A stretch of DNA of 64,000 nucleotides from an uncultured Bacillota bacterium (GTDB lineage: Bacteria; Bacillota; Clostridia; Lachnospirales; Lachnospiraceae), in the NCBI GenBank assembly GCA_949291945.1, contig CASEXH010000016.1:62001-126000 (forward strand). Direction: 5' to 3'. This document shows positions 1-64,000 of the stretch, one piece after another. Both the position numbers and the translations under genes were made by a program. A model generated the notes under the pieces. It saw nothing but the letters and a program-made list of their open reading frames with translations. It had not been told where the DNA came from and searched no databases. Every line of letters starts with the position of its first letter. The stretch's first letter is position 1.

Positions 1-1485
1 GAAGCGGTTTTTGCCTATCATCCGATACTATTTGTCATCACCATATTGTCCATTATTTTAACGGTTTATGTTTCTGCATGGCTGCCTGCAAGAAAATTAA
101 GTAAACTGACACCCCTCGCAGCAATCCAAAACATTGGAGAGACCCATCTAAAAAAGAGAAAAAAATCTCCCTTTCTATCCCGGATATTTGGCGTTGAAGG
201 CGAGTTGGCCGGGGCTACAATAAAGGCGCAAAAGAAAGCCCTGCGGACTTCTACATTATCTTTGACCCTTTCTTTTCTGGGATTCACACTGATGCTATGC
301 TTTTTTACCCTCTCTGGGATCAGCACAAACCATACCTATTTTGAACGTTATCAGAACGCATGGGATATTATGGTAACAGTGAAAGATACGAATATAGAAA
401 ATTTTGAGAAAACAGAGGAGATTCTGCAATTAAATCATGCAGAAAGCGTTATCTATCAAAAGGCAGCAGCCCAATGTGCAGTTCCGGAAGCCAGTATCAG
501 TGATGATCTGCATCGGTTAGGCGGTTTGGAATCGTTAGCAGGAAATGTCGCCCGTACTTCCGAAGGTGTTTATTCCGTTCAGGCTCCCATTATCATTATG
601 GATGACAATGGATTTAAAGAATACTGTAAAAAGATAGGAATAAAGCCGGAAAAAACAGGATGTATTGTCCTGAACCGCATCTGGGACAGTATAAACAGCA
701 ATTTCAGATACAAAGAATATGTTCCATTTCTGACTGCAGAACAGAATACTATCCTTTTGCAGAATATGGAGCAGACGCAAAATACAGTGGAAATTCCCGT
801 CCTTGCATACACACAGGAACCGCCTGTTTTAAGAGAAGAATATGAGAACTATACTCTGGTTCAATTCATTCCTCTTTCTACCTGGAGACAGATTGAAAAA
901 GTGATCGGAAATACCGAGCCAGATACTTATATTCGTATACTGGCAGAAAACAGCAGAGAACTTTCCGCACTAAACGTGCTGGAAACAGAAGCTGCGGATA
1001 TCATGGAAGGAAACTATACCTTTGAAATAGAAAACCGTATCCAGGAAAAAATCGACAACGATACTATGCTGAATGGATATAAGCTGATTATCGGAGCCTT
1101 GTGCGTTCTGCTTGCTATAATCGGTATTGCCAGCATCTTCTCCTATACTTTAAAATTTATTCAGCAAAGGAAACGAGAATTTGCAAGGTATATGTCCATC
1201 GGTATGACACCGGAAAGCATGAAAAAAATGTTCTGTATTGAAGCCCTGGTAATTGCCGGCCGTCCGGTATTGATCACCCTGCCCCTTACTCTGCTGTTTG
1301 TAGGATTCATGGTAACAGCAAGTTATCTGAACCCAATGGAATTTCTGAAGGCAGCTCCGATCATGCCGATTGTAATTTTCATATTGGTCATTTTCGGTTT
1401 TGTGGCATTGGCCTATTACATCGGCGGCAGAAAAATAATGAAATGCAATCTGATTGAGGCACTGCAAAGGGATCATATTTTATAA
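1..1485 (+). CDS. ABC transporter permease, FtsX/MacB type (5' partial)
   Basis: The reading frame is open to the left edge, so the true start lies outside the window. The visible part begins inside a membrane segment (LFVITILSIILTVYVSAWLPA), followed by the short cytoplasmic stretch with ARKLSKLTPLAAIQ that is typical of FtsX-domain permeases. A further membrane helix follows near residue 85, then an extracellular domain of roughly 230 residues, then three C-terminal helices. The last helices, GYKLIIGALCVLLAIIGIAS and the two after it, form the second FtsX domain. Such permeases pair with a MacB/BceA-like ATPase, presumably encoded to the left. The large outer domain suggests peptide sensing or export rather than solute import. 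The substrate cannot be inferred. A terminator hairpin follows directly. Confidence 0.85.
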   Translation, partial: EAVFAYHPILFVITILSIILTVYVSAWLPARKLSKLTPLAAIQNIGETHLKKRKKSPFLSRIFGVEGELAGATIKAQKKALRTSTLSLTLSFLGFTLMLCFFTLSGISTNHTYFERYQNAWDIMVTVKDTNIENFEKTEEILQLNHAESVIYQKAAAQCAVPEASISDDLHRLGGLESLAGNVARTSEGVYSVQAPIIIMDDNGFKEYCKKIGIKPEKTGCIVLNRIWDSINSNFRYKEYVPFLTAEQNTILLQNMEQTQNTVEIPVLAYTQEPPVLREEYENYTLVQFIPLSTWRQIEKVIGNTEPDTYIRILAENSRELSALNVLETEAADIMEGNYTFEIENRIQEKIDNDTMLNGYKLIIGALCVLLAIIGIASIFSYTLKFIQQRKREFARYMSIGMTPESMKKMFCIEALVIAGRPVLITLPLTLLFVGFMVTASYLNPMEFLKAAPIMPIVIFILVIFGFVALAYYIGGRKIMKCNLIEALQRDHIL

Positions 1486-1488
1486 GAG

Positions 1489-1521
1489 AATGGTCCGGGC
1501 TGTAGTCCCGGACCATTCCTT
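1489..1521 (+). terminator. Intrinsic terminator after the permease
   Basis: GGTCCGGG and CCCGGACC pair across a short loop a few bases after the permease stop codon, extended by AAT/ATT pairs at the base. The following bases (CCTTCAT) are only weakly T-rich. The hairpin could also serve the convergent gene that ends at 1536. Confidence 0.7.
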
Positions 1522-1535
1522 CATAGCTAAGCACT

Positions 1536-2165
1536 TTAAAAGTTCTGAAAAATTGATGTCAGCGCCATCAATATAAATATAACAACAAACAAAATCTGTA
1601 CAACATGTCCGCTTCCGGCTGTTGTTTTCTCGAATTCCATGGGTCTGTCATCAAAAATACCTGGATCCTTCATCCGTTCTTTATACTGAAAATCCTCCAG
1701 ATAATGCTTCCATCCGCTCCGGTCTGTATAGATGCGTACCTGATTGGAGGCAAGATACCGGTGGATCGGCTTTCGGTATCCCTGACTTGTGATCGTATTC
1801 ACAACTCCGGTAACCGGATCTGTAATATCCACCTGAAGATAGTAATACCTGTGATATCTAAGAGAGTTATTTTTTCCTGACTGATAAGGAACATCCTGCC
1901 GTACCACACTCCGGATCCAGCCAAGCTGTGAAGATCCGTATGCGATAGCCTCTGCCCGCTGCCTGCGGTAAAACAATGCTTTTCGTATCATAGTAACAGC
2001 GGTATACACCGGAAGCAATCCCGCAACAAAAAACAAAAGAGCAGTTGTATGGGTACCGCCGGTCAGAAAAGAACCAATAAGTGAGGAATACCACATGATC
2101 ACAAACAAAATCAGGAATACCACGTTTCCCATTTCCTCCTCTGCAGGACGGATCTTTCTTTTCAT
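1536..2165 (-). CDS. Membrane protein of unknown function
   Basis: This 209-residue protein starts at ATG after a clear AAGGAG site. Two hydrophobic helices lie near residues 13-35 and 40-62, then a soluble middle with a Tyr-rich stretch (YHRYYYLQVDI), a region that could be a small beta domain (VVNTITSQGYRKP, NQVRIYTDRSG), and a C-terminal helix (VVQILFVVIFILMALTSIF). The layout resembles DUF3592-type membrane proteins, in which a cytoplasmic beta domain is set between helices, but I cannot confirm that family. It is a stand-alone gene, convergent with the permease to its left. Confidence 0.6.
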   Translation of the reverse strand: MKRKIRPAEEEMGNVVFLILFVIMWYSSLIGSFLTGGTHTTALLFFVAGLLPVYTAVTMIRKALFYRRQRAEAIAYGSSQLGWIRSVVRQDVPYQSGKNNSLRYHRYYYLQVDITDPVTGVVNTITSQGYRKPIHRYLASNQVRIYTDRSGWKHYLEDFQYKERMKDPGIFDDRPMEFEKTTAGSGHVVQILFVVIFILMALTSIFQNF

Positions 2166-2242
2166 AAATTTCTCCTTTTTCTTTGGTCTGTTATTTCCTT
2201 TAATTCAATAAAATTAATCAGAATTCAATACCTCCATACTAA

Positions 2243-2750
2243 TCAAATAGAGTATTCATTTAAAATAGTATCATAAATGTCTTTAACAATATTTTCCATA
2301 TCTTTCTCAGCAGTAATACTGATTTCATTTAATATATCTGAAAAGTCCTTTTCACGCCACCATCTTCGCATTGCTTTCTCGCCAAATTCCTGACACTTAA
2401 CTCTTGTTAAATGCCGCTTTAAGGTCTCCTCGAAAGTCAGATCAAAATAGTAGGCAAACACTTCTGTACCATATAATTGAATAGCCAGTTCAAATAATGG
2501 CTTGTACCAATCTGCATTCATAATGCCTTCCAGTATAACAATATCGCTGTGTTTACTGCCATATATCAGGAGTTCTTTCATAAGAGGCAATGCAGGTGTA
2601 TTTTCTCCATCGTTGACATTCAGCATATTTCTTCTTATTTCATCTTGAGAAATAAGCATAGTATTCTGTCCAAATTTAATTTTGTAATGCTTTTGCGATT
2701 GTGGATTTCCCACTGCCTGAATTTCCTCTGAGTATAATCAATTTTCCCAT
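2243..2750 (-). pseudogene. P-loop nucleotide/small-molecule kinase, frameshifted
   Basis: Translation should begin at the ATG at 2750, preceded by GGGGAG. It reads MGKLIILRGNSGSGKSTIAK, a perfect Walker A (GNSGSGKST), but runs into TAA about 24 codons in, near 2675. Removing one T from the run CAAAATTAAATTTG gives ...ALQNKFGQNTMLISQDEIRR and joins the P-loop to the intact remaining 148 or so residues. The downstream part keeps the features of small AAA-type kinases: ISQDEIRR, ILEGIM, YYFDLTFEETLKRH and the lid-like MRRWWREKDF. Translation from the later GTG at 2713 would lack the P-loop and be inactive. Either the gene has recently died or the consensus has a one-base error. Confidence 0.8.
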
Positions 2751-2787
2751 GTTATCTCCCCTCAAACGCAAATTAGAATTGTCTATT

Positions 2788-2925
2788 CTAGTTCTTAAGA
2801 TCTTCTTCTTTGCTTTTATTTTCAAAATATTCTTTCAATGCATCTTTTACTGCCCGTTTAACAATAAAATATAGACCTAATATTACAATAAGTACCGCTA
2901 TCACAATAATTGGCAGCCATTCCAT
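2788..2925 (-). CDS. 45-residue single-pass membrane peptide (DUF6019-like)
   Basis: A short gene with an excellent site (AAGGAG, 10 bases before ATG). The product starts MEWLPIIVIAVLIVILGLYF, so the N terminus is one hydrophobic helix, followed by a charged tail (KRAVKDALKEYF, then ENKSKEEDLKN). The shape matches the small DUF6019 proteins that I recall from Lachnospiraceae; that assignment is from memory. The role is unknown. It lies between two decayed genes but is itself intact, suggesting it is still under selection. Confidence 0.7.
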   Translation of the reverse strand: MEWLPIIVIAVLIVILGLYFIVKRAVKDALKEYFENKSKEEDLKN

Positions 2926-3076
2926 ATTTACTTTTCTCCTTCCATATTTACCGCAATTTCAGTTTATCGATATCTGATTTTATCAAAAGAATTTCTTCTA
3001 ATAGATGTGTTTGTCCATCTCATAAATACCAAGTTATCATACCCGTTCTGTTTATTATAATACCCCGTCTTCCCTG

Positions 3077-3346
3077 TCATTTTCTTTCTGCTGTTCCCAG
3101 ATCAACTGCTATGGACAAGCCGATTTCTATACCGGCACAAACCAATAATATGCCTATCATTTTTCTCTGAATAATCTGACACAGACCTATGGTCACAAAT
3201 GTTAACGCAAGTATTATGGATGCGATGAAACAAACCTTTTGCCACTTCCCTTTTCTATATCTAAAATACTCTTTTCTTTTTTCACTTATTTTATTTTCTG
3301 CTTTATATTCAATAATGCCTTCCACAAGAGCTTTTATGATATCATC
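3077..3346 (-). pseudogene. Remnant of a small two-helix membrane protein
   Basis: The frame reads TLDDIIKALVEGIIEYK, then a basic patch (KRKEYFRYRKGKWQK) and two hydrophobic helices (VCFIASIILALTFVTIGLCQII and MIGILLVCAGIEIGLSIAV), ending TAERK. It has no ATG start or ribosome site of its own; upstream it meets a stop codon and overlaps the end of the MazG-like fragment in another frame. It looks like the tail of a protein whose head was lost in a deletion that fused it to the MazG-like relic. A short live gene starting at the GTG at 3325 cannot be excluded. Confidence 0.5.
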
Positions 3347-3732
3347 CAGAGTAATTTATTTTTTCCTGTTTCAGAAGAAATCGGTTCCCATTTATCTTTA
3401 TATTTATCCTGCAATTCTTTTTGCATTGCTACCCTCAGTGTACAAGGGGCCAAACGCCTCTGCCATGTAATTTTGCACATTTTCGGCGTTATCCTCAATC
3501 GGCGTACGCCCAGTACGCCTCTTTCGTCTGCCTGAAAAATGGGCAAAATTCCTATGGCAGAGGTCGGAGAGTCAGAAGGAGCTAAATTTGCAGTTCTGCA
3601 AGGCACTTGAATGAGGCGTACTGGATGTACGTCGATTGAAAGTAACGCAGCAGAACTGTAAATTTAGCCGTTCTGACCGTTTGGTCCCTTCTACACTGAG
3701 GGTAACATTTCATTTAATCCAAAATCTGCCAT
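3340..3732 (-). pseudogene. MazG-like nucleotide pyrophosphohydrolase fragment, interrupted by a mobile repeat
   Basis: The start ATG at 3732 (GGAG 11 bases upstream) gives MADFGLNEM before the inserted element at 3430-3704. After the element the frame resumes AMQKELQDKYKDKWEP and then GKNKLLWMI. Deleting the element and one TA copy yields MADFGLNEMLAMQKELQ with no frame change, which proves insertion into a once-continuous gene. The sequence matches the N terminus of the small MazG-like proteins of Clostridia as I remember them. The catalytic EExxE/ExxD region that should follow WMI is missing; the sequence switches to an unrelated membrane tail, so a second deletion has removed the active site. 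Confidence 0.75.
3430..3704. mobile_element. MITE-like element, 271 bp, 25-bp inverted ends, TA duplication
   Basis: The ends CCCTCAGTGTACAAGGGG (left, from 3432) and its near-perfect inverted copy (right, to 3702) share about 22 of 25 positions, and TA flanks both sides (3430-3431, 3703-3704). No transposase is encoded. Inside are two large stem-loops: 3457-3476 pairs with 3543-3563, and 3571-3599 pairs with 3650-3677. A 36-base core at 3613-3648 recurs inverted at 3486-3521 with 30 of 36 identities. The TA duplication is the hallmark of IS630/Tc1-mariner-type transposition, so the element was probably moved in trans. Confidence 0.8.
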
Positions 3733-3749
3733 AAATAATCTCCATAAAT

Positions 3750-4124
3750 TTATCTGTTTCCGGTTTTTATGTATTCTATCAGTGTTTCCACATCCTCAAA
3801 ATCGTCATAGTCGCCATTTATACCATCACGATGGTAAACAATTCCATTGGCCTCATTTCTTTCCAGACAATATAAAAGATATTCTTCACCATATCTTTTC
3901 ATAAATAAAGTAAAAGCATATGGTTTTATTTTACCTAATAATCCTTTTCTGCATTCTTCATCGCATTCATAACAATGCCGGATTTCTTTTTCAATGGAAC
4001 ATTTTCTGTTTTCGCACCAGTCTTTGTCCGGACATTGACCTGAATCGCAGCCGGAACAGACTGCGTTTTCAGAACATAAACAACAGGCCAGTCCGCAGCG
4101 TGCAATTCCTAACTCCCGTTTCAT
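3750..4124 (-). CDS. DUF3795-type cysteine-rich zinc-binding protein
   Basis: The start is set at the ATG at 4124, seven bases after GGAGGA; an upstream ATG at 4157 lacks a site. The 124-residue product opens MKRELGIARCGLACCLCSEN, the signature of DUF3795, followed by further Cys pairs (CSGC, CPDKDWCENRKC, CYECDEEC): about 14 cysteines in the first 70 residues, enough for several zinc or iron-sulfur sites. The C-terminal half is cysteine-free and acidic (FEDVETLIEYIK). The function is unknown; members often sit near redox or stress genes, here next to a flavin reductase-like gene. Confidence 0.8.
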   Translation of the reverse strand: MKRELGIARCGLACCLCSENAVCSGCDSGQCPDKDWCENRKCSIEKEIRHCYECDEECRKGLLGKIKPYAFTLFMKRYGEEYLLYCLERNEANGIVYHRDGINGDYDDFEDVETLIEYIKTGNR

Positions 4125-4170
4125 AACAATTCCTCCAAGCTTCCGTTTTCTTTTCATGTCTTATATACTG

Positions 4171-4818
4171 TCAATCATATTTTTCAATATTTATTGTACC
4201 AATTGCCGACAGATTTGGCTCGCCGGTAACCAGATCCTGAGGCGCTGGTATCAGCATCATAAAGCCTTCTTTTCCATATCTTTGTGCATAGCCCTGGGCA
4301 TATTCTTTTTCTACAGAAATATGCAGCACTTGTCCGATAACCATAGCCGTAATTCCTGCGCCGCTTAGATCCTTTGTCTCTTTCAAGGTACATTCTATAT
4401 TGATAAAAGCCTCTTGAATAGCCGGTGCATGGATCGTTTTTCCATTGGAAAGTGTAAAGCCTCCCACAGCAAATTCATCGGTTTCCATATCGTTGTGATG
4501 AATGGTATCTACCAGTTTATCGTAATAGCTTATAGGCAGAAAATTTATACAAAAACATTTTTCCCTTTGAATATTGGCGTAGGTATGGGTATGTTGATAC
4601 AGATTCCCCATTACGGCAAAAAAGGCAGTTTTATCTCCATGAAAACAACTCCATGAATGAAAGCAAACATTTGGCTCTCCGTTTTCTTTCCATGTAGTAA
4701 TTGCAAATAAAACTGTGGGTATTCCAGCCGTCACTTCAAAATGTGAAAACAAGTCAAATTCTTCCGGATAGGAAGGTTTAAAATATTTTGGAAAGTCTTT
4801 TCCGATTTCTATTTTCAA
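4171..4818 (-). CDS. Flavin reductase-like FMN-binding split-barrel protein
   Basis: The start is a TTG at 4818, chosen because AGGAGGTG lies seven bases upstream and the first residues (KIEIGKDFP) fit. The 215-residue protein has the split-barrel pattern: GIPTVLFAITTWKENGEPN, then SWSCFHGDKTAFFAVMG, a NIQREKCFCINFLP strand, and a late AMVIGQVLHISV strand. These proteins bind FMN and act as NAD(P)H:flavin reductases or FMN-binding electron carriers. No NAD-binding domain is visible, as is normal for the family. The gene follows the Cys-rich gene after a 46-base gap and may share its transcript. Confidence 0.8.
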   Translation of the reverse strand: MKIEIGKDFPKYFKPSYPEEFDLFSHFEVTAGIPTVLFAITTWKENGEPNVCFHSWSCFHGDKTAFFAVMGNLYQHTHTYANIQREKCFCINFLPISYYDKLVDTIHHNDMETDEFAVGGFTLSNGKTIHAPAIQEAFINIECTLKETKDLSGAGITAMVIGQVLHISVEKEYAQGYAQRYGKEGFMMLIPAPQDLVTGEPNLSAIGTINIEKYD

Positions 4819-5161
4819 TCGATCACCTCCTGGATTGCAAACTTTTTATTACTTCTTATCAGTCTCTTTTGGTTTTGTTCTTGTGTTCTCAGCGGATTCA
4901 TCTTTTCCCGTCTTTGTCAAATTTCTTCCTCAGTGCACTAGATATGTATCTGAAAATCTCCATAATCAATCAAAAATTACCGTCAGTATGTCAGTATATA
5001 TAAATCTCATTTTAATTTTCTCCATAAAGGCCAAGAAACATATTGTCATCATAGCATTATATAATTTCTGAGTCAAACTATTGTGGGGACAAAAGTCTGC
5101 TGGAATTTTTCCTTACTTTTTGTTCTAAATATCCCACTTTATATTTAAAAGGTTGCAAATA
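4819..5161. other. Intergenic, no gene recognised
   Basis: Short frames on the minus strand (for example ending ENTRTKPKETDKK near 4850) are interrupted by stops and lack convincing starts. They could be worn remnants of a small gene. The rest is AT-rich, presumably the promoter region of the flavin reductase-like gene. Confidence 0.4.
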
Positions 5162-5184
5162 GTGCTGGAGCCAAGCTCCAGCAC
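5162..5184 (-). terminator. Hairpin after the UroD-like gene
   Basis: A perfect nine-base stem (GTGCTGGAG / CTCCAGCAC) with a five-base loop lies about 55 bases past the UroD-like stop codon. On the minus strand it is followed by TATTTGCAACCTTTT, a poor but T-containing tail, so termination is plausible rather than certain. Confidence 0.55.
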
Positions 5185-5239
5185 CACGTTTATCTACAGT
5201 CTGCAACATCACTTTATTATTCAATACCGTTTATACTTA

Positions 5240-6478
5240 TTAATATTGGCCATATTTGAGAGTTGTTTCTCTCCAAGCTTCCATATTCTCATGTTTTGCA
5301 TTATCCAGCATCAGCGAACAATCCATAATAAATCCACCGCCAGGTGCTAAGATATCAAGTTGCCGCTTGGTTTCTTCAATCACCTGTTCTTTTGTTCCAA
5401 ATGCGAGCAGAGCATTTGGAAGGTTGCCGCAAATACAGGCCACTTTGCCAACTGTGTTTTTGGCTTTTTTAATATCAACTTTCTCAAACATGTACACAAC
5501 TTTCCCTTTCGGAACCTGGCTTAAGACTTCAAGCCTGGTATTATAATTTCCTTCACAGAAACATACAGGTGTCATGTTGTTTTCAATTATGATATCGATG
5601 CAGCGTTTCAGACATGGCCAGTAAAATTTTTCGTATGCCTGGGGACTCATAAACTCATCAACTCCGCAATGCAGCGGCAAAAAGACTCTTTTTGCGCCTC
5701 TTGAAGCGTACAATTTTACAATTCTTTCCACATTCATCTCTGTAATTTTATCTACAGCTGCTTTTAACTCATCTGGATAATCATAAATGTCTGTTACTAC
5801 CTGTAATATTCCACGGATACTGTCCCCGAACGCATCAAATGGTATGAAAAAAGTTCCTTGGCACAAAGTTGAAAAACCTTCATCTTGAATTGCTTTTCTT
5901 ACTTCGGCCATTTGTTTACCTCGTTCTACTGCTGCTTCTCCGGCTTTTTCCAGAGCATGCAAAGCTTCCTTTACTTCCGGATCTGCAAATGCTGCGATAT
6001 CCTGGAAAAATCCAGCGTCATAAACTTCTCGCAGGTAGAGTTTACTCAATCCTTTTAACTTTTTATGCTTCCGGGGCAGCAGTTTTGTCAAAGTAACATG
6101 TGTCGGATCTTCAATGAATTCTTTATATTCATCATCTTTTAAATAGGTATCATCAAGGTGCTGAAATGAAGAAGTCAGCGGAAGATTACAGGTAGGACCC
6201 GGCCATTTTAAATAATTTGTTCCTAACGCCTCCAGAGCGTTTATACCATAAAGGCCTCCAATATTGACCGCATCGGGTTCAAATTCACGCATATATTTTT
6301 GAAAACCCGGGATCATATTTCTGGCATCCATCATAGCATCATAAAATGAAATTCCTGCATCTTCAAGATAAAAACCGCTCGTCTTAGGAACAAATGGTAC
6401 ACGATCCGGTTCTTTTAATTCAATTGTGTCATTCACCCTCTGGTCACGCTGTTGCTTTTTCAGTTGTTTTTCATCCAT
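5240..6478 (-). CDS. UroD-fold protein, probable corrinoid/cobamide methyltransferase-type (MtaA/CmuA-like)
   Basis: This 412-residue protein starts after AGGAGG. It has the uroporphyrinogen decarboxylase fold hallmarks (NLPNALLAFGTKEQVIEE and the late APGGGFIMDCSL...ENMEAW) but is longer than HemE and lacks the HemE arginine-rich N terminus. In methyltransferase members (MtaA, MtbA, CmuA) zinc is held by an H-x-C motif and a distant Cys; here the matching loop reads PVCFCEG, with Cys in place of His, and the later Cys is in MDCSL. I infer a methyl transfer role on a methylated small molecule. No corrinoid protein gene is adjacent. The divergent PucR-type gene at 6625 is the likely regulator. 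Confidence 0.7.
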   Translation of the reverse strand: MDEKQLKKQQRDQRVNDTIELKEPDRVPFVPKTSGFYLEDAGISFYDAMMDARNMIPGFQKYMREFEPDAVNIGGLYGINALEALGTNYLKWPGPTCNLPLTSSFQHLDDTYLKDDEYKEFIEDPTHVTLTKLLPRKHKKLKGLSKLYLREVYDAGFFQDIAAFADPEVKEALHALEKAGEAAVERGKQMAEVRKAIQDEGFSTLCQGTFFIPFDAFGDSIRGILQVVTDIYDYPDELKAAVDKITEMNVERIVKLYASRGAKRVFLPLHCGVDEFMSPQAYEKFYWPCLKRCIDIIIENNMTPVCFCEGNYNTRLEVLSQVPKGKVVYMFEKVDIKKAKNTVGKVACICGNLPNALLAFGTKEQVIEETKRQLDILAPGGGFIMDCSLMLDNAKHENMEAWRETTLKYGQY

Positions 6479-6624
6479 AACAAAGCCTCCTGTCTGAATA
6501 CAGTCTATATGTTTCCTGGTTCTTTGTTTTATGATATAATAAATTTAATTATTAGTAAATTATATATAATGTCAGATTTATTTTTATAAATCTTCGTATA
6601 AAACATACAAGAAGGAGAATATTT

Positions 6625-8100
6625 ATGAACATTCCTTTGATAACTATCGGTGAAGAATTATTCCTTACGCCTGAGGAGTCCAAGAATATCTCTTCCGGTA
6701 TTTATATACAGGGGATACGTTTATTTCCATCAGAAAAAGAAGCTCTTTATCCACATTTATTATATCTGAATCAAAATATTAACGGTTCTATTGAATTTGA
6801 GATGTTTGATCATGAAAAGCAGCTGATCTTCAGTAAAAGCATTTCTCCCATTTTGCCGTTGGCAGACATGTTGAATCTTTGTCTTGTTATCTTTAATGAA
6901 TATGTAGAATTAGGAAATCGTTTAAAAGAAATGACCTTAAAGAACGCCGGACTGGATGAATATATAACGGTATTTTCTGAAATAATGGGAAATCCTGTAT
7001 ATATAGTCGACTCCACATATAAAGTTCTGGCCATCGATGAATCTCCCATATATTCTGAAATGAGCGCAATATGGAGACATCTCACCACATACAGGTATCT
7101 TTCTTATGACATAATTGCAAAATTAAGAGAAACAGAAGAGCTATCTGTGCTGGATAACACACCGATCACAGCAATAGTAAATTCAGATGTATTTCCAAAC
7201 GCTTTTATAAATTGTCCACTTTTAAAAAACGGACAAGTAGCTGGTCATTTATTTGTTGTTGGATATAATAAACAAATAACACCTGGAAAGATTGCTTTAG
7301 CAGATGAACTAAAACAGATTATAGAGAAAATTATTCAAAATAATATTTCATTTTTATCCACACGCAACAAAGGCTATGAAAATTTTCTTATTCATTCCCT
7401 GACCGACGGTACAACAGAACCGGCATTGATCCATAAACAACTTTCAACATTAGGCTGGGATGAAACAGGCAACTACACAGTCGCCATATGCCAGCCTGCT
7501 GAAGACAATATATTATACTATGAAAATATCTGTCGGCTCCTTGAAAAAACTTATGATGGAAAACCGTTGATTTACAACAAACAGGTCATCTGCGTTTTTT
7601 ATCTAACCAAAGTACAGGAATACCGGAAAATTGCAGACATACTGGAAAATTTTTCTATGAAAGAAAAACTTTCAATAGCAATGAGTGATCTGTTTTCAGG
7701 ATTTGAAAATCTCCCCTGGTATTATAAACAGGCTCAATATACATTATTGCATTACTGTATGAATGAGCCAGATTATTTTTCTACATATTCAGATAGATGT
7801 ATGGAATATTTTCTTTCTTCATGTCCAAGCAGGAAAGATCTGGAAATGTTTTGTGATCCGTCTCTTAAAATGCTTGACACATATGATAAAAAACATGGAA
7901 CAGAATACCTCCATACTTTAAAAACATTTTTGCTTAATGAAAGAAATATCGCCATAACTGCTAAAAGCCTTCATATCCACCGCAATACACTGCTTTATAG
8001 AATAGAGCGTCTGAACAACATGCTTTTATCCGACTTAGATCAAGAACAAAACCGGCTTAGAATACAGATATCTTTATATATAATTGAAAATCAAAAATAA
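6625..8100 (+). CDS. PucR/CdaR-family transcriptional regulator
   Basis: The start follows GAAGGAG. The 491-residue protein has no membrane segment. An N-terminal part of about 110 residues is followed by a GAF-like sensory region and a central CdaR/GGDEF-like domain. The C-terminal helix-turn-helix of the PucR family (residues about 430-490) contains NIAITAKSLHIHRNTLLYRI, the best-conserved signature of the family. PucR proteins are activators of catabolic genes responding to a metabolite. The divergent arrangement, 146 bases from the UroD-like gene, suggests it controls that gene in response to the compound it demethylates. The shared intergenic region is very AT-rich. Confidence 0.85.
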   Translation: MNIPLITIGEELFLTPEESKNISSGIYIQGIRLFPSEKEALYPHLLYLNQNINGSIEFEMFDHEKQLIFSKSISPILPLADMLNLCLVIFNEYVELGNRLKEMTLKNAGLDEYITVFSEIMGNPVYIVDSTYKVLAIDESPIYSEMSAIWRHLTTYRYLSYDIIAKLRETEELSVLDNTPITAIVNSDVFPNAFINCPLLKNGQVAGHLFVVGYNKQITPGKIALADELKQIIEKIIQNNISFLSTRNKGYENFLIHSLTDGTTEPALIHKQLSTLGWDETGNYTVAICQPAEDNILYYENICRLLEKTYDGKPLIYNKQVICVFYLTKVQEYRKIADILENFSMKEKLSIAMSDLFSGFENLPWYYKQAQYTLLHYCMNEPDYFSTYSDRCMEYFLSSCPSRKDLEMFCDPSLKMLDTYDKKHGTEYLHTLKTFLLNERNIAITAKSLHIHRNTLLYRIERLNNMLLSDLDQEQNRLRIQISLYIIENQK

Positions 8101-8140
8101 AGAATATGGTAGAATGGAATAAAAAATCCCTTTTAGACAT

Positions 8141-8454
8141 TCAATTATCAAAGGTCGGTAGAAGAATAGAAAAATATCCTGCTGCAATCCCGATTCCTCC
8201 GTAAATCATACTCAGCAGCACCAGCGTTCTGTCCAGGCTGGCATTTGTCACAATGTCTGTACCTTCTGCATATCCGTAGGGAGAGATATACTTTAGAAAT
8301 TCTTCCTTGTTGTGAAAATAGTCAAAAAGAAGGGATTTGCTAATCCCTGCTGTATCGGGCTCTTTTTATAACTGTTTTGTGAGAACACCCGGTATCCTGC
8401 GTTAATAATTGCTTGTTGCTTTTCCTTTGACAGGCCGTAAAACTTTTCGTCCAT
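8141..8454 (-). pseudogene. Relic: TetR regulator N terminus fused to the tail of an ABC-2-type permease
   Basis: From the ATG at 8454 (AAGGAGAACTT upstream) the frame reads MDEKFYGLSKEKQQAIINAG and YRVFSQNSYKKSP, the start of a TetR DNA-binding domain. A small deletion near 8360 shifts the frame. The other frame then continues GISKSLLFDYFHNKEEF, the recognition helix region. It passes without a break into LKYISPYGYAEGTD and a hydrophobic helix (SMIYGGIGIAAGYFSILLP) ending at 8141, which resembles the last part of an ABC-2 permease. Two genes have thus been collapsed by deletion. No functional product is expected. Confidence 0.7.
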
Positions 8455-8621
8455 AAGTTCTCCTTACGACCAATGTGGTTATTTTTTATTATATCTGGTT
8501 GACCATTTTGAGAAGACTCTATTTTTATATTTTCTTTCTGAAATAGGCAAGGGACAAATACTCCCATGTTCATTTTATTTTGCTTGTATTCTCCGGACAA
8601 ACAAAATATACTCTATGTTAG

Positions 8622-8786
8622 TGGTATTGTTATGGACTATATTGCAATGCAGATCGTATTAAAGGTGCTGTCAAAGTAAGAAATACTTGGCTTATCCCTA
8701 AAAATGCTGAAAAGTTTGCAGATAAACACATTAAAAACAATAGAGCCAAAGCAGCCGAAAGAAAGGAAGCAGCTATTGATGAATGA
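8622..8786 (+). pseudogene. C-terminal fragment of an excisionase/MerR-like HTH protein
   Basis: After a stop codon at 8619-8621 an open frame reads YCNADRIKGAVKVRNTWLIP and KNAEKFADKHIK. This matches the wing and IP-[KE]-[DN]-A-x-K signature of small excisionase/MerR-like DNA-binding proteins of mobile elements. The N-terminal helix-turn-helix is missing, and it ends by overlapping the response regulator start by eight bases. It is probably a scar of a lost mobile element next to the two-component cassette. Confidence 0.6.
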
Positions 8787-9483
8787 ATATAAAATAATGG
8801 TTGTAGATGATGAACCGGATATTTTGGATTTGCTGGAAAAAGCTCTGAATATCGAAGGAATCAATCATGTTATTAAAGTAGATAATGGCCATAAAGCAGT
8901 AAATGCCTGCAGGGAAGATAAGCCCGATGTAATGATATTAGATGTCATGCTGCCGGATATTGATGGGTATGAAGTCTGTAAACAAATTCGTCAGTTCTCT
9001 CATTGCCCGATCTTGTTTTTGTCCTCTAAAAATGACGAATTGGATAAGATACTTGGTTTGGCGGTGGGCGGAGACGATTATGTTACCAAGCCTTTCAGTC
9101 CGAAAGAAGTTGCATACCGGGTAAAAGCACAGCTTCGCCGCATACAGTATAAGCAAATACCGGAAGCAGAACAGTCTATCCATATAGGCGCATTGGAGAT
9201 TAAGGCGGATAGTTGCCAGGTTATAAAGGGAGATAAAGAAATCGAACTAACCGCACGGGAATTTGAAATTCTTAAATACTTAGCTGAAAATAAAGGACGG
9301 GTAATCAGCAGAGAGCGCCTTTATGAAACGATATGGGGCGAGGACAGCTTCGGCTGTGACAATACGGTTATGGTGCATATTCGGCATCTGCGGGAAAAGA
9401 TAGAGGATAATCCCAACGATCCCCGATATATTATTACGTTGAAAGGCTTAGGCTATAAGTTGGTGAATCCAAATGAAAAATAA
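8779..9483 (+). CDS. OmpR-family response regulator
   Basis: The start is the ATG giving MNEYKIMVVDDEPD; longer upstream translation belongs to the HTH relic. The 234-residue protein has a receiver domain with the acidic pair (VVDDEPD), the phosphoacceptor Asp near residue 54 (MILDVMLPD), the Ser/Thr switch (LFLSSK) and the Lys (VTKPFSP). A winged-helix DNA-binding domain follows (ELTAREFEILKYLAENKGRV, ending DPRYIITLKGLGYKL). It overlaps the kinase gene by 11 bases, so the two are translationally coupled. Likely targets include the ABC transporter genes just downstream. Confidence 0.93.
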   Translation: MNEYKIMVVDDEPDILDLLEKALNIEGINHVIKVDNGHKAVNACREDKPDVMILDVMLPDIDGYEVCKQIRQFSHCPILFLSSKNDELDKILGLAVGGDDYVTKPFSPKEVAYRVKAQLRRIQYKQIPEAEQSIHIGALEIKADSCQVIKGDKEIELTAREFEILKYLAENKGRVISRERLYETIWGEDSFGCDNTVMVHIRHLREKIEDNPNDPRYIITLKGLGYKLVNPNEK

Positions 9484-10885
9484 GAGAAAGCATAATCTGC
9501 TTATCCAAACGGTTATTTTCATAATCACATTGATTTTGCTGCTTTGCGTAATGGCAATCGGCTTGTTTTACTATATGTTTTCTATTCCTGAGCCGGAAGG
9601 CCTCAGCACTACACGATTTCCACAAGATTTCACAAACAGCTTTTCGGTATGGACAACCTACGAAAACGGTGAACTGCAAGTGGAAGAAATCGGACTTGAA
9701 CGGCTGGACGAATATGGCTTGTGGATTCAGTTTCTTGATGAAAACGGAGAAGAAATCTTTTCTCATAATAAGCCTGATGGCTACCCCTCAAAATATACTG
9801 CCGCCGAATTGCTTGCACTTAGTACCAGTAAGTATGAGAATGGGTATACACTATTCGTAAACAGCCTTGATGACACAGACGAAGAATGCAGTTATATTGT
9901 AGGATTCCCTTATGATATTGGAAAATATTTGCTGTATTATAATGGTTCACGGATTTCCCGTCTTTCTCCCGCAGCAAAACTGCTTATTAGGGCTGGATTC
10001 GGTATTTTAGCAGCTTCCATTTTTGCATACAGCGTTTGGCTTTCACGCAAACTTTCAAAGGTTACAGATGGTATCCGTAGATTGTCCATACAAGACTACA
10101 TTCCGATAAAAGAAAAAGGTGTGTTTACTGAGATTTATGCTTCCCTCAATAAAATGAACAGAGAGCTTCAGCAAGCAGATAAGGTACAGAAAGAAACGGA
10201 GCGCACAAGGCAGGAATGGATTACAAACATTACACATGATTTGAAAACGCCCCTTTCTCCAATAAAGGGGTATGCTGAGCTTCTTGCTGACAACTCCGTG
10301 AAGGAAGCACAGGAAATTCAGGAATATGGCAAGATCATACTGAAGAATGTAAATCATACTGAAAAGCTGATAAATGATCTGAAATTGACCTATCAGCTTG
10401 AATCCGGCTCCATACCGTATAGTCCAAAGGATATGCGGATTATACGCTGTGTAAAAGAATGGGTAATTGATATTATAAACGATCCGGCATTTTCAGACCG
10501 TGATATTACTTTTGAAAGCAGTACACCTGAGCTTGTTGCCCGCATCGATCCTGATTTATTCCGCCGTGCCGTTCAAAATTTGATCATTAATGCATTGACC
10601 CATAATCCGGAAAATACAAAGGTAAAGATAGCGGTTACTGTAACACCTGAAAATCGTGTCTTAATATCTGTTCAGGATAATGGCGTTGGTATCAGTGAAA
10701 CAGATCAGGCAGAATTGTTTGACCGTTATTACAGAGGCACAAATACAAAAGAAAAACCGGAGGGCAGCGGTCTTGGACTGGCGATTGCAAAACAGATCGT
10801 AACGCTACACGGAGGAAATATTATCGTCAGCAGCAAATTGAATGCAGGTACGGAATTTATCATTTCACTTCCAGCTCAGAATTAA
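9473..10885 (+). CDS. Membrane sensor histidine kinase
   Basis: The 470-residue protein has an N-terminal helix (residues about 10-35), an extracellular domain of about 130 residues rich in acidic and aromatic residues, a second helix (residues 165-185) and a HAMP-like linker. The HisKA box NITHDLKTPLSPIKG has the phospho-His near residue 255. The HATPase domain shows the N box (LIINALTHN), G1 (DNGVGI) and G2 (GSGLGLAIAKQI). The sensed signal is unknown. Organisation with an ABC exporter directly downstream is typical of systems that sense antimicrobial peptides or cell-wall stress, but the short ABC-2 permease here is not of the BceB type. Confidence 0.92.
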   Translation: MKNKRKHNLLIQTVIFIITLILLLCVMAIGLFYYMFSIPEPEGLSTTRFPQDFTNSFSVWTTYENGELQVEEIGLERLDEYGLWIQFLDENGEEIFSHNKPDGYPSKYTAAELLALSTSKYENGYTLFVNSLDDTDEECSYIVGFPYDIGKYLLYYNGSRISRLSPAAKLLIRAGFGILAASIFAYSVWLSRKLSKVTDGIRRLSIQDYIPIKEKGVFTEIYASLNKMNRELQQADKVQKETERTRQEWITNITHDLKTPLSPIKGYAELLADNSVKEAQEIQEYGKIILKNVNHTEKLINDLKLTYQLESGSIPYSPKDMRIIRCVKEWVIDIINDPAFSDRDITFESSTPELVARIDPDLFRRAVQNLIINALTHNPENTKVKIAVTVTPENRVLISVQDNGVGISETDQAELFDRYYRGTNTKEKPEGSGLGLAIAKQIVTLHGGNIIVSSKLNAGTEFIISLPAQN

Positions 10886-10921
10886 GGTTAACTTAAGATA
10901 GGAAAAAGGCAGACATAAGGC

Positions 10922-10952
10922 AGGCAGTTTATGCTATAAGCATAGGCTGCCT
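10922..10952 (+). terminator. Hairpin between kinase and ABC genes
   Basis: AGGCAG pairs with CTGCCT and an inner TATGC with GCATA across a short loop, followed by ATTCTTTA. It may end or attenuate the two-component transcript before the ABC genes. The downstream T-run is short. Confidence 0.45.
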
Positions 10953-11002
10953 ATTCTTTATGTCGATTGAGCGAGAATGAGTTTATTGAATGGAGGGGTA
11001 AT

Positions 11003-11890
11003 ATGGAACTGCAATTGCAAAATTTAAGTAAGCGATACGGTACAAAGTATGCTGTTGATGATGTGAATGCGTGCTTAACGCCGGGGATATATGGTTTGCT
11101 TGGTGCAAACGGCGCAGGCAAAACAACACTGATGAGAATGATCTGCGGTGTTTTAAAGCCAACATCCGGTACAATCAGCCTTAACGGCAAAAAGATTGAA
11201 GCATTAGGCGAACAATATTATGATCATTTGGGCTATATGCCGCAGGACTTTGGATTTTATCCCGATTTTACTGCCCGTGAGTTTATGCTTTATATGGCGG
11301 CTGTAAAAGGGCTCAGCAAAAACAAGGGAAAAAAACGCACCGACAGTTTACTCCACATGGTAAATTTATCTGATGTCGCAGATAAAAAAATCAAGTCCTT
11401 TTCCGGCGGTATGAAGCAGCGTTTAGGGATTGCACAGGCAGAACTCAATTCGCCTTCCATTTTGATCCTGGATGAGCCCACCGCAGGACTTGATCCAAAG
11501 GAGCGGGTGCGCTTTCGCAATCTCATTTCCGACTTATCGAAGGAAAAGATCGTTATTCTATCTACCCACATTGTCTCCGATGTTTCTTATATCGCAGATA
11601 CGATTTTGATGATGAAAGACGGTCGCTTTATCTTGCAGAAGCCTATGGCAACGGTTACAGACGGTATCCAGGGTAAGGTCTGGGAGCTTTTTACAGATGA
11701 ACGCACAGTAGAAGAATACAGCCGCCGATTTGCGGTTGTCAATCTTCATCACGAAAACAATTCCGTGCGCCTGCGGATCATAAGTAATACTGCGCCAAGC
11801 GCTGACGCAAAGACTGTTCCGCCAAGTCTTGAAGACCTGTTCCTTTACCATTTTGGAGAGGATGCGCAAGTTGAAAGGAGTGAAATTTAA
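11003..11890 (+). CDS. ABC transporter ATP-binding protein
   Basis: The start is the ATG at 11003 after GGAGGGG; an earlier ATG lacks a site. The 295-residue ATPase has Walker A (GANGAGKTTL), Q-loop (YMPQDFG), signature (FSGGMKQRLG), Walker B with catalytic Glu (ILILDEPTAG) and the switch His (LSTHIVSD). About 80 C-terminal residues after the fold are typical of ABC-2 exporters (CcmA/NatA-like). It is followed one base later by the permease gene, so both form one exporter. Regulation by the upstream two-component system is probable from context. Confidence 0.93.
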   Translation: MELQLQNLSKRYGTKYAVDDVNACLTPGIYGLLGANGAGKTTLMRMICGVLKPTSGTISLNGKKIEALGEQYYDHLGYMPQDFGFYPDFTAREFMLYMAAVKGLSKNKGKKRTDSLLHMVNLSDVADKKIKSFSGGMKQRLGIAQAELNSPSILILDEPTAGLDPKERVRFRNLISDLSKEKIVILSTHIVSDVSYIADTILMMKDGRFILQKPMATVTDGIQGKVWELFTDERTVEEYSRRFAVVNLHHENNSVRLRIISNTAPSADAKTVPPSLEDLFLYHFGEDAQVERSEI

Positions 11891-11891
11891 A

Positions 11892-13118
11892 ATGCTGGTT
11901 AAGTACGAATTTCTGAAAATATTACGGAAAAAATCAACTCTTGTAATTATGCTGGCCAGCTTGCTCATAACGGCTGTTTTCTTTGCTTTGCCGATCATAC
12001 AGTATCAAACCTACAATCAGGACGGTGTTCTTAGAGGTCTTGAAGGTATTAAATACGATAAGGAACAGTATGAAAGCATTTCTGTTCCGCTGACGAATGA
12101 GTATGTTACGAAAGCAATAGATGAAGTAAAGCAGCTTTTTGAAAATCCCGATAATATTGGCTATGACGGCCAGGAACAGTTCTTGGTTGATGACGCTTAC
12201 TGGAATGACATTGCATATAGGGAAAGCCTGCTTAATATGATTGCGGCAAACTTTGCAGAACCTAATGTAACGGTTGGCTATAACCATTTGTTATCCGTGG
12301 ATACCTCCAACGGAGCCGACTTCTACCAAGCAAGGCAGGACAAAATTGAGAAGATCATAAATACTTCATCTCGTGAATTATCCGAAAGCGCAAAAGAATA
12401 TTGGCTTAATATGAACAGCAAGGTGGAGACGCCCCTTCCATATGGTTATTTTGAGGGATGGGAAGTTATAATAAGCTGTTTTGAATTGCTCATTTTCCCA
12501 CTTTTAGCGATTTGCATTATCCTATGCCCTGTTTTTTCAGGTGAGTATCAAGCCGGGACAGACGCAGTGGTGCTGTCTTCCAAATACGGTAAGACGAAGC
12601 TGACAACAGCAAAGACCATAGCGTCCCTTCTGTTTGGATTGCTTGCTTTTACGCTGCACATTATCGTAGGTTTTGCCATACCGCTTGCAGCATATGGCAT
12701 TGACGGGTGGAATCTACCCTTGCAAATCAACGGAACTGCCGTTCCATACCCTCTTACCTTTTTGGAAGGCACACTTATCAATTTAGGTGTAGTTTATTTG
12801 GTACTGATCGCAATGATTGGCTTGACGCTTTTCTTGTCATCTAAAATGAAAACCCCATATTTTGTATTGATTGTAGTCATACCTGTGCTTTTTATTCCTA
12901 TGTTCCTTTCTCCAAACGGAACTGCGGGGATCTATAATCTGCTCATATTTTTGACGCCGTATCAGTCACTTACGCCGAACTTCGCACAGTATATTACCTA
13001 TCCGTTTGGCTCGGTGATTCTGGATTCGTTTACAATGAATGCTGTAGTGTATGCGCTACTGGCGTTGATTTTACTGCCTCTTGCAGGGATTGGCTTTAAA
13101 AAGCACCAGGTGGAATAA
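11892..13118 (+). CDS. ABC-2 type permease
   Basis: The start is the ATG at 11892, preceded by AAAGGAG inside the ATPase gene. The 408-residue protein opens MLVKYEFLKILRKKSTLVIM, an amphipathic helix running into the first membrane helix. An extracellular segment of about 170 residues is followed by five more helices (for example FELLIFPLLAICIILCPVFSG, TLINLGVVYLVLIAMIGLTLF and YALLALILLPLAGIGF). The short motif SGEYQAGTDAVVLSSKYGK after the second helix is typical of ABC-2 exporter permeases. It partners the ATPase at 11003. The substrate is unknown; a lipid, antibiotic or peptide is likely given the sensor kinase. Confidence 0.88.
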   Translation: MLVKYEFLKILRKKSTLVIMLASLLITAVFFALPIIQYQTYNQDGVLRGLEGIKYDKEQYESISVPLTNEYVTKAIDEVKQLFENPDNIGYDGQEQFLVDDAYWNDIAYRESLLNMIAANFAEPNVTVGYNHLLSVDTSNGADFYQARQDKIEKIINTSSRELSESAKEYWLNMNSKVETPLPYGYFEGWEVIISCFELLIFPLLAICIILCPVFSGEYQAGTDAVVLSSKYGKTKLTTAKTIASLLFGLLAFTLHIIVGFAIPLAAYGIDGWNLPLQINGTAVPYPLTFLEGTLINLGVVYLVLIAMIGLTLFLSSKMKTPYFVLIVVIPVLFIPMFLSPNGTAGIYNLLIFLTPYQSLTPNFAQYITYPFGSVILDSFTMNAVVYALLALILLPLAGIGFKKHQVE

Positions 13119-13171
13119 GGAGGTGGAGTATAAAGACCAGCCCTAGTGTGCTGACATGATCATAATTCTCA

Positions 13172-14434
13172 TCAGCTGCCCAAAGGGACATTCTCCGCCC
13201 GGGCGCATCTGTCCGAAGCGAGATAGAGTGGAATCGCCGCAAGCTGTGCGATCACCGATACAGTTACCATGGCCGGAATGCTCAGATCATAAAGCACGCC
13301 CATGATCCAGCTTCCCAGGAACCAGAAGATACCAAAGGAACATTCAAAAATTCCGTATCCCGTGGCCCGGCAGTCTTTCGGGACCATGGAAGTGACCACA
13401 GCTTTCAGGATAGATTCCTGAGCGCCCATCCCGATTCCCCAGAGGGCCACACCCAGCAGGAGCATGGGAATGGAGTGAATGGAAAACACAAAAACAGCAA
13501 ACACACTGGAAAGCAGCGTAGAAATCATCAGCGCCTTTACGCCGATCTTATCATAAAGATGTCCGAACACAAGAGCGGCTGCTGCATCCACCAGCATCGC
13601 ACCGGCGTAAAGCAGAGGAAGAGTTCCCTCTGTTACCAGCGAAGATGTCTCTGCCAGGCTTGCGGCCAGACCAGTATAAGCTTTGGAAACATGCATGATA
13701 ATAAGGGAATAGTCAATAAATCCAAAGGCGAAACAGCTGATCCCTGCAATATAGAGTACGAAACTTTTTCTCATCCGGAAAGGAACGTGTTCCTTCGGCT
13801 CTGGCTCAAATTGTTCCGGATTCGGGAACCTGCGCCGGGTAACAAGGAGCAGAATCAATGTAATCGCACCGGGAATGGCAAGCACCCCAAAGCAGAAAGC
13901 ATAGGTCTGAAAGACATTTCCTTCTGTCTGAAAAAGCATTACCAGGTATAGCAGTACCGGTCCTAAAAAAGCGCCAATCTGATCTAACAGTTCCTGGAGG
14001 CCGAAGCTCTTTCCGACGCCTTCCTGAGATGCCGCAAAGGACATGATCGTATCTTTTGCCGGTTTCTTAATGGCTTTGCCCATCCGCTGAATGAGCAGCA
14101 GCAGACATGCCCAGACCCATCCATGCTCTCCTACCAGAGCCAATGCCGGCACTGCCAACACATCCAGTACATAGCCAAAGATTGTAATCGGCCAATACTG
14201 CCGGGTCTTATCCGTAAGTTTTCCGAATATATAACGCATGGAGTATCCGATCAGTTCTCCCAGGCCGGAGAAAAAGCCAATCGCACCGGCGGAAGCGCCC
14301 ATAATGGACAAATACGCTCCCCGGATACTGGATGCACCCTCATGAGTCATGTCAGAGAACAGGCTGACAACTCCAAACAGAATAAGAAATACCATTGCCT
14401 GGGACAGGTGCTTTTTCTTTTGGCTGGCATTCAT
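13172..14434 (-). CDS. MFS transporter, drug-efflux type
   Basis: The start is placed at the ATG at 14434, ten bases after GGAG; an in-frame GTG nine bases earlier is too close to that site. The 420-residue protein has about 12 membrane helices in two halves, with the MFS loop GKLTDKTRQYW after helix 2 and the repeat GHLYDKIGVKALM in the second half. A cytoplasmic middle loop (RRRFPNPEQFEPEPKEHVPF) separates them. The gene sits one base after the MarR-type gene stop, so expression is probably under that repressor. The exported compound is unknown. Confidence 0.88.
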   Translation of the reverse strand: MNASQKKKHLSQAMVFLILFGVVSLFSDMTHEGASSIRGAYLSIMGASAGAIGFFSGLGELIGYSMRYIFGKLTDKTRQYWPITIFGYVLDVLAVPALALVGEHGWVWACLLLLIQRMGKAIKKPAKDTIMSFAASQEGVGKSFGLQELLDQIGAFLGPVLLYLVMLFQTEGNVFQTYAFCFGVLAIPGAITLILLLVTRRRFPNPEQFEPEPKEHVPFRMRKSFVLYIAGISCFAFGFIDYSLIIMHVSKAYTGLAASLAETSSLVTEGTLPLLYAGAMLVDAAAALVFGHLYDKIGVKALMISTLLSSVFAVFVFSIHSIPMLLLGVALWGIGMGAQESILKAVVTSMVPKDCRATGYGIFECSFGIFWFLGSWIMGVLYDLSIPAMVTVSVIAQLAAIPLYLASDRCARAENVPLGS

Positions 14435-14435
14435 A

Positions 14436-14900
14436 TCACTCACACTCCTTTATACGTAGGGTCATTTCAGGAAAATCAGCTTTGCTTTCTTCTTTACACC
14501 GATGATAAAGAATATCCAGCAGATGCGCAAACTCCTTCTGTTCCTCCTTTGAAAGTGGTTCAACAAGCCATTCATAAAACAGAGCCTCAATATGGGCCTT
14601 AGAATTCTTTAGGCGCTGTGCCTGCTCTGTAGGAAAAATAAGCTGGCTGCGTCCATCTGCCGGATTATTTTCTCTCCGAAGATAACCCTTTGTCTCCAGA
14701 TTGGCAGTCTGCTTTGCTACAGCCCCTTTGTCTGCCCCTAAGATTTTGCTTATTTCCGCTTGCGTGATGCCGGGCCTTTTCCGTACAACATGAATGAGAT
14801 CGAACTCCGCAGTGCCGACCCCTTCTTCTTTCATCATCCGGGAAGTAAACTTTCCCACCTCCCTGGCTATTTTTGTAATCTGACGCTGTGTGATATCCAC
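14436..14900 (-). CDS. MarR-family transcriptional regulator
   Basis: Translation begins at a GTG at 14900, seven bases after AGGAGG; the overlapping ATG is out of frame. The 154-residue protein has the MarR winged helix: AEFDLIHVVRKRPGITQAEI, then the recognition helix (GADKGAVAKQTANLETKGYL) and the wing RRENNPADGRSQLIFPT. Its stop almost touches the MFS start, as for many MarR-efflux pairs. MarR proteins bind a palindrome as dimers and are released by phenolic or drug ligands, so autoregulation of this pair is expected. Confidence 0.9.
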   Translation of the reverse strand: MDITQRQITKIAREVGKFTSRMMKEEGVGTAEFDLIHVVRKRPGITQAEISKILGADKGAVAKQTANLETKGYLRRENNPADGRSQLIFPTEQAQRLKNSKAHIEALFYEWLVEPLSKEEQKEFAHLLDILYHRCKEESKADFPEMTLRIKECE

Positions 14901-14942
14901 ATGGATCCCTCCTAAAAAAGATGATCATGTTCTGCAAACTGC

Positions 14943-15452
14943 TCAATCTTTTTTCCTTGTCAAAAATATTCCGGCAATTGCCCCTATGAGGATAATCGGT
15001 GCTAATCTGACAAACAGCCATTCAGCTGCGTGATAACTCACTCCGGCAACAGCTAATTCAGGATCACTATAATCCCAGCCCAAGTATGGACTATTTAATA
15101 CTAGTAAAGCTGCAAATATTATCACTATACCACATGTAATGAAGATAAATAGCCACTGAAGCATTTTCCGTCTTGCTGCCGCCTTTTTTGCAAGCTGTAA
15201 ATTTATAACCTCCAGTTTTTCAGAAATTGCTTTTAAATCATCTCTTTTCGGCTCAGCAATCGTTTCTCCAAGCAAAGTGCTTACAGGCGTTTCAAGGACT
15301 TCCGATATAGAGATTAACATATTCGAATCAGGGACTGACAGTCCTTGCTCCCATTTGGATATTGTCTGTCGCACTACATGCAGCTTAATAGCAAGTTCTT
15401 CCTGTGAAAGACCTTTTGATTTTCTGATTGCTTTAATGTTTTCATTTAGCAT
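14943..15452 (-). CDS. XRE-family HTH regulator with membrane anchor
   Basis: The start is set at the ATG at 15452, about eight bases from GGGAGG, giving MLNENIKAIRKSKGLSQEEL; the upstream ATG at 15476 would overlap the ribosome site. The 169-residue protein has a classic Cro/C1 HTH in residues 1-60 (LSQEELAIKLHVVRQTISKW), a coiled linker, and two hydrophobic helices (MLQWLFIFITCGIVIIFAALL and WLFVRLAPIILIGAIAGIFL). Such membrane-tethered XRE proteins are common in Clostridia; their signals are unknown. No partner operon is obvious; the next gene upstream is a small protein of unknown role. Confidence 0.85.
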   Translation of the reverse strand: MLNENIKAIRKSKGLSQEELAIKLHVVRQTISKWEQGLSVPDSNMLISISEVLETPVSTLLGETIAEPKRDDLKAISEKLEVINLQLAKKAAARRKMLQWLFIFITCGIVIIFAALLVLNSPYLGWDYSDPELAVAGVSYHAAEWLFVRLAPIILIGAIAGIFLTRKKD

Positions 15453-15642
15453 GAAATCGAACCTCCCTTCTTTCAATTGTTATCACAATTGTATGAAAAC
15501 CTGCCCGTTGCCGCAAGCAACGTATATTAACATTCTTGTATAGTATCCGCAAATCCTATATTCCATGAAATATATTCGTCTTTTAGGATTTCTGTTGCTT
15601 GTCCTGAGATCACAGATGCTGTATAACGGGCTCTGGCTTCCC

Positions 15643-15858
15643 CTAAAGGGCTGTCCCTCCCCATTTCAAAGCTCCGGGTTTCCATCCGTCAGGAAGACAT
15701 GCCTTTTCCGTCATTTTTGCCTTTCTGGTGTCTATCATCTGGCCGTCGATATTCCATACCTGGGCATATGTGCCTAAAACTGCAGCATCATCCCATATAA
15801 ACTCAAATCGACCGTTCTCAAGAACTTCCCACAAAATTGTATGTACTTCTTTTGCCAT
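15643..15858 (-). CDS. Small protein of unknown function
   Basis: The start is at 15858 after AGGAGG (eight-base spacing). The 71-residue product reads MAKEVHTILWEVLENGRFEF, then FIWDDAAVLGTYAQVWNIDG and ends GWKPGALKWGGTAL. It has no membrane helix and no motif I recognise. Both ends look plausible, so it may be complete, but it could also be the N-terminal part of a longer gene ended by a later mutation. Confidence 0.5.
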   Translation of the reverse strand: MAKEVHTILWEVLENGRFEFIWDDAAVLGTYAQVWNIDGQMIDTRKAKMTEKACLPDGWKPGALKWGGTAL

Positions 15859-15897
15859 CTGAATTTCCTCCTGCATAAAAGAGAGCAGAGCTTCTTG

Positions 15898-16242
15898 TTA
15901 TTCTATACGAACATTGACTGGCCTCACTGTAAGTTCTCCAGCACCTTCAACCCTGTACCATTTTCCTCGTTCAAGTTTAATTTTTTCTCCTGTTCCGGAA
16001 GTAATGTAACCTATTACATAAGTTTCACCGCTTTCAATATCCGTAAATACGACATCTGTATCCGCAGTACCGGTAACTTTTACACTTCCGTTAACAGGCT
16101 GAATCTGTTCACTTTTCACTCTCTCGTTACCTGAAAGGGTGAAAGTGTGCATCTTAACATAGCTGTTATAACTTATACCGATTATAAGGATGGCAAGTGG
16201 AATTGCACCTCCCAACACTCGTTTCAACCGTTTTTTATCCAT
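15898..16242 (-). CDS. Membrane-anchored small beta-rich protein, unknown function
   Basis: The start follows GAGAGG. The 114-residue product has a basic N terminus (MDKKRLKRVLGG) and one hydrophobic segment (AIPLAILIIGISYNSYV), acting as signal-anchor. The outside part is rich in short beta-prone stretches (GSVKVTGTADTDVVFTDIES, TYVIGYITSGTG, GKWYRVEGAGELTVRPV). No family is recognised. Confidence 0.6.
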   Translation of the reverse strand: MDKKRLKRVLGGAIPLAILIIGISYNSYVKMHTFTLSGNERVKSEQIQPVNGSVKVTGTADTDVVFTDIESGETYVIGYITSGTGEKIKLERGKWYRVEGAGELTVRPVNVRIE

Positions 16243-16551
16243 AAATTACCTCTCTGATAAATTCCGATCTGCCGTCTTCATTTTTTTCCATTGTACCAAG
16301 CCGCTAGCGCAGCGGCTAGCCACAGATACGTCTTTCCGCCATTTTTTCAAAAAAAGTAGCAGTTTTTGAATATATGTTGTATTGTTGAGTTACCACACAC
16401 ACCAATCAACCTATATCGCCAACTGCTATGATTAGTTTACCATGTTTTTTGAAACTCAACAACCATATATCTTATTTTTTTCCAAGGGCTCCGCCTTGAT
16501 AGATCCATAACCTGTCAATCTATTACTGCATCTTTTCAAGGAGGTTCCATT
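16243..16551. other. Left end of an IS91-like element, with nested inverted repeats
   Basis: No gene is visible. The segment holds a hairpin AGCCGCT/AGCGGCT with a five-base loop at 16299-16317. A larger imperfect inverted repeat pairs 16371-16391 (TGTTGAGTT side) with 16453-16469 (AACTCAACA side), and TAGCAGTT near 16357 pairs with AACTGCTA near 16421. IS91-family elements use such structured ends for single-strand transfer, so this is probably one end of the element whose recombinase starts at 16552. Confidence 0.45.
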
Positions 16552-17415
16552 ATGGACTATTTAAAAGCTTACCGGGAGATGATCTCCCTTCGCGGTCTTA
16601 CTGACCATACGATAAAATCTTATTCCACTTACATCCGTTCTTATCTGGATTATCTGCAGACGATTCTGGGCAGACAACCCGAAGATGTCTCCTGGGAGGA
16701 ACTCCGGGAGTATATCCGCTGGCTCCAGAAAGACCGTTCCCTCTCTGACCGTACCATAAACCACTGCATTTCCCAGCTCCGTTTCTTTACCCTATATGTC
16801 CTGCATAAACCCTGGGACCCCACTCAGCTTCCCATGAGAAAGTTTGATTCTTATCTGCCCTTTGTCCCAACTCAGAAGGAAGCGGAACTTTTTATCTCTT
16901 CTCTCCCTGACCTAAAACCGAAAGCCATGGTCTCCCTCATGTATTCTTCCGGCCTCAGGGTCGGCGAGGTCTGCAGCCTGCATTATTGTGATATCCAACG
17001 GAAAAATATGCGCATCCATGTCACACATTCCAAAAACCGCTCGGACCGTTATGCGATCCTCTCTCAGAAAGCACTGGACATCCTTACGGAATACTGGTTT
17101 GCTTATAACCGCCCAACCGGCTGGCTTTTTCCAAAACAGACGGAGCCTTCCCGCCCGATTGATACCTTTTATATCATGCGCCATATGCGCGCACATGAAG
17201 ATTCCCTCGGCTGGGAACACCGGATCACCTGCCATTCTTTCCGGCATGCCTTTGGTACCCATCTCTATGAAAACGGCGCTGACCTCCTGACGATCAAAAC
17301 CCTTATGGGACATAAATCCCTGAACTCCACTTTGCTCTATATCCATCTGGCTTCTTACCAGGCCAGAAATGTGATATCCCCTTTTGACCGGATCGGAGGT
17401 GGTTCCCTTGAGTAA
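16552..17415 (+). CDS. Tyrosine recombinase of an IS91-like element
   Basis: The start follows AAGGAGG. The 287-residue protein has a SAM-like N-terminal domain (residues 1-85) and the XerC/D catalytic domain with Arg (SSGLRVGEVC), a Lys in VTHSKNRSD, H-x-x-R (CHSFRHAFG), the late His (LMGHKSLNS) and the nucleophile Tyr (TLLYIHLA), all intact. It overlaps the transposase gene by eight bases and is part of the same element. A recombinase next to an IS91-type transposase is a known arrangement. It may still be active on its own sites. Confidence 0.9.
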   Translation: MDYLKAYREMISLRGLTDHTIKSYSTYIRSYLDYLQTILGRQPEDVSWEELREYIRWLQKDRSLSDRTINHCISQLRFFTLYVLHKPWDPTQLPMRKFDSYLPFVPTQKEAELFISSLPDLKPKAMVSLMYSSGLRVGEVCSLHYCDIQRKNMRIHVTHSKNRSDRYAILSQKALDILTEYWFAYNRPTGWLFPKQTEPSRPIDTFYIMRHMRAHEDSLGWEHRITCHSFRHAFGTHLYENGADLLTIKTLMGHKSLNSTLLYIHLASYQARNVISPFDRIGGGSLE

Positions 17416-18590
17416 CTTTAAGATCCAGAAGATCTGGCAGGATTCTTATGAGGATTACTGTCACTCCGGACATTTCCAGTCACAAGAGCAGAAGAAAGCC
17501 TCTCTTGCCATCCTTGCCTGCAAATCCGGCAGGCTTGGCGTTAACGTCAGCGAATGCACCGAATGCGGACATATGGAGTTCCACAAGAACTCCTGCCGCA
17601 ACCGCAGCTGCCCCAACTGCCAGGCAGTCCTGAAAGAGGTCTGGGTGGATCAGCGCAGGGCGGAAGTGATGGACGCCCCTTACTTCCATGTGGTATTTAC
17701 ACTCCCTCATGAACTCAATCCCCTGATGTTCTGCAACCAGAAGCTTCTGTACGGCCTTCTCCACAAATGCTGTGCCCAGACCATACTTGAATTATCTGCT
17801 GACAGAAAATATCTTGGCGCACAACCCGGGATCATACAGGTCCTCCACACCTGGAACCAGGAACTGGGCTACCATGTCCATATGCACTGTATTATCTCCG
17901 GCGGCGGGGCGGGCTTACCACTGACCACAGGATCCGTAGATCCTCCGCTAAGTTTTTTATCCCTGTCAGGGTACTCAGGGATAAGTTTAAGGGGAAATAT
18001 CTTTCTCTGCTGGACACCTGCTATCAAAAGGGGGAACTTGTTTTTTCGTCTTCCTGCAGTACTTTGCAGGATCCCTGCATCTGGAAGGTGTTCAAAAACA
18101 GCCTTTATGAGAAAGGCTGGTGCCCATATATCAAAGAAACCTTCAACGGTTTCGGGAATGCGATCGAATACCTGGGACGGTATACCCACCGGGTCGCCAT
18201 CTCCAACAACCGGATGCCATCTCCAACAACCGGATCCTGTCCGTGACGGAAACAGAGGTCACCTTCTCCGCACGGGGGAAAAAGCCCGGTGACCCAAAAC
18301 GGGAGATCACCATCAGCCACGAAGAATTTATCTGCCGGTTCCTGATGCACGTGCTCCCCGCCGGTTTCCAGAAGATCCGGTACTATGGTTTCCTTAATAA
18401 CCGGATGAAATCCAGGAACCTGAAAGTAATCTTCCGGATCCAGGGCGGCCAGAGATTCCGGAAGCGTTATGCCGGGCTGTCCATGGCAGAACTGCTCAAA
18501 GCGGTCTGGAACATTGACCTGTCCATCTGTCCGGAATGCGGCTGTACTTCCATGCAGCAGCTGGGGAGGAGCTATGCTCCTTTCCCATAA
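17408..18590 (+). pseudogene. IS91-family (HUH) transposase, two frameshifts
   Basis: Translation would start at the TTG at 17408 (CGGAGG upstream), giving LSNFKIQKIWQDSYEDYC. The zinc-finger Cys motifs (CTECGHMEF, CRNRSCPNCQ) and the HUH region (HVHMHCIISGGG) are present. A 5-bp GC expansion near 17901-17914 throws the frame off. In the other frame the protein continues TDHRIRRSSAKFF to GFGNAIEYLGRYTHRVAISN. A perfect 20-bp tandem duplication at 18196-18235 shifts it again; removing one copy gives VAISNNRILSVTETEVTFSA and the C terminus with CPECGC. The gene is dead in this copy. Confidence 0.88.
18196..18235. repeat. 20-bp perfect tandem duplication in the transposase
   Basis: GCCATCTCCAACAACCGGAT occurs twice in a row. 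The unit length is not a multiple of three, so it breaks the frame between VAISNN and RILSVTET. Such a duplication most likely arose by replication slippage. Confidence 0.95.
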
Positions 18591-18918
18591 CGCATGGTCC
18601 TTTCCATACCGATTTTTTAAGGCCTCCCATTGGAAGGTCCGCGAAGCATGCCCGGAAAACGGTTTACCGGAAGAAAAGCTGCGGATTCTTTCCGTTTTTA
18701 TATGGAGCACAGTGATTTTAAGGCCTCCCGGAAAAATACAAATCCCATAGTTCTGTGGCTGACCGTCCGCGAATTGGTACAATTGGAAAGAATCACATTC
18801 AGAGCAGTCCGTTTTTACTCAGGGCTACTCTTTTTCTCGCTCTGAATCTGATACTTTCCTAAAGAATTATACCATTCGTTTATTTCTCTGTCATTTTATT
18901 TCTCGCTGCTCATACGAA
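18591..18918. other. Right flank of the IS91-like element, no gene recognised
   Basis: A frame at 18630-18845 has no ribosome site and no recognisable product. The sequence keeps the composition of the element up to about 18780, then turns AT-rich. The exact right end cannot be set without a second copy. Confidence 0.4.
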
Positions 18919-18950
18919 AAGAGAGCGGAACTTCAGCTGTCCACTCTCTT
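18919..18950 (-). terminator. Terminator after rlmH
   Basis: AAGAGAG pairs with CTCTCTT, extended inward by CGGA/TCCA. On the minus strand it is followed by CGTATG rather than a T-run beyond the stem's own TTT, so strength is uncertain. The position, 12 bases past the rlmH stop codon, fits. Confidence 0.55.
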
Positions 18951-18961
18951 CTAAACCGCCT

Positions 18962-19441
18962 TTATTTATGATACGGCTCCCCCGCCATGATCCGATACCC
19001 TCTGTAAATCTGCTCCAGCAGTATCACCCGCATGAGCTGATGGGGAAAGGTCATCTTAGAAAAGCTCAGTGCATAGTCGGAGCGTTTCAGAACTTCCCGG
19101 CCCAGGCCGATGGAGCCTCCGATCACGAAAATAATATGGCTCTTCCCCTGAATCCCCAGGTTTTCTATTTTCTTTGAAAACTCTACAGAGTCCAGCATAT
19201 TCCCTCCGATTTCCAAGGTGATCACATAGGCGTCATCCTTCAGATATTTCAGGATCCGCTCCCCCTCTTTCTGACGGATCTGGTCCTCCACCGTCTGACT
19301 GGCGTTCTCCGGAGTCTTCTCATCTGCCACCTGAATGATCTCCAGCTTACAGTATTTGCTCAGCCGTTTGCAATATTCTTCTATAGCATCCCGAAGATAT
19401 TTTTCTTTAATCTTTCCCACAGTAACAATTGTGATCTTCAT
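18962..19441 (-). CDS. rlmH: 23S rRNA (pseudouridine-1915-N3)-methyltransferase RlmH
   Basis: A complete 159-residue SPOUT methyltransferase that methylates pseudouridine 1915 in helix 69 of 23S rRNA using S-adenosylmethionine. It opens MKITIVTVGKIKEKYLRDAI and has the family pattern EYCKRLSKYCKLEII, the SAM-knot sequences (IIFVIGGSIGLG, LSFSKMTFPHQLMRVILLEQ) and the invariant C terminus (YRGYRIMAGEPYHK). The length matches the family. It is a single gene; the upstream AlkD-like gene ends 45 bases away and may share its transcript. Confidence 0.97.
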   Translation of the reverse strand: MKITIVTVGKIKEKYLRDAIEEYCKRLSKYCKLEIIQVADEKTPENASQTVEDQIRQKEGERILKYLKDDAYVITLEIGGNMLDSVEFSKKIENLGIQGKSHIIFVIGGSIGLGREVLKRSDYALSFSKMTFPHQLMRVILLEQIYRGYRIMAGEPYHK

Positions 19442-19485
19442 TTATTCTGTTCCTTTCCTTCCGGTTTTTCCGGGAAATTTCGTTT

Positions 19486-20208
19486 TTAATCCGGATTCCT
19501 CCGCAGGGTTTTCAATCTCTCCTTATCTTCTTTAGAAACCCGGTAAGACTCCCGGATCTTCTGGATAGACTTATTATGGGTAAAATCATCCAGCAGATTT
19601 TTTCTCAGAAACTCCTCGGTCTTTTCCGGAAATTTCACATAGCAGATGGAAACTGCCCAGGCCGCCGCCATTTTTACATAATAGCCCTCATGCCGTACCT
19701 GCCCCAAAATTTCCAGTACCTGATCTATGTACGCTTCATTGATGAAATAGTCCAGCATGGCAACCAGGGCAAAACGGATTTCGTATTCTTTGTCACTGGC
19801 TGCATAGGTTTTCAAAAAGGCAAACCATTCCTCCTGGTCTTTTTTCATAAACTTGTAGGTAGAACAGCAGCAGTCACAGACTGCCCAGTTAGTAATACAG
19901 GGCACAAATTCTTCCAGTTCCCGGCGCTGTTCTTCTTTGCTTAATCTGGCGTATCCGATCATCATGCCACGGATCATAAGCTCTTCATAAATCTTCCGGT
20001 TCGCCTCTCTGGCAAAGTTCCAGTAGTCTTCCCTGGCTGCTTTTCTACTGATCTCCCGAAGCTTTGGCACACGAATCCCAAGAAAATTATCCAGTCCCGG
20101 AACCAGAGATCTGTGAAACTCCCGATAAGATGGATCCGCATTTTTCTCCAGTTCCTCCCGGATCCATTCGGTGACGGCAGAAATCTTATCATTCCTGTTT
20201 TCTGACAT
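19486..20208 (-). CDS. DNA alkylation repair enzyme, AlkD-like
   Basis: The start follows AAAGGAG. The 240-residue all-helical protein matches the AlkD/HEAT-like glycosylase family: a helical N terminus, GIRVPKLREISRKAAREDYW, the conserved NWAVCDCCCSTYKF segment (the NWDxxD motif region of AlkD), then HEAT repeats with RFALVAMLDYFI and KMAAAWAVSICYVKFPE. AlkD enzymes remove bulky N3- and N7-alkylpurines from DNA. The family also has members without proven activity, so the assignment is to fold and family. Confidence 0.85.
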   Translation of the reverse strand: MSENRNDKISAVTEWIREELEKNADPSYREFHRSLVPGLDNFLGIRVPKLREISRKAAREDYWNFAREANRKIYEELMIRGMMIGYARLSKEEQRRELEEFVPCITNWAVCDCCCSTYKFMKKDQEEWFAFLKTYAASDKEYEIRFALVAMLDYFINEAYIDQVLEILGQVRHEGYYVKMAAAWAVSICYVKFPEKTEEFLRKNLLDDFTHNKSIQKIRESYRVSKEDKERLKTLRRNPD

Positions 20209-20594
20209 AGCTCTTCTCCTTTATTCTCTATCTTCTCCAATTTTTATCTGAAAATCTTTTCTATATTCTAAATTATTTCTTCCATATATGCAATTCATAT
20301 TTATACCGTTCTTTTATTCATTTTTATGTATATTTATAAATTGTTGCAGTTGTGTCAAAACATTTCTATTCACGGTCAAAAATACCCTCTATATGCTGGA
20401 ATTGTCTGGATTATCCAGTTTCCGCATACAGAGGGTATTTAACCTACACGTATTTATTTGCGCTTCTCTGTTATATTGGCCTGTGCGATCTACTATGCAG
20501 GATCGGATAGGGAAACATTGCCACTCAATGACCGTCGCCGGTCGGATGCCCGCTCATGCAAGCACGGCGGTCGCCCGACCGGCGTATGGCGCAA
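20209..20594. other. Intergenic with two strong inverted repeats
   Basis: No gene is visible. Repeat one: AAATACCCTCT (20380-20390) pairs with AGAGGGTATTT (20430-20440), with further inner pairing; on the minus strand it is followed by TTTTT, so it looks like a terminator far downstream of nfnB. Repeat two: CGCCGGTCGG (20536-20545) pairs with CCGACCGGCG (20575-20584), GC-rich, with alternative inner pairing. A small RNA between them is possible but unproven. Confidence 0.4.
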
Positions 20595-20648
20595 AAAGAA
20601 CTGCCTGGGCCGGATCTGTTTCTGATCCTGCGCCTCTGGCAGTTCTTT
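20595..20648 (-). terminator. Terminator after nfnB
   Basis: AAAGAACTGCC and GGCAGTTCTTT form an 11-base stem enclosing a GC-rich middle that itself pairs (GGATC/GATCC). It lies 17 bases past the nfnB stop codon and ends in TTCTTTTTG on the minus strand, a good intrinsic terminator. Confidence 0.8.
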
Positions 20649-20664
20649 CATTCCTGTAACTTGT

Positions 20665-22056
20665 TTATTTTCTGTTTTTAATAAATTCGTCGATTCCTTT
20701 TGCAGCAGCTTTTCCTGCACCCATAGCCAGGATAACCGTAGCAGCTCCTGTTACGGCGTCACCGCCTGCGAATACGCCTTCTTTTGAGGTCTGTCCGTTT
20801 TCTTCATCAGCGATGATACATTTTCTTCTGTTAGTATCCAGACCGATGGTTGTAGAAGAAATCAGCGGGTTTGGTGAAGTTCCCAGAGACATGATCACTG
20901 TGTCTGCCTCCATAGTGAATTCAGAACCTTCAATGACAACAGGACGTCTTCTTCCTGAAGCATCCGGCTCACCCAGTTCCATGCGCACACATTTTACTTC
21001 TTTTACCCAGCCGTTTTCATCTGGAATGATCTCTACAGGGTTTGTAAGAAGGTCAAAAATCACGCCCTCTTCTTTTGCATGATGTACTTCTTCCCTTCTG
21101 GCTGGAAGTTCCTCTTCGCTTCTTCTGTATACGATATGTACCTCTGCGCCCAGACGGAGAGCTGTTCTGGCAGCATCCATAGCAACGTTTCCGCCGCCTA
21201 CTACCACAACTTTCTTTCCGGTCTTGATCGGAGTGTCGTAGTCCTCACGGAAGGCCTTCATCAGGTTGCTTCTTGTCAGGTATTCGTTAGCAGAGAAGAC
21301 ACCGTTTGACACTTCTCCGGGGATTCCCATAAACATTGGAAGACCTGCACCGGATCCGATAAATACTGCCTCAAAACCGCCTTTTTCCAGCAGTTCATCA
21401 ATGGTAGTAGATTTACCGATGATCACGTTTGTCTCGATCTTAACGCCCAGAGATTTTACATTTTCCACTTCTTCTTTTACTACTTTATCCTTGGGAAGAC
21501 GGAATTCCGGAATACCGTATACCAGAACTCCACCGGGCTGATGAAGAGCTTCAAAGATAGTAACATCATAACCCATTTTTGCCAGGTCTCCTGCACAGGT
21601 CAGTCCGGAAGGACCGGAACCGATCACTGCGATCTTGTGCCCGTTCTTCTGGGCAGGGGCTTCCGGCTTAATGCCGTTCTCTTTTGCCCAGTCAGCAACA
21701 AAGCGCTCCAGTTTTCCGATAGAAACGGCTTCTCCCTTTACGCCCCTGATACAAACGCCTTCACACTGGGTTTCCTGAGGACAAACACGTCCGCATACAG
21801 CAGGAAGGGCGCTGGACTGGCTGATGATCTTATAGGCTTCTGCAAAATTGCCTTCCTTTACTTCGTGAACAAAAGCCGGAATGTTAATAGAAACAGGACA
21901 TCCCTTGATACATTTTGCATTCTTGCAGTTTAAGCAGCGGGAAGCCTCTTCCATAGCTTCTTCTTTATTATATCCAAGACAAACCTCTTCAAAGTTTGTT
22001 GCTCTTACCTTCGGATCCTGTTCTCTTACAGGAACTTTTTCTAATACGTTACCCAT
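20665..22056 (-). CDS. nfnB: NADH-dependent ferredoxin:NADP+ oxidoreductase, large subunit (NfnB-type)
   Basis: A 463-residue flavoprotein of the glutamate synthase small-subunit family. The N terminus carries two [4Fe-4S] Cys sets (CLNCKNAKCIKGCPVSINIP and CGRVCPQETQCEGVC). Two FAD/NADPH-binding Rossmann folds follow (AVIGSGPSGLTCAGDLAKMG and VVVGGGNVAMDAARTALRLG), and the conserved late GGDAVTGAATVILAMGAGK. With the subunit encoded just upstream it forms NfnAB (also called SudAB), which couples NADH and reduced ferredoxin to make NADPH by flavin-based electron bifurcation. The start (GGAGGTGACGAATA ATG) lies inside the nfnA stop region, so translation is coupled. Confidence 0.88.
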   Translation of the reverse strand: MGNVLEKVPVREQDPKVRATNFEEVCLGYNKEEAMEEASRCLNCKNAKCIKGCPVSINIPAFVHEVKEGNFAEAYKIISQSSALPAVCGRVCPQETQCEGVCIRGVKGEAVSIGKLERFVADWAKENGIKPEAPAQKNGHKIAVIGSGPSGLTCAGDLAKMGYDVTIFEALHQPGGVLVYGIPEFRLPKDKVVKEEVENVKSLGVKIETNVIIGKSTTIDELLEKGGFEAVFIGSGAGLPMFMGIPGEVSNGVFSANEYLTRSNLMKAFREDYDTPIKTGKKVVVVGGGNVAMDAARTALRLGAEVHIVYRRSEEELPARREEVHHAKEEGVIFDLLTNPVEIIPDENGWVKEVKCVRMELGEPDASGRRRPVVIEGSEFTMEADTVIMSLGTSPNPLISSTTIGLDTNRRKCIIADEENGQTSKEGVFAGGDAVTGAATVILAMGAGKAAAKGIDEFIKNRK

Positions 22057-22943
22057 TATTCGTCACCTCCGCAGTTTCCGCATCCGCCGTGATGAGTATC
22101 TCCCTCACGTTCTTTCAGCAATGCTCTTCCTTCTTCAGTCTTATACATCTGCTGTCTCTTCATAGCCAGATCCCAGTCAATCTTATGGCCATCAAATTCC
22201 GGTCCGTCTACACAGGCAAATTTTACTTCCCCGCCTACGATCACGCGGCAGGCACCGCACATACCTGTTCCATCTACCATGATAGGGTTCATGGACACGA
22301 TAGTGGGAATATTGTATTTCTGAGTTGTCAGGCAACAGAACTTCATCATGATCATAGGTCCGATAGAGATACATTTTGTATAGGTTTTTCCTTCTGCCAT
22401 CAGATCTTCAATCACCTTGGTAACCATACCGCTGCGGCCATAGGAACCGTCGTCTGTGGTGATATATAAGTTGCCTGCTACAGCTTCCATTTCTTTTTCC
22501 AGAATGATCAGGTCTTTTGTCTTGGCGCCTACGATAACGTCTGCGTCAATCCCCTGCTCATGAAGCCATTTTACCTGAGGGTAAACAGGTGCGGTACCTA
22601 CACCACCGGCAACAAATAAGAGTTTCTCTTTCTTTAAATCCTCTATATCTTCATTTACAAGTTCAGATGGACATCCCAAAGGACCAACAAAATCCTCGAA
22701 AGCATCTCCTGCCTTAAGTTTTGTAAATTTCTCTGTAGAAGCTCCCACTGGCTGGAATACAATGGTGATCGTACCCGCCTCTCTGTCATAATCGCAGATT
22801 GTTAAAGGAATTCTTTCTCCCTTGTCATCTAATTTCACAATTACAAACTGGCCCGGCATGCAGTGCTTTGCAACCATAGGCGCTTCTACATCCATGAGAT
22901 AAACAACCTCATTGAGCTGTTGTGCTTTTAGAATCTTATACAT
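22056..22943 (-). CDS. nfnA: NfnA-type FAD/NAD-binding subunit (DHODH electron-transfer-like)
   Basis: The 295-residue protein has a beta-barrel FAD domain (residues 1-100: MPGQFVIVKLDDKGERIPLT), an NAD-binding domain (LLFVAGGVGTAPVYPQVKWL) and a [2Fe-2S] region near residues 220-245 (GMCGACRV then FACVDGPEFDG). This is the build of NfnA and SudB. A short C-terminal tail ends GGCGNCGGDE, with two extra Cys. It is the first gene of a two-gene operon with nfnB; the subunits overlap by one base. The enzyme balances NADPH and ferredoxin in fermenting Clostridia. Confidence 0.88.
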   Translation of the reverse strand: MYKILKAQQLNEVVYLMDVEAPMVAKHCMPGQFVIVKLDDKGERIPLTICDYDREAGTITIVFQPVGASTEKFTKLKAGDAFEDFVGPLGCPSELVNEDIEDLKKEKLLFVAGGVGTAPVYPQVKWLHEQGIDADVIVGAKTKDLIILEKEMEAVAGNLYITTDDGSYGRSGMVTKVIEDLMAEGKTYTKCISIGPMIMMKFCCLTTQKYNIPTIVSMNPIMVDGTGMCGACRVIVGGEVKFACVDGPEFDGHKIDWDLAMKRQQMYKTEEGRALLKEREGDTHHGGCGNCGGDE

Positions 22944-23145
22944 AGTCTCCTCCTCATATTCTTACAAAATATCGGCTCATCTGCTGATCATACAGCAGGA
23001 ACACAGCTTTCTTTTGGCTTTTGTCGATATCTTTGTTATGATTGCTAAATGTAAGTATAAGACAAACCGCATAAAAATTCAATCCACTTTCTGATTAAAG
23101 TGATGAATTTTGTGCAATCTGCCACGATATTCTTACTATTTATCC

Positions 23146-24279
23146 TCAGTATCCGTAATATACATATACTTCGCTGGCTACAGGACTGATCTTACCCCTG
23201 CTGTCCACGGCAATGGCGGAAAAGGTATGCTCGCCCTCAGGCATAAGCACCGGTTCCGTATACTCCGTACTTTCTATGGTAGGTGTTTCGTCAAACGCAT
23301 AATATACCGTACATCCCTCAGGCACTGTTACAATGATATTTTCCTGATAATCATATCTGCCTGATACAGGAGCGATCAGCGGACGATCAGGTGCGTCAAA
23401 GCTGATGACATATTCTTCTTCCCCTATATCGCTGGGGATAGACTTTTGATTGTATGCAATATACTTAAAAGTAAACGTTCCTTCCTCTGTCAGTTCCACC
23501 GATTTCTGGTATTTCTCACTGTTCTGATCCGGGTCTGATCCATCCAGGGTATAGTATACTTCTGTTCCTGAGGGAATATTGGTAAATTCAATACTTACCT
23601 CTTCTGTAAAGGATCCGCCCTCCTGAGAAATTTCCGGCAGTGTACAGACATAATTCTGATAGATCTCCCGCATATTATCGCTGGCATTGTCCATAAGATC
23701 CCGGATTTCCACATACTTTTCCTGCTGTTCATACAACCTTAAAAGTTCTCCATAGGCAGTGGTATTCTCCGGATCGGTTTCGATCACAGAGTTCAGTATG
23801 GACTCTGCTGCAGACACGTTATTATCCTTTATATAGATCCTGGCCTCCAGGATCTGAGCCTGGGCGTTCCCCTGCTCCAGTTCCTGAGCTCTTGCCACAT
23901 AGGACAGAGCGCTTTCATAGTCCCCCTGCCCATAGGCTGTCTCTGCCCGGTTCATCTGATAGGAAAAAGAATTTATCTGCGTCTGATAGACAAACAGAAA
24001 AGCAGCCGCCCCCAAAACGATCACCGTTCCTATGGTACCGATGATCAGCCGCCTTTTATGTCTTTTCTTTTTTCTTTCCAGTTCTGCTTTTCTCTCTTCT
24101 TTTTCTCTTTCCTTTCTTGCCTCCATTTCCCTGCGCTTTTTTTCCTGCGCTTCAATCTCTCTCTGTTTTATGAGAGTCTCCAGTGTATTGTACTCCGGCA
24201 CCCACTGGACTTCCTTTCCACATACAGGACAAAACAGGGTTCCTTCCTCCAAATCTGCACCACAGTTTCTACACTTCAT
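23146..24279 (-). CDS. Zinc-ribbon/TPR membrane protein with CHB_HEX (chitobiase C-terminal-like) domains
   Basis: The 377-residue protein starts with a zinc ribbon (MKCRNCGADLEEGTLFCPVCG), then a long charged coiled coil (residues 40-75, rich in Glu/Arg/Lys), one membrane helix (LIIGTIGTVIVLGAAAFLFV), tetratricopeptide-like repeats (AYGQGDYESALSYVARAQEL, then ILNSVIETDPENTTAYGELL), and two CHB_HEX-type beta domains (GTEVYYTLDGSDPDQNS, CTVYYAFDETPTIESTEYTE). The ribbon is inside the cell, the repeats outside. The role is unknown; the domain mix suggests a sensor or scaffold at the envelope. It follows the spoIIIE-type gene by 21 bases. Confidence 0.8.
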   Translation of the reverse strand: MKCRNCGADLEEGTLFCPVCGKEVQWVPEYNTLETLIKQREIEAQEKKRREMEARKEREKEERKAELERKKKRHKRRLIIGTIGTVIVLGAAAFLFVYQTQINSFSYQMNRAETAYGQGDYESALSYVARAQELEQGNAQAQILEARIYIKDNNVSAAESILNSVIETDPENTTAYGELLRLYEQQEKYVEIRDLMDNASDNMREIYQNYVCTLPEISQEGGSFTEEVSIEFTNIPSGTEVYYTLDGSDPDQNSEKYQKSVELTEEGTFTFKYIAYNQKSIPSDIGEEEYVISFDAPDRPLIAPVSGRYDYQENIIVTVPEGCTVYYAFDETPTIESTEYTEPVLMPEGEHTFSAIAVDSRGKISPVASEVYVYYGY

Positions 24280-24300
24280 CTATATCAAATCCTCATTCAT

Positions 24301-26805
24301 TTATAAATACTCATCTATATATTGTTCAAATTGTTCCATGGACATCAGGACTTTTCTGGGTTTTGTACCTTCTTCCTCCCCAACGACTCCGGCATCACAG
24401 AGCTGATCCATGATCCGGGCAGCCCGGTTAAAGCCAATCTTAAAGGCTCTCTGGAGCATGCCGATGGAAGCCTTGTCCTTTTCAATGATAAATTTTCCTG
24501 CGTCGGCAAAGTAAGCGTCTCTTTCTGAGCCGCTCTGAGGACTCTGTCCTCCCGCATCCTTTGCAGCTTCAATTTTCTGTTGGATTTCCTGGTCATATTC
24601 CGTCTCAGGGTGCTGAGAAGACAGGAAGTTAACAATAGCTCCTACCTCCTGATCTGATACAAAAGCTCCCTGGACTCTGGCCGGTTTCTGATAGCCCTGA
24701 GGATAAAACAGCATATCACCTTTTCCCAGCAGTTTTTCCGCTCCATTCATATCCAGGATCGTTCTGGAATCCACGCCGGAAGACACAGAAAAAGCAATCC
24801 TGGAAGGCATATTTGCCTTGATCAGACCTGTGATAACATTTACAGATGGACGCTGGGTGGCAATGATCAGATGAATCCCCGCCGCTCTGGCGAGCTGGGC
24901 CAGACGGCAGATAGCATCCTCCACTTCTCCCGGCGCTACCATCATCAGGTCCGCCAGTTCATCTACAATAATTACGATCTGAGGCAGTTTTTTCGGCTTG
25001 TTTTCATCTTCAATGCCCTCTAAAGCCTCTATTTTTGCATTATAGCCTTTCAGATCTCTCACATTATACTGGGCGAATTTATCATAACGTTCCATCATCT
25101 CCGCCACCGCCCAGTTCAGAGCGCCTGCAGCTTTCTTTGGATCCGTCACCACTGGAATAAACAGGTGAGGGATCCCATTGTATGCGCTTAATTCCACCAC
25201 TTTCGGGTCTATCATTATTAATTTTACCTCATCTGGGGTGGCTTTGTAAAGGAGACTGACGATAATCGTATTAATACATACAGATTTACCGGAGCCTGTG
25301 GCCCCTGCAATAAGAAGGTGAGGCATTTTGGCAATATCTGCGATCACCGGCCGACCTCCAATATCCTTTCCGGCAGCAAAGGCCAGTTTGGAAGGACAGT
25401 TCTTAAATGCATCAGATTGGATCAGATCCCTGAGCATAACCGTACTGTTATTTTCATTTGGCACTTCAATCCCTACTGCTGCCTTTCCCGGTATAGGCGC
25501 TTCGATCCGGATATCCGTAGCCGCCAGATTCAGCTTGATGTCATCTGTAAGACTGACGATCTTGCTGACCTTTACGCCCTGTTCCGGCTGCATCTCATAC
25601 CGGGTGACCGTAGGGCCGCAGCTCACATCGGTAATAGTCACATTTACTCCGAAATTATGTAAGGTATCCTGAAGTTTCCTGGCAGTCTCCCGAAGATGGG
25701 CATTGGAATCTCCCCCGGTATTTTTTCCTTTTTTCAAAAGTGAAATCGGTGGAAATTTATACTCTTTTTTCTTTTTCTCTTCCCTGGCGATCTGAGACTT
25801 CACCTCGTCTACGCCCTGGCGGATCTCCTCAGGAGAAGATTTAGGATTTTTTCTATTCTTTTCTTCCTTCTCCTGCAGAGGCACTTCTTCTGGCACGGCG
25901 ATCTCTTCCAGATCCTGAACCAGACGGTCGCCTCTGTGAATAGGAAAAGCTTTCTCCGGAATAAAAGGCAATTCTTCTTCCGGTTCCTCTACAACAGTTC
26001 CTGCTAAAGTCTCTTCCCGGACAACAGGAGTTTTTTCTTCAGGAGGAACTGTTTCTCTTTTCCTCTTCCTTCTTCCTGTCTCCGATTTTTTTACCTTTTC
26101 TTCTGCTGCTCTTCCCCTGCGGCGTCTCCGCTTTTCTTCCAGCTCTTCCTGTTTTTCCTCATCTTCCTGGCGAAGTCTTGCCGCTTCCTTTCTCTCCTCC
26201 TGCCGTCTTGCGGCCGACTCGTAGAGAGACTGGCTGAATTTCCTTATCATATCAAAAATCGATCTCTGGGTAATAAGTACCAGTGAGATCATCAGCGCTG
26301 CCAGAATGATCGCATAGGTACCTGCCACCCCGAAAGCAATCACACATAAGCGGCACAATGCACCTCCCAGGACGCCTCCTCCTGTTTTATATTCTGCCGA
26401 AATACTGAAATAAACCCCCAGATTATCCTCCAGGACCGCTCCCTCTGTTACCATCTGCATAAGCATACATGCTGTAACAAAAAGCAGGACAAATCCGCCC
26501 ATCTTGCGGTAAGCCCTGGTATTTCCACTGTTTGATATCACAAATGCCGTCCCCAGAAAGAGAAAAAATGGAAGGAGATAGCACACCAGACCAACCAGGC
26601 CAAAGAAAAAACTGCTGATTGCATTTCCTACAGCTCCTCCCAGGCCAAAATTGCTGATCAAAAGAACTGCAGACATGGCAAGGACGATCCAGAGAATGAT
26701 CTCTGTCTCCATGCTTCTGTCCGGCTCATTTCTTTTTTTTGTCCCTTTCCTTCTTCCTGAAGAGGTACTTCTTTTTCTTCCCCTAGCCCCTTGTTTTCCT
26801 GCCAT
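24301..26805 (-). CDS. DNA translocase FtsK/SpoIIIE
   Basis: The 834-residue protein has four N-terminal membrane helices (residues about 30-180), a long charged linker (residues 190-350) and the motor domain: Walker A (GATGSGKSV), Walker B (PQIVIIVDELADLMM) and the conserved ATQRPSVNVITGLIKANMPS. The C-terminal gamma winged helix (MLQRAFKIGFNRAARIMDQL) recognises orienting sequences. It pumps chromosomal DNA through the division or sporulation septum. The neighbouring TepA-like gene fits the Bacillus arrangement in which a TepA-like gene sits beside spoIIIE. The linker holds many basic/acidic blocks, as is usual. Confidence 0.96.
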   Translation of the reverse strand: MAGKQGARGRKRSTSSGRRKGTKKRNEPDRSMETEIILWIVLAMSAVLLISNFGLGGAVGNAISSFFFGLVGLVCYLLPFFLFLGTAFVISNSGNTRAYRKMGGFVLLFVTACMLMQMVTEGAVLEDNLGVYFSISAEYKTGGGVLGGALCRLCVIAFGVAGTYAIILAALMISLVLITQRSIFDMIRKFSQSLYESAARRQEERKEAARLRQEDEEKQEELEEKRRRRRGRAAEEKVKKSETGRRKRKRETVPPEEKTPVVREETLAGTVVEEPEEELPFIPEKAFPIHRGDRLVQDLEEIAVPEEVPLQEKEEKNRKNPKSSPEEIRQGVDEVKSQIAREEKKKKEYKFPPISLLKKGKNTGGDSNAHLRETARKLQDTLHNFGVNVTITDVSCGPTVTRYEMQPEQGVKVSKIVSLTDDIKLNLAATDIRIEAPIPGKAAVGIEVPNENNSTVMLRDLIQSDAFKNCPSKLAFAAGKDIGGRPVIADIAKMPHLLIAGATGSGKSVCINTIIVSLLYKATPDEVKLIMIDPKVVELSAYNGIPHLFIPVVTDPKKAAGALNWAVAEMMERYDKFAQYNVRDLKGYNAKIEALEGIEDENKPKKLPQIVIIVDELADLMMVAPGEVEDAICRLAQLARAAGIHLIIATQRPSVNVITGLIKANMPSRIAFSVSSGVDSRTILDMNGAEKLLGKGDMLFYPQGYQKPARVQGAFVSDQEVGAIVNFLSSQHPETEYDQEIQQKIEAAKDAGGQSPQSGSERDAYFADAGKFIIEKDKASIGMLQRAFKIGFNRAARIMDQLCDAGVVGEEEGTKPRKVLMSMEQFEQYIDEYL

Positions 26806-26850
26806 TCTTATTTCTCCCTCTAATCTGTTATATCACCACGTAATAATTCC

Positions 26851-27729
26851 TTATGCAAGAAAAAAGCTTCCAGCAACTGACGCTGCTCCTATTAAAAAAC
26901 AGTAGACAGAAAAACCGTAAAACTTTTTATTCTGCAATACTTTTGTTATTTTTCCAATGCAGAAATAGGCTGCGATTCCTGCCGCCAAAACTCCTGCCAC
27001 ATAGCCTCCCCAAGTCTGCCAGCTAAGAGAAACGCCTCCCAGATAGCTGAATTTAGCAGCAAAAGATCCAATGAACACAGGCACCGACAAAAGAAAAGCG
27101 TACCTCACTGCAAATTTTCTCTGAAATCCATAGGCCAGACATACTGCCAAAGTGATTCCCACCCGTGAAACTCCCGGAAACACCGTAAGTCCCTGGATCA
27201 AACCAATAACCAGCGCTGCAGAATAATTGACATCCCTTGGTATCCTCTTGCCCCTGGGGAAAAAGTCAGCTACCAGCAGTACAATCCCTGTAATAAAAAA
27301 TCCCATACCCGGTGCCAGCAGATTTCCTCCTGCCAGATTTGCCATATCCTGAAGGATATAGCTTTCTAAAGCCGTAGGAATAGAAGTTATCACCAGCAGC
27401 AGAAACCATTTCCGATAATTATTGGATATGATCTTCTTATATCTTCTGGCTTCTTTCTTATCCCTGTTATAAAAATAGATTTTAATATTCTCATATATGT
27501 CGTAAATACTCCTGCATAGTTCCATAAGGAGCTTCTTTACCTCTTTGCGCAGAGCTCCTATGACAGCAACCAGCATGGCCAGGTGCGCCAGAGCTACAAA
27601 AGGCTGGCTGGATTCACTGTTTATATGGAGCAGATTCTCTATAATTGCCAGATGGCCGGAGCTGCTTACCGGGATAAATTCTGTGATCCCCTGGATCAGT
27701 CCAAGAAGCAGTGCTTCGATTGTTGTCAT
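26851..27729 (-). CDS. uppP: Undecaprenyl-diphosphatase (UppP/BacA)
   Basis: The 292-residue membrane protein removes the terminal phosphate of undecaprenyl pyrophosphate, recycling the lipid carrier for peptidoglycan and confers bacitracin tolerance when abundant. It has the two family motifs: the N-terminal GLIQGITEFIPVSSSGHLAI, and the second GLIQGLTVFPGVSRVGITLA. About eight hydrophobic helices are present. A central cytoplasmic insert (YDIYENIKIYFYNRDKKEAR) is longer than in the enterobacterial enzyme. Gene position after the translocase suggests part of an envelope cluster. Confidence 0.95.
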   Translation of the reverse strand: MTTIEALLLGLIQGITEFIPVSSSGHLAIIENLLHINSESSQPFVALAHLAMLVAVIGALRKEVKKLLMELCRSIYDIYENIKIYFYNRDKKEARRYKKIISNNYRKWFLLLVITSIPTALESYILQDMANLAGGNLLAPGMGFFITGIVLLVADFFPRGKRIPRDVNYSAALVIGLIQGLTVFPGVSRVGITLAVCLAYGFQRKFAVRYAFLLSVPVFIGSFAAKFSYLGGVSLSWQTWGGYVAGVLAAGIAAYFCIGKITKVLQNKKFYGFSVYCFLIGAASVAGSFFLA

Positions 27730-27772
27730 TTTTCTAACCTCATCATTTGTATTTTCATATCAACAGCTTATT

Positions 27773-28474
27773 TTAACATATATTCCTTCTTTTTTCAATT
27801 AATTCATAGAGTTTCTCCATGGCCTCACGGATTCCTCCTGTCTCATTAATCAGTCCCTCCCGAACCGCTTCCTCGCCTTCCAACATAGTCCCTACGTCTT
27901 TAACCAACTGGGAAGTATCCAGCATCAGTTCCTCAATCCGCTCCTTTTTCATGTTTGAATGATCTGCAATAAATCTGGTGATCCGGTCCTGGATTTTTTC
28001 CATGTTCCGGTAAGTCTGCATAACGCCGATAAACATACCGTTGCTCCGGACCGGATGGATGACCATGGTAGCGCTGGGAACAATAAAAGAATAATCCGCA
28101 GACACGGCCATAGGTACTCCAATGGAATGACCTCCTCCCAGCACCAGGGAAACCGTAGGCTTGCTGAGAGAGGCGATCATTTCTGCAATAGCCAGACCTG
28201 CCTCCACATCTCCTCCTACGGTATTCAGCAGGATCAGAAGGCCGTCTGTTTCCCGACTGTCCTCGATGATTGCAAGCTTTGGAAGAATATGTTCGTATTT
28301 TGTGGTTTTACTGTTATTGGGAAGGCATTCATGTCCTTCCACCTCTCCTATAATAGTCAAAAGCTGAATGTGGTATTTCCTCTCATTTTCTTCCAGCATC
28401 GCCTCTCCCAGGTCCTCAATCTGCTGATTTTGTTCCTGGACAGTTTCCAGCTTCTCTTCTTTCTCTTCAGACAT
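27773..28474 (-). CDS. ClpP-fold serine protease, TepA (translocation-enhancing)-like
   Basis: The start is the ATG at 28474 after GGAGG; the upstream ATG at 28495 lacks a site. The 233-residue protein has a ClpP/crotonase fold: GLLILLNTVGGDVEAGLAIA, the nucleophile Ser in GGGHSIGVPMAVSAD, and the His in MVIHPVRSNG. It lacks a signal peptide. TepA-like proteases in Bacillus lie beside spoIIIE, and the same neighbourhood is seen here. The function in Bacillus is linked to protein export or spore formation. Its ribosome site lies in the 3' arm of a hairpin (28479-28510). Confidence 0.85.
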   Translation of the reverse strand: MSEEKEEKLETVQEQNQQIEDLGEAMLEENERKYHIQLLTIIGEVEGHECLPNNSKTTKYEHILPKLAIIEDSRETDGLLILLNTVGGDVEAGLAIAEMIASLSKPTVSLVLGGGHSIGVPMAVSADYSFIVPSATMVIHPVRSNGMFIGVMQTYRNMEKIQDRITRFIADHSNMKKERIEELMLDTSQLVKDVGTMLEGEEAVREGLINETGGIREAMEKLYELIEKRRNIC

Positions 28475-28478
28475 AAAA

Positions 28479-28510
28479 AATACCTCCAGTTTCATTTTCT
28501 GGAGGTATTA
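28479..28510 (-). promoter_or_regulatory. Terminator-like hairpin that contains the TepA-like ribosome site
   Basis: AATACCTCCAG pairs perfectly with CTGGAGGTATT (11 bases, 10-base loop) and a TTTTTT run follows directly, then the start codon ATG at 28474. The Shine-Dalgarno GGAGG is in the second arm. Folding would both end transcription from yebC and hide the ribosome site. Confidence 0.75.
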
Positions 28511-28528
28511 TGTGTAACCTTGTTAATT

Positions 28529-29260
28529 TTATTCTCCGTCCCAGTTGTTCCATACATCTGTAACATCATCATCTTCTTCAAGAAGATCCAGTGTTTTCTG
28601 AAGATTTTTAATATCCTGCTCATCTGTAAGAGTCACATAAGTCTGAGGGATCATAGCCACCTGGGCTTCTGCCATTGGAATACCGGCCGCCTCAAGAGCT
28701 TCCCTTACATTGCTGAATTCATCGGGATCTGTAAGGATCTCATAGCTGTCTTCCTCTTCCTGGAAATCCTCTGCTCCTGCGTCAAGAGCAGTCATCATAA
28801 GATCATCGGGATCCATCTCACACTCTTCTTTGTCAATAATAATCTGACCTTTTTTATCAAACATAAAGGATACAGAACCGGGGGTTCCGATATTTCCGCT
28901 TCCCTTAGTAAAGGCACTTCTCACATTTCCGGCAGTACGGTTTTTGTTGTCTGTAAGAGTTTCTACAATAATAGCTACACCGCTGGGGCCGTATCCTTCG
29001 TAGGTAAGTTTTTCAAAATTATCTGCATTGGCGTCTCCTGCCGCTTTTTTGATGCCTCTTTCAATGGTATCATTAGGCATATTGTTGGCCTTTGCCTTTG
29101 CGATCACATCTCTCAGTTTACTGTTATTTGCAGGATCCGGGCCGCCCTCCTTTACAGCAACCACGATTTCTCTTCCGATAACGGTAAATATTTTACCTTT
29201 TTTTGCGTCGTTTTTTTCCTTTTTATGTTTTATGTTTGCAAATTTTGAATGTCCTGACAT
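28529..29260 (-). CDS. YebC/PmpR-family regulatory protein
   Basis: The 243-residue protein matches the three-domain YebC family: the N terminus [20 protein letters not shown], a central [20 protein letters not shown], the conserved [20 protein letters not shown] and [12 protein letters not shown]-like [21 protein letters not shown]. The family was thought to be transcriptional; recent work ties members to translation and relief of stalling. The start overlaps the CNNM gene end by 31 bases and its downstream end leads into the hairpin at 28479-28510. Confident family, uncertain role. Confidence 0.95.
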
Positions 29261-30624
29261 GTTTCTTCTCCTTTTTCTTCCTCGGGCAGATTTTCCACCC
29301 TGACTTTTTGTATTGTATTATTCTCCACTGCAAGAATGGTAAATAAATAACCTTTTGCCTTGATCTCCTTATCTTCTGTCATATCCGGTACATGGCCCAG
29401 TACAGAAGTAAGATATCCGTTGAGCGTATCGAACTCTTCACTTTCATCAAAATCCGATCCCAGCACTTCATCTACCTGTTCCAGTGGGGTGAAGCCCTCC
29501 ATGATCAGAGAATCGTCTGTCTGTACATGGATAAACTGCTCTTCTTCATCATACTCGTCCAGAATATTTCCCACAATCTCTTCCAGAATATCTTCCATGG
29601 TCACAAGACCCGAAGTCTGTCCATACTCATCTACCACTATAGTCATATGTATCTTCTTGGCCTGCATGGCTTTGAACAATTCATTAATATTTCTGGTTTC
29701 CGGAATATAAGAGGCTTCCCGGATCAGGTTTGGGATACGCCTGATAGGAAGTTCTTTGCAGTCAAAAACCGCTATCTGCCGCATGGCATCCTTCAGATGA
29801 AGAATCCCTACGATATGATCGATATCTTCCCTGTAGACAGGATATCTGGAATTGCTGTTATTCACCATAAACTCCAGAGCTTTCTCTAAAGTAGTGTTTT
29901 CCTCTAAAGCATTGATATTCTTTCTGTGAGTCATAATGTCCTGAGCTTCTGTCTCAGAAAATTCCATGATATTCTGAATCATCTCTGCTTCATTTTCTTC
30001 TATAACCCCTTTTTCATGAGCATCATCTACCATGGAAATGATCTCTTCTTCTGTCACCTGATCTTCATTGCTGTGGGGATCCACACCAAACAGACGGACC
30101 ACACCATTGGAAACCTTCATGATAACAAATGTCAAAGGCCTGAAAAGTCCTACAAAAAATCTTACGATCCCCGCCGTCCGGTATACCCATCTGTCCGGAT
30201 GACTGCTGAAGATTTTTTTTGCTGAAACCACTCCTAAAGATACCAGAAGTATCAGCGCAAAAATCACTACCACAATAACAGAAACTGCCATGACCACCCC
30301 GGATGGGATCTCAAGACCTGTAAGTTTCACCGCCTGCCGGCAGCCGGTATATACATATGGGCTGATGCCGCTGATCCCTATGTACCCGGTGAGAATGCTC
30401 AATAAAGTGGCTGTAGTCAGAATCGTGTTCACAATGGAAACAGGATGATTCATCGCCTTTAACAGCCAGAGAGATTTTTTGTCTCCCTCTTCTTTCGCTT
30501 TCTTTTCAATCTCGCTTTCGCTGACCTTCTGCACTGCAGAGCCGAATCCGTATAAGACTCCGTTAATGATAATAAACAAGACAAAAAATATGAGAGCCCA
30601 TAAAGGGCCGCTGCTGTCGTCCAT
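29230..30624 (-). CDS. CNNM/CorC-type transporter (hemolysin C family)
   Basis: The 464-residue protein has the DUF21/CNNM membrane domain (residues about 10-170, with [22 protein letters not shown]), two CBS domains (near [18 protein letters not shown] and [20 protein letters not shown]) and a C-terminal CorC_HlyC domain ([19 protein letters not shown]). Members bind ATP through the CBS pair and control or carry out Mg2+ or other divalent ion export. The sequence [20 protein letters not shown] is the family hallmark. Its end overlaps yebC by 31 bases, an unusually long overlap for unrelated genes. Confidence 0.9.
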
Positions 30625-30758
30625 AAACTTTTTCTATTCCTTCTTTCTTCCTCTGTTTTTCAACCAGAGCCTGCCGTTAGCGCAGACCTGCAATTAAAAT
30701 ACCATTTTCTCTTACATTCGTCAAGATTTCCCGCCAAAAAGAACCCGCAGAGATCAGA

Positions 30759-31106
30759 TTATGTAGGAAGTTCCAGGCTGATACAAAGGGCATGATTGAC
30801 TTTCTCCAGTATTTCCGCATCCAAATGGCATACTTTATCCTTCAGTCTCCTTTTATCGATGGTACGCAGCTGCTCCAGCAAGATCACAGAGTCTTTCACT
30901 ATTGCATAAGAGGACGCATCAATCTCGATATGGGTAGGAAGTTTTGCCTTATTCATCCTGGAAGTAATGGCTGCGCAGATCACCGTAGGACTGTGTTTAT
31001 TTCCCACATCATTCTGAATGATCAGGACCGGCCTTATGCCGCCCTGCTCACTGCCCACTACCGGCCGCAGGTCCGCATAAAAAATGTCACCTCGTTTGAT
31101 AACCAC
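30759..31106 (-). CDS. MazF/EndoA-type endoribonuclease toxin (PemK family)
   Basis: The start is set at the GTG at 31106 (GGAG upstream), giving about 115 residues, the usual EndoA length; the ATG at 31175 would add 23 residues with no family match. The product has the motifs [21 protein letters not shown]-like, [32 protein letters not shown] and [17 protein letters not shown]. EndoA cleaves RNA at UACAU sites in Bacillus. In Bacillus the order is alr-ndoAI-ndoA; here the antitoxin gene is absent between alr and this gene. The product may be regulated in another way. Confidence 0.9.
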
Positions 31107-31213
31107 AGATTTCACACTCCGATTTTTACTAGGGGAAAGCCCGGAGACTTTCTCACCTGCTATAATTCTGCCCAATTTTTTTGTGTGTATTCATGTTATT
31201 ATCCAAGGTATTT

Positions 31214-32362
31214 TTACTCTGTCACCTGTCCGCCTTTAAAGTAAATCCTAGGTACTCTTTTACTGATGCAGCAGGCGAATTCATAATTAAATCTTCCGGA
31301 TAATTCACCCAACTCCTCCATGGTGATCTGTTCATCTCCACTCCTGCCCAGGAGCACTGCCTCATCCAATTCCCGAGCCTGAGGAATATCTGTCACATCC
31401 ACCATGAACTGGTCCATACAGACTCTGCCAAGGATAGGAGCTCTTTTCCCATGGATGAGAACACTCCCTTTGTTTGAAAGACCTCTGGCATAGCCGTCCG
31501 CATAGCCTACCGGAATGGTAGCCACCCGGGTCTCTCTTTTTGTAGTAAAAGTTCCTCCATAGCTGATCTGAACACCGGCTTCCACAGTTTTTATGTATGC
31601 AATATGGCTTTTTAATTCCATGACCGGTTTCAGGGGAACCGGTTCCTTCTCTACATCTTCTGAAGGATAAAGGCCATAGAGGATAATTCCTGCCCGCACC
31701 GCATTAAGATTTGCTTCTGGCATACGGATGATCCCGGCGCTGTTGGAACAATGGCAGATAGGTATATGCAGTCCCTGTGCCTCTAAGGCTTTCTGGAATT
31801 CCTGAAACTTTCTAAGCTGGACATAGGCAGGATCTGTCTTCTTTTCATCAGCCCTTGCAAAATGGGTGAATAATCCCTCGATCCTGATTCCCGGAAGCCG
31901 GGAAATCTCCAGGATCTCAGGTACTGCTGTTTTCAGATCCCGGTAGCCGATACGGCTCATTCCCGTATCAATCTTTATATGAACATTTACTACCGTATGA
32001 TTCTTCACTGCTGCCTGGGAAAGTTTCTGTGCCATGGAAAGTTTAAATACCGCCGGGCGGAATTCTTCCCTGGCGATCTGCTCATAGTTTTCTTCATAGG
32101 TATAGCCCAGGATCAACAGAGGTTTTTGGATACCTCCCTGACGAAGTTCCTCTGCTTCCTCTACAGTAGCCACCGCAACTCCCCAGACTCTGGGATCTTT
32201 TACAGCTTCCCTGGCCAGGGGCAGTGCACCATGTCCATATCCGTCAGCTTTCAGCACTGTAATGATTTTCGTATCCTCTTTCAAATTGTTTTTTATGCTT
32301 TCCAGATTAAAAGCAAAGGCATCCAGATCAATGTCTGCCTGGATTCTGCTTGGTAGTTTCAT
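31214..32362 (-). CDS. alr: Alanine racemase
   Basis: The 382-residue PLP enzyme interconverts L- and D-alanine for peptidoglycan. It has the PLP lysine near residue 39 (VLKADGYGHGALP), the substrate-binding IDTGMSRIGYR, the Ser/Arg-rich CHCSNSAGI strand and the second catalytic Tyr (ISYGGTFTTK, near residue 268). The C-terminal beta domain is complete (CMDQFMVDVTDIP). It lies 16 bases from the upstream NAD(P)HX repair gene and likely belongs to the same operon. Confidence 0.95.
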   Translation of the reverse strand: MKLPSRIQADIDLDAFAFNLESIKNNLKEDTKIITVLKADGYGHGALPLAREAVKDPRVWGVAVATVEEAEELRQGGIQKPLLILGYTYEENYEQIAREEFRPAVFKLSMAQKLSQAAVKNHTVVNVHIKIDTGMSRIGYRDLKTAVPEILEISRLPGIRIEGLFTHFARADEKKTDPAYVQLRKFQEFQKALEAQGLHIPICHCSNSAGIIRMPEANLNAVRAGIILYGLYPSEDVEKEPVPLKPVMELKSHIAYIKTVEAGVQISYGGTFTTKRETRVATIPVGYADGYARGLSNKGSVLIHGKRAPILGRVCMDQFMVDVTDIPQARELDEAVLLGRSGDEQITMEELGELSGRFNYEFACCISKRVPRIYFKGGQVTE

Positions 32363-32377
32363 CTCTCTATCCTCTCT

Positions 32378-33862
32378 TTAAAGTTCGTTTAAAATAAGGG
32401 CTGCCGCCTCAGCGATATCTTTTGCCAGCATACCGGCATGCCCCTTTTTCCTGGCCGCCCTGTCACCTGCTGCGCCGTGAAGATATACTCCAATATACGC
32501 CGCCTCCCAGAGAGGCACATGCTGAGCCAGCACCCCCAGAAGGATTCCCGTCAGCACATCTCCGCTGCCTGCAGTTGCCATGCCGTCATTGCCGGAAAGA
32601 TTGATAAATACTTTGTCTTTGTTTTGTGCAATGACTGTTCTGGCATCTTTACATATGAGTACGGTATTCCATTCCTCTGCATATCTGCCGGTGATCCCCA
32701 CCGGGTCCTGTTTCCATTGGTGAGGATGAATCCCTGTAAGTCTGGAAAATTCTCCCAGATGAGGGGTAAGTATGGTTCCTCCCTGATATTTTTTCAGCAG
32801 TTCTTCCCGGCCTTTCAGAAGATTGATCCCATCCGCATCAATCACCAGAGGCTTGGTTCCTCTGGCAAGCAGGACCTTCAGTATCTTTTCTGCAAAAGGT
32901 CCTGTTCCGATCCCTGGACCAATCCCGTATACATCTGCCCATTTCATGCCTTCTTCCAGCATAGCCTCAATGTCTGTATCTTCGTCATACACCCGGACCA
33001 TGGCCTCCGGGAAGCAGGCAAACATATCCCTGTTTTCCTTCGCAGTGCAGATCTTGATCATCCCTGCTCCTGTCTTCATTGCAGCATAACCGCTTAAATA
33101 GGCAGCTCCGAAAATATCTCTGCTTCCGGCCACGAGAAAGATCTTGCCGAAGGTTCCCTTATTGCCTTCCGGATTTCTCTTCAAAGCCCTCAATTCCTCC
33201 CTGGTACAGGCAGAAATTTCCGGTTTCGGAACAGTGTTTTTATCTCTATAAATTCCCACGTCGGCAAGAATAATCTTTCCTGCACAGGCCGCCCCCGGGT
33301 AAAAGCAAAGTCCCGCTTTCCTGTATCCGAAAGTGACTGTCAGGTCTGCTTTCACTGCGGCTCCCAGTATGGTGCCTGTATCTGCGCTGATCCCTGAAGG
33401 GATGTCCACGGATACTACCTTGCCGGAAAATTCATTTATCCGGCAGACAGCTTCTTTATATTTTCCCGATACTTCCCTGGACAATCCTACGCCCAGGACA
33501 GCATCTACTATAGTAGTATATTCATGAAGGTGAAAAGTATTGACAAAGGAAATTCCGTATTTTTTTCCAATATCTATCTGTTTTTTCATTTCTTCTGTAA
33601 AATGAGCGGGATTTCCCAAAATGCAGACATCCGCCTTATACCCGGCCAGAAAAAGCAGACGGGCGATCACCACACCGTCTGCGCCGTTATTTCCCCCTCC
33701 GCACAATACCAGAGTCCTGTCCAGAGGAAACTTTTCTTTTTTCATTGCTTCAAATACCGCAAGTCCCGCCCGTTCCATAAGAACCAGAGAAGGGACTCCC
33801 ATCTCCTGGATGGTAAAATGATCCAAAGCTTTCATCTGTTCTCCTGTTACCAGTAGTTCCAT
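32378..33862 (-). CDS. nnr: Bifunctional NAD(P)H-hydrate repair enzyme (epimerase + dehydratase)
   Basis: The start at 33862 gives MELLVTGEQMKALDHFTIQE, the family N terminus; the upstream ATG at 33889 would add nine residues. The 494-residue protein is the NnrE (YjeF_N) domain, residues 1-215, with GGGNNGADGVVIARLL, followed by NnrD (YjeF_C), residues 225-490, with the ADP/NADHX-binding VAGSRDIFGAAYLSG and GNDGMATAGSGDVLTGILLG. It repairs damaged NADHX and NADPHX using ADP in bacteria. The gene leads the nnr-alr operon. Confidence 0.95.
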   Translation of the reverse strand: MELLVTGEQMKALDHFTIQEMGVPSLVLMERAGLAVFEAMKKEKFPLDRTLVLCGGGNNGADGVVIARLLFLAGYKADVCILGNPAHFTEEMKKQIDIGKKYGISFVNTFHLHEYTTIVDAVLGVGLSREVSGKYKEAVCRINEFSGKVVSVDIPSGISADTGTILGAAVKADLTVTFGYRKAGLCFYPGAACAGKIILADVGIYRDKNTVPKPEISACTREELRALKRNPEGNKGTFGKIFLVAGSRDIFGAAYLSGYAAMKTGAGMIKICTAKENRDMFACFPEAMVRVYDEDTDIEAMLEEGMKWADVYGIGPGIGTGPFAEKILKVLLARGTKPLVIDADGINLLKGREELLKKYQGGTILTPHLGEFSRLTGIHPHQWKQDPVGITGRYAEEWNTVLICKDARTVIAQNKDKVFINLSGNDGMATAGSGDVLTGILLGVLAQHVPLWEAAYIGVYLHGAAGDRAARKKGHAGMLAKDIAEAAALILNEL

Positions 33863-33973
33863 GTTGTCACCGCCTTTTACTCTTCTCAATATCTGCGGCC
33901 GTATCAGGACTCCCTGTTCCTGCCGCCTATACAGAAAAACTGCCGCAAAATTTCTTTTACAGCAGCTTTTTCA

Positions 33974-34624
33974 CTATTTTTTCTCTTTGTGCTCTGATAC
34001 ATAACGATTCAGATTATAGGACAGACGCATAAGACTTTCCGACAGATGTACATTCTCAACGATCACATCTTCCGGCACGTCTAAATCCAGATGAGCAAAG
34101 TTCCAGATAGCTTTAATTCCCTGCTTTACCAGCATATCTGCCGTTTCTGCCGCATTATTTTTCGGCAGTGTCAAAGCTGCGATCTGTACATCATGAGTTT
34201 CCAGAAACTCAGGTAGCTCATCCATCATGCGTATCTCGTTGCCCCGGATGGAAATCCCCTTGAGCACCGGATTCACATCAAAAATTCCTACAACCTTAAA
34301 ACCTCTTTTTTCAAATTGTACGTAATTTGCCAGGGCCTGCCCCAGATTTCCGGCACCGATAATGATCATATGATGCGTTTTGTCAAGCCCCAGGATTTTT
34401 CCGATCTCTGTATACAGATATGGGACATTATAGCCATATCCCTGCTGTCCGAAACCACCGAAGTTGTTCAGATCCTGACGGATTTGAGAAGCGGTCACCC
34501 GCATTTTTTCACTGAGTTCATTGGATGAGATCCGCTCCACTCCCTCTTCCAAAAGTTCTCCTAAATATCTGTAATAGCGGGGTAGTCTTCTTATTACTGC
34601 CTTTGAGATACCTTTATCATCCAC
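33974..34624 (-). CDS. rex: Redox-sensing transcriptional repressor Rex
   Basis: The start is a GTG at 34624 after AGGAGGG, which gives the family N terminus (VDDKGISKAVIRRLPRYYRY); an upstream ATG at 34663 adds non-family residues. The 216-residue protein has a winged helix (ISSNELSEKMRVTASQIRQD, NNFGGFGQQGYGY) and a Rossmann fold that senses the NADH/NAD+ ratio (IIGAGNLGQALANYV). It represses fermentative genes when NADH is low. A weak candidate Rex site (TTGTTAA...AAGTCAA) lies upstream at 34740-34757, between rex and the divergent ABC-F gene. Confidence 0.95.
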   Translation of the reverse strand: MDDKGISKAVIRRLPRYYRYLGELLEEGVERISSNELSEKMRVTASQIRQDLNNFGGFGQQGYGYNVPYLYTEIGKILGLDKTHHMIIIGAGNLGQALANYVQFEKRGFKVVGIFDVNPVLKGISIRGNEIRMMDELPEFLETHDVQIAALTLPKNNAAETADMLVKQGIKAIWNFAHLDLDVPEDVIVENVHLSESLMRLSYNLNRYVSEHKEKK

Positions 34625-34776
34625 GACAAACCCTCCTATATCATTCAAAACTTGTCTCTGCAACTTTCCGCAGAGTGCTTATCCAACGGAAAACTCAAGT
34701 CTGTCTGATAAGCAAATTCCTAGATATTATTATATATAATTGTTAAAATAAAGTCAATTATTATTCCTTTTATCTG

Positions 34777-34804
34777 TTGTCAAATTTGGATTTTTCGCTA
34801 TAAT
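34777..34804 (+). promoter_or_regulatory. Promoter of the ABC-F gene
   Basis: TTGTCA at 34777-34782 and TATAAT at 34799-34804 with a 16-base spacer form a near-consensus sigma-A promoter, 46 bases before the ABC-F start. Confidence 0.75.
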
Positions 34805-34849
34805 AGTAGGGACAGACTTTAAAGAGAAATCCTAAAGGAGACAGGAACA

Positions 34850-36760
34850 ATGATACTTGCATGTCAGAATATTGAAAAATCCTTTGACGGCGAACTTCTG
34901 CTGCAGGATGTAAATTTTCATATAGAGGAGCGGGAAAAAGCTGCCCTTATCGGAATTAACGGTGCAGGGAAATCTACCCTTTTAAAGATCATCATGGGGG
35001 AAATTCCTGCTGACAGTGGTCAGGTGATCCTGGCCAAAGGAAAGACCATAGGATATCTGGCACAGCATCAGGAGATCAGCAGCCAGCTTTCCATATACGA
35101 TTCTCTCCTGGAAATGAAACAGCATGTCCTGGACATGGAGCAGGGCATGCGGGAATTAGAAAAAGAAATGAAACATGCCTCCGGTGAGGAACTTTCCAGA
35201 ATTATGGACTCCTATTCCCGTCTTACCCAGAAATTTGAGCAGGAAAACGGTTATGCCTATAAAAGCGAGATCACAGGGGTACTGAAAGGTCTGGGATTTG
35301 AGGAAAACGACTTTGAAAAACAGATTTCCACACTTTCCGGCGGCCAGAAAACCCGGGTGGCCCTTGGCCGCCTTCTTCTCTCCAGTCCGGATATCATTCT
35401 TCTGGACGAGCCCACTAACCATCTGGATATGGAATCCATCGCCTGGCTGGAAACCTATCTTCTGAACTATCCGGGAGCTGTATTCATCGTATCCCATGAC
35501 CGGTATTTTCTGGATAAAGTAGTTACCAAAATTGTGGAACTGGATAATACAAAGGCCACGGTTTTCACAGGAAATTATTCCGCCTACAGCGAGAAAAAGG
35601 CCCAGCTTCGAAAAGCTGCATACCAGGCCTATTTAAATCAGCAGCAGGAGATCAAACATCAGGAAGAGGTCATTGCCAAGCTGCGGCAGTTTAACCGGGA
35701 AAAGTCTATCCGCAGAGCGGAGAGCAGGGAAAAAATGTTGGAGAAAATGGATGTTCTGGAAAAGCCTCAGGAGATAGATGCCTCTATGCGGATCTCCTTA
35801 AAGCCCAGGATTACCAGCGGAAATGATGTGTTGATGGTAGAGCATCTTTCTAAGTCCTTTCCTTCTCTTCCACTTTTTGAGGACTTAAATTTTACCATCA
35901 AGCGGGGAGAAAAAGTTGCCGTTATCGGCAATAACGGAACTGGAAAAACCACGATCCTGAAGATCTTAAATCATCTTCTTCCTCCGGATAAAGGCAGTTT
36001 CCGCCTGGGGAGCAAGGTACATATCGGTTACTATGATCAGGAACACCATGTACTCCATATGGATAAGACCGTATTTGAAGAAATTTCAGATGATTATCCA
36101 AATCTGACCAATACCGAGATCCGAAATCTTCTGGCGGCCTTTCTTTTCACAGGAGATGATGTGTTCAAGCCTATCTCTGCATTAAGCGGCGGAGAAAGAG
36201 GACGTGTTTCCCTGGCAAAGCTTATGCTGTCAGAAGCCAATTTTCTGATCCTGGATGAGCCTACCAACCATCTGGATATTATCTCCAAGGAGATCCTGGA
36301 GGATGCTCTGAATAGTTATGAGGGAACAGTCCTCTATGTGTCCCATGACCGGTATTTTATTAACCGGACGGCCACAAGGATCCTGGAACTGACCAATCAC
36401 AAGCTGGTAAACTATATTGGAAATTACGATTACTATCTGGAGAAAAAGGAAGAACTTACTTCTGTCTATGCCCCTCAGATTCAGGAAGAGAAGCCTTTAG
36501 AAAAAGCATCTTCCACCAAACAGGACTGGCAGCAGAAAAAAGAAGAACAGGCCCGGATCCGGAAGCGAGAAAACGATCTGAAGAAAACAGAAAAAGCTAT
36601 CGAAGATCTGGAAACCCGTGACAAAGAGATCGATGAGGAACTGTCAAAACCGGAGGTGGCCACAGATCCTTCCAAATGTATACCTCTTTCCGCAGAAAAA
36701 GCAGAGATCGCCGAGAAACTGGAAGAGCTTTATGGAAAATGGGAGGAACTTGCCCAATAG
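34850..36760 (+). CDS. ABC-F family ribosome-associated ATPase
   Basis: The 636-residue protein has two ABC domains and no membrane helices. Domain one has Walker A (GINGAGKSTLL), LSGGQKTRVALG and Walker B (DIILLDEPTNHLDMES); domain two has GNNGTGKTTILK, LSGGERGRVSLA and ILDEPTNHLD. The linker between them carries the basic, charged region typical of ABC-F proteins (RQFNREKSIRRAESREKMLE). The C-terminal tail is coiled (KKTEKAIEDLETRDKEIDEE), as in Uup. ABC-F proteins rescue stalled ribosomes, and some give antibiotic resistance. A terminator follows. Confidence 0.93.
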   Translation: MILACQNIEKSFDGELLLQDVNFHIEEREKAALIGINGAGKSTLLKIIMGEIPADSGQVILAKGKTIGYLAQHQEISSQLSIYDSLLEMKQHVLDMEQGMRELEKEMKHASGEELSRIMDSYSRLTQKFEQENGYAYKSEITGVLKGLGFEENDFEKQISTLSGGQKTRVALGRLLLSSPDIILLDEPTNHLDMESIAWLETYLLNYPGAVFIVSHDRYFLDKVVTKIVELDNTKATVFTGNYSAYSEKKAQLRKAAYQAYLNQQQEIKHQEEVIAKLRQFNREKSIRRAESREKMLEKMDVLEKPQEIDASMRISLKPRITSGNDVLMVEHLSKSFPSLPLFEDLNFTIKRGEKVAVIGNNGTGKTTILKILNHLLPPDKGSFRLGSKVHIGYYDQEHHVLHMDKTVFEEISDDYPNLTNTEIRNLLAAFLFTGDDVFKPISALSGGERGRVSLAKLMLSEANFLILDEPTNHLDIISKEILEDALNSYEGTVLYVSHDRYFINRTATRILELTNHKLVNYIGNYDYYLEKKEELTSVYAPQIQEEKPLEKASSTKQDWQQKKEEQARIRKRENDLKKTEKAIEDLETRDKEIDEELSKPEVATDPSKCIPLSAEKAEIAEKLEELYGKWEELAQ

Positions 36761-36783
36761 GCGGTTCCTCCCATTTTTCTTTT
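36747..36783 (+). terminator. Terminator after the ABC-F gene
   Basis: GGAGGAAC and GTTCCTCC form an eight-base stem spanning the stop codon region, followed by CATTTTTCTTTT. A further inverted repeat (CGAGAAAGCC/GGCTTTCTCTCG, about 36791-36815) may terminate the opposite-strand icd gene. Confidence 0.75.
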
Positions 36784-36826
36784 CTATTGTCGAGAAAGCC
36801 AAGGGCTTTCTCTCGAAATCTTCTTC

Positions 36827-38029
36827 TTATTTTTCCAGTTCTTTGCGGATCTCCCGGATAAACTCCTGGCTGTTTAATACCACAGGGTTCTCCAGACTGG
36901 TGATCAGGGCCAGATCCTTGGTCATTCTTCCGCTTTCGATCACGCCTACCGTTGCTTTCTCCAGCTTGTCTGCAAATTCGCAGAGATCCTGATTTCCATC
37001 CAGCTCTCCTCTCTTTCTCAGAGCGCCGGTCCATGCAAAGATGGTAGCCACAGAGTTTGTGGAAGTCTCTTCCCCTTTCAGATGTTTGTAATAATGGCGC
37101 TGTACAGTTCCGTGGGCTGCCTCATATTCAAAATATCCATGAGGAGATACTAGTACAGAAGTCATCATAGCAAGAGAACCAAAGGCAGAAGATACCATAT
37201 CGCTCATTACGTCTCCGTCATAATTCTTGCAGGCCCAGATGAAGCCTCCTTCCGCTTTCATGACTCTGGCCACGGCATCATCAATAAGGGTATAGAAATA
37301 GGTGATCCCTGCAGCCTCAAATTTCTCTTTATATTCTTTGTCATAGATCTCCTGGAAAACATCTTTAAAAGTATGGTCATACTTTTTAGAGATGGTATCC
37401 TTGGTGGCAAACCACAGATCCTGTTTTGTATCCAGGGCATAAGAGAAACAGCTCCTTGCAAAGCTTTCAATGGAAGAGTTCAGGTTATGCATACCCTGAG
37501 CCACACCCGGTCCCTGAAACTCATGTACCAGTTCTCTGGTCTCTGTTCCGTCCTGGGCAGTGTAGACCAGTTCTACTTTTCCCGGTCCTGGAATGATCAT
37601 CTCTGTATTTTTATATACATCCCCATAGGCATGTCTTGCCAGAGTGATGGGTTTCTTCCAGTTTTTCACACAGGGTTCGATGCCTTTTACTACAATAGGA
37701 GCACGGAACACGGTACCGTCCAGCATAGAACGGATAGTTCCATTAGGGCTCTTGTACATTTCTTTTAAGTGGTACTCATCCATACGTGCAGCATTTGGTG
37801 TAATCGTAGCGCATTTTACAGCCACTTTATACTTTTTCGTAGCATTAGCAGCGTCTATTGTCACCTGATCATTGGTCTCATTTCTGTGTTCCAGACCCAG
37901 ATCATAGTATTCGCTCTTCAGATCCACAAAAGGAAGGATCAGTTCATCCTTTATCATTTTCCAGAGAATTCTTGTCATCTCATCTCCGTCCATCTCCACA
38001 AGAGGAGTGGTCATTTTAATTTTTTCCAT
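36827..38029 (-). CDS. icd: NADP-dependent isocitrate dehydrogenase, eukaryote-like type
   Basis: The 400-residue enzyme oxidises isocitrate to 2-oxoglutarate with NADP+. It is the homodimeric subfamily II form: [20 protein letters not shown], then [36 protein letters not shown] (substrate-binding Ser-Asn-Gly region), [16 protein letters not shown] and the late [13 protein letters not shown]. It is the last gene of a three-gene minus-strand operon with a GntR regulator and a Re-type citrate synthase, and supplies 2-oxoglutarate for glutamate in cells without a full citric acid cycle. Aconitase is not in this window. Confidence 0.93.
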
Positions 38030-38056
38030 GAATGGAATCTCCTTTCTTACATTTCT

Positions 38057-38722
38057 TTATTTCATTTCTTCCCGAAGGACTTTTTCTATATCAAAGTTCT
38101 TCAGGTTTTCAATGGTATTGGCGATATGGCCATAAGCCGCTTTCTCTGCCCCCTGGCCGTCTCCCCGGCGGATCGCTTCCAGGATTTTTCTGTGCTCGCT
38201 GTTGGAGGGCCGTACCCTCATTCTGTACTGTACAGACGCCATACGGACTCTCTGAAGATACTGATGGAAATCTCCCAGTGTATGGACCAGGATCCGGCTG
38301 CCGGAAGCTTCGTACAAAAGCTTATGGAATCTGCTGTCCTGCTGGCAGACCTGATCATAATTTCCTTTTCCCGCATGGTAATCAGAGAGGACAATAGCCT
38401 CTTCCATTCCTTCCAGCTGTTCTTTGGTAACACGTTCCGCCGCCATAGAGGCGCACAGGCCTTCCAGCCGTGCTCTGATCTGATACATATCCATCACATC
38501 TCTTACGGAAATGCCGGTAACAAAAGCTCCCTTATTGGGAATAATCTGGACCAGGCCTTCCAGAGCCAGCTGCCGGACAGCCTCTCTTACCGGAGTCCTG
38601 CTGACACCCAGTTCTTTTCCGATGGTACATTCCACCAGTTCATCACCTTTTTTGTATCTTCCTTTCAAAATGTCCTCCCGGATCTTCTGAAAGACTTTTT
38701 CTCTCAATGACTCTCCTGCCAT
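38057..38722 (-). CDS. GntR-family transcriptional regulator (FadR/FCD subfamily)
   Basis: The start at 38722 (AAGGACGG upstream) gives MAGESLREKVFQKIREDILK; the ORF's upstream extension overlaps the previous gene and lacks a site. The 221-residue protein has the GntR winged helix (ELGVSRTPVREAVRQLALEG, LVQIIPNKGAFVTG) and the all-helical FCD ligand domain, with a metal-binding His pattern (D..FHKLLYEASG, HRKILEAIRRGD). It lies 14 bases after the Re-citrate synthase gene and 27 bases before icd, so it probably controls the operon through the palindrome at 40189-40214. Confidence 0.9.
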   Translation of the reverse strand: MAGESLREKVFQKIREDILKGRYKKGDELVECTIGKELGVSRTPVREAVRQLALEGLVQIIPNKGAFVTGISVRDVMDMYQIRARLEGLCASMAAERVTKEQLEGMEEAIVLSDYHAGKGNYDQVCQQDSRFHKLLYEASGSRILVHTLGDFHQYLQRVRMASVQYRMRVRPSNSEHRKILEAIRRGDGQGAEKAAYGHIANTIENLKNFDIEKVLREEMK

Positions 38723-38736
38723 CTTTTTCGCCGTCC

Positions 38737-40128
38737 TTATTTCAGTTTCACTCCCAAACGGCCGCAGCATTCATCAATAACGGTCAAAAGTTCTTCATCC
38801 GTCAGTACCGTTACCCGGCCGTCCTCATACTGTTTGTCCACCCAGGCTTTGACCATGGCTACCAACTCACTGTTCTTATCAATCTGTTTTTCTCCTGACA
38901 ACCGGAAATGATTATTGATCCAGTGAGCGATACCTGCCAGACCGGAAGTATTGGAAACTGCTACCTGAGGCGGACGGTTCAGGAATTTTTCTGTATCAAA
39001 TATATTATAAATCTCTTCATTTTTCAATAGGCCATCTGCATGAATTCCTGCTCTTGTCACATTAAAGGCTTTTCCCACAAAAGGAGTCTGCGGCGGGATC
39101 TTATAGCCGATCTCTTTTTCATAATATTCTGCCAGTTCTGTGATCACTCTGGTATCCATACCGTCTAAAGATCCCTTTAACTGGGCATATTCAAATACCA
39201 TGGCCTCAAGAGGGGTATTTCCTGTCCTCTCTCCAATGCCAAACAGAGAACAGTTTACGCCGCTGGCGCCATAAAGCCAGGCTGTGGTAGAATTGCTTAC
39301 CGCCTTATAAAAATCATTATGTCCATGGAACTCAATGAGTTCAGAAGGAATTCCTGCATGGGTCATAATACCATAAATGATTCCCGGTATGGATCTGGGG
39401 ATCACCGCACCCGGATAGTTTACGCCATAACCCATGGTATCGCAGCACCGGACTTTAATGGGAATGGAATATTCCTCCATAAGCTTTGTCAGTTCCAGGC
39501 AGAAAGGAATTACATAGCCGTATATGTCAGCTCTGGTAATATCTTCCAGATGGCATCTGGGGCTGATACCGATTTCCAGACAGTCCCGGATCACACTGAG
39601 ATAATGCTCCATAGCCTCCCGGCGGGTCATTTTCATTTTATAAAAGATATGATAGTCAGAACAGCTTACCAGAATCCCGGTTTCCTTCAGTCCGATATCC
39701 TTTACCAGTTCAAAATCCTTCTTGCTGGCCCGGATCCAGCTGGTTACCTCAGGAAATTTATATCCTTTTTCCAGACACTTGTATACAGCATCCCGATCCT
39801 TCTTACTGTAGAGGAAAAATTCACTCTGACGGATCTTGCCGTTTGGTCCTCCCAGCTGGTGGAGATATTCATAGATCCTTACGATCTGTTCCGTGCTGTA
39901 AGGTGCTCTGGACTGCTGTCCGTCACGAAAAGTCGTATCTGTGATCCAGATATCATCCGGCATATGGTGGGGGACGATCCTGTCATTAAAGGCGATCTTG
40001 GGCACCTCCGTGTAAGGAAACAGGTTTCGGAATACATTTGGCTTTTCCACATCTACCAGAGGATACATATGCTCCTCCAGTTCCAGCAGGTTGGTGTGAT
40101 AATTCATACGCACAGCTCTGTCTATCAT
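38737..40128 (-). CDS. Re-type citrate synthase, homologue of the Clostridium kluyveri enzyme
   Basis: The start is the ATG at 40128, eight bases after AGGAG, giving MIDRAVRMNYHTNLLELEE; the upstream GTG abuts that site. The 463-residue protein belongs to the DRE-TIM metallolyase family, with DTTFRDGQQSR, the CHLEDITRAD segment, HGHNDFYKAV and NVTRAGIHADGL, and closely resembles the Re-citrate synthase of C. kluyveri as I remember it. It condenses acetyl-CoA and oxaloacetate to citrate with opposite stereochemistry to the usual enzyme. Automatic pipelines often call such proteins isopropylmalate synthase; the gene neighbours (icd, GntR) support citrate. Confidence 0.82.
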   Translation of the reverse strand: MIDRAVRMNYHTNLLELEEHMYPLVDVEKPNVFRNLFPYTEVPKIAFNDRIVPHHMPDDIWITDTTFRDGQQSRAPYSTEQIVRIYEYLHQLGGPNGKIRQSEFFLYSKKDRDAVYKCLEKGYKFPEVTSWIRASKKDFELVKDIGLKETGILVSCSDYHIFYKMKMTRREAMEHYLSVIRDCLEIGISPRCHLEDITRADIYGYVIPFCLELTKLMEEYSIPIKVRCCDTMGYGVNYPGAVIPRSIPGIIYGIMTHAGIPSELIEFHGHNDFYKAVSNSTTAWLYGASGVNCSLFGIGERTGNTPLEAMVFEYAQLKGSLDGMDTRVITELAEYYEKEIGYKIPPQTPFVGKAFNVTRAGIHADGLLKNEEIYNIFDTEKFLNRPPQVAVSNTSGLAGIAHWINNHFRLSGEKQIDKNSELVAMVKAWVDKQYEDGRVTVLTDEELLTVIDECCGRLGVKLK

Positions 40129-40188
40129 TTCTCTCACTCCTCATTTTCTGTAAAAATCATGGTTTCATACACTACTATATAGAACTGC

Positions 40189-40214
40189 TTGTATTATTGT
40201 ATACAACGATACAA
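40189..40214. promoter_or_regulatory. Palindromic operator upstream of the citrate synthase operon
   Basis: A perfect palindrome TTGTATACAA (40197-40206) is flanked symmetrically by TTGTAT (40189-40194) and ATACAA (40209-40214), giving overlapping repeated half-sites. It lies about 60-90 bases before the citrate synthase start. The pattern fits a GntR-type dimer site; the operon encodes such a regulator. Confidence 0.7.
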
Positions 40215-40267
40215 AACCTGTCAATAAGATTTTTCATTTTTGATAACACCCATAACCGGCAGTTATA

Positions 40268-41104
40268 TTAAACACCGGGGCCATTCAAAAAACTCTGGAG
40301 TTGAAAAAGTCCCCATCCCTGAAGATTGTGAGGATAGCCCAAATCTTTTGCCGTAGCTCTCAACCTTTTTTTGATATCCAGATTTGTAAGCTGAGGATCT
40401 TTTTCCAGGAGCAGCGCAATCCCTCCCGAGACAAGGGGCGTAGACATGGAAGTGCCGCTTTTTCTGGTATAAGGACAAGAACCCTTTTTGTTCGAGCAGG
40501 AAATGATCTCGTTTCCCGGAGCCACAATATCCGGTTTACTGACACAGTCTCTGGTGGGTCCTCTTCCGGAAATCCCCTGGTTTCGCACCAGCATATCGGA
40601 AGACCCTACGGTAATGATCTTCCGGCTGCTGCCCGGAGCTGTAATGCTGCCCCTTCCCGGTCCCATATTTCCTGCTGCTGCCACTACCACCAAACCTCTG
40701 TCCCAGGCTTCCTCTACCGCTTCTATCAGGTCTTCATGGCCTTCCCTCTGAGTGGTCCCCACAGAGATATTTACCACACGGATATGATACCGGTTCATAT
40801 TTTCTTCGATCCATTTCAAAGCCTGAATCACTTTCTCTTTATTACCGTTTCCTTTCTCATCCAGGACCTTAATGGGGATCAGGCCGCAGCCGAAAGCCGT
40901 CCCCCGGTATTTCCCCCCGGAGGCAGCTCCGTCTCCCCCCAGTATTCCCAGCACATGGGTACCGTGTCCATTGTCATCATAGGCCTGTTCTCTCCCATGT
41001 ATATAGTCCCGAAAGGCCCAGATCCGGTTTTCAAAATCCATATGAGGAAAGGCACCTGTATCCAGAACAGCCACCCCGATTCCTTTTCCGCTTAATTCTT
41101 TCAT
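40268..41104 (-). CDS. Subtilisin-like serine protease (S8), compact
   Basis: The 278-residue protein is a minimal subtilase with an intact triad: Asp in VAVLDTGAFPHMDF, His in NGHGTHVLGILGG, Ser in KSGTSMSTPLVSGG. It has no signal peptide or prodomain of its own. The start ATG overlaps the stop of a 27-codon upstream frame (41101-41184) by four bases. Compact cytoplasmic subtilases are found in Clostridia; functions range from intracellular protein turnover to spore roles. It is divergent from a second, larger subtilase starting at 41233. Confidence 0.9.
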   Translation of the reverse strand: MKELSGKGIGVAVLDTGAFPHMDFENRIWAFRDYIHGREQAYDDNGHGTHVLGILGGDGAASGGKYRGTAFGCGLIPIKVLDEKGNGNKEKVIQALKWIEENMNRYHIRVVNISVGTTQREGHEDLIEAVEEAWDRGLVVVAAAGNMGPGRGSITAPGSSRKIITVGSSDMLVRNQGISGRGPTRDCVSKPDIVAPGNEIISCSNKKGSCPYTRKSGTSMSTPLVSGGIALLLEKDPQLTNLDIKKRLRATAKDLGYPHNLQGWGLFQLQSFLNGPGV

Positions 41105-41184
41105 GACTTTCCACAGATGCGCCTTGCTTTTTCTATATCATATTCCTCAGAAATCCCTCTGGTTCCAGTCAAGATTGCTCTCAT
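41101..41184 (-). CDS. Possible 27-residue upstream peptide
   Basis: The frame starts ATG at 41184, reads MRAILTGTRGISEEYDIEKA and ends CGKS, with its stop overlapping the protease start (ATGA). The ribosome site is weak. It could be a leader for translational coupling or a remnant of a prodomain. No family is recognised. Confidence 0.35.
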   Translation of the reverse strand: MRAILTGTRGISEEYDIEKARRICGKS

Positions 41185-41232
41185 CGCTTCATAGACTGAA
41201 AAGAATAAAAATCCAATATTATGGGAGTTCTT

Positions 41233-42927
41233 ATGCCGTCTATACGAGAAATGATTCTTTCTGAAGACTATGCAGACATTATTGTTCCCTACTTTCCATG
41301 CTTTCTCAACCGGTACAGGGATCAGGGTGCACAGGTCTTTAACGATTACTATGGAATGATCCACTACCCTCTTTCTCCTCAGACCTTTGCCGCCTTTTTT
41401 GAGGAAGGATTTTTTTACACTACCGTGCCCAAGCTTTACACCCTTTTGGACACTGTAAATCTGGATGCGGCGGGAATTACCCAGGTTCAGAACCAGCCGG
41501 TACTGGACCTTACAGGTCAGAATATCATCCTGGGATTTATTGATACAGGGATTGACTACACTCACCCGGCATTTCGAAGAAGTGACGGGAGCAGTCGGAT
41601 CTGCGGACTCTGGGACCAGACCATCCAGACCGGAACTGCACCCTATGACCTGGAATATGGGAGCGCCTACACGCAGAAAGAGATCGATCAGGCCCTGGAG
41701 CAGGAAGATCCTTTTTCTTTGATCCCCAGCCGTGATGAGATCGGCCATGGCACCGCCCTTGCCGGAATTGCCGCCGGAACCACTCTCCCTGAAAATGATT
41801 TTAACGGAGCTGCTCCTCAGGCGATGATCGCCGCAGTTAAGCTCAAGCCAGCCAAGGAATATCTGAAAACTCTTTTTTACGTCACGGGAGACGCCCCTGC
41901 TTATCAGATGACCGATATTATGGCAGGTATTCGCTATCTTCTCCACCTCTCGGGAGAACTGGTAAAACCTCTGGTGATCTGTCTGGGCCTTGGCACCAAC
42001 CAGGGAGACCATTCCGGGGATTCTCCTCTGGACTCCATGCTGTCTATCACAAATCAGTTCCGGGGTTTTATTGGTGTATCCGCCGCAGGAAACGAAGCTG
42101 GAAGAGCACATCACTACTATGGCACTGCGTTAAATTCTGCTGAATACAATGTTGTAGAGATCCTGGTAAAAGAGGGTACCAGGGGTTTTTGTGCTGAACT
42201 ATGGGGACAGCCTCCGGAAGTCTATGCCGTAGGCTTTGAGTCTCCCTTGGGAGAAGTGATCCAGAAGATTCCTCCCAGGCTGAGTTACACGGAAAATATC
42301 TCCTTTATCCTGGAAAACACCAGGATTTTTATCAGTTCTGAGATCATCCAGACTGTTTCCGGAAGCCAGCTGATTTTTATGCGTTTTACGGATCCCACTC
42401 CCGGCTCCTGGAAAATACGGGTGTATACCGGAGATTATAACAGCGGCAGTTATCATATCTGGCTGCCGGTCACAGGCTTTTCTGATCCAGATGTTATCTT
42501 CCTGGCACCCAATCCTGACACTACTATCACTTCTCCCGGCAACTCTGCTTCTGTGATCACTACCGGAGCCTATAATGCCTATAATAGCAGTCTCTATCTG
42601 AATTCCAGCCGGGGTTATACCAGAACCGGACAGATCAAACCGGATATCGCAGCACCGGGCGTCAATGTTTTCGCCCCTGCTCCCCGAAACCGTTATACTG
42701 CCATTACCGGTACTTCCGCAGCGGCGGCCATCACTGCAGGGGCAAGTGCTCTGATCATGGAATGGGGCATGAACCAGACGCCTTCCAGGATCTTCAATAA
42801 TACCGAAATGAAAAATCTCTTGATCCGAGGGGCCAACAGGCGTGGAGATAACCTGTATCCAAACCGGGAGTGGGGCTATGGCACCCTGGATGTATATCAG
42901 GTATTTGCCGTTCTTTCTTCTCCATAA
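41233..42927 (+). CDS. Csp-like subtilisin family protease (S8)
   Basis: The start is the ATG at 41233 after GGGAG; the ATG at 41221 lacks a site. The 564-residue protein resembles the Csp proteases of spore-forming Clostridia: an N-terminal domain of about 95 residues, the catalytic domain with Asp (ILGFIDTGIDYTHPAF, near residue 104), His (EIGHGTALAGIAAG) and Ser (ITGTSAAAAITAGA). A beta-rich insertion of about 130 residues (SPLGEVIQKI to YHIWLPVTGFSDPD) fits the jelly-roll insert of Csp. All three catalytic residues are present, unlike the inactive CspA/CspC of some species. A Cys-rich gene follows 69 bases later. Confidence 0.9.
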   Translation: MPSIREMILSEDYADIIVPYFPCFLNRYRDQGAQVFNDYYGMIHYPLSPQTFAAFFEEGFFYTTVPKLYTLLDTVNLDAAGITQVQNQPVLDLTGQNIILGFIDTGIDYTHPAFRRSDGSSRICGLWDQTIQTGTAPYDLEYGSAYTQKEIDQALEQEDPFSLIPSRDEIGHGTALAGIAAGTTLPENDFNGAAPQAMIAAVKLKPAKEYLKTLFYVTGDAPAYQMTDIMAGIRYLLHLSGELVKPLVICLGLGTNQGDHSGDSPLDSMLSITNQFRGFIGVSAAGNEAGRAHHYYGTALNSAEYNVVEILVKEGTRGFCAELWGQPPEVYAVGFESPLGEVIQKIPPRLSYTENISFILENTRIFISSEIIQTVSGSQLIFMRFTDPTPGSWKIRVYTGDYNSGSYHIWLPVTGFSDPDVIFLAPNPDTTITSPGNSASVITTGAYNAYNSSLYLNSSRGYTRTGQIKPDIAAPGVNVFAPAPRNRYTAITGTSAAAAITAGASALIMEWGMNQTPSRIFNNTEMKNLLIRGANRRGDNLYPNREWGYGTLDVYQVFAVLSSP

Positions 42928-42996
42928 ATTTATTGCACCCATTTCCCTCTGGTGCATAGTATGTAAGTGTAATCAAGATTTTTGGAGGAACGATTC

Positions 42997-43230
42997 ATGA
43001 GTGACTTAGCTGCTACAAATTGTGGTTGCGGTTGTGACGATAACTGTGGAGGAGGCATGAGCCGTGGCTTATTCGGCGGCGGATGCAATTGCATCATCTG
43101 GATCCTGCTCTTGATGAGCTGCTGTGGAAACGGCAGTACCTTTGGCGGAAATGACGGATGCAACGACTGCAGCTGTCTGATCCTTATCTTACTGCTTCTG
43201 TGCGGATGCGGCGGAAACGGATTCTGCTAA
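42997..43230 (+). CDS. Cys/Gly-rich small protein, unknown function
   Basis: The start is the ATG at 42997 after GGAGG. The 77-residue product is strikingly rich in Cys (15) and Gly: MSDLAATNCGCGCDDNCGGG, then FGGGCNCIIWILLLMSCCGN, then CNDCSCLILILLLLCGCGGN. Two hydrophobic helices alternate with Cys/Gly-Asn loops. I recall a similar Clostridial small protein annotated 'chorion class high-cysteine HCB protein 13', but the function is unknown. Its position next to a subtilase and the terminator directly after suggest it is a spore-coat or surface protein, possibly cross-linked. Confidence 0.75.
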   Translation: MSDLAATNCGCGCDDNCGGGMSRGLFGGGCNCIIWILLLMSCCGNGSTFGGNDGCNDCSCLILILLLLCGCGGNGFC

Positions 43231-43262
43231 AAAAATCGGATAGGGAAGAGTCCTTCCCTATC
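43229..43262 (+). terminator. Terminator after the Cys-rich gene
   Basis: CGGATAGGGAAG and CTTCCCTATCCG form a perfect 12-base stem with a four-base loop, overlapping the end of the gene. No long T-run follows on the plus strand; the A-run before it would be a T-run for the minus strand, so it may act in both directions. Confidence 0.7.
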
Positions 43263-43692
43263 CGCTGCGATACTGCGGGCAGCTCCAGGCAAAGCCTGTC
43301 GCTTGTCAGGCATATCGTGTAAATGGAGCTGTCGCAAATGCGGCAGCTCCAACCCAATGGCAAACTCAAAAACTGTGCTTTCCATGGTCCTGAAGTTAGA
43401 CGTTTATGGCACCGCTGCAATAAACAAGATGTGTCTGCCTATGCAGATTTAGAACGGGTCTTCTTCTCTTTTATCACTCCCATCTTCTGTTTTCTCACAG
43501 CGTTTAATCCATATGTCTTTGAGTTTCCAGCAGAACCGCTGATTGAAGAAATAAAAACAAAAAGTAAATAGATAAGACATTTTTGTCTTCCGACATCTTC
43601 TATTATACAGCATACGCTTTTTCCGTCAAGGAAAACAGTCTGACGTTTTTTGGTGCATTCCTGCTTTTTCTCTTTTTTATTTACAATCTTTT
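43263..43692. other. Intergenic with inverted repeats, no gene recognised
   Basis: A frame at 43323-43571 has no ribosome site or recognisable motif. The segment holds CGGCAGCTCC-type direct copies and an inverted pair CAGCTCCA/TGGAGCTG (about 43274-43331) around a loop. Past 43480 it is AT-rich and leads to the end of the MutS-like gene on the other strand. Confidence 0.35.
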
Positions 43693-45390
43693 TCAGGATT
43701 CCCGAAGTTTTTTCCAGATTCCTGTCTCTTCAAAAGCTTCTACGGATTTTTTGGCCTCTTTTACCAGGCCTTCTTTATATCCTGTCATTTCCAGAAGACG
43801 AATGGCATTTCTGGTAGTCACCCTTCCCTTTTTCAGCAGATAATTAAAGACAACCTCATGCTCCTTTACTTCTTCCTCAAAATGATAATTCTCATAAAGA
43901 TCCTCCAGGATATAAGACAACTCAATATCATGGGTAGCTGCAAAAGGCAGCACCTGATCCCGTTTCAAATCTGCCAGTATCTGAGAAGAAGCTCCGATCC
44001 GCTCAATCGTATTGGTTCCCCGAAGGACTTCATCTATGATACACAGCAGGCATCCCTTTTTTTCCGCCTCATCTAAAATTCTTTTCAGGGAGCGTATTTC
44101 TACAATAAAATAACTCTCGCCGCTTTCCAGATCATCCCTGAGGGCCATGGAAGTCATCACCTTAAAATAAGGAGCATGGTAAGAGGAGGCTGTAACGGTA
44201 TAGACAGTCTGGGCCAGGATGCTGTTCACTGCTATATTCTTCAGAAAAGTGGACTTTCCTGAAGCATTGGAGCCGGTTACCAGAATGCCGGTCCCGGCCT
44301 CTATGCTGTTGGCCACAGGTTGGGAAAGCAGGGGGTGGTACAAGTCTTTCACCCTCAGATACGCTCTCTCCCCCTTTTCCAGTTCCGGCAGGCTGTAATA
44401 GGGCAGGCTTTCTCTGAAAGAAGCAATGGAGATCATGGCGTCCAGATATCCGAATATCTTTATCAATCCCACGATTTCTCCCTGATACTTCTGCATGGCT
44501 TTCATCATGGCGGAAAATTTGATCAGGTCAATGTGGGTCAGCATACGGATATAATCCATGACAAGCCCTTCCAGCCCTCCCCCCGTACTGCTCTGTTCCA
44601 GTACCAGAAAAGAGCCTTTCTGAAAAGTACGGAGACTTTCCCGGTACTTCTTCCCCTCTTCTCTATAGGGATCCAGCTCCGGGATCTTTAATTTTTCCAG
44701 TTCTTTCTGGGCCTCCAGAAGCTGGATCACACAGCGGAAGCTGTTCAGATACAGATCAATGTCCTGCTTCTGCATAAAATACGTGATAATATTCAGAATG
44801 CAGACACCCAGGAAGCAAAAGATCCCCGGCGAAGGCATAACTGCAAAAAACAAAAGAGAAAGAAAAAAGGCTGCGCACATAGCGATCTGTAATCCTTTGC
44901 CCTGGATCTCAACCTCTTTTGTCACACTGACCGCCTCATAGACACTCACATTCCCCGGTTTCCGGATTCCCGCAAGAAGAGCCTGTATCCGATGTCTTTC
45001 CTCTTTTTTGCCTGCAAAAAATTCCAGGAGTCTCTGTCTTTCTTTCAGTTCCTCTTCCCGGAAAACCGGTTTTCGCAAAAGCTCATAGAGACACTCATCC
45101 CCTGCCGGAGAAACACTCTGGTTAATCAGAGCATAAATCCGGTCCATGTCCAGATCATTCCAGGTAATATCGTCAATATAAAATCCTTCTTTTTCTCTCT
45201 GTCGAAAAAACTGGGAAATGTGATCCAGCTCCTCATAGCTGTATTCCCGCTGGGGAATCTTTCCCCAGGAGGCTATCATCCTTTCCAGGAAAAGCTTTCT
45301 TCTTTTTCTGGCTTCATAAAAATTCAAAAGTCCTGCTCCGATCAGGAACAGGAGGATCACTCCCAGTCCGATCACCGTATCGTTATACAT
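43693..45390 (-). CDS. MutS-family ATPase with membrane anchor
   Basis: The 565-residue protein begins with a membrane helix (VIGLGVILLFLIGAGLLNF) and has a second hydrophobic hairpin near residues 175-215. The core is a MutS domain III/V region with Walker A (VTGSNASGKSTFLKNIA) and Walker B (CLLCIIDEVLRGTNTIE), followed by the conserved FAATHDIELSYIL. It lacks the mismatch-recognition domain of MutS. Such membrane MutS-like proteins of unknown function are common in Clostridia. It lies seven bases after hemL, so it may be co-transcribed with the tetrapyrrole genes without sharing their function. Confidence 0.85.
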   Translation of the reverse strand: MYNDTVIGLGVILLFLIGAGLLNFYEARKRRKLFLERMIASWGKIPQREYSYEELDHISQFFRQREKEGFYIDDITWNDLDMDRIYALINQSVSPAGDECLYELLRKPVFREEELKERQRLLEFFAGKKEERHRIQALLAGIRKPGNVSVYEAVSVTKEVEIQGKGLQIAMCAAFFLSLLFFAVMPSPGIFCFLGVCILNIITYFMQKQDIDLYLNSFRCVIQLLEAQKELEKLKIPELDPYREEGKKYRESLRTFQKGSFLVLEQSSTGGGLEGLVMDYIRMLTHIDLIKFSAMMKAMQKYQGEIVGLIKIFGYLDAMISIASFRESLPYYSLPELEKGERAYLRVKDLYHPLLSQPVANSIEAGTGILVTGSNASGKSTFLKNIAVNSILAQTVYTVTASSYHAPYFKVMTSMALRDDLESGESYFIVEIRSLKRILDEAEKKGCLLCIIDEVLRGTNTIERIGASSQILADLKRDQVLPFAATHDIELSYILEDLYENYHFEEEVKEHEVVFNYLLKKGRVTTRNAIRLLEMTGYKEGLVKEAKKSVEAFEETGIWKKLRES

Positions 45391-45397
45391 AATTCAC

Positions 45398-46669
45398 CTA
45401 AAAATACCGATTGATCAGTTCCAGGAACTGCCGGATATCTTCCTCTGTGTGAGCGTCAGAAAGGAAAATAGCTTCAAACTGAGAAGGCGCCAGATGAACT
45501 CCATGCTCCAGCATATATTCAAAATACTTTGAAAAGGCTTTTGTGTCGGATGTTTTCGCTGACTGATAATCTGTAACAGGAGTTTCTGTAAAGAAAATAC
45601 TTCCCAGGGAAGATACAGCGTTTACCTGATATCCGATTCCTTTCTCTGTAAAGATCTTCCTGATCCCTTCAAAGAGGATTTCTCCCTTCTGGAACAGCCG
45701 TTTATAGATGTCCTGGTCTTCCCAGAGAATCTTTAACTGTGCCAGGCCTGCAGCCATGGCAATCGGATTCCCGCTTAAAGTACCTGCCTGATAGACCGGA
45801 CCGCTGGGAGCCACCATTTCCATGATCTCTTTTCTTCCGCCATAGGCTCCCACAGGCATGCCTGCACCGATGATCTTTCCATAAGTAACCATGTCAGGCG
45901 TCACTCCGAAGTATTCTGCCGCTCCTCCGAATCTTAAACGGAAACCGGTAATCACCTCATCAAAGATCAGCAGGGCTTTATGCTTGTCACACAGATCTCT
46001 CAGACCCTGAAGAAAACCGTCTTCAGGAGGAACCACACCCATATTGGCAGCCACCGGCTCTACGATCACTGCCGCTACCTGATCCCGGCTTTCCTCCATA
46101 AGTTTTTCCACACTGGACAGATCATTATAAACTGCGATCATAGTATCCTGGGTACAGCCTTTTGGCACTCCGGCGCTGTCCGGTACGCCGCTGGTCATCA
46201 CGCCGCTTCCTGCACTTACCAGCATAGCGTCTGTATGGCCATGGTAGCATCCGGCAAATTTAATGATCTTATTCTTTCCTGTAAATCCTCTGGCCGTACG
46301 GATAGCACTCATAACTGCTTCTGTACCGGAATTCACCATTCGGATCATTTCCACATGAGGGATCCTCTCACAGATAAACTCTGCCATCTCAACTTCCCGC
46401 TCTGTGGCGCAGCCAAAGCTTAAACCATTCTCGCTGGCACGGATCACCGCTTCTTTTATCCGCTCATCATTATGCCCCAGGATCATAGGTCCCCAGGAAC
46501 CGATATAATCTGTATAAGCGTTTCCGTCCACATCAAAAATTTTGCTTCCAACTGCTCCCTGGATAAATCTGGGGGCCTCATCTACAGAGCCAAAGGCTCT
46601 TACCGGGCTGTTTACTCCTCCCGGGATTCTTTTCACTGCTCTCTGAAACAGCTCTTCTGATCTTGTCAT
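45398..46669 (-). CDS. hemL: Glutamate-1-semialdehyde 2,1-aminomutase
   Basis: The 423-residue PLP enzyme converts glutamate-1-semialdehyde to 5-aminolevulinate. It has RIPGGVNSPVRAFGSVDEAP, the FAGCYHGHTDAMLV signature, and the PLP Lys near residue 265 (VTYGKIIGAGMPVGAYGGR). It overlaps the hemB stop codon by one base. It is the second last step in the glutamyl-tRNA (C5) route encoded by this cluster, though the gene comes near the end of the operon. Confidence 0.96.
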   Translation of the reverse strand: MTRSEELFQRAVKRIPGGVNSPVRAFGSVDEAPRFIQGAVGSKIFDVDGNAYTDYIGSWGPMILGHNDERIKEAVIRASENGLSFGCATEREVEMAEFICERIPHVEMIRMVNSGTEAVMSAIRTARGFTGKNKIIKFAGCYHGHTDAMLVSAGSGVMTSGVPDSAGVPKGCTQDTMIAVYNDLSSVEKLMEESRDQVAAVIVEPVAANMGVVPPEDGFLQGLRDLCDKHKALLIFDEVITGFRLRFGGAAEYFGVTPDMVTYGKIIGAGMPVGAYGGRKEIMEMVAPSGPVYQAGTLSGNPIAMAAGLAQLKILWEDQDIYKRLFQKGEILFEGIRKIFTEKGIGYQVNAVSSLGSIFFTETPVTDYQSAKTSDTKAFSKYFEYMLEHGVHLAPSQFEAIFLSDAHTEEDIRQFLELINRYF

Positions 46670-47655
46670 TACCCGATTCTCCCTTCGTCTATAAATTTGG
46701 CGATTTCTTCTGCAAAATAGGTAAGATAAATATCTGTTCCCGCACGGAAAGCGCTGACTGCCATCTCACAGATGATCCTGTCTTCCTCTATGTAACCCAG
46801 TTTCGCTCCGGCTTTTACCATAGCATATTCTCCACTGACAGAATAAGAAGCCACCGGAAGATGAATCTGATCCTTTACCTCCCGGATAATGTCCAGGTAG
46901 TTCATGGCTGGCTTAACCATAATGATATCCGCTCCTTCTTCCACGTCCAGAAGAGCTTCTTTTATAGCTTCTCTCCGGTTATGAAAATCCATCTGATAGC
47001 TCTTTCTGTCGCCGAATGCGGGAGCAGAGCCTGCTGCGTCACGGAAAGGACCATAAAAAGCAGAAGCATATTTTACCGCATAGGACATGATAGGAATATC
47101 CCGGTGTCCGTTTTTGTCCAGGATCGTCCGGATCGCCCGAACCCTGCCGTCCATCATATCTGAAGGAGCCACCATATCCGCACCAGCTTCCACATGGGAG
47201 AGGGCTGTCCGGGCCAGGTAGTCTAACGTTTTGTCATTATCCACCTCATGGCCGTGGAGAATACCGCAGTGTCCATGGGAAGTATACTCGCACATGCACA
47301 CGTCTGTGATCAGATACAGCTCCTCCTGAAACTCCTCCCTGGCTTTTCTAAGGGCTTTCTGTACAATTCCATCCTCTGCATATGCCTGGCTTCCTACTTC
47401 ATCTTTGTGATCCGGGATACCGAAAAACATCACCTTGTCTACCCCGGCTTTCATTAATTCTTCCAGTTTTTCCGGCATACGGTCCAGACTGTAGCGGAAC
47501 TGTCCCGGCATAGTGGGAATCTCTTCTTTCTGGTTTTCCCCCTCTTTTACAAAAAGAGGATAGATGAGAGAGCTTTTATCCATTCTGGTCTCTCTGACCA
47601 TTTTCCGGATGGTCTCTCCTCCTCTGAGTCTTCTGGGTCTGATGGTCATATCCAT
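46669..47655 (-). CDS. hemB: Porphobilinogen synthase (5-aminolevulinate dehydratase)
   Basis: The 328-residue enzyme condenses two 5-aminolevulinate molecules to porphobilinogen. Key features: the zinc-type Cys cluster (DVCMCEYTSHGHCG), the two Schiff-base Lys (SYAVKYASAFYG and IMVKPAMNYLD, near residue 249), and the N terminus RPRRLRGGETIRKMVRET. The length matches the family. It sits between cobA/hemD and hemL in the operon. Confidence 0.97.
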   Translation of the reverse strand: MDMTIRPRRLRGGETIRKMVRETRMDKSSLIYPLFVKEGENQKEEIPTMPGQFRYSLDRMPEKLEELMKAGVDKVMFFGIPDHKDEVGSQAYAEDGIVQKALRKAREEFQEELYLITDVCMCEYTSHGHCGILHGHEVDNDKTLDYLARTALSHVEAGADMVAPSDMMDGRVRAIRTILDKNGHRDIPIMSYAVKYASAFYGPFRDAAGSAPAFGDRKSYQMDFHNRREAIKEALLDVEEGADIIMVKPAMNYLDIIREVKDQIHLPVASYSVSGEYAMVKAGAKLGYIEEDRIICEMAVSAFRAGTDIYLTYFAEEIAKFIDEGRIG

Positions 47656-47701
47656 TTTGTCAACACTCCTTTTCTTTTCCCTGAAGGGTTATAAAAACAA
47701 G

Positions 47702-49216
47702 TTATTTAGTATCGTTATTTTCGAGACGCTGTACTAATTCCAGTACACTGTCTATAGTAGCCTTTTCGGCCATATAGGTCTTCATTCCCCAGGCGTCTGC
47801 CGCCGCTTTGGTCTGTTTCCCGATACAGGCGGCAGTAACTTTGGTATAGTCCAGATCCGGGCAGGCCTTTACAAAGCCTTTTACCGTAGAAGCGCTGGTA
47901 AATACTGCGCAGTGGATCTTTCCCTGTTCAAATTCTTTTTTCTCATCAATGATCCCCTGATTTTCATAAAGGGTATCATAGGTGGCGATATCAGAGATCT
48001 GAAGATCCGGTTTCTGTTCCAGTTCCTCCAGAATCTCGTGATTTCCGATCTTGGCCCGGGGGATCAGTATCCGCTCTCCTCCCCGGCAGGCTTCTCTCAG
48101 GGCTTTCCCCAGAGAGGCCCCGTCATATACTTCCGGCACCAGATCAGGGATCAGCCCTCTTTCCTTCAGGGCTTTCTGGGTTCCCTTTCCGATAGCCGCA
48201 ATTTTGATGCCTGCCAGCTTCCGGATATCAGTTCCTGTCTTCAGCATCTCATCAAAAAAGACCTTTACCCCTGTGGGGCTGGTAAAGGCAGCCCAGTCAT
48301 AAGTATCCAGTTCCTTAAACGCCTGATACAGCTCTCCCTGATCTTCCAGAGGCTCTGTCCGTATGGCAGGGAGCTCCAGAACTTCCGCCCCAAGAGCTCT
48401 CAGTTTTGCAGACATTGAGGAAATCAGGTCTTTTGGCCTGGTCACCAGAATCTTCCTTCCTGCCAGAGGAAGCTTTTCATACCAGGCAAACTCATCTGCC
48501 AGAGCACAGACCCGGCCTACAACGATAATGGCCGGGGTCTCCACTCCCTGGCGTTTTACTTCTTCCGGAAGCTCCGCTACTATAGAAACAATCCGTTTTT
48601 GCCCTGCAGTGGTTCCCTGCTGGAGTACTGCAGCAGGCATTTCCGGATCCATTCCCGCCGCCAGAAGGGAAGCGCAGATATCAGGAAGAGCTGTGACCCC
48701 CATAAGGAATACCAAAGTTCCTTTAGTGTCTACTAAAGCCTTAAAGTCAATATCATAGGCCTCTCCCTGTTTTTTATGGCCGGTAATGATATGCAGGGAA
48801 GAAGTATAGTCCCGGTGGGTCACCGGAATCCCGTTATAGGCCGGCACTGCAATAGGAGAAGTCACCCCTGGCACTACCTCATAGGGAATCCCTTCTTTGG
48901 TCAGAAGTTCCAGCTCCTCGCCCCCTCTTCCGAAAAGAAAAGGGTCTCCACCTTTCAGACGGACCACACGGTATCCTTTTTTAGCTTCCTCCACCAGGAC
49001 CTGATTAATCTTTTCCTGGGGCATAGTATGATGAGAAGCCCTCTTTCCAACGTTGATGGCCTTTGCTTCTTTGGGGATCTGGGACAGTACTCCCTGACCC
49101 ACCAGACTGTCATAGACCACAACTTCTGCACTGCCCAGGATTTCCTTTCCTTTGACGGTAAAAAGTCCCGGATCTCCCGGGCCGGCTCCTACCAGCCAGA
49201 CTTTTCCTGTATTCAT
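47702..49216 (-). CDS. cobA-hemD: Uroporphyrinogen-III C-methyltransferase / uroporphyrinogen-III synthase fusion
   Basis: A 504-residue fusion. Residues 1-245 are the SAM-dependent CobA domain (VWLVGAGPGDPGLFTVKG, VRLKGGDPFLFGRGGEELEL, VVPGVTSPIAVPAYNGIPVTH), which makes precorrin-2. Residues 250-500 are HemD (KILVTRPKDLISSMSAKLRA, FTSPTGVKVFFDE, CAVFTSASTVKGF), which closes the ring to uroporphyrinogen III. The order CobA-HemD is common in Clostridia. Together with the precorrin-2 dehydrogenase gene upstream it commits the pathway to siroheme and cobalamin rather than heme. Confidence 0.96.
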   Translation of the reverse strand: MNTGKVWLVGAGPGDPGLFTVKGKEILGSAEVVVYDSLVGQGVLSQIPKEAKAINVGKRASHHTMPQEKINQVLVEEAKKGYRVVRLKGGDPFLFGRGGEELELLTKEGIPYEVVPGVTSPIAVPAYNGIPVTHRDYTSSLHIITGHKKQGEAYDIDFKALVDTKGTLVFLMGVTALPDICASLLAAGMDPEMPAAVLQQGTTAGQKRIVSIVAELPEEVKRQGVETPAIIVVGRVCALADEFAWYEKLPLAGRKILVTRPKDLISSMSAKLRALGAEVLELPAIRTEPLEDQGELYQAFKELDTYDWAAFTSPTGVKVFFDEMLKTGTDIRKLAGIKIAAIGKGTQKALKERGLIPDLVPEVYDGASLGKALREACRGGERILIPRAKIGNHEILEELEQKPDLQISDIATYDTLYENQGIIDEKKEFEQGKIHCAVFTSASTVKGFVKACPDLDYTKVTAACIGKQTKAAADAWGMKTYMAEKATIDSVLELVQRLENNDTK

Positions 49217-49230
49217 ATCTATCTGCTCCT

Positions 49231-50127
49231 TTACTGCTGATTTTCTTTCTGGCAGGCTTCCCGCAGTTCCCGAGCCAAAGAGATTCCTAACTCTTCCGCC
49301 ATAGAAACACTGCCTTTTTTGCTGCCTCTTTTATATTTTCCGGTTTCTTCATCATAGTATAAGCCCAGAAGGTTCAATTCCTCCCCCTGTACCTGTCCGT
49401 GAGCGGCTACCGGTGAGGAGCAGCCGCCGTCCAGATACCGGACAAAAGCCCTCTCTGCTGTAGCTGCCCATGCAGCTTCCTGATCCTGAAAATCGGCCAG
49501 ATAAGAAAAATCTTCTCCTGCTCTTCCCTGGACTGCCAGGATTCCCTGACCTGCTGCAGGGATGATCTCCGAAACGGTAAAATACCGGCTGATCCTCTCT
49601 TCCAGTCCCAGCCTCTTAAGTCCCGCTGCCGCCAGAACCAGAGCCCCGTATTCACCGTCATCCAGCTTTCTCAGTCTGGTAATCACATTTCCCCGTACGC
49701 TTTTAAACGCCATATCCGGAAAAAGTTCTTTTAGCTGGAGGATCCTCCGAAGACTGGAACAGCCGATGGGTTTTGTTTTGTCCATGGTTTCCCGGCCTTT
49801 TGGAAGGACCAGCACATCCCTGGGATCCTCTCTCCTGGAATAAGCGGCCAGCGGCAGTTCCCCGGACACTTCCATAGGCATATCCTTCAGACTGTGTACA
49901 GAAATATCGCTTCTTTTCTCCAGCAGGGCTTTGTCCAGCTCTTTTACGAAAAGACCTTTTCCTCCGATTTTGTCCAGTGTCCTGTCCAGGATAATATCTC
50001 CTGTGGTTTTCATGGTAAGGATCTCCACCTGGATATCCGGATTCTGTTCTTCAATATATTTTTTTACGATCTCACTCTGAATCACCGCCAGCCGGCTCTC
50101 ACGGCTGCCGATCACAACTTTTCTCAT
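49231..50127 (-). CDS. hemC: Porphobilinogen deaminase (hydroxymethylbilane synthase)
   Basis: The 298-residue enzyme joins four porphobilinogens to the linear tetrapyrrole. It carries the dipyrromethane-cofactor Cys near residue 234 (YLDGGCSSPVAAHG), the catalytic-site DISVHSLKDMP, and RGNVITRLRKLDDGEYGALV. The gene lies 14 bases from cobA/hemD and three bases after the precorrin-2 dehydrogenase gene, in one operon. Confidence 0.97.
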   Translation of the reverse strand: MRKVVIGSRESRLAVIQSEIVKKYIEEQNPDIQVEILTMKTTGDIILDRTLDKIGGKGLFVKELDKALLEKRSDISVHSLKDMPMEVSGELPLAAYSRREDPRDVLVLPKGRETMDKTKPIGCSSLRRILQLKELFPDMAFKSVRGNVITRLRKLDDGEYGALVLAAAGLKRLGLEERISRYFTVSEIIPAAGQGILAVQGRAGEDFSYLADFQDQEAAWAATAERAFVRYLDGGCSSPVAAHGQVQGEELNLLGLYYDEETGKYKRGSKKGSVSMAEELGISLARELREACQKENQQ

Positions 50128-50130
50128 TGC

Positions 50131-50610
50131 TTATACCTCCCCTTTGTCTTCCAGCAAGGCTTCCTGAACCTTTTCCCGAACCTGGCGCACTTTCCTGTGG
50201 TCCTTTCCGCCTCCGTTAAATCCCATGACCACCCCGTCATATTCTAAAACGCCCGGGAAATGGAAATCACATTTTTTCTGGTCGCTGGCCACATTTACCT
50301 GGATCCCCAGGCATTTGCAGGCACTGTAAATATCTTCATTTACTTCTTTGCTGTCTGTAGCAGCGATGACCATATCTGCGTCATAAAGATCCTCCCTGGC
50401 ATAGGGTTTCTTCCGGTAAAGAATCTCTCCCTTCTCGGCCAGATCCAGAATCTCTTTTTCAGCTTCCGGAGCTTCCACCAGGATCTCTCCGGCAAAAGGA
50501 AGAAGGGTCTTTACCCTTCTGGCTGCGATCTTCCCGGCTCCTGCCACCAATACTTTCTTTTCGGTCAGGTCCACAAAAAGGGGAAACATTTTTTTCTCTT
50601 TACTCTTCAT
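50131..50610 (-). CDS. Precorrin-2 dehydrogenase (CysG N-terminal/Met8-like)
   Basis: The start at 50610 overlaps the hemA stop codon; this gives 159 residues (MKSKEKKMFPLFVDLTEKKV). It has the NAD-binding fold (VLVAGAGKIAARRVKTLLPF), the IAATDSKEVNEDIYSAC region and the FHFPGVLEYDGVVMGFNGGG sequence seen in SirC/Met8-type proteins. It oxidises precorrin-2 to sirohydrochlorin. A short C-terminal chelatase helix region is present but the enzyme may be dehydrogenase only, because a separate cobaltochelatase (CbiK) is encoded divergently. Confidence 0.92.
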   Translation of the reverse strand: MKSKEKKMFPLFVDLTEKKVLVAGAGKIAARRVKTLLPFAGEILVEAPEAEKEILDLAEKGEILYRKKPYAREDLYDADMVIAATDSKEVNEDIYSACKCLGIQVNVASDQKKCDFHFPGVLEYDGVVMGFNGGGKDHRKVRQVREKVQEALLEDKGEV

Positions 50611-51829
50611 AAAGCTTTTCCAGCCCTTCCACACAGTTGATAAATTCTTCTTCTTTCATAAAATCTTTCAGACCGAACATCATTTTATTGACTACCTTTC
50701 CTGCAGCTGTATCAATAGCCTTTAAAAGATTTTCTCTGTCTTTTTCTTCCATAGGGGTTTTCCGCAGGATCTTCATGATCCGCAGGTTCAGATCCTCCAC
50801 AGCGTCTGCTTTAATCTCCTGGATCCGGGGGATCAGGTCTCTGCCGTTATACCAGTTGTAAAACTCCTCCTGCTGTTCTCTTAGGATTTCTCCCGCCTGG
50901 TCAAGGCTGGCCTGGAGCTTTGGAGATACGGCATCAATCTTAAAACTGTCGATATCGTATAATGTGACGTTATTTAAAGTTCCTGCCGAAGGCTCAATGT
51001 CTCTGGGTACAGCCAGATCAATAAGGACCACATGCCCGGGAATTTCCGCATTTTCAATCTGTTCCATAGTCAATGTATAATTAGGGCTTGCAGTAGCGCT
51101 GACTACCAGATCACACTTTGGCAGAAAGTCCAGTCTTTCTCCGTAGTTGATCCGGTCGCAGCCCTGGGGAATGGTGACGATCCCGCTCCGGTACTGGCGT
51201 ACAGTGACGGTAACCTCCGCTCCCGCCTCTTTCAGAGCCAGAGCCGTAACCTTTCCCATTTCTCCGTTTCCGATCACCATGCAGTTCTTTCCCTGAATGG
51301 AAAATCCCTGGTTTTCCAGCCTTTCGATAGCCTGGTGGATCACAGAGCTGTTTGCTCTGGAAAAGCTTACCTGTGTCTTAACTTTCTTGGCTGCAGTGAC
51401 AGCCATGCGGAACAGCACCTCCAGCACATTATCCGTACAGTAGGCTTCTCTGGAAAGAGCCAGGGCGTCTTTCACCTGGGTAATGATCTGATCCTCTGCA
51501 AGGATCTGGGATTTCAGACCGCTGGTAAGATAAAACAGATGTTCCACCGCCTCTTCTTCTTCTCTTTCCACAAAATATTTGTAAAATTCCCGGGGATCTT
51601 TCTCCTTTTCTCTGCATAAAAATTCATAAAGTGAACCCTGCCAGTCCTCTCCTGTGCTGGCCCAGATCTCCATACGGTTACAAGTGGACAGAATAATACA
51701 GCCCAGGATTCCCGGCTCCTTTTTCAGGTCTTCCAGGGCTGCCACTGTATTTTTCTTTGTAAATGAAAACTGGGCACGGACATCTACCGATGCCTTTTTG
51801 TAATCAATCCCAATCATGGAAATGCTCAT
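50600..51829 (-). CDS. hemA: Glutamyl-tRNA reductase
   Basis: The 409-residue enzyme reduces glutamyl-tRNA to glutamate-1-semialdehyde with NADPH, the first step of the C5 tetrapyrrole route. It has the nucleophile Cys near residue 50 (ILSTCNRMEIWAS), the GLKSQILAEDQIITQVKDAL signature, the NADPH-binding MVIGNGEMGKVTALALKEAG and a C-terminal dimer helix region. The start follows GGGGAG. It is the first gene of the six-gene tetrapyrrole operon; its promoter lies divergent from the cobalamin-riboswitch transcript. Confidence 0.96.
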   Translation of the reverse strand: MSISMIGIDYKKASVDVRAQFSFTKKNTVAALEDLKKEPGILGCIILSTCNRMEIWASTGEDWQGSLYEFLCREKEKDPREFYKYFVEREEEEAVEHLFYLTSGLKSQILAEDQIITQVKDALALSREAYCTDNVLEVLFRMAVTAAKKVKTQVSFSRANSSVIHQAIERLENQGFSIQGKNCMVIGNGEMGKVTALALKEAGAEVTVTVRQYRSGIVTIPQGCDRINYGERLDFLPKCDLVVSATASPNYTLTMEQIENAEIPGHVVLIDLAVPRDIEPSAGTLNNVTLYDIDSFKIDAVSPKLQASLDQAGEILREQQEEFYNWYNGRDLIPRIQEIKADAVEDLNLRIMKILRKTPMEEKDRENLLKAIDTAAGKVVNKMMFGLKDFMKEEEFINCVEGLEKLYEE

Positions 51830-51898
51830 GGTTTTTGCTCTCCCCTATTTTCTTTCTCTTCTGAATTTGAACGGTCTTTCTCCACTCAATCTTTTCTC

Positions 51899-51927
51899 AT
51901 CTTAGCATAGAATTTCTCAAGGTGCAA
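51899..51927 (-). promoter_or_regulatory. Promoter of the hem operon
   Basis: On the minus strand TTGCAC (51927-51922) and TAAGAT (51904-51899) are separated by 17 bases, a good sigma-A type promoter about 70 bases before hemA. Confidence 0.65.
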
Positions 51928-51994
51928 TCTTTGTTTGGTTAGGTAAAGCTATCTGAAAATTTATGAAAATGTCCGCTGTTTTTTTGAAATAGAA

Positions 51995-52022
51995 TTGACA
52001 AAATTCCGGGATATGCTACAAT
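51995..52022 (+). promoter_or_regulatory. Promoter of the cobalt transport operon
   Basis: TTGACA (51995-52000) and TACAAT (52017-52022) with a 16-base spacer lie just before the riboswitch, a near-consensus promoter. Confidence 0.75.
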
Positions 52023-52037
52023 AAATCCAGAATTGAA

Positions 52038-52223
52038 TGCACAAAGGTGCCTGCAGTCTCTGCGGGAGAATAGGAAAGCTGAGTGAAAAGCTCACACGGT
52101 CACGCCGCTGTAAGGGTGGAACCGTATTTCTGAAAAGATTTCAACAATCTGCGCCACTGGGAATCTTCCTGGGAAGGCTGAAATACGGTGATGATGCCTG
52201 AGTCAGAAGACCTGCCTTGTGCA
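52038..52223 (+). ncRNA. Cobalamin riboswitch
   Basis: The element has the base-pairing ends TGCACAA/TTGTGCA (52038-52044, 52217-52223), the conserved AGGAAAGCTGAGTGAAA-type segment, CACGCCGCTGTAA, CACTGGGAA, and the B12 box GAGTCAGAAGACCTGCC at 52200-52216. It senses adenosyl- or aquocobalamin and switches off the downstream cobalt import genes when B12 is plentiful. A terminator at 52321-52350 provides the expression platform. Confidence 0.95.
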
Positions 52224-52320
52224 CGAGATTTACACAGGTTACGAACGATGGCCTAGTGTAAGAACAGGTTGGCTCATAGCAGTTCAATTCTATTCGCTAT
52301 ACCTCTTGTTCTTCTGGTAG

Positions 52321-52350
52321 CCTGTGGGGATTTCCCTTCAGGTTTTTTTT
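52321..52350 (+). terminator. Riboswitch expression-platform terminator
   Basis: CCTG/CAGG and GGG/CCC pair across a short loop, followed by eight T's at 52343-52350. An upstream AACAGGTTGGCT could pair with AGCCTG as the antiterminator. The cbiM start lies 44 bases later. Confidence 0.75.
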
Positions 52351-52393
52351 ATTGTCTCTATGACAGGATTTTTACATCAGAAAGGAGAAGAAA

Positions 52394-53149
52394 ATGAGTA
52401 AAAGAAGCAAACTTGAAAAACGTATTCTGGCTTTGGCAGCCGCTTTCGCCCTTACTTTCGGAATTGTTCCCAACGTAAGCGCCATGCACATTATGGAGGG
52501 CTATCTGCCCGGAGGATTCTGTATTGCCTGGGGCGTCCTGTGCCTGCCTTTTTTGATCGCAGGATTTTTGTCCATAAAGAAAACCCTGAATGAACACCGG
52601 AACTTGATCACCCTTCTGGCTATGTCCGGCGCCTTTGTCTTTGTGATCTCTTCCCTGAAGATCCCTTCTATAACAGGAAGCTGTTCCCATATGACAGGAA
52701 CCGGGCTGGGGGCCATTTTATTCGGTCCTTCCGCCGTTTCCATCCTGGGGCTGATCGTCCTTTTGTTCCAGGCCATCCTGCTGGGTCACGGAGGCCTTAC
52801 CACCATCGGCGCCAACACCTTTTCCATGGCTATCGCCGGTCCCTTTGTCACCTACGGGATCTACACCTTGTGCAAAAAGGTCGGAGTAAACAAACGGGTA
52901 GGGATCTTTCTTGCCGCCTCTTTAGGAGATCTGTTCACCTACTGTGTAACAGCCTTCCAGATGGCTCCGGCTCATCATGCAGAGTCTACCATCGGGGGCG
53001 CTTTTGTAAAATTCCTGGCGGTTTTTGCTCCTACCCAGGTGCCTCTGGCCATTATTGAAGGGATTATCACTGTGCTGATCGTTATGGGTCTGGAGACCTA
53101 TGCAAAACCGGAACTGCGAGCTATCGGATTTATAAAGGAGGCAAAGTGA
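52394..53149 (+). CDS. cbiM: Cobalt ECF transporter substrate-binding membrane subunit CbiM
   Basis: The 251-residue protein has a signal peptide of about 30 residues (MSKRSKLEKRILALAAAFAL, cut after NVSA) so that the mature protein begins with MHIMEGYLP, the metal-binding N terminus of CbiM/NikM in which the second residue His and the amino group bind Co2+. Seven or so hydrophobic helices follow, with the conserved GSCSHMTGTGLGAILFGP. It is the first gene of the riboswitch-controlled operon cbiMNQ-OK. Confidence 0.95.
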   Translation: MSKRSKLEKRILALAAAFALTFGIVPNVSAMHIMEGYLPGGFCIAWGVLCLPFLIAGFLSIKKTLNEHRNLITLLAMSGAFVFVISSLKIPSITGSCSHMTGTGLGAILFGPSAVSILGLIVLLFQAILLGHGGLTTIGANTFSMAIAGPFVTYGIYTLCKKVGVNKRVGIFLAASLGDLFTYCVTAFQMAPAHHAESTIGGAFVKFLAVFAPTQVPLAIIEGIITVLIVMGLETYAKPELRAIGFIKEAK

Positions 53150-53150
53150 T

Positions 53151-53474
53151 ATGAAAAAGAAAGTTATTTTAGGAATCCTTGTGATCTTTTTAATCGCCCT
53201 GGTTCCTCTCTTTGTCTTAAAAGATGCGGAATTCGGAGGCTCTGACGATGCAGGCAGCCAGGTGGTGGAGGAAATGGATCCTTCCTATGAACCCTGGGCC
53301 ACTCCGATTCTGGAAACTATTATCGGCGGAGAACTTCCGGGAGAAGTGGAAAGTCTCTTCTTCTGTATCCAGACCGGTATCGGTGTAGGGATCATCGCCT
53401 TTATCATGGGCCGGTTCGTGGAACGGAGGAAATGGATGAATAAGGAAGGAGATTCCCGTGATTACCATAGATAA
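53151..53474 (+). CDS. cbiN: Cobalt transport protein CbiN
   Basis: The 107-residue protein has two membrane helices (VILGILVIFLIALVPLFVLK and FFCIQTGIGVGIIAFIMGRF) flanking an extracytoplasmic loop (DDAGSQVVEEMDPSYEPWAT). CbiN assists CbiM in metal loading. It overlaps the next gene by 17 bases. Confidence 0.9.
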   Translation: MKKKVILGILVIFLIALVPLFVLKDAEFGGSDDAGSQVVEEMDPSYEPWATPILETIIGGELPGEVESLFFCIQTGIGVGIIAFIMGRFVERRKWMNKEGDSRDYHR

Positions 53475-54234
53475 GCTCTGCTATCATTCAAAGCTTCGCT
53501 ATGAAAATGCCGGTGAAAAATTTGCCTTTGCAGTGATTACACTTTGTATCTGTGTAATGAGTCGTTCCATTGCAGTGGCATGTATTGTTTTAGCTGTGAC
53601 AGGGATTCTGGCCGTTTGGAAAGGCGGGATCCCTGTTTCCCGTTATCTGCGGTTTCTCACAGTGCCCCTGGCATTTTTATTTCTGAGTACCATCGCCATT
53701 ATGTTCAATATCAAAAAAGTGCCTCTGGATCTTTTTGCCATACCGGTAGGAAACTGGTATATAACCGCCAGTACAGACTCTTTTTTCTATGCCCTGCAGC
53801 TGATCCTGACTGCCCTGGCAGCTGTATCCTGCCTGTACTTTCTGTCTTTTACCACGCCTATGCCGGATATCCTGGAAGTTCTGAGAAAGCTTCACTGTCC
53901 GGGACTTCTCATTGAACTGATGCTTTTGATCTACCGTTTTATTTTTATCCTTCTGGACACGGCTTCTGCCATCTCCACTTCCCAGAACTGCCGTCTTGGA
54001 AACAAAGATTACCGGACTTCTCTAAAGTCTTTTGGGCTCTTGGGGTCTGTACTTATGATACGGGCCATAACCCGCTCCAACAAGCTCTATGACGCCATGG
54101 AAGCCAGATGCTATGACGGCAGGATCCGGGTATTGTCGGAGAATCAGCCTCCCAGGAAAAAGATCATCGCCGCTATTGCAGTCTTTGATACTGCACTCTT
54201 TATTTTTGCTATATGGAGGAAGTTTTTCTCATGA
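53458..54234 (+). CDS. cbiQ: Cobalt ECF transporter membrane subunit CbiQ
   Basis: The start is GTG at 53458 after AAGGAAGGAG. The 258-residue protein is the transmembrane coupling subunit with about five helices and the signature MEARCYDGRI, which belongs to the conserved A-R-G-like coupling helices contacting the ATPase. The stop overlaps the next ATG. It links CbiM/N with the CbiO ATPase. Confidence 0.93.
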   Translation: MITIDKLCYHSKLRYENAGEKFAFAVITLCICVMSRSIAVACIVLAVTGILAVWKGGIPVSRYLRFLTVPLAFLFLSTIAIMFNIKKVPLDLFAIPVGNWYITASTDSFFYALQLILTALAAVSCLYFLSFTTPMPDILEVLRKLHCPGLLIELMLLIYRFIFILLDTASAISTSQNCRLGNKDYRTSLKSFGLLGSVLMIRAITRSNKLYDAMEARCYDGRIRVLSENQPPRKKIIAAIAVFDTALFIFAIWRKFFS

Positions 54235-55895
54235 ATGATGAAATGATTTTAAAAGCGGATAACCTGTACTATTCCTATGATGATGACAACAGCCACTCTT
54301 TAAACGGCCTCTTTCTGGAGGTCAAAAAGGGCCAGAAAGTCGCCTTTATGGGGGCAAACGGCAGCGGGAAATCCACCTTCTTTCTCTGCTGCACCGGAAT
54401 CTTAAAGCCCCAGAAAGGCCAGCTGTTTTTTAAAGGAAAGCCCTATGCTTACGATAAACAGAGTCTCCTCGAGCTGAGGAGCAAGGTAGGCATTGTTTTC
54501 CAGGATCCGGACAATCAGCTTTTCTCTGCCAGTGTTTATCAGGAAATCTCCTTCGGCATCCTGAATCTGGGGGTTGCCCCGGAAGAGGCCAAAAAAGAGG
54601 TGGAGAAAGTCATTGATTATCTGGAGATCACCCCTTTCCGCCATAAACCTACCCATGCTCTGAGCGGAGGTCAGAAGAAGCAGGTTTCCATTGCAGATAT
54701 CCTGGTCATGCATCCGGATATCATTATCCTGGACGAGCCGGCAGCGGCCCTGGATCCAAAGCATACCCAGATGGTAAACCACATTGTAGATCAGATGACA
54801 GAGGCGGGAATCACCGTTCTCATGGCTACCCACGATGTTGATTACGCCTATGAGTGGGCAGATGAAGTCATCCTTTTCCATGAAGGAAAAGTCCTGCTCC
54901 ACGGGTCTCCCGCCCAGGTCTTTTCCAATAAACGGGTTCTTGCCCAGACGAACCTGGAGCCCCCTGCAGTATTGGAGCTTTTTGAAAGTCTGTGCAGAAA
55001 AGGGATCCTGAAAGCCTCTCTGGAAATCCCCAGGAATTTAAAAACCCTGGAACAATATATAGAAGAAATAAAATTAAACCCACATTACGGAGGAAAGAAA
55101 CCAGTGACAGCAGAAACAAAGAAAGCCATTCTGGCAGTAAGCTTCGGCACCAGCCACAACGATACCAGAAAAGTGACCATTGACGCCATTGAGAGAGATA
55201 TGCAGGAAGCCTTTCCTGACTACAGTCTCTACCGGGCATGGACCAGCAAAATGATCATCAAAAAGCTGAAAAACCGGGACAATGTCCATGTGTTTACTGT
55301 CCGGGAAGCTATGGAACAGATGAAAAAAGACGGGATCACCGACGTTCTGGTACAACCTACCCATGTGATCAACGGCATCGAAAATGATCTGATGAAGGAG
55401 GACGCCCTGGCTTACCGTGATGATTTTCACTCCATCACCTTCGGGGATCCTCTCCTCACCAGCGCAGAAGACAATCTTGCAGTGATCCAGGCAATTGCCG
55501 ATGAATTTTCTGACCTTGCCCAGGATCAGGTGCTGGTACTTATGGGCCACGGTACCACCCATTATGCCAACTCTATTTACGCTGCCCTGGATTACACCTT
55601 TAAGGACAAAGGCTACAAAAATATTTTCCTTGGCACGGTAGAGGCTTATCCTTCCATGGAAAGCCTGATGCGAATGGTAAAAGAATATAATCCTTCCAAG
55701 GTGGTTCTGGCTCCCTTTATGATCGTAGCCGGAGATCACGCCAAGAACGATATGGCAGGAGATGATCCGGAATCCTGGTACAGCCAGTTTAAAGCCGCCG
55801 GGTTCGAGGTGGAGCCTGTGGTAAAAGGACTGGGCGAATATCCCGGGGTCCGCCGGCTTCTGGTAGATCATTTAAAAGTTGCTGCAGAAATGTAA
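54231..55895 (+). CDS. cbiO-cbiK: CbiO-CbiK fusion: cobalt importer ATPase joined to sirohydrochlorin cobaltochelatase
   Basis: The start at 54231 follows GGAGG. Residues 1-280 are an ECF ATPase: Walker A (GANGSGKSTFF), Q-loop (VFQDPDNQLF), LSGGQKKQVSIA, Walker B (IIILDEPAAAL) and the switch His (ATHDVDYAYEW). After a linker (residues 280-295), residues 296-554 are the anaerobic cobaltochelatase CbiK: ILAVSFGTSHNDTRKVTIDA, the metal-binding His in LMGHGTTHYAN (near 440) and VAGDHAKNDMAG (near 502). CbiK inserts Co2+ into sirohydrochlorin. An internal GGAGG at 55089 and GTG at 55104 could also start a free CbiK. Confidence 0.93.
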   Translation: MNDEMILKADNLYYSYDDDNSHSLNGLFLEVKKGQKVAFMGANGSGKSTFFLCCTGILKPQKGQLFFKGKPYAYDKQSLLELRSKVGIVFQDPDNQLFSASVYQEISFGILNLGVAPEEAKKEVEKVIDYLEITPFRHKPTHALSGGQKKQVSIADILVMHPDIIILDEPAAALDPKHTQMVNHIVDQMTEAGITVLMATHDVDYAYEWADEVILFHEGKVLLHGSPAQVFSNKRVLAQTNLEPPAVLELFESLCRKGILKASLEIPRNLKTLEQYIEEIKLNPHYGGKKPVTAETKKAILAVSFGTSHNDTRKVTIDAIERDMQEAFPDYSLYRAWTSKMIIKKLKNRDNVHVFTVREAMEQMKKDGITDVLVQPTHVINGIENDLMKEDALAYRDDFHSITFGDPLLTSAEDNLAVIQAIADEFSDLAQDQVLVLMGHGTTHYANSIYAALDYTFKDKGYKNIFLGTVEAYPSMESLMRMVKEYNPSKVVLAPFMIVAGDHAKNDMAGDDPESWYSQFKAAGFEVEPVVKGLGEYPGVRRLLVDHLKVAAEM

Positions 55896-55899
55896 AGAC

Positions 55900-55930
55900 A
55901 GCAGGCCGTAAGCTCTCGGCCTGCTGTTCT
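55900..55930 (+). terminator. Terminator after the cobalt operon
   Basis: AGCAGGCCG and CGGCCTGCT form a nine-base stem with an eight-base loop just after the fusion stop codon, then GTTCTTATG. It is a plausible intrinsic terminator. Confidence 0.75.
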
Positions 55931-55963
55931 TATGTAAGTCATATGTTCAAAAACCCAGTTTCT

Positions 55964-56602
55964 TTAAACACTGTCCTTTGTCTGTTTTTCCCCTTCAGGG
56001 AAAATAATCTTAAATACAAAGAAAAAGATCACCATGGATACGCCGCCTGTAATGAAGGTCACCAGAATATTATACACTGCCGGGGGCACATAGGCTGCCG
56101 CCACAGGCATCCACAGATTATTAAATCCATTACAGATCAGTGAGATCGCAATCCATGCGAAGAAATACCACATTGCCTGGTAAAAAGGATTTCCGTGGCT
56201 TTTGAAAGTAATATTCCTTTGCAGAGGGAAATTGATGCACTGTGCCACAAAGGATCCCACCTCATAACTGATGAAATACCCCAGGCCGCCGCCGATCATC
56301 ACAGCTCCCGTCTGATCATAGAGTACATTGTACCCCAGCAGGCTCCAGGTAAAGGGCACTCCGAAAAGTTCCATCTGTATCTGGGGCCACATAAATTCCG
56401 TTCCCGCCAGTTCCTTTCCCAGGACCTGGGGCAGGAAGGTAAAAAACAGATACTGGATCAGGGTCACTCCCATGCTGAAAACGAAGAAATAGAAGATCTG
56501 ATACAGCCATTTCGCAAGTTTGGGATGTTTTTTCTCAAAATCTTCCCAAAACTTTCTCGTCCTGTTTTTATTCTCTATATTGCCAGTGTTTTGATCACTC
56601 AT
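55964..56602 (-). CDS. GtrA-like membrane protein
   Basis: The 212-residue protein has four or five hydrophobic helices and the GtrA-family pattern GSFVAQCINFPLQRNITFKS, in which an Asn/Arg-Phe-Lys motif ends the second helix. GtrA proteins flip or help transfer lipid-linked sugars. The N-terminal 30 residues are charged and soluble. The gene follows GH3 after 28 bases and may belong to that sugar locus. Confidence 0.7.
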   Translation of the reverse strand: MSDQNTGNIENKNRTRKFWEDFEKKHPKLAKWLYQIFYFFVFSMGVTLIQYLFFTFLPQVLGKELAGTEFMWPQIQMELFGVPFTWSLLGYNVLYDQTGAVMIGGGLGYFISYEVGSFVAQCINFPLQRNITFKSHGNPFYQAMWYFFAWIAISLICNGFNNLWMPVAAAYVPPAVYNILVTFITGGVSMVIFFFVFKIIFPEGEKQTKDSV

Positions 56603-56630
56603 ATACGAATCCCTCTTTCATTTAACGTTT

Positions 56631-59063
56631 TTATCCTCTGGTAATTTTTTTCCGGTATTTCTTATTCTTACGCCGGTTCCGGAAAAATCCCGTGACAGCT
56701 GTTCCAAGTCCCCGGAAAAAATGGCCGTTGACCATGGTGACAATTCCATTGACCATTTCCATACTCACCATGCCGCCTGTCATTTTAGCAATGGCCCGGA
56801 AAGGCATATTATATATAAAAAGGATATTCAGATCCGGCTTTCCGGCTTCCTCGCTTTTCTTTTTCTTATCTGTAAGGACTTTATATACAAATCTGGCAAG
56901 AGGACTCTTGGCATAATACATCTGGCAGATGGCGTCATTTGCTTTCAGCTCCCCTCCCCATTTGCCGCTGGGAATCGGCATTCCCAGAAGTTCCTGAAAC
57001 TCACTGTCGCTTACCTTGCGGATATCTCCGGAATAATAGGAAGGCATGCGGTTGGTATAATAAGGATAGATATCCGTAGTCCCTTCCAGGGATATTTCCC
57101 CGCTGAGCCGGATATCCCGGCTGCTGGCGCCGATCATCACCGTATACCTTCCCTCTTCGATTTCCCACTGTTTTGTCCTTACATTCCAGTAACGGAAACT
57201 TTTATCATCAAAAGGAATCCTTACGGTCTTTCTTTCCCCTGCTTTCAGATACACTTTCTGAAAACCTTTCAGTTCTTTTTCCGGCCGGAAAACCCTGCCC
57301 TTTTCTTTTCCGATATAAAGCTGTACGATCTCTGCCCCGTCAAACTCTCCGGTATTCTCTATAGTAAATTCCACAGAATTTTGACCGATCTTCAGGTTCT
57401 GATACGTAAATTTCGTGTAGGACAATCCAAATCCGAAAGGGTATAAGACCTGTACTTTTGCGGTGTCATAATACCGGTATCCTACATAGATCCCTTCCCG
57501 GTACTCGGAATTTCTTTCCACGCTTGGAAAATACGGAAAAGCAGGCGTATCCTCATACCGGACCGGATAGGTCTCACTGAGCTTGCCGGATGGATTGATC
57601 TTTCCGGTAATAATATCCAGCATAGCGCCGGCTCCTGCCTGTCCGTACAGATAGCCGTGAAGGAGTCCTTTCAGACAATGGTGCCAGGGCATTTCTACTG
57701 CCGCTCCTGCGCTTAAGATCCCTACTACATTTTCATTGACTCTGGAGACTGCTTCCAGCAAAGCGATCTGATTCTGGGGAATCCTCATATGGGTCCGGTC
57801 AATCCCCTCCGATTCGCTGAGTTCGTCCAGGCCAAAGCAGTAGAGTACCACATCTGCATTCTGGGCCAGATCCACCGCTTCTTTTTCCAGAACCTGATCC
57901 CGCTCACCGGTTCTTTTATAGCCTCTGGCCGTGCCTGTCACAACAAGATCGTATTCTCCTATGAGCTCTGTCATCTTATCCAGCTTTGTCACGTTGACCA
58001 TGGAAGAGCCTGCCCCCTGGTATCTGGGCTCAAAGGCGAAATCTCCCACCAGGGCCACATGGGTCCCCGGTTTCAAGGGAAGGATATTTTCCCGGTTTTT
58101 CAAAAGCACCGCACTCTGGGCAGCCGCCTTCCGAGCCAAAGCATGATGGCCTTCCTTATCAAAAGCATCTGCCCGGGCCTTTTTCTCATCATTCCCCCCT
58201 GCCAGAGTTAAAACAGCTTCCAGCATCCGATCCACACAGGCGTCAACTGCAGCCTCCGGCAGCTTCCCCTCCTGTACTGCTTCTACGATCTGCCGTGAGG
58301 AGTCCAGCCCTGGCGCAGGCATCTCCAGGTCGGAGCCTGCAGCTACCCCTTTGATATGGTCGTTGGAGCCTCCCCAGTCTGTGATCACAATACCCTCGTA
58401 TCCCCACTCGTCCCGGAGTATGTCCTTCAGCAGGTGGGTATTTTCATTGGCATAAGTTCCGTTTACCTGATTGTAGCTTGTCATCAGGGCCTTTGCGTCT
58501 CCCTCTTTGACAGCGATTTCAAAACCGGTCAGATATATTTCCCGTAGTGTTCTCTCGTCAACTACTGCATTCATGGCCATCCTGCGGAGCTCCTGGCTGT
58601 TTACGGCAAAATGCTTCGGACAGGCATATCTTCCCTGACTTTGGATCCCACGGATATATCCTGCAGCCATCTTTCCCGACAGATAGGGATCTTCCGAAAA
58701 ATACTCAAAGTTTCTTCCGCATAAAGGGCTTCTTTTGATATTCAGTCCCGGTCCCAGCACCACATGGACCTCCTGTGCTGCCGCTTCTTCTCCCAATGCT
58801 GTTCCGATCTCTTCTCCCAGTCCCGGATCCCAGCTGTTTGCCACTGTTGCCGCAGTAGGAAAACAGGTGGCCGGCAGAGAAGGGTTCAGGCCCAGATGAT
58901 CCCCTGCTCCAGCCTGCTTGCGGATGCCATGAGGCCCGTCTGAGCAGTATATAGACGGAATCCCTAGACGGTCAAAATTCCATGTCTGCCACTCCCCTTT
59001 TCCGGAAAGGAGAGCGGCTTTTTCTTCCAGTGTCATCTTCTCAATCCATTCTCTATTTTTCAT
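56631..59063 (-). CDS. Glycoside hydrolase family 3 beta-glycosidase, canonical order
   Basis: The start is at 59063 (AGGAAACGATAT upstream), giving MKNREWIEKMTLEEKAALLS. The 810-residue protein has the GH3 N domain with the nucleophile Asp near residue 228 (GIVITDWGGSNDHI) and the PKHFAVNSQE motif, the C domain from about residue 310 (QSAVLLKNRENILPL), and a FnIII-like domain (VEFTIENTGEFDGAEIVQLY). A further 120 residues with hydrophobic stretches (MPFRAIAKMTGGMVSMEMVN) form a tail. There is no signal peptide, so it acts inside the cell on imported sugars. Confidence 0.93.
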   Translation of the reverse strand: MKNREWIEKMTLEEKAALLSGKGEWQTWNFDRLGIPSIYCSDGPHGIRKQAGAGDHLGLNPSLPATCFPTAATVANSWDPGLGEEIGTALGEEAAAQEVHVVLGPGLNIKRSPLCGRNFEYFSEDPYLSGKMAAGYIRGIQSQGRYACPKHFAVNSQELRRMAMNAVVDERTLREIYLTGFEIAVKEGDAKALMTSYNQVNGTYANENTHLLKDILRDEWGYEGIVITDWGGSNDHIKGVAAGSDLEMPAPGLDSSRQIVEAVQEGKLPEAAVDACVDRMLEAVLTLAGGNDEKKARADAFDKEGHHALARKAAAQSAVLLKNRENILPLKPGTHVALVGDFAFEPRYQGAGSSMVNVTKLDKMTELIGEYDLVVTGTARGYKRTGERDQVLEKEAVDLAQNADVVLYCFGLDELSESEGIDRTHMRIPQNQIALLEAVSRVNENVVGILSAGAAVEMPWHHCLKGLLHGYLYGQAGAGAMLDIITGKINPSGKLSETYPVRYEDTPAFPYFPSVERNSEYREGIYVGYRYYDTAKVQVLYPFGFGLSYTKFTYQNLKIGQNSVEFTIENTGEFDGAEIVQLYIGKEKGRVFRPEKELKGFQKVYLKAGERKTVRIPFDDKSFRYWNVRTKQWEIEEGRYTVMIGASSRDIRLSGEISLEGTTDIYPYYTNRMPSYYSGDIRKVSDSEFQELLGMPIPSGKWGGELKANDAICQMYYAKSPLARFVYKVLTDKKKKSEEAGKPDLNILFIYNMPFRAIAKMTGGMVSMEMVNGIVTMVNGHFFRGLGTAVTGFFRNRRKNKKYRKKITRG

Positions 59064-59149
59064 ATATCGTTTCCTCATTTTATAAGGCAGGCTCCCAGTA
59101 TCTTATTTCTGGAAGCCTGTTTTCCTGTTATTCATGTTTTTTGTTCCGG

Positions 59150-62017
59150 TTATCTGCCGGATGCGCTGTCCTTTTTATATTTTCTGTATATCAGTGCGCA
59201 CAGACCCAGGAGGATCACTCCAACTGCCGCATCAGCGCCGATCACTGCCTTCTCCCATGGGGGCATTCCTGTATCTACGCCTTCCTCTTCATATACCCAG
59301 CTGTTGACAACTGTATACATCACGTTCTTGCAGGCTTGTCTCATGTACTTCACGGAAGACGCCGCTTCCGGATCCTGTACTACATTGGGGCCCCCTGCAT
59401 AAGTAGAAAGCATGGCGTCTAAGCCGTTAGCCAGGGCTATATCTGCGTTCATGAACCCGTGTCCGTTATTGCGGAAGAAATCTGTCAGACAGAAGCCTTC
59501 AAATCCCCATTCGTCACGGAGTACGGTATTGATGAGGCTGCTGTTCTCTCCGGACCACTTGATGCCGATAAAGCTCCAGGATACCATAACTGCATGGGCG
59601 TCTCCATCCTTTACACAGATTTCAAAAGGTTTTAAATAAATCTCACGCATTGCCTGCTCGTTGGACCATACGCACACCATTTTCGCATTCATCTCATACA
59701 TTGCAAAATGTTTGATATAGGCATATTCTCCATGTTCCGCTGAACCTTTTACTGCTGCGGAGGCGATATAGCCTGACAGAGTCCCGTCTTCTGAAAAATA
59801 CTCATAGTTTCTTGCTCCGAAAGGTGTACGGTGTGTGTTCATTCCCGGCGCATACCATCCGGCAATGTTCATCTCCCTGCATGTCTTCCCCATGATCCCG
59901 CCGTATTCCCGTGCCAGATCCTGATTCCATGTGCAGGCGATCATCGTCTCTGTGGGGAAACCTATAGAGCCTTCACCTGTAAAATTATTATTAACGGACA
60001 TAGGCCCATCTGCATCAATGGTCTGCACCTTTCCTACAGAATCCATAGCCGGCGTCTGGTATCCGGACAGAGCGATCATATTCGTCATATCCTCTACCGT
60101 AAGTTCATCCAGAAGTTCCTCCCAGCGTTCATCATCATAGTCAGCCCCCCGGAGTTCGTAAAGCCGGATCCCGTTATCCGCCCCTGTTGTGGGCATCTCA
60201 TCCTCTTCATTGATGTATGTAGTATAATCAAAGTTGCTGTTCAGATGGTACTGGGCTGCAAGTTCCTCTGACATAATGTCCGATGCCGGAGCGGCAGTAG
60301 CTTCCTCATAATTTGCGAAACCGTCTGCCCTGGAAAGATAAGTCACATTACCGGCTGCATCTGTAAACTGATTTGTGGCTGTGATCTGATCGCTGTCTCT
60401 CTTATTCTCTCCCTCATAGCGGATGGTTTCATCCTGAGTATAGGTCTGCTGATCCAGGACGGTATGGGAATCACTGTTCACAGAGATAACATAGTCTCCC
60501 TGTTCCAGCACATAGCATCCGTCTCCTGACATGTCATAAGAAGCCATATCCTCTGCCTCAAAAGTAACTGTGATGGTCTCAGACGCTCCCGGCTCTAATA
60601 ATCCGGTCTTGTCAAATGTGATCAGATTCGCAGAAGCTTTCTCGATACCTCCGTTTGTATATGGAGGATCGTAATAAACTTCCACCACATCTTTTCCCGC
60701 CGTATCTCCGGTATTTGTAACTGTCACATCAAAGGAAATGCTGCCGTCGCTTAGGGTAAGATCGCTCATTTCCTGGGTAAATGCAGTATAGGACAGGCCA
60801 TAGCCGAATGGATACTGTACTGTGGCGTCATAGTCAATAGCCCCTTCGTCATCTGCTGTTTCATAGTATTTGTATCCCACATAAATACCCTCCACATAAT
60901 TCGTAAAGGAGGGGTAATAAGTCTGAGCCATACCTGCGTTCATACCTTCCACAGCCATATCTTCCATATTGGAATAACGAGTTGCCTCCCAGTTGTTCCA
61001 CCAGGGAGCGGCAGTCATATCATAGATAAAAGTATCCGAGGTTTTTCCGGATGGATTGACTTCCCCGCTTAAAATCTTACCCAGTGCCTCAAATCCCACA
61101 TTTCCCGGTCCCTAGCACCAAAGGGTTGCCCGGATCTGCTCATACTGATCGATAAATCCCAGTTCCATAGGATTAGCCGAATTGTAAAGGAGGATCACAT
61201 TATCAAAATTGCTGCATACCAGATCAACAAGGTCTTCTTCTGTCTGTGACAGCTGCAGGTAATGCTCCCCTGCCTGGAAATCTTCATATCCGTTTGCTGT
61301 GTTGTCGTAAGATGCTTGTGTAACATCACCTGGCATATCGTTGTGTCCTTCCCCTGCCATACGGGAGATCACGAGGACTACTGTATCTGAAAAATCTTTT
61401 GCGCTCTGCAGCAGTTCCTCAGAGTATGCAGATGCCGGTGCTTCTGTCAATGTCCAGTTCTGTGTGGAAAGGGACATTTCCGCACGGTCTGCCGAAAAAT
61501 CATTGTAAAAGTCCACCAGTTCCTGGTTTACCTGAAAACCGGCATCTGTCAAGCCATCAATGATGCTGACTCTTTCGTACAGGTCATTCAGGCCTCCGGA
61601 ACCGGTGCCTCCATAAGCCGGATTCACAGAAGACCAGCCGAAGAGATTGATATTAGACGGCTCACGGATAGGCAGGATGCCATCATTCTCCAAAAGCACC
61701 ATACCTTCTTCTGCAATCTGTCCCGCCACATCCTTCGCTTCTTCCGTTGTCTCATCACTCACTGTCCCGCCCTTCATGGTCAGATCGATCATGGCATACA
61801 TGGGACCGAGGACGATCATATTTACAATGACCACAAGAGACACAAGCATACTCAGAACGGAATATTTTCGGATCATCCGCTTTTTGCTCTTCTTTTTCAC
61901 TTTCATACATACAATCATAATTACGACTGCCGCAATCCACAGAACGCCCAATGCGATCAGATAAGGCTTACATGTCTGCAGAACACCGATCACGTCTTCC
62001 CATTGAATCTCTATCAT
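59150..62017 (-). pseudogene. Membrane-anchored, domain-permuted GH3 with one in-frame TAG
   Basis: From ATG 62017 (GAGGAGG upstream) the frame runs 301 codons to TAG at 61112-61114, then stays open in the same frame to 59150; total 955 residues if read through. Order: two N-terminal helices (YLIALGVLWIAAVVIMIVCM, VSLVVIVNMIVLGPMYAMID), GH3 C domain (EEGMVLLENDGILPI), FnIII, then the catalytic N domain (TVEDMTNMIALSGYQTPAMD) with nucleophile Asp near 845 (CLTDFF), and a C-terminal helix. The TAG falls just before GPGNVGFEALG, a conserved part. Nonsense mutation, assembly error and readthrough are all possible. Confidence 0.75.
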
Positions 62018-62274
62018 GGTATCTCCTCCTCATTCTGTGTCAGAACCTTTCGGAAAACGTAAAAAATATTCGGACTGACCAGCCGGCTTCAATCTGTCTG
62101 ATTTTTTTCACTCTGAAAAGTTCTTGACAACTTGTTTAATAATAAGATAATCTATTTATAGGCAAATAACAATATACAGAACTGTGAGAAAACAACAGTT
62201 CCAGACACTTTCTGATTTTTGTCAAAAAAAATCAGCATACAGCTCTAAGCTTTCATGTAAAGGACAGGTGGACT
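62018..62274. promoter_or_regulatory. Divergent promoter region of the GH3 and TetR genes
   Basis: No gene is visible. TTGACA (62124-62129) with GATAAT (62146-62151) may be a plus-strand promoter for the TetR-type gene. Several AT-rich stretches and repeated CTGATTTTT motifs lie within. Confidence 0.45.
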
Positions 62275-62934
62275 ATGGGGAGAAAAGATGATATAAAACC
62301 GAGAAAAACAGACCGAAGGACTATTTACACAAGAAACGTTATCAAAGATGCTTTATTAGAAGCAATGAAAGAAAAGGCATTTGAGCAGATCACGGTTACA
62401 GATGTCTGCCGGCGTGCAGAGGTTACCCGTGCAACGTATTACCTCCATTACCAATCTCTTAACCAGGTCCTGGACGAACTGTTAAACGACGCTCTGCAGA
62501 TAGCAGATCAAGACTGCCAAAAACAAGAGGAAGACGCTCTGCAGATTCTGAGTCTTCTTGCAGGAGAGCAGGCAGATCATTTAAGAGAAAAAGAATCTCT
62601 TCTCCCTGTCTGCCACCGTGTTGCACAGCTTCCGAAATACCAGGTCATTTTCCAGGATGAAACCATCTCCGGCTATGTGGTAAACCGGATCTACCAATGT
62701 CAGCGGCAGAAGTTGGCCCCGGTCTTTGCAAAAGAACTGCATCTTTCAAAAAAGGAAGCAGAAATGCTTACTCTTTTCGTTATCACCGGGACGTATAATG
62801 TCAACAAATCCCTTCACTGGAAGAAGAACAATACCTGGTATCAGATGCACTCCATGCTTCTGAAATTTACAGCCGGCGGATATGATCGCTTAAAAAATGC
62901 AGACAGGCAGGAAGAGTCAAAGCCCCCGATGTAA
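62275..62934 (+). CDS. TetR-family transcriptional regulator
   Basis: The 219-residue protein has an N-terminal TetR HTH (NVIKDALLEAMKEKAFEQIT, VTDVCRRAEVTRATYYLHYQ) and an all-helical ligand-binding part. It resembles the DhaS/AcrR-type members with the YYLHY motif after the recognition helix. It is divergent from the permuted GH3 and most likely controls the GH3 genes. The stop codon lies inside a GC-rich inverted repeat (GCCCCCG...GGGGGC). Confidence 0.88.
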   Translation: MGRKDDIKPRKTDRRTIYTRNVIKDALLEAMKEKAFEQITVTDVCRRAEVTRATYYLHYQSLNQVLDELLNDALQIADQDCQKQEEDALQILSLLAGEQADHLREKESLLPVCHRVAQLPKYQVIFQDETISGYVVNRIYQCQRQKLAPVFAKELHLSKKEAEMLTLFVITGTYNVNKSLHWKKNNTWYQMHSMLLKFTAGGYDRLKNADRQEESKPPM

Positions 62935-62993
62935 GCATAGGGGGCAGCAAGCCAGAGTGAGGCAGACATCGGGGTATTAACCCCTCCATTGTT

Positions 62994-63659
62994 TCAAAAT
63001 ATAGGAAATGTACTTCGGTCCATAGGTACTCCTGCCAGTTTTACAATCCGCTCCAGGCCAATGGCCGCAATAGTCACCACACTTTCCCCATGGATAAAAT
63101 CCGTGGCGCTGACATCAAAAAGGACATTCCCCTGGGCAGGGAATTCATCGTCCCCGTCCCAGAAAAGAAAGCGTACCGGAATACATTCAAATGCTTTCAA
63201 TTCATATCCTGCATCGGACCAGGGCATCTTCTTTCCTCCCAGCTTCTCACAGGCCTTAGACAGTTCTTCTACATGGCCGCTGAACATTCTGGAAAATGGT
63301 TCGGTCACTCCTTCCTGGAAGGCTTTTGAGAAAGGCGAGGTATCTTTCAGCCGGTCAAACCGCACCCAGTCATCTTTGTAATGGGCCAGGGGTGATACAT
63401 AGCCAAACAGTGTATAGACATTCAGCCTTTCATAGCAGGTCACTGGATCGTGATCCTCCATGGCAATGATCTTTCCATTTTCTTTATGAACTCCCAGCCT
63501 TCTTCCGAAATGACAGACCGTCAGCCAATCCCCTTCTTCCTTTAATTCCGGCAGCCTTTTTTTTTGTTCTTCCTGATCCATTTGCAGGAACTTCTCTCTC
63601 CACTGTTCACACCATTTTTCGTAATTATTGGTTTCTTCCATCTGAAATTCTTCCATCAT
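62994..63659 (-). CDS. DUF3786 family protein
   Basis: The 221-residue protein starts after AGAAGGGAA. It is soluble, with a helical N terminus, the segment LYTLFGYVSPLAHY-like (YTLFGYVSPLAHYKDDWVRF), and the late WDGDDEFPAQGNVLFDVSAT followed by ATDFIHGESVVTIAAIGLER. This matches my memory of DUF3786. The role is unknown; members occur in anaerobes, sometimes near corrinoid proteins. It is not clearly in an operon with either neighbour. Confidence 0.75.
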   Translation of the reverse strand: MMEEFQMEETNNYEKWCEQWREKFLQMDQEEQKKRLPELKEEGDWLTVCHFGRRLGVHKENGKIIAMEDHDPVTCYERLNVYTLFGYVSPLAHYKDDWVRFDRLKDTSPFSKAFQEGVTEPFSRMFSGHVEELSKACEKLGGKKMPWSDAGYELKAFECIPVRFLFWDGDDEFPAQGNVLFDVSATDFIHGESVVTIAAIGLERIVKLAGVPMDRSTFPIF

Positions 63660-63763
63660 TTCCCTTCTCTCCTATCTTATCCATTGTTTTCATTCTCCAT
63701 CTCCCCGCTCTTTAGTGGACAGGCCATTGCTGGCGCCGGTCTTCCTCCCCCCTCTATATTGCC

Positions 63764-64000
63764 TTAATGTCCGGCTCTCACTAAATTTTGAACAACACTG
63801 TCCTCACAGAAAACCCCTTCTTTTTTGCGCTTTGCGGTGATTTCAGCAAACTGCGGCAAATACTTTTCGTGAGCCACCAGAAGTTCATCCAGCACCCTTC
63901 TTGCCTCCGCTCCGTCCGGTATCAGAGGATTTAATGCAAAAGCCTGCAGAAGACTCCCATAATCCCCGGTAAGAGCCGCCTGTATCGTACACTGTTCCAT
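63764..64000 (-). CDS. C-terminal end of a GH4 6-phospho-glycosidase (5' partial)
   Basis: The visible 78 residues run from the right edge: MEQCTIQAALTGDYGSLLQA, then FALNPLIPDGAEARRVLDEL and KYLPQFAEITAKRKKEG. This is the conserved tail of glycoside hydrolase family 4 (6-phospho-beta-glucosidase or alpha-galactosidase), NAD+ and Mn2+-dependent enzymes. The catalytic part is outside the window. It fits the sugar-utilisation context of the GH3 genes. Confidence 0.8.
   Translation of the reverse strand: MEQCTIQAALTGDYGSLLQAFALNPLIPDGAEARRVLDELLVAHEKYLPQFAEITAKRKKEGVFCEDSVVQNLVRAGH

Follow-up and report, generated by a model that had tools for sequence, protein, structure and literature searches.

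A CbiO-CbiK fusion gene of Lachnospiraceae as a possible source of both importer-tethered and free cobaltochelatase

Introduction

In the cobalt importer CbiMQO the components occur at a stoichiometry of 1:1:2, with two copies of the ATPase CbiO lying beneath CbiQ and CbiM (PMC7689651). The class II cobaltochelatase CbiK of Salmonella has two histidines that are known cobalt-insertion residues (PMC7689651), and in its free form it is described as obtaining Co(II) at cytosolic availability with no dedicated hand-off (reviewed in PMC7689651). How cells deliver each metal to its proper cofactor is still debated, with CbiK serving as a standard model for supply by cytosolic availability alone.

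Here we describe a gene that joins the two proteins, found in a 64,000-nucleotide stretch of DNA (the window; all positions refer to it) from an uncultured member of the Lachnospiraceae (GCA_949291945.1, contig CASEXH010000016.1). The locus shares its operon members and ATPase motifs with CbiMNQO/CbiMQO systems (CbiO 5x3x, 3gfo); the known CbiO structures lack a C-terminal chelatase domain, whereas the ATPase of the fused protein carries one. With the class II CbiK proteins of Salmonella (1qgo) and Desulfovibrio (CbiK(P), 2xvx) it shares a full-length domain and the equivalents of Glu89, His145 and His207, but here that domain is joined to the C-terminus of a transporter ATPase and is predicted to exist in a second, free form. 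No description of a CbiO-CbiK fusion was found in the open-access literature, a scope that makes this weak evidence of novelty.

The Fused Gene and Its Two Halves

The fused gene occupies positions 54231-55895 (+) as a single uninterrupted frame of 554 codons plus stop, in which a complete CbiO is followed by a complete CbiK, as the first-pass annotation of this DNA had proposed. The open frame around it runs without interruption over 54213-55895 (+), and residues are numbered along this 560-codon frame, counted from the ATG at 54213. That codon was rejected as the start of the gene because it has no Shine-Dalgarno sequence (anti-Shine-Dalgarno duplex +1.4 kcal/mol); the ATG at 54231, with GGAGG at 54215-54219 (+), 11 nt upstream, and a duplex of -9.3 kcal/mol, is preferred. 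The features of the locus are collected in Table 1.

Table 1. Features of the cobalt import and chelatase locus, with their positions in the window
Feature	Position	Strand	Basis and remarks
Sigma-70-like promoter, TTGACA-16-TACAAT, TG before -10	51995..52022	+	Consensus match only, 11/12 positions
Cobalamin riboswitch aptamer (RF00174)	52027..52233	+	98.8 bits (gathering 31.5)
Hairpin followed by eight T, likely riboswitch terminator (expression platform)	52318..52350	+	Sequence reading and fold
cbiM, cobalt ECF S component	52394..53149	+	PF01891 E 5e-53; TIGR00123 above cut-off
cbiN	53151..53474	+	PF02553 E 3e-22
cbiQ, T component, GTG start	53458..54234	+	PF02361 E 1e-43; TIGR02454 above cut-off
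CbiO (ECF ATPase) half	54231..55067	+	Residues 7-285; PF00005/TIGR01166, motifs, Foldseek
ATPase motifs			Walker A GANGSGKST 47-55; Q97 (Q-loop); LSGGQ 150-154; D174-E175 (Walker B); H207 (H-loop)
Inter-domain linker	55068..55121	+	Residues about 286-303; reads as former cbiO tail and former cbiK leader
Internal Shine-Dalgarno GGAGG, Gly-Gly in frame	55089..55093	+	Conserved codons; duplex -9.5 kcal/mol
Internal in-frame start codon GTG (Val298), predicted free-CbiK start	55104..55106	+	10 nt after GGAGG
CbiK (class II sirohydrochlorin cobaltochelatase) half	55122..55886	+	Residues 304-558; PF06180, 1qgo alignment, Foldseek

The ATPase half is matched by Pfam ABC_tran (residues 30-177, E 8e-30) and by the NCBIfam cbiO model TIGR01166 (226 bits, above its cut-off of 211.8). 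The Pfam CbiK match (PF06180; residues 304-558, E 3e-85, 286 bits against a cut-off of 26.2) covers model positions 1-261 of 262 and hence a full-length bilobal class II chelatase domain. NCBIfam full-length equivalog models gave strong matches that all fell under their cut-offs, among them SiroCoChCbiK (NF047852; 265 bits, under a cut-off of 400 that is the naming threshold of one database and not a biochemical criterion). The nearest solved chains by sequence are CbiO 3gfo and 5x3x and Salmonella CbiK 1qgo.

Across 30 aligned fused homologues the ATPase motifs are invariant, A48 nearly so. Alignment to 1qgo places Glu89, His145 and His207 of Salmonella CbiK at E390, H446 and H509, which are likewise invariant in the aligned fused homologues; Glu89 is presumably a metal-site residue alongside the histidines. 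The earlier claim that both halves keep their key residues is borne out by these motifs and residues. The CbiO half is predicted to be a cobalt-uptake ATPase and the CbiK half to insert Co2+ into sirohydrochlorin; the homology of the C-terminal half to CbiK stands, and we infer its exact function from active site and context.

An AlphaFold2 single-chain model built with 30 homologues (mean pLDDT 81.5, pTM 0.53) has two globular halves. In Foldseek comparisons the chelatase half matched 1qgo at TM 0.97 and the ATPase half matched CbiO of CbiMQO (5x3x) at TM 0.86, both by target length, and the fold search recovered just these two known folds. Confidence was low in parts of the ATPase motifs (residues 99-111, 145-156 and 177-180), as may be the case when a subunit is modelled alone. 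The linker is predicted to be coil at modest to low confidence (block confidence about 60-72); because of this, and of the two-domain pTM of 0.53, the arrangement of the domains is not fixed. The first-pass annotation had the chelatase tethered at the cobalt channel and imported Co2+ passing directly into sirohydrochlorin. If so, only the full-length protein would matter, imported Co2+ going straight to the fused chelatase; the conservation of the fusion and the intactness of both active sites agree with this, whereas a coil linker with no fixed domain arrangement speaks against it, and a loose tether is a better fit than a channel.

Operon, Riboswitch and Genome Setting

The fused gene is the last of a riboswitch-led cbiM-cbiN-cbiQ operon, and the promoter-like sequence lies directly upstream of the riboswitch. 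The putative terminator hairpin is absent from a consensus terminator scan, and the fold of 52230-52395 has a z of -3.2. A cobalamin riboswitch is also found upstream in nine of ten related loci tested. Joint control of cobalt import and insertion by a cobalamin riboswitch, a further proposal of the first-pass annotation, is supported by an RF00174 aptamer that lies upstream on the operon strand with an expression platform.

On the opposite strand the window carries hemA, a gene for a CysG N-terminal domain, hemC, cobA-hemD, hemB and hemL, a cluster that should supply precorrin-2 or sirohydrochlorin. CbiD is encoded on another contig of the genome, and the anaerobic pathway is therefore likely to be present there. 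No second CbiK/CbiX chelatase was found in the genome with PF06180 or PF01903.

Several other genes of the window may be recorded here. The heme gene cluster is followed immediately, on its hemL side, by a gene (43693-45390, -) for a 565-residue MutS-like ATPase of which only domain V is clearly matched. A small subtilase (40268-41104, -) matches a type VII secretion mycosin model under its cut-off, and the proteins encoded beside it (41101-42114 and 42199-42957) have no Pfam matches. A GH3-type glycoside hydrolase gene (59150-62017, -) is split by one in-frame TAG at 61112-61114 (...ATLWC*GPGNVGFEALG...) and has an unusual order, its C-terminal GH3 domain standing ahead of the N-terminal one.

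Distribution of the Fusion

Every one of the 20 genus genomes encodes the fusion, with identities of 76-99%. No stop or frameshift lies between the domains in the window, and 19 of the 20 genomes likewise carry the gene as one frame, that of the remaining genome (G018) being split by contig ends. An assembly or sequencing artefact joining two genes would have to account for the same junction in every genus genome and across many further assemblies, some of them complete chromosomes, and has next to no chance of being correct; genus-wide conservation excludes sequencing error as the source of the fusion.

The survey of fusion occurrence proposed in the first-pass annotation found it in many Lachnospiraceae genera. 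Named relatives with the fusion include Blautia hansenii, B. caecimuris, B. schinkii and B. parvula, and it occurs also in Lactonifactor, Robinsoniella, Velocimicrobium and Murimonas. In an evenly sampled set of 397 Lachnospiraceae genomes, 234 had a CbiK match, and at least 16 CbiO-CbiK fusions were found among the CbiK matches listed. In samples of the order (392 genomes) and phylum (398), none of the listed long-frame CbiK matches that were read was a CbiO-CbiK protein outside the family; those seen were other fusions, apparently linked to CbiF, HemC or CbiC, or secreted CbiK-like lipoproteins. As far as the samples reach, the CbiO-CbiK pairing appears to be characteristic of Lachnospiraceae. 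The statement that cbiO and cbiK are normally separate genes holds for most bacteria and needs amending for Lachnospiraceae, where the fusion, found in at least 16 of 397 genomes and throughout a genus, is not unusual.

Two observations from the survey stand apart. In Dorea sp. D27 (L115:6135-7613), whose lineage has the genes overlapping, a CbiO-CbiK fusion has likely arisen independently; its frame lacks the first 56 or so residues of CbiO and with them Walker A. Proteins resembling CbiK and bearing lipoprotein-type signal sequences were met at L061, L144, L201, L226 and L227, in tandem pairs at L144 and L227 and in some cases with long C-terminal extensions; these are possibly surface tetrapyrrole-binding proteins like FetB.

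The Junction and Its Internal Start

In split relatives (e.g., L049, L100, L123, L131 and L134) the stop codon of cbiO is followed by GGAGG, 7-10 nt and the ATG of cbiK. Alignment of the DNA between the halves shows that fused genes keep these elements minus the stop, and the junction is best read as the former spacer between two genes, cbiO and cbiK, brought into translation. Its sequence in the window is TAC GGA GGA AAG AAA CCA GTG, encoding Y-G-G-K-K-P-V. The Shine-Dalgarno phase in fused genes reads GGA-GGN (Gly-Gly), with a spacing to the start of 10 nt or, less often, 7 nt, and linker lengths vary by whole codons only. The internal duplex in the window compares well with those of the true operon starts (-9.0 to -11.7 kcal/mol), and the RNA around the internal start is unstructured, with nothing special in its fold (z 0.16).

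A Shine-Dalgarno sequence with an in-frame start occurs in the linker of 44 of 55 distinct fused homologues, a set from which L115, L117 and L118 were left out. Wherever residue 298 is Met, Val or Leu (44 of 44) its codon is a start codon: ATG in 20, GTG in 16 and TTG in 8. Over these genes as a whole GTG makes up 611 of 2023 Val codons (30%) and TTG 204 of 2836 Leu codons (7%). Matched controls, which take account of common ancestry by setting columns of one sequence set against each other, gave the same picture: among 17 all-Val columns of the 16 Val298 sequences, and among 30 all-Leu columns of the eight Leu298 sequences, residue 298 alone is monomorphic in codon. The preceding Gly293 is encoded by GGA in 44 of the 46 sequences with Gly, and none of the other columns among the 32 for Gly has a codon entropy as low; within the 44 GGA293 sequences it is also the only monomorphic column of 18 all-Gly columns, although that set was chosen on GGA and 44/46 is the fair figure. 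The ATG, GTG and TTG codons at residue 298 have exchanged at least nine times on the tree described below, and Shine-Dalgarno and start are mostly kept or lost jointly (41 both, 9 neither, 5 mixed).

Shine-Dalgarno-like sequences inside genes need not initiate translation, and the same pattern of Shine-Dalgarno and start occurs elsewhere in 21 of these 55 genes, with 31 instances over about 30,000 codons. The linker GGAGG, which sits between the two domains, might instead pause the ribosome so that the ATPase half folds before the chelatase is made, with no initiation taking place; since a pause explains neither the ATG, GTG or TTG 10 nt downstream in 44 of 44 Met, Val or Leu cases nor the joint loss of Shine-Dalgarno and start, it is a very improbable account. 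The internal site is conserved at the nucleotide level beyond what the protein needs, and we read this as probable selection for initiation and not as a relic.

About ten fused homologues have no internal site, which is therefore dispensable in some lineages. Three genomes without an internal start (G289, G040 and G276) have no second CbiK match, so that their fused chelatase probably works; this is favorable to a direct hand-off of cobalt, against which counts the conservation of the linker start beyond protein need in most lineages.

Fused, Dual and Split Lineages

In a maximum-likelihood tree of 78 loci, obtained by a quick search and with 26 open forks, the fused and split states are strongly clustered and require at least six changes; three states (fused with the start, fused without it, and split) require 11. 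On such a tree the direction of gain versus loss of the fusion is not certain. Repeated changes between fused and split genes are to be expected if a working cbiK survives the gain of a stop: a single stop splits a gene with an internal start at no cost in CbiK, which would explain the toggling. That splitting has been repeatedly tolerated is a further difficulty for direct hand-off, which we consider unlikely.

The fusion might also be a tolerated passenger, the product of a near-neutral loss of the stop, with most CbiK made from the internal start and the CbiO-borne chelatase serving only to keep the two in co-production. The selection on the internal site and the six or more fused/split changes would be expected on such an account, which is nonetheless improbable, if less so than a direct hand-off: in the Blautia-like clade 30 of 31 loci are fused despite well-varied synonymous sites, the linker has changed in length only by whole codons, and clades that no longer have the internal start rely on the fused protein.

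Two Fusicatenibacter MAG loci (L117:441-2228 and L118:1385-2980) encode a CbiO-CbiK with a decayed ATPase half, in which the Q-loop segment and the Walker B Glu have been lost (LDLPG for LDEPA) and the signature reads LSDGQ, next to an intact chelatase half (66-67% identical). Fusion to a different ATPase was considered for these loci and rejected, the sequence being that of a decayed CbiO. No cbiMNQ genes were found within the 0.4-1.4 kb of upstream DNA examined, which in L118 holds an apparent transposase, and neither linker has a clear internal start. The fused chelatase thus seems to persist without a working ATPase, and it may be argued that it therefore works when fused and has no need of an active pump half.

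Discussion

A dual-product gene, giving rise to a chelatase loosely tethered to the transporter and to free CbiK, is the explanation that we find somewhat better than evenly probable. The stop between adjacent cbiO and cbiK genes would have been lost and the short cbiK leader would have become a protein linker. Ribosomes starting at 54231 would make the full CbiO-CbiK polypeptide, whose ATPase half would fill the CbiO places, two per complex, of the CbiMNQO cobalt importer, with chelatase domains hanging on flexible tethers at its cytosolic face. Ribosomes starting at the internal site (GGAGG 55089-55093, GTG 55104) would translate the same riboswitch-controlled mRNA into free CbiK, and tethered and soluble chelatase would be supplied in one cobalamin-set dose. 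From sequence and model we infer that the fusion assembles into the importer, that the internal start is used and that proximity to incoming cobalt may be of benefit. The broader proposition, that one gene provides a metal-inserting enzyme both importer-tethered and free through a start in its linker and that lineages move back and forth among the fused, dual and split conditions, stands at about even odds in our judgment.

With two CbiO per importer, each importer could have as many as two chelatase domains suspended beneath it. The case for an obligate coupling of import to insertion is weakened because the conserved ribosome-binding site and start in the linker predict free CbiK from the same gene, and because L117 and L118 keep the chelatase half where the ATPase half has decayed. 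Free Salmonella CbiK takes Co(II) at cytosolic availability (PMC7689651), which also counts against direct hand-off; a benefit of proximity is thus plausible but not required by known chemistry. A natural importer-chelatase fusion with split, dual and fusion-committed relatives offers a direct way to ask if metalation gains from closeness to the importer, and the retained internal start, if used, would show how genes may fuse without loss of the free product.

Other apparent CbiK fusions, their partners named by eye from sequence, are CbiF-CbiK (L223-L225, one family), CbiH-CbiK (L142), HemC-CbiK (L158), CbiK-HemC (L202) and CbiK-CbiC (L205). Like CbiO-CbiK they draw the partner from the same pathway; unlike it, their partners are biosynthetic enzymes and not a transporter subunit. 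In-frame internal starts that yield C-terminal products are known from YscQ/SctQ (PMC4295842) and the Rpn proteins (PMC10327210), in which the shorter product is a piece of a single protein, whereas the short form predicted for CbiO-CbiK is a complete enzyme that relatives encode as a separate gene. Among magnesium chelatase genes a programmed frameshift links two chelatase-related frames, and fused and split forms coexist among relatives (PMC3711429); these belong to another chelatase class and are joined by frameshifting, in contrast to the internal initiation proposed for CbiO-CbiK.
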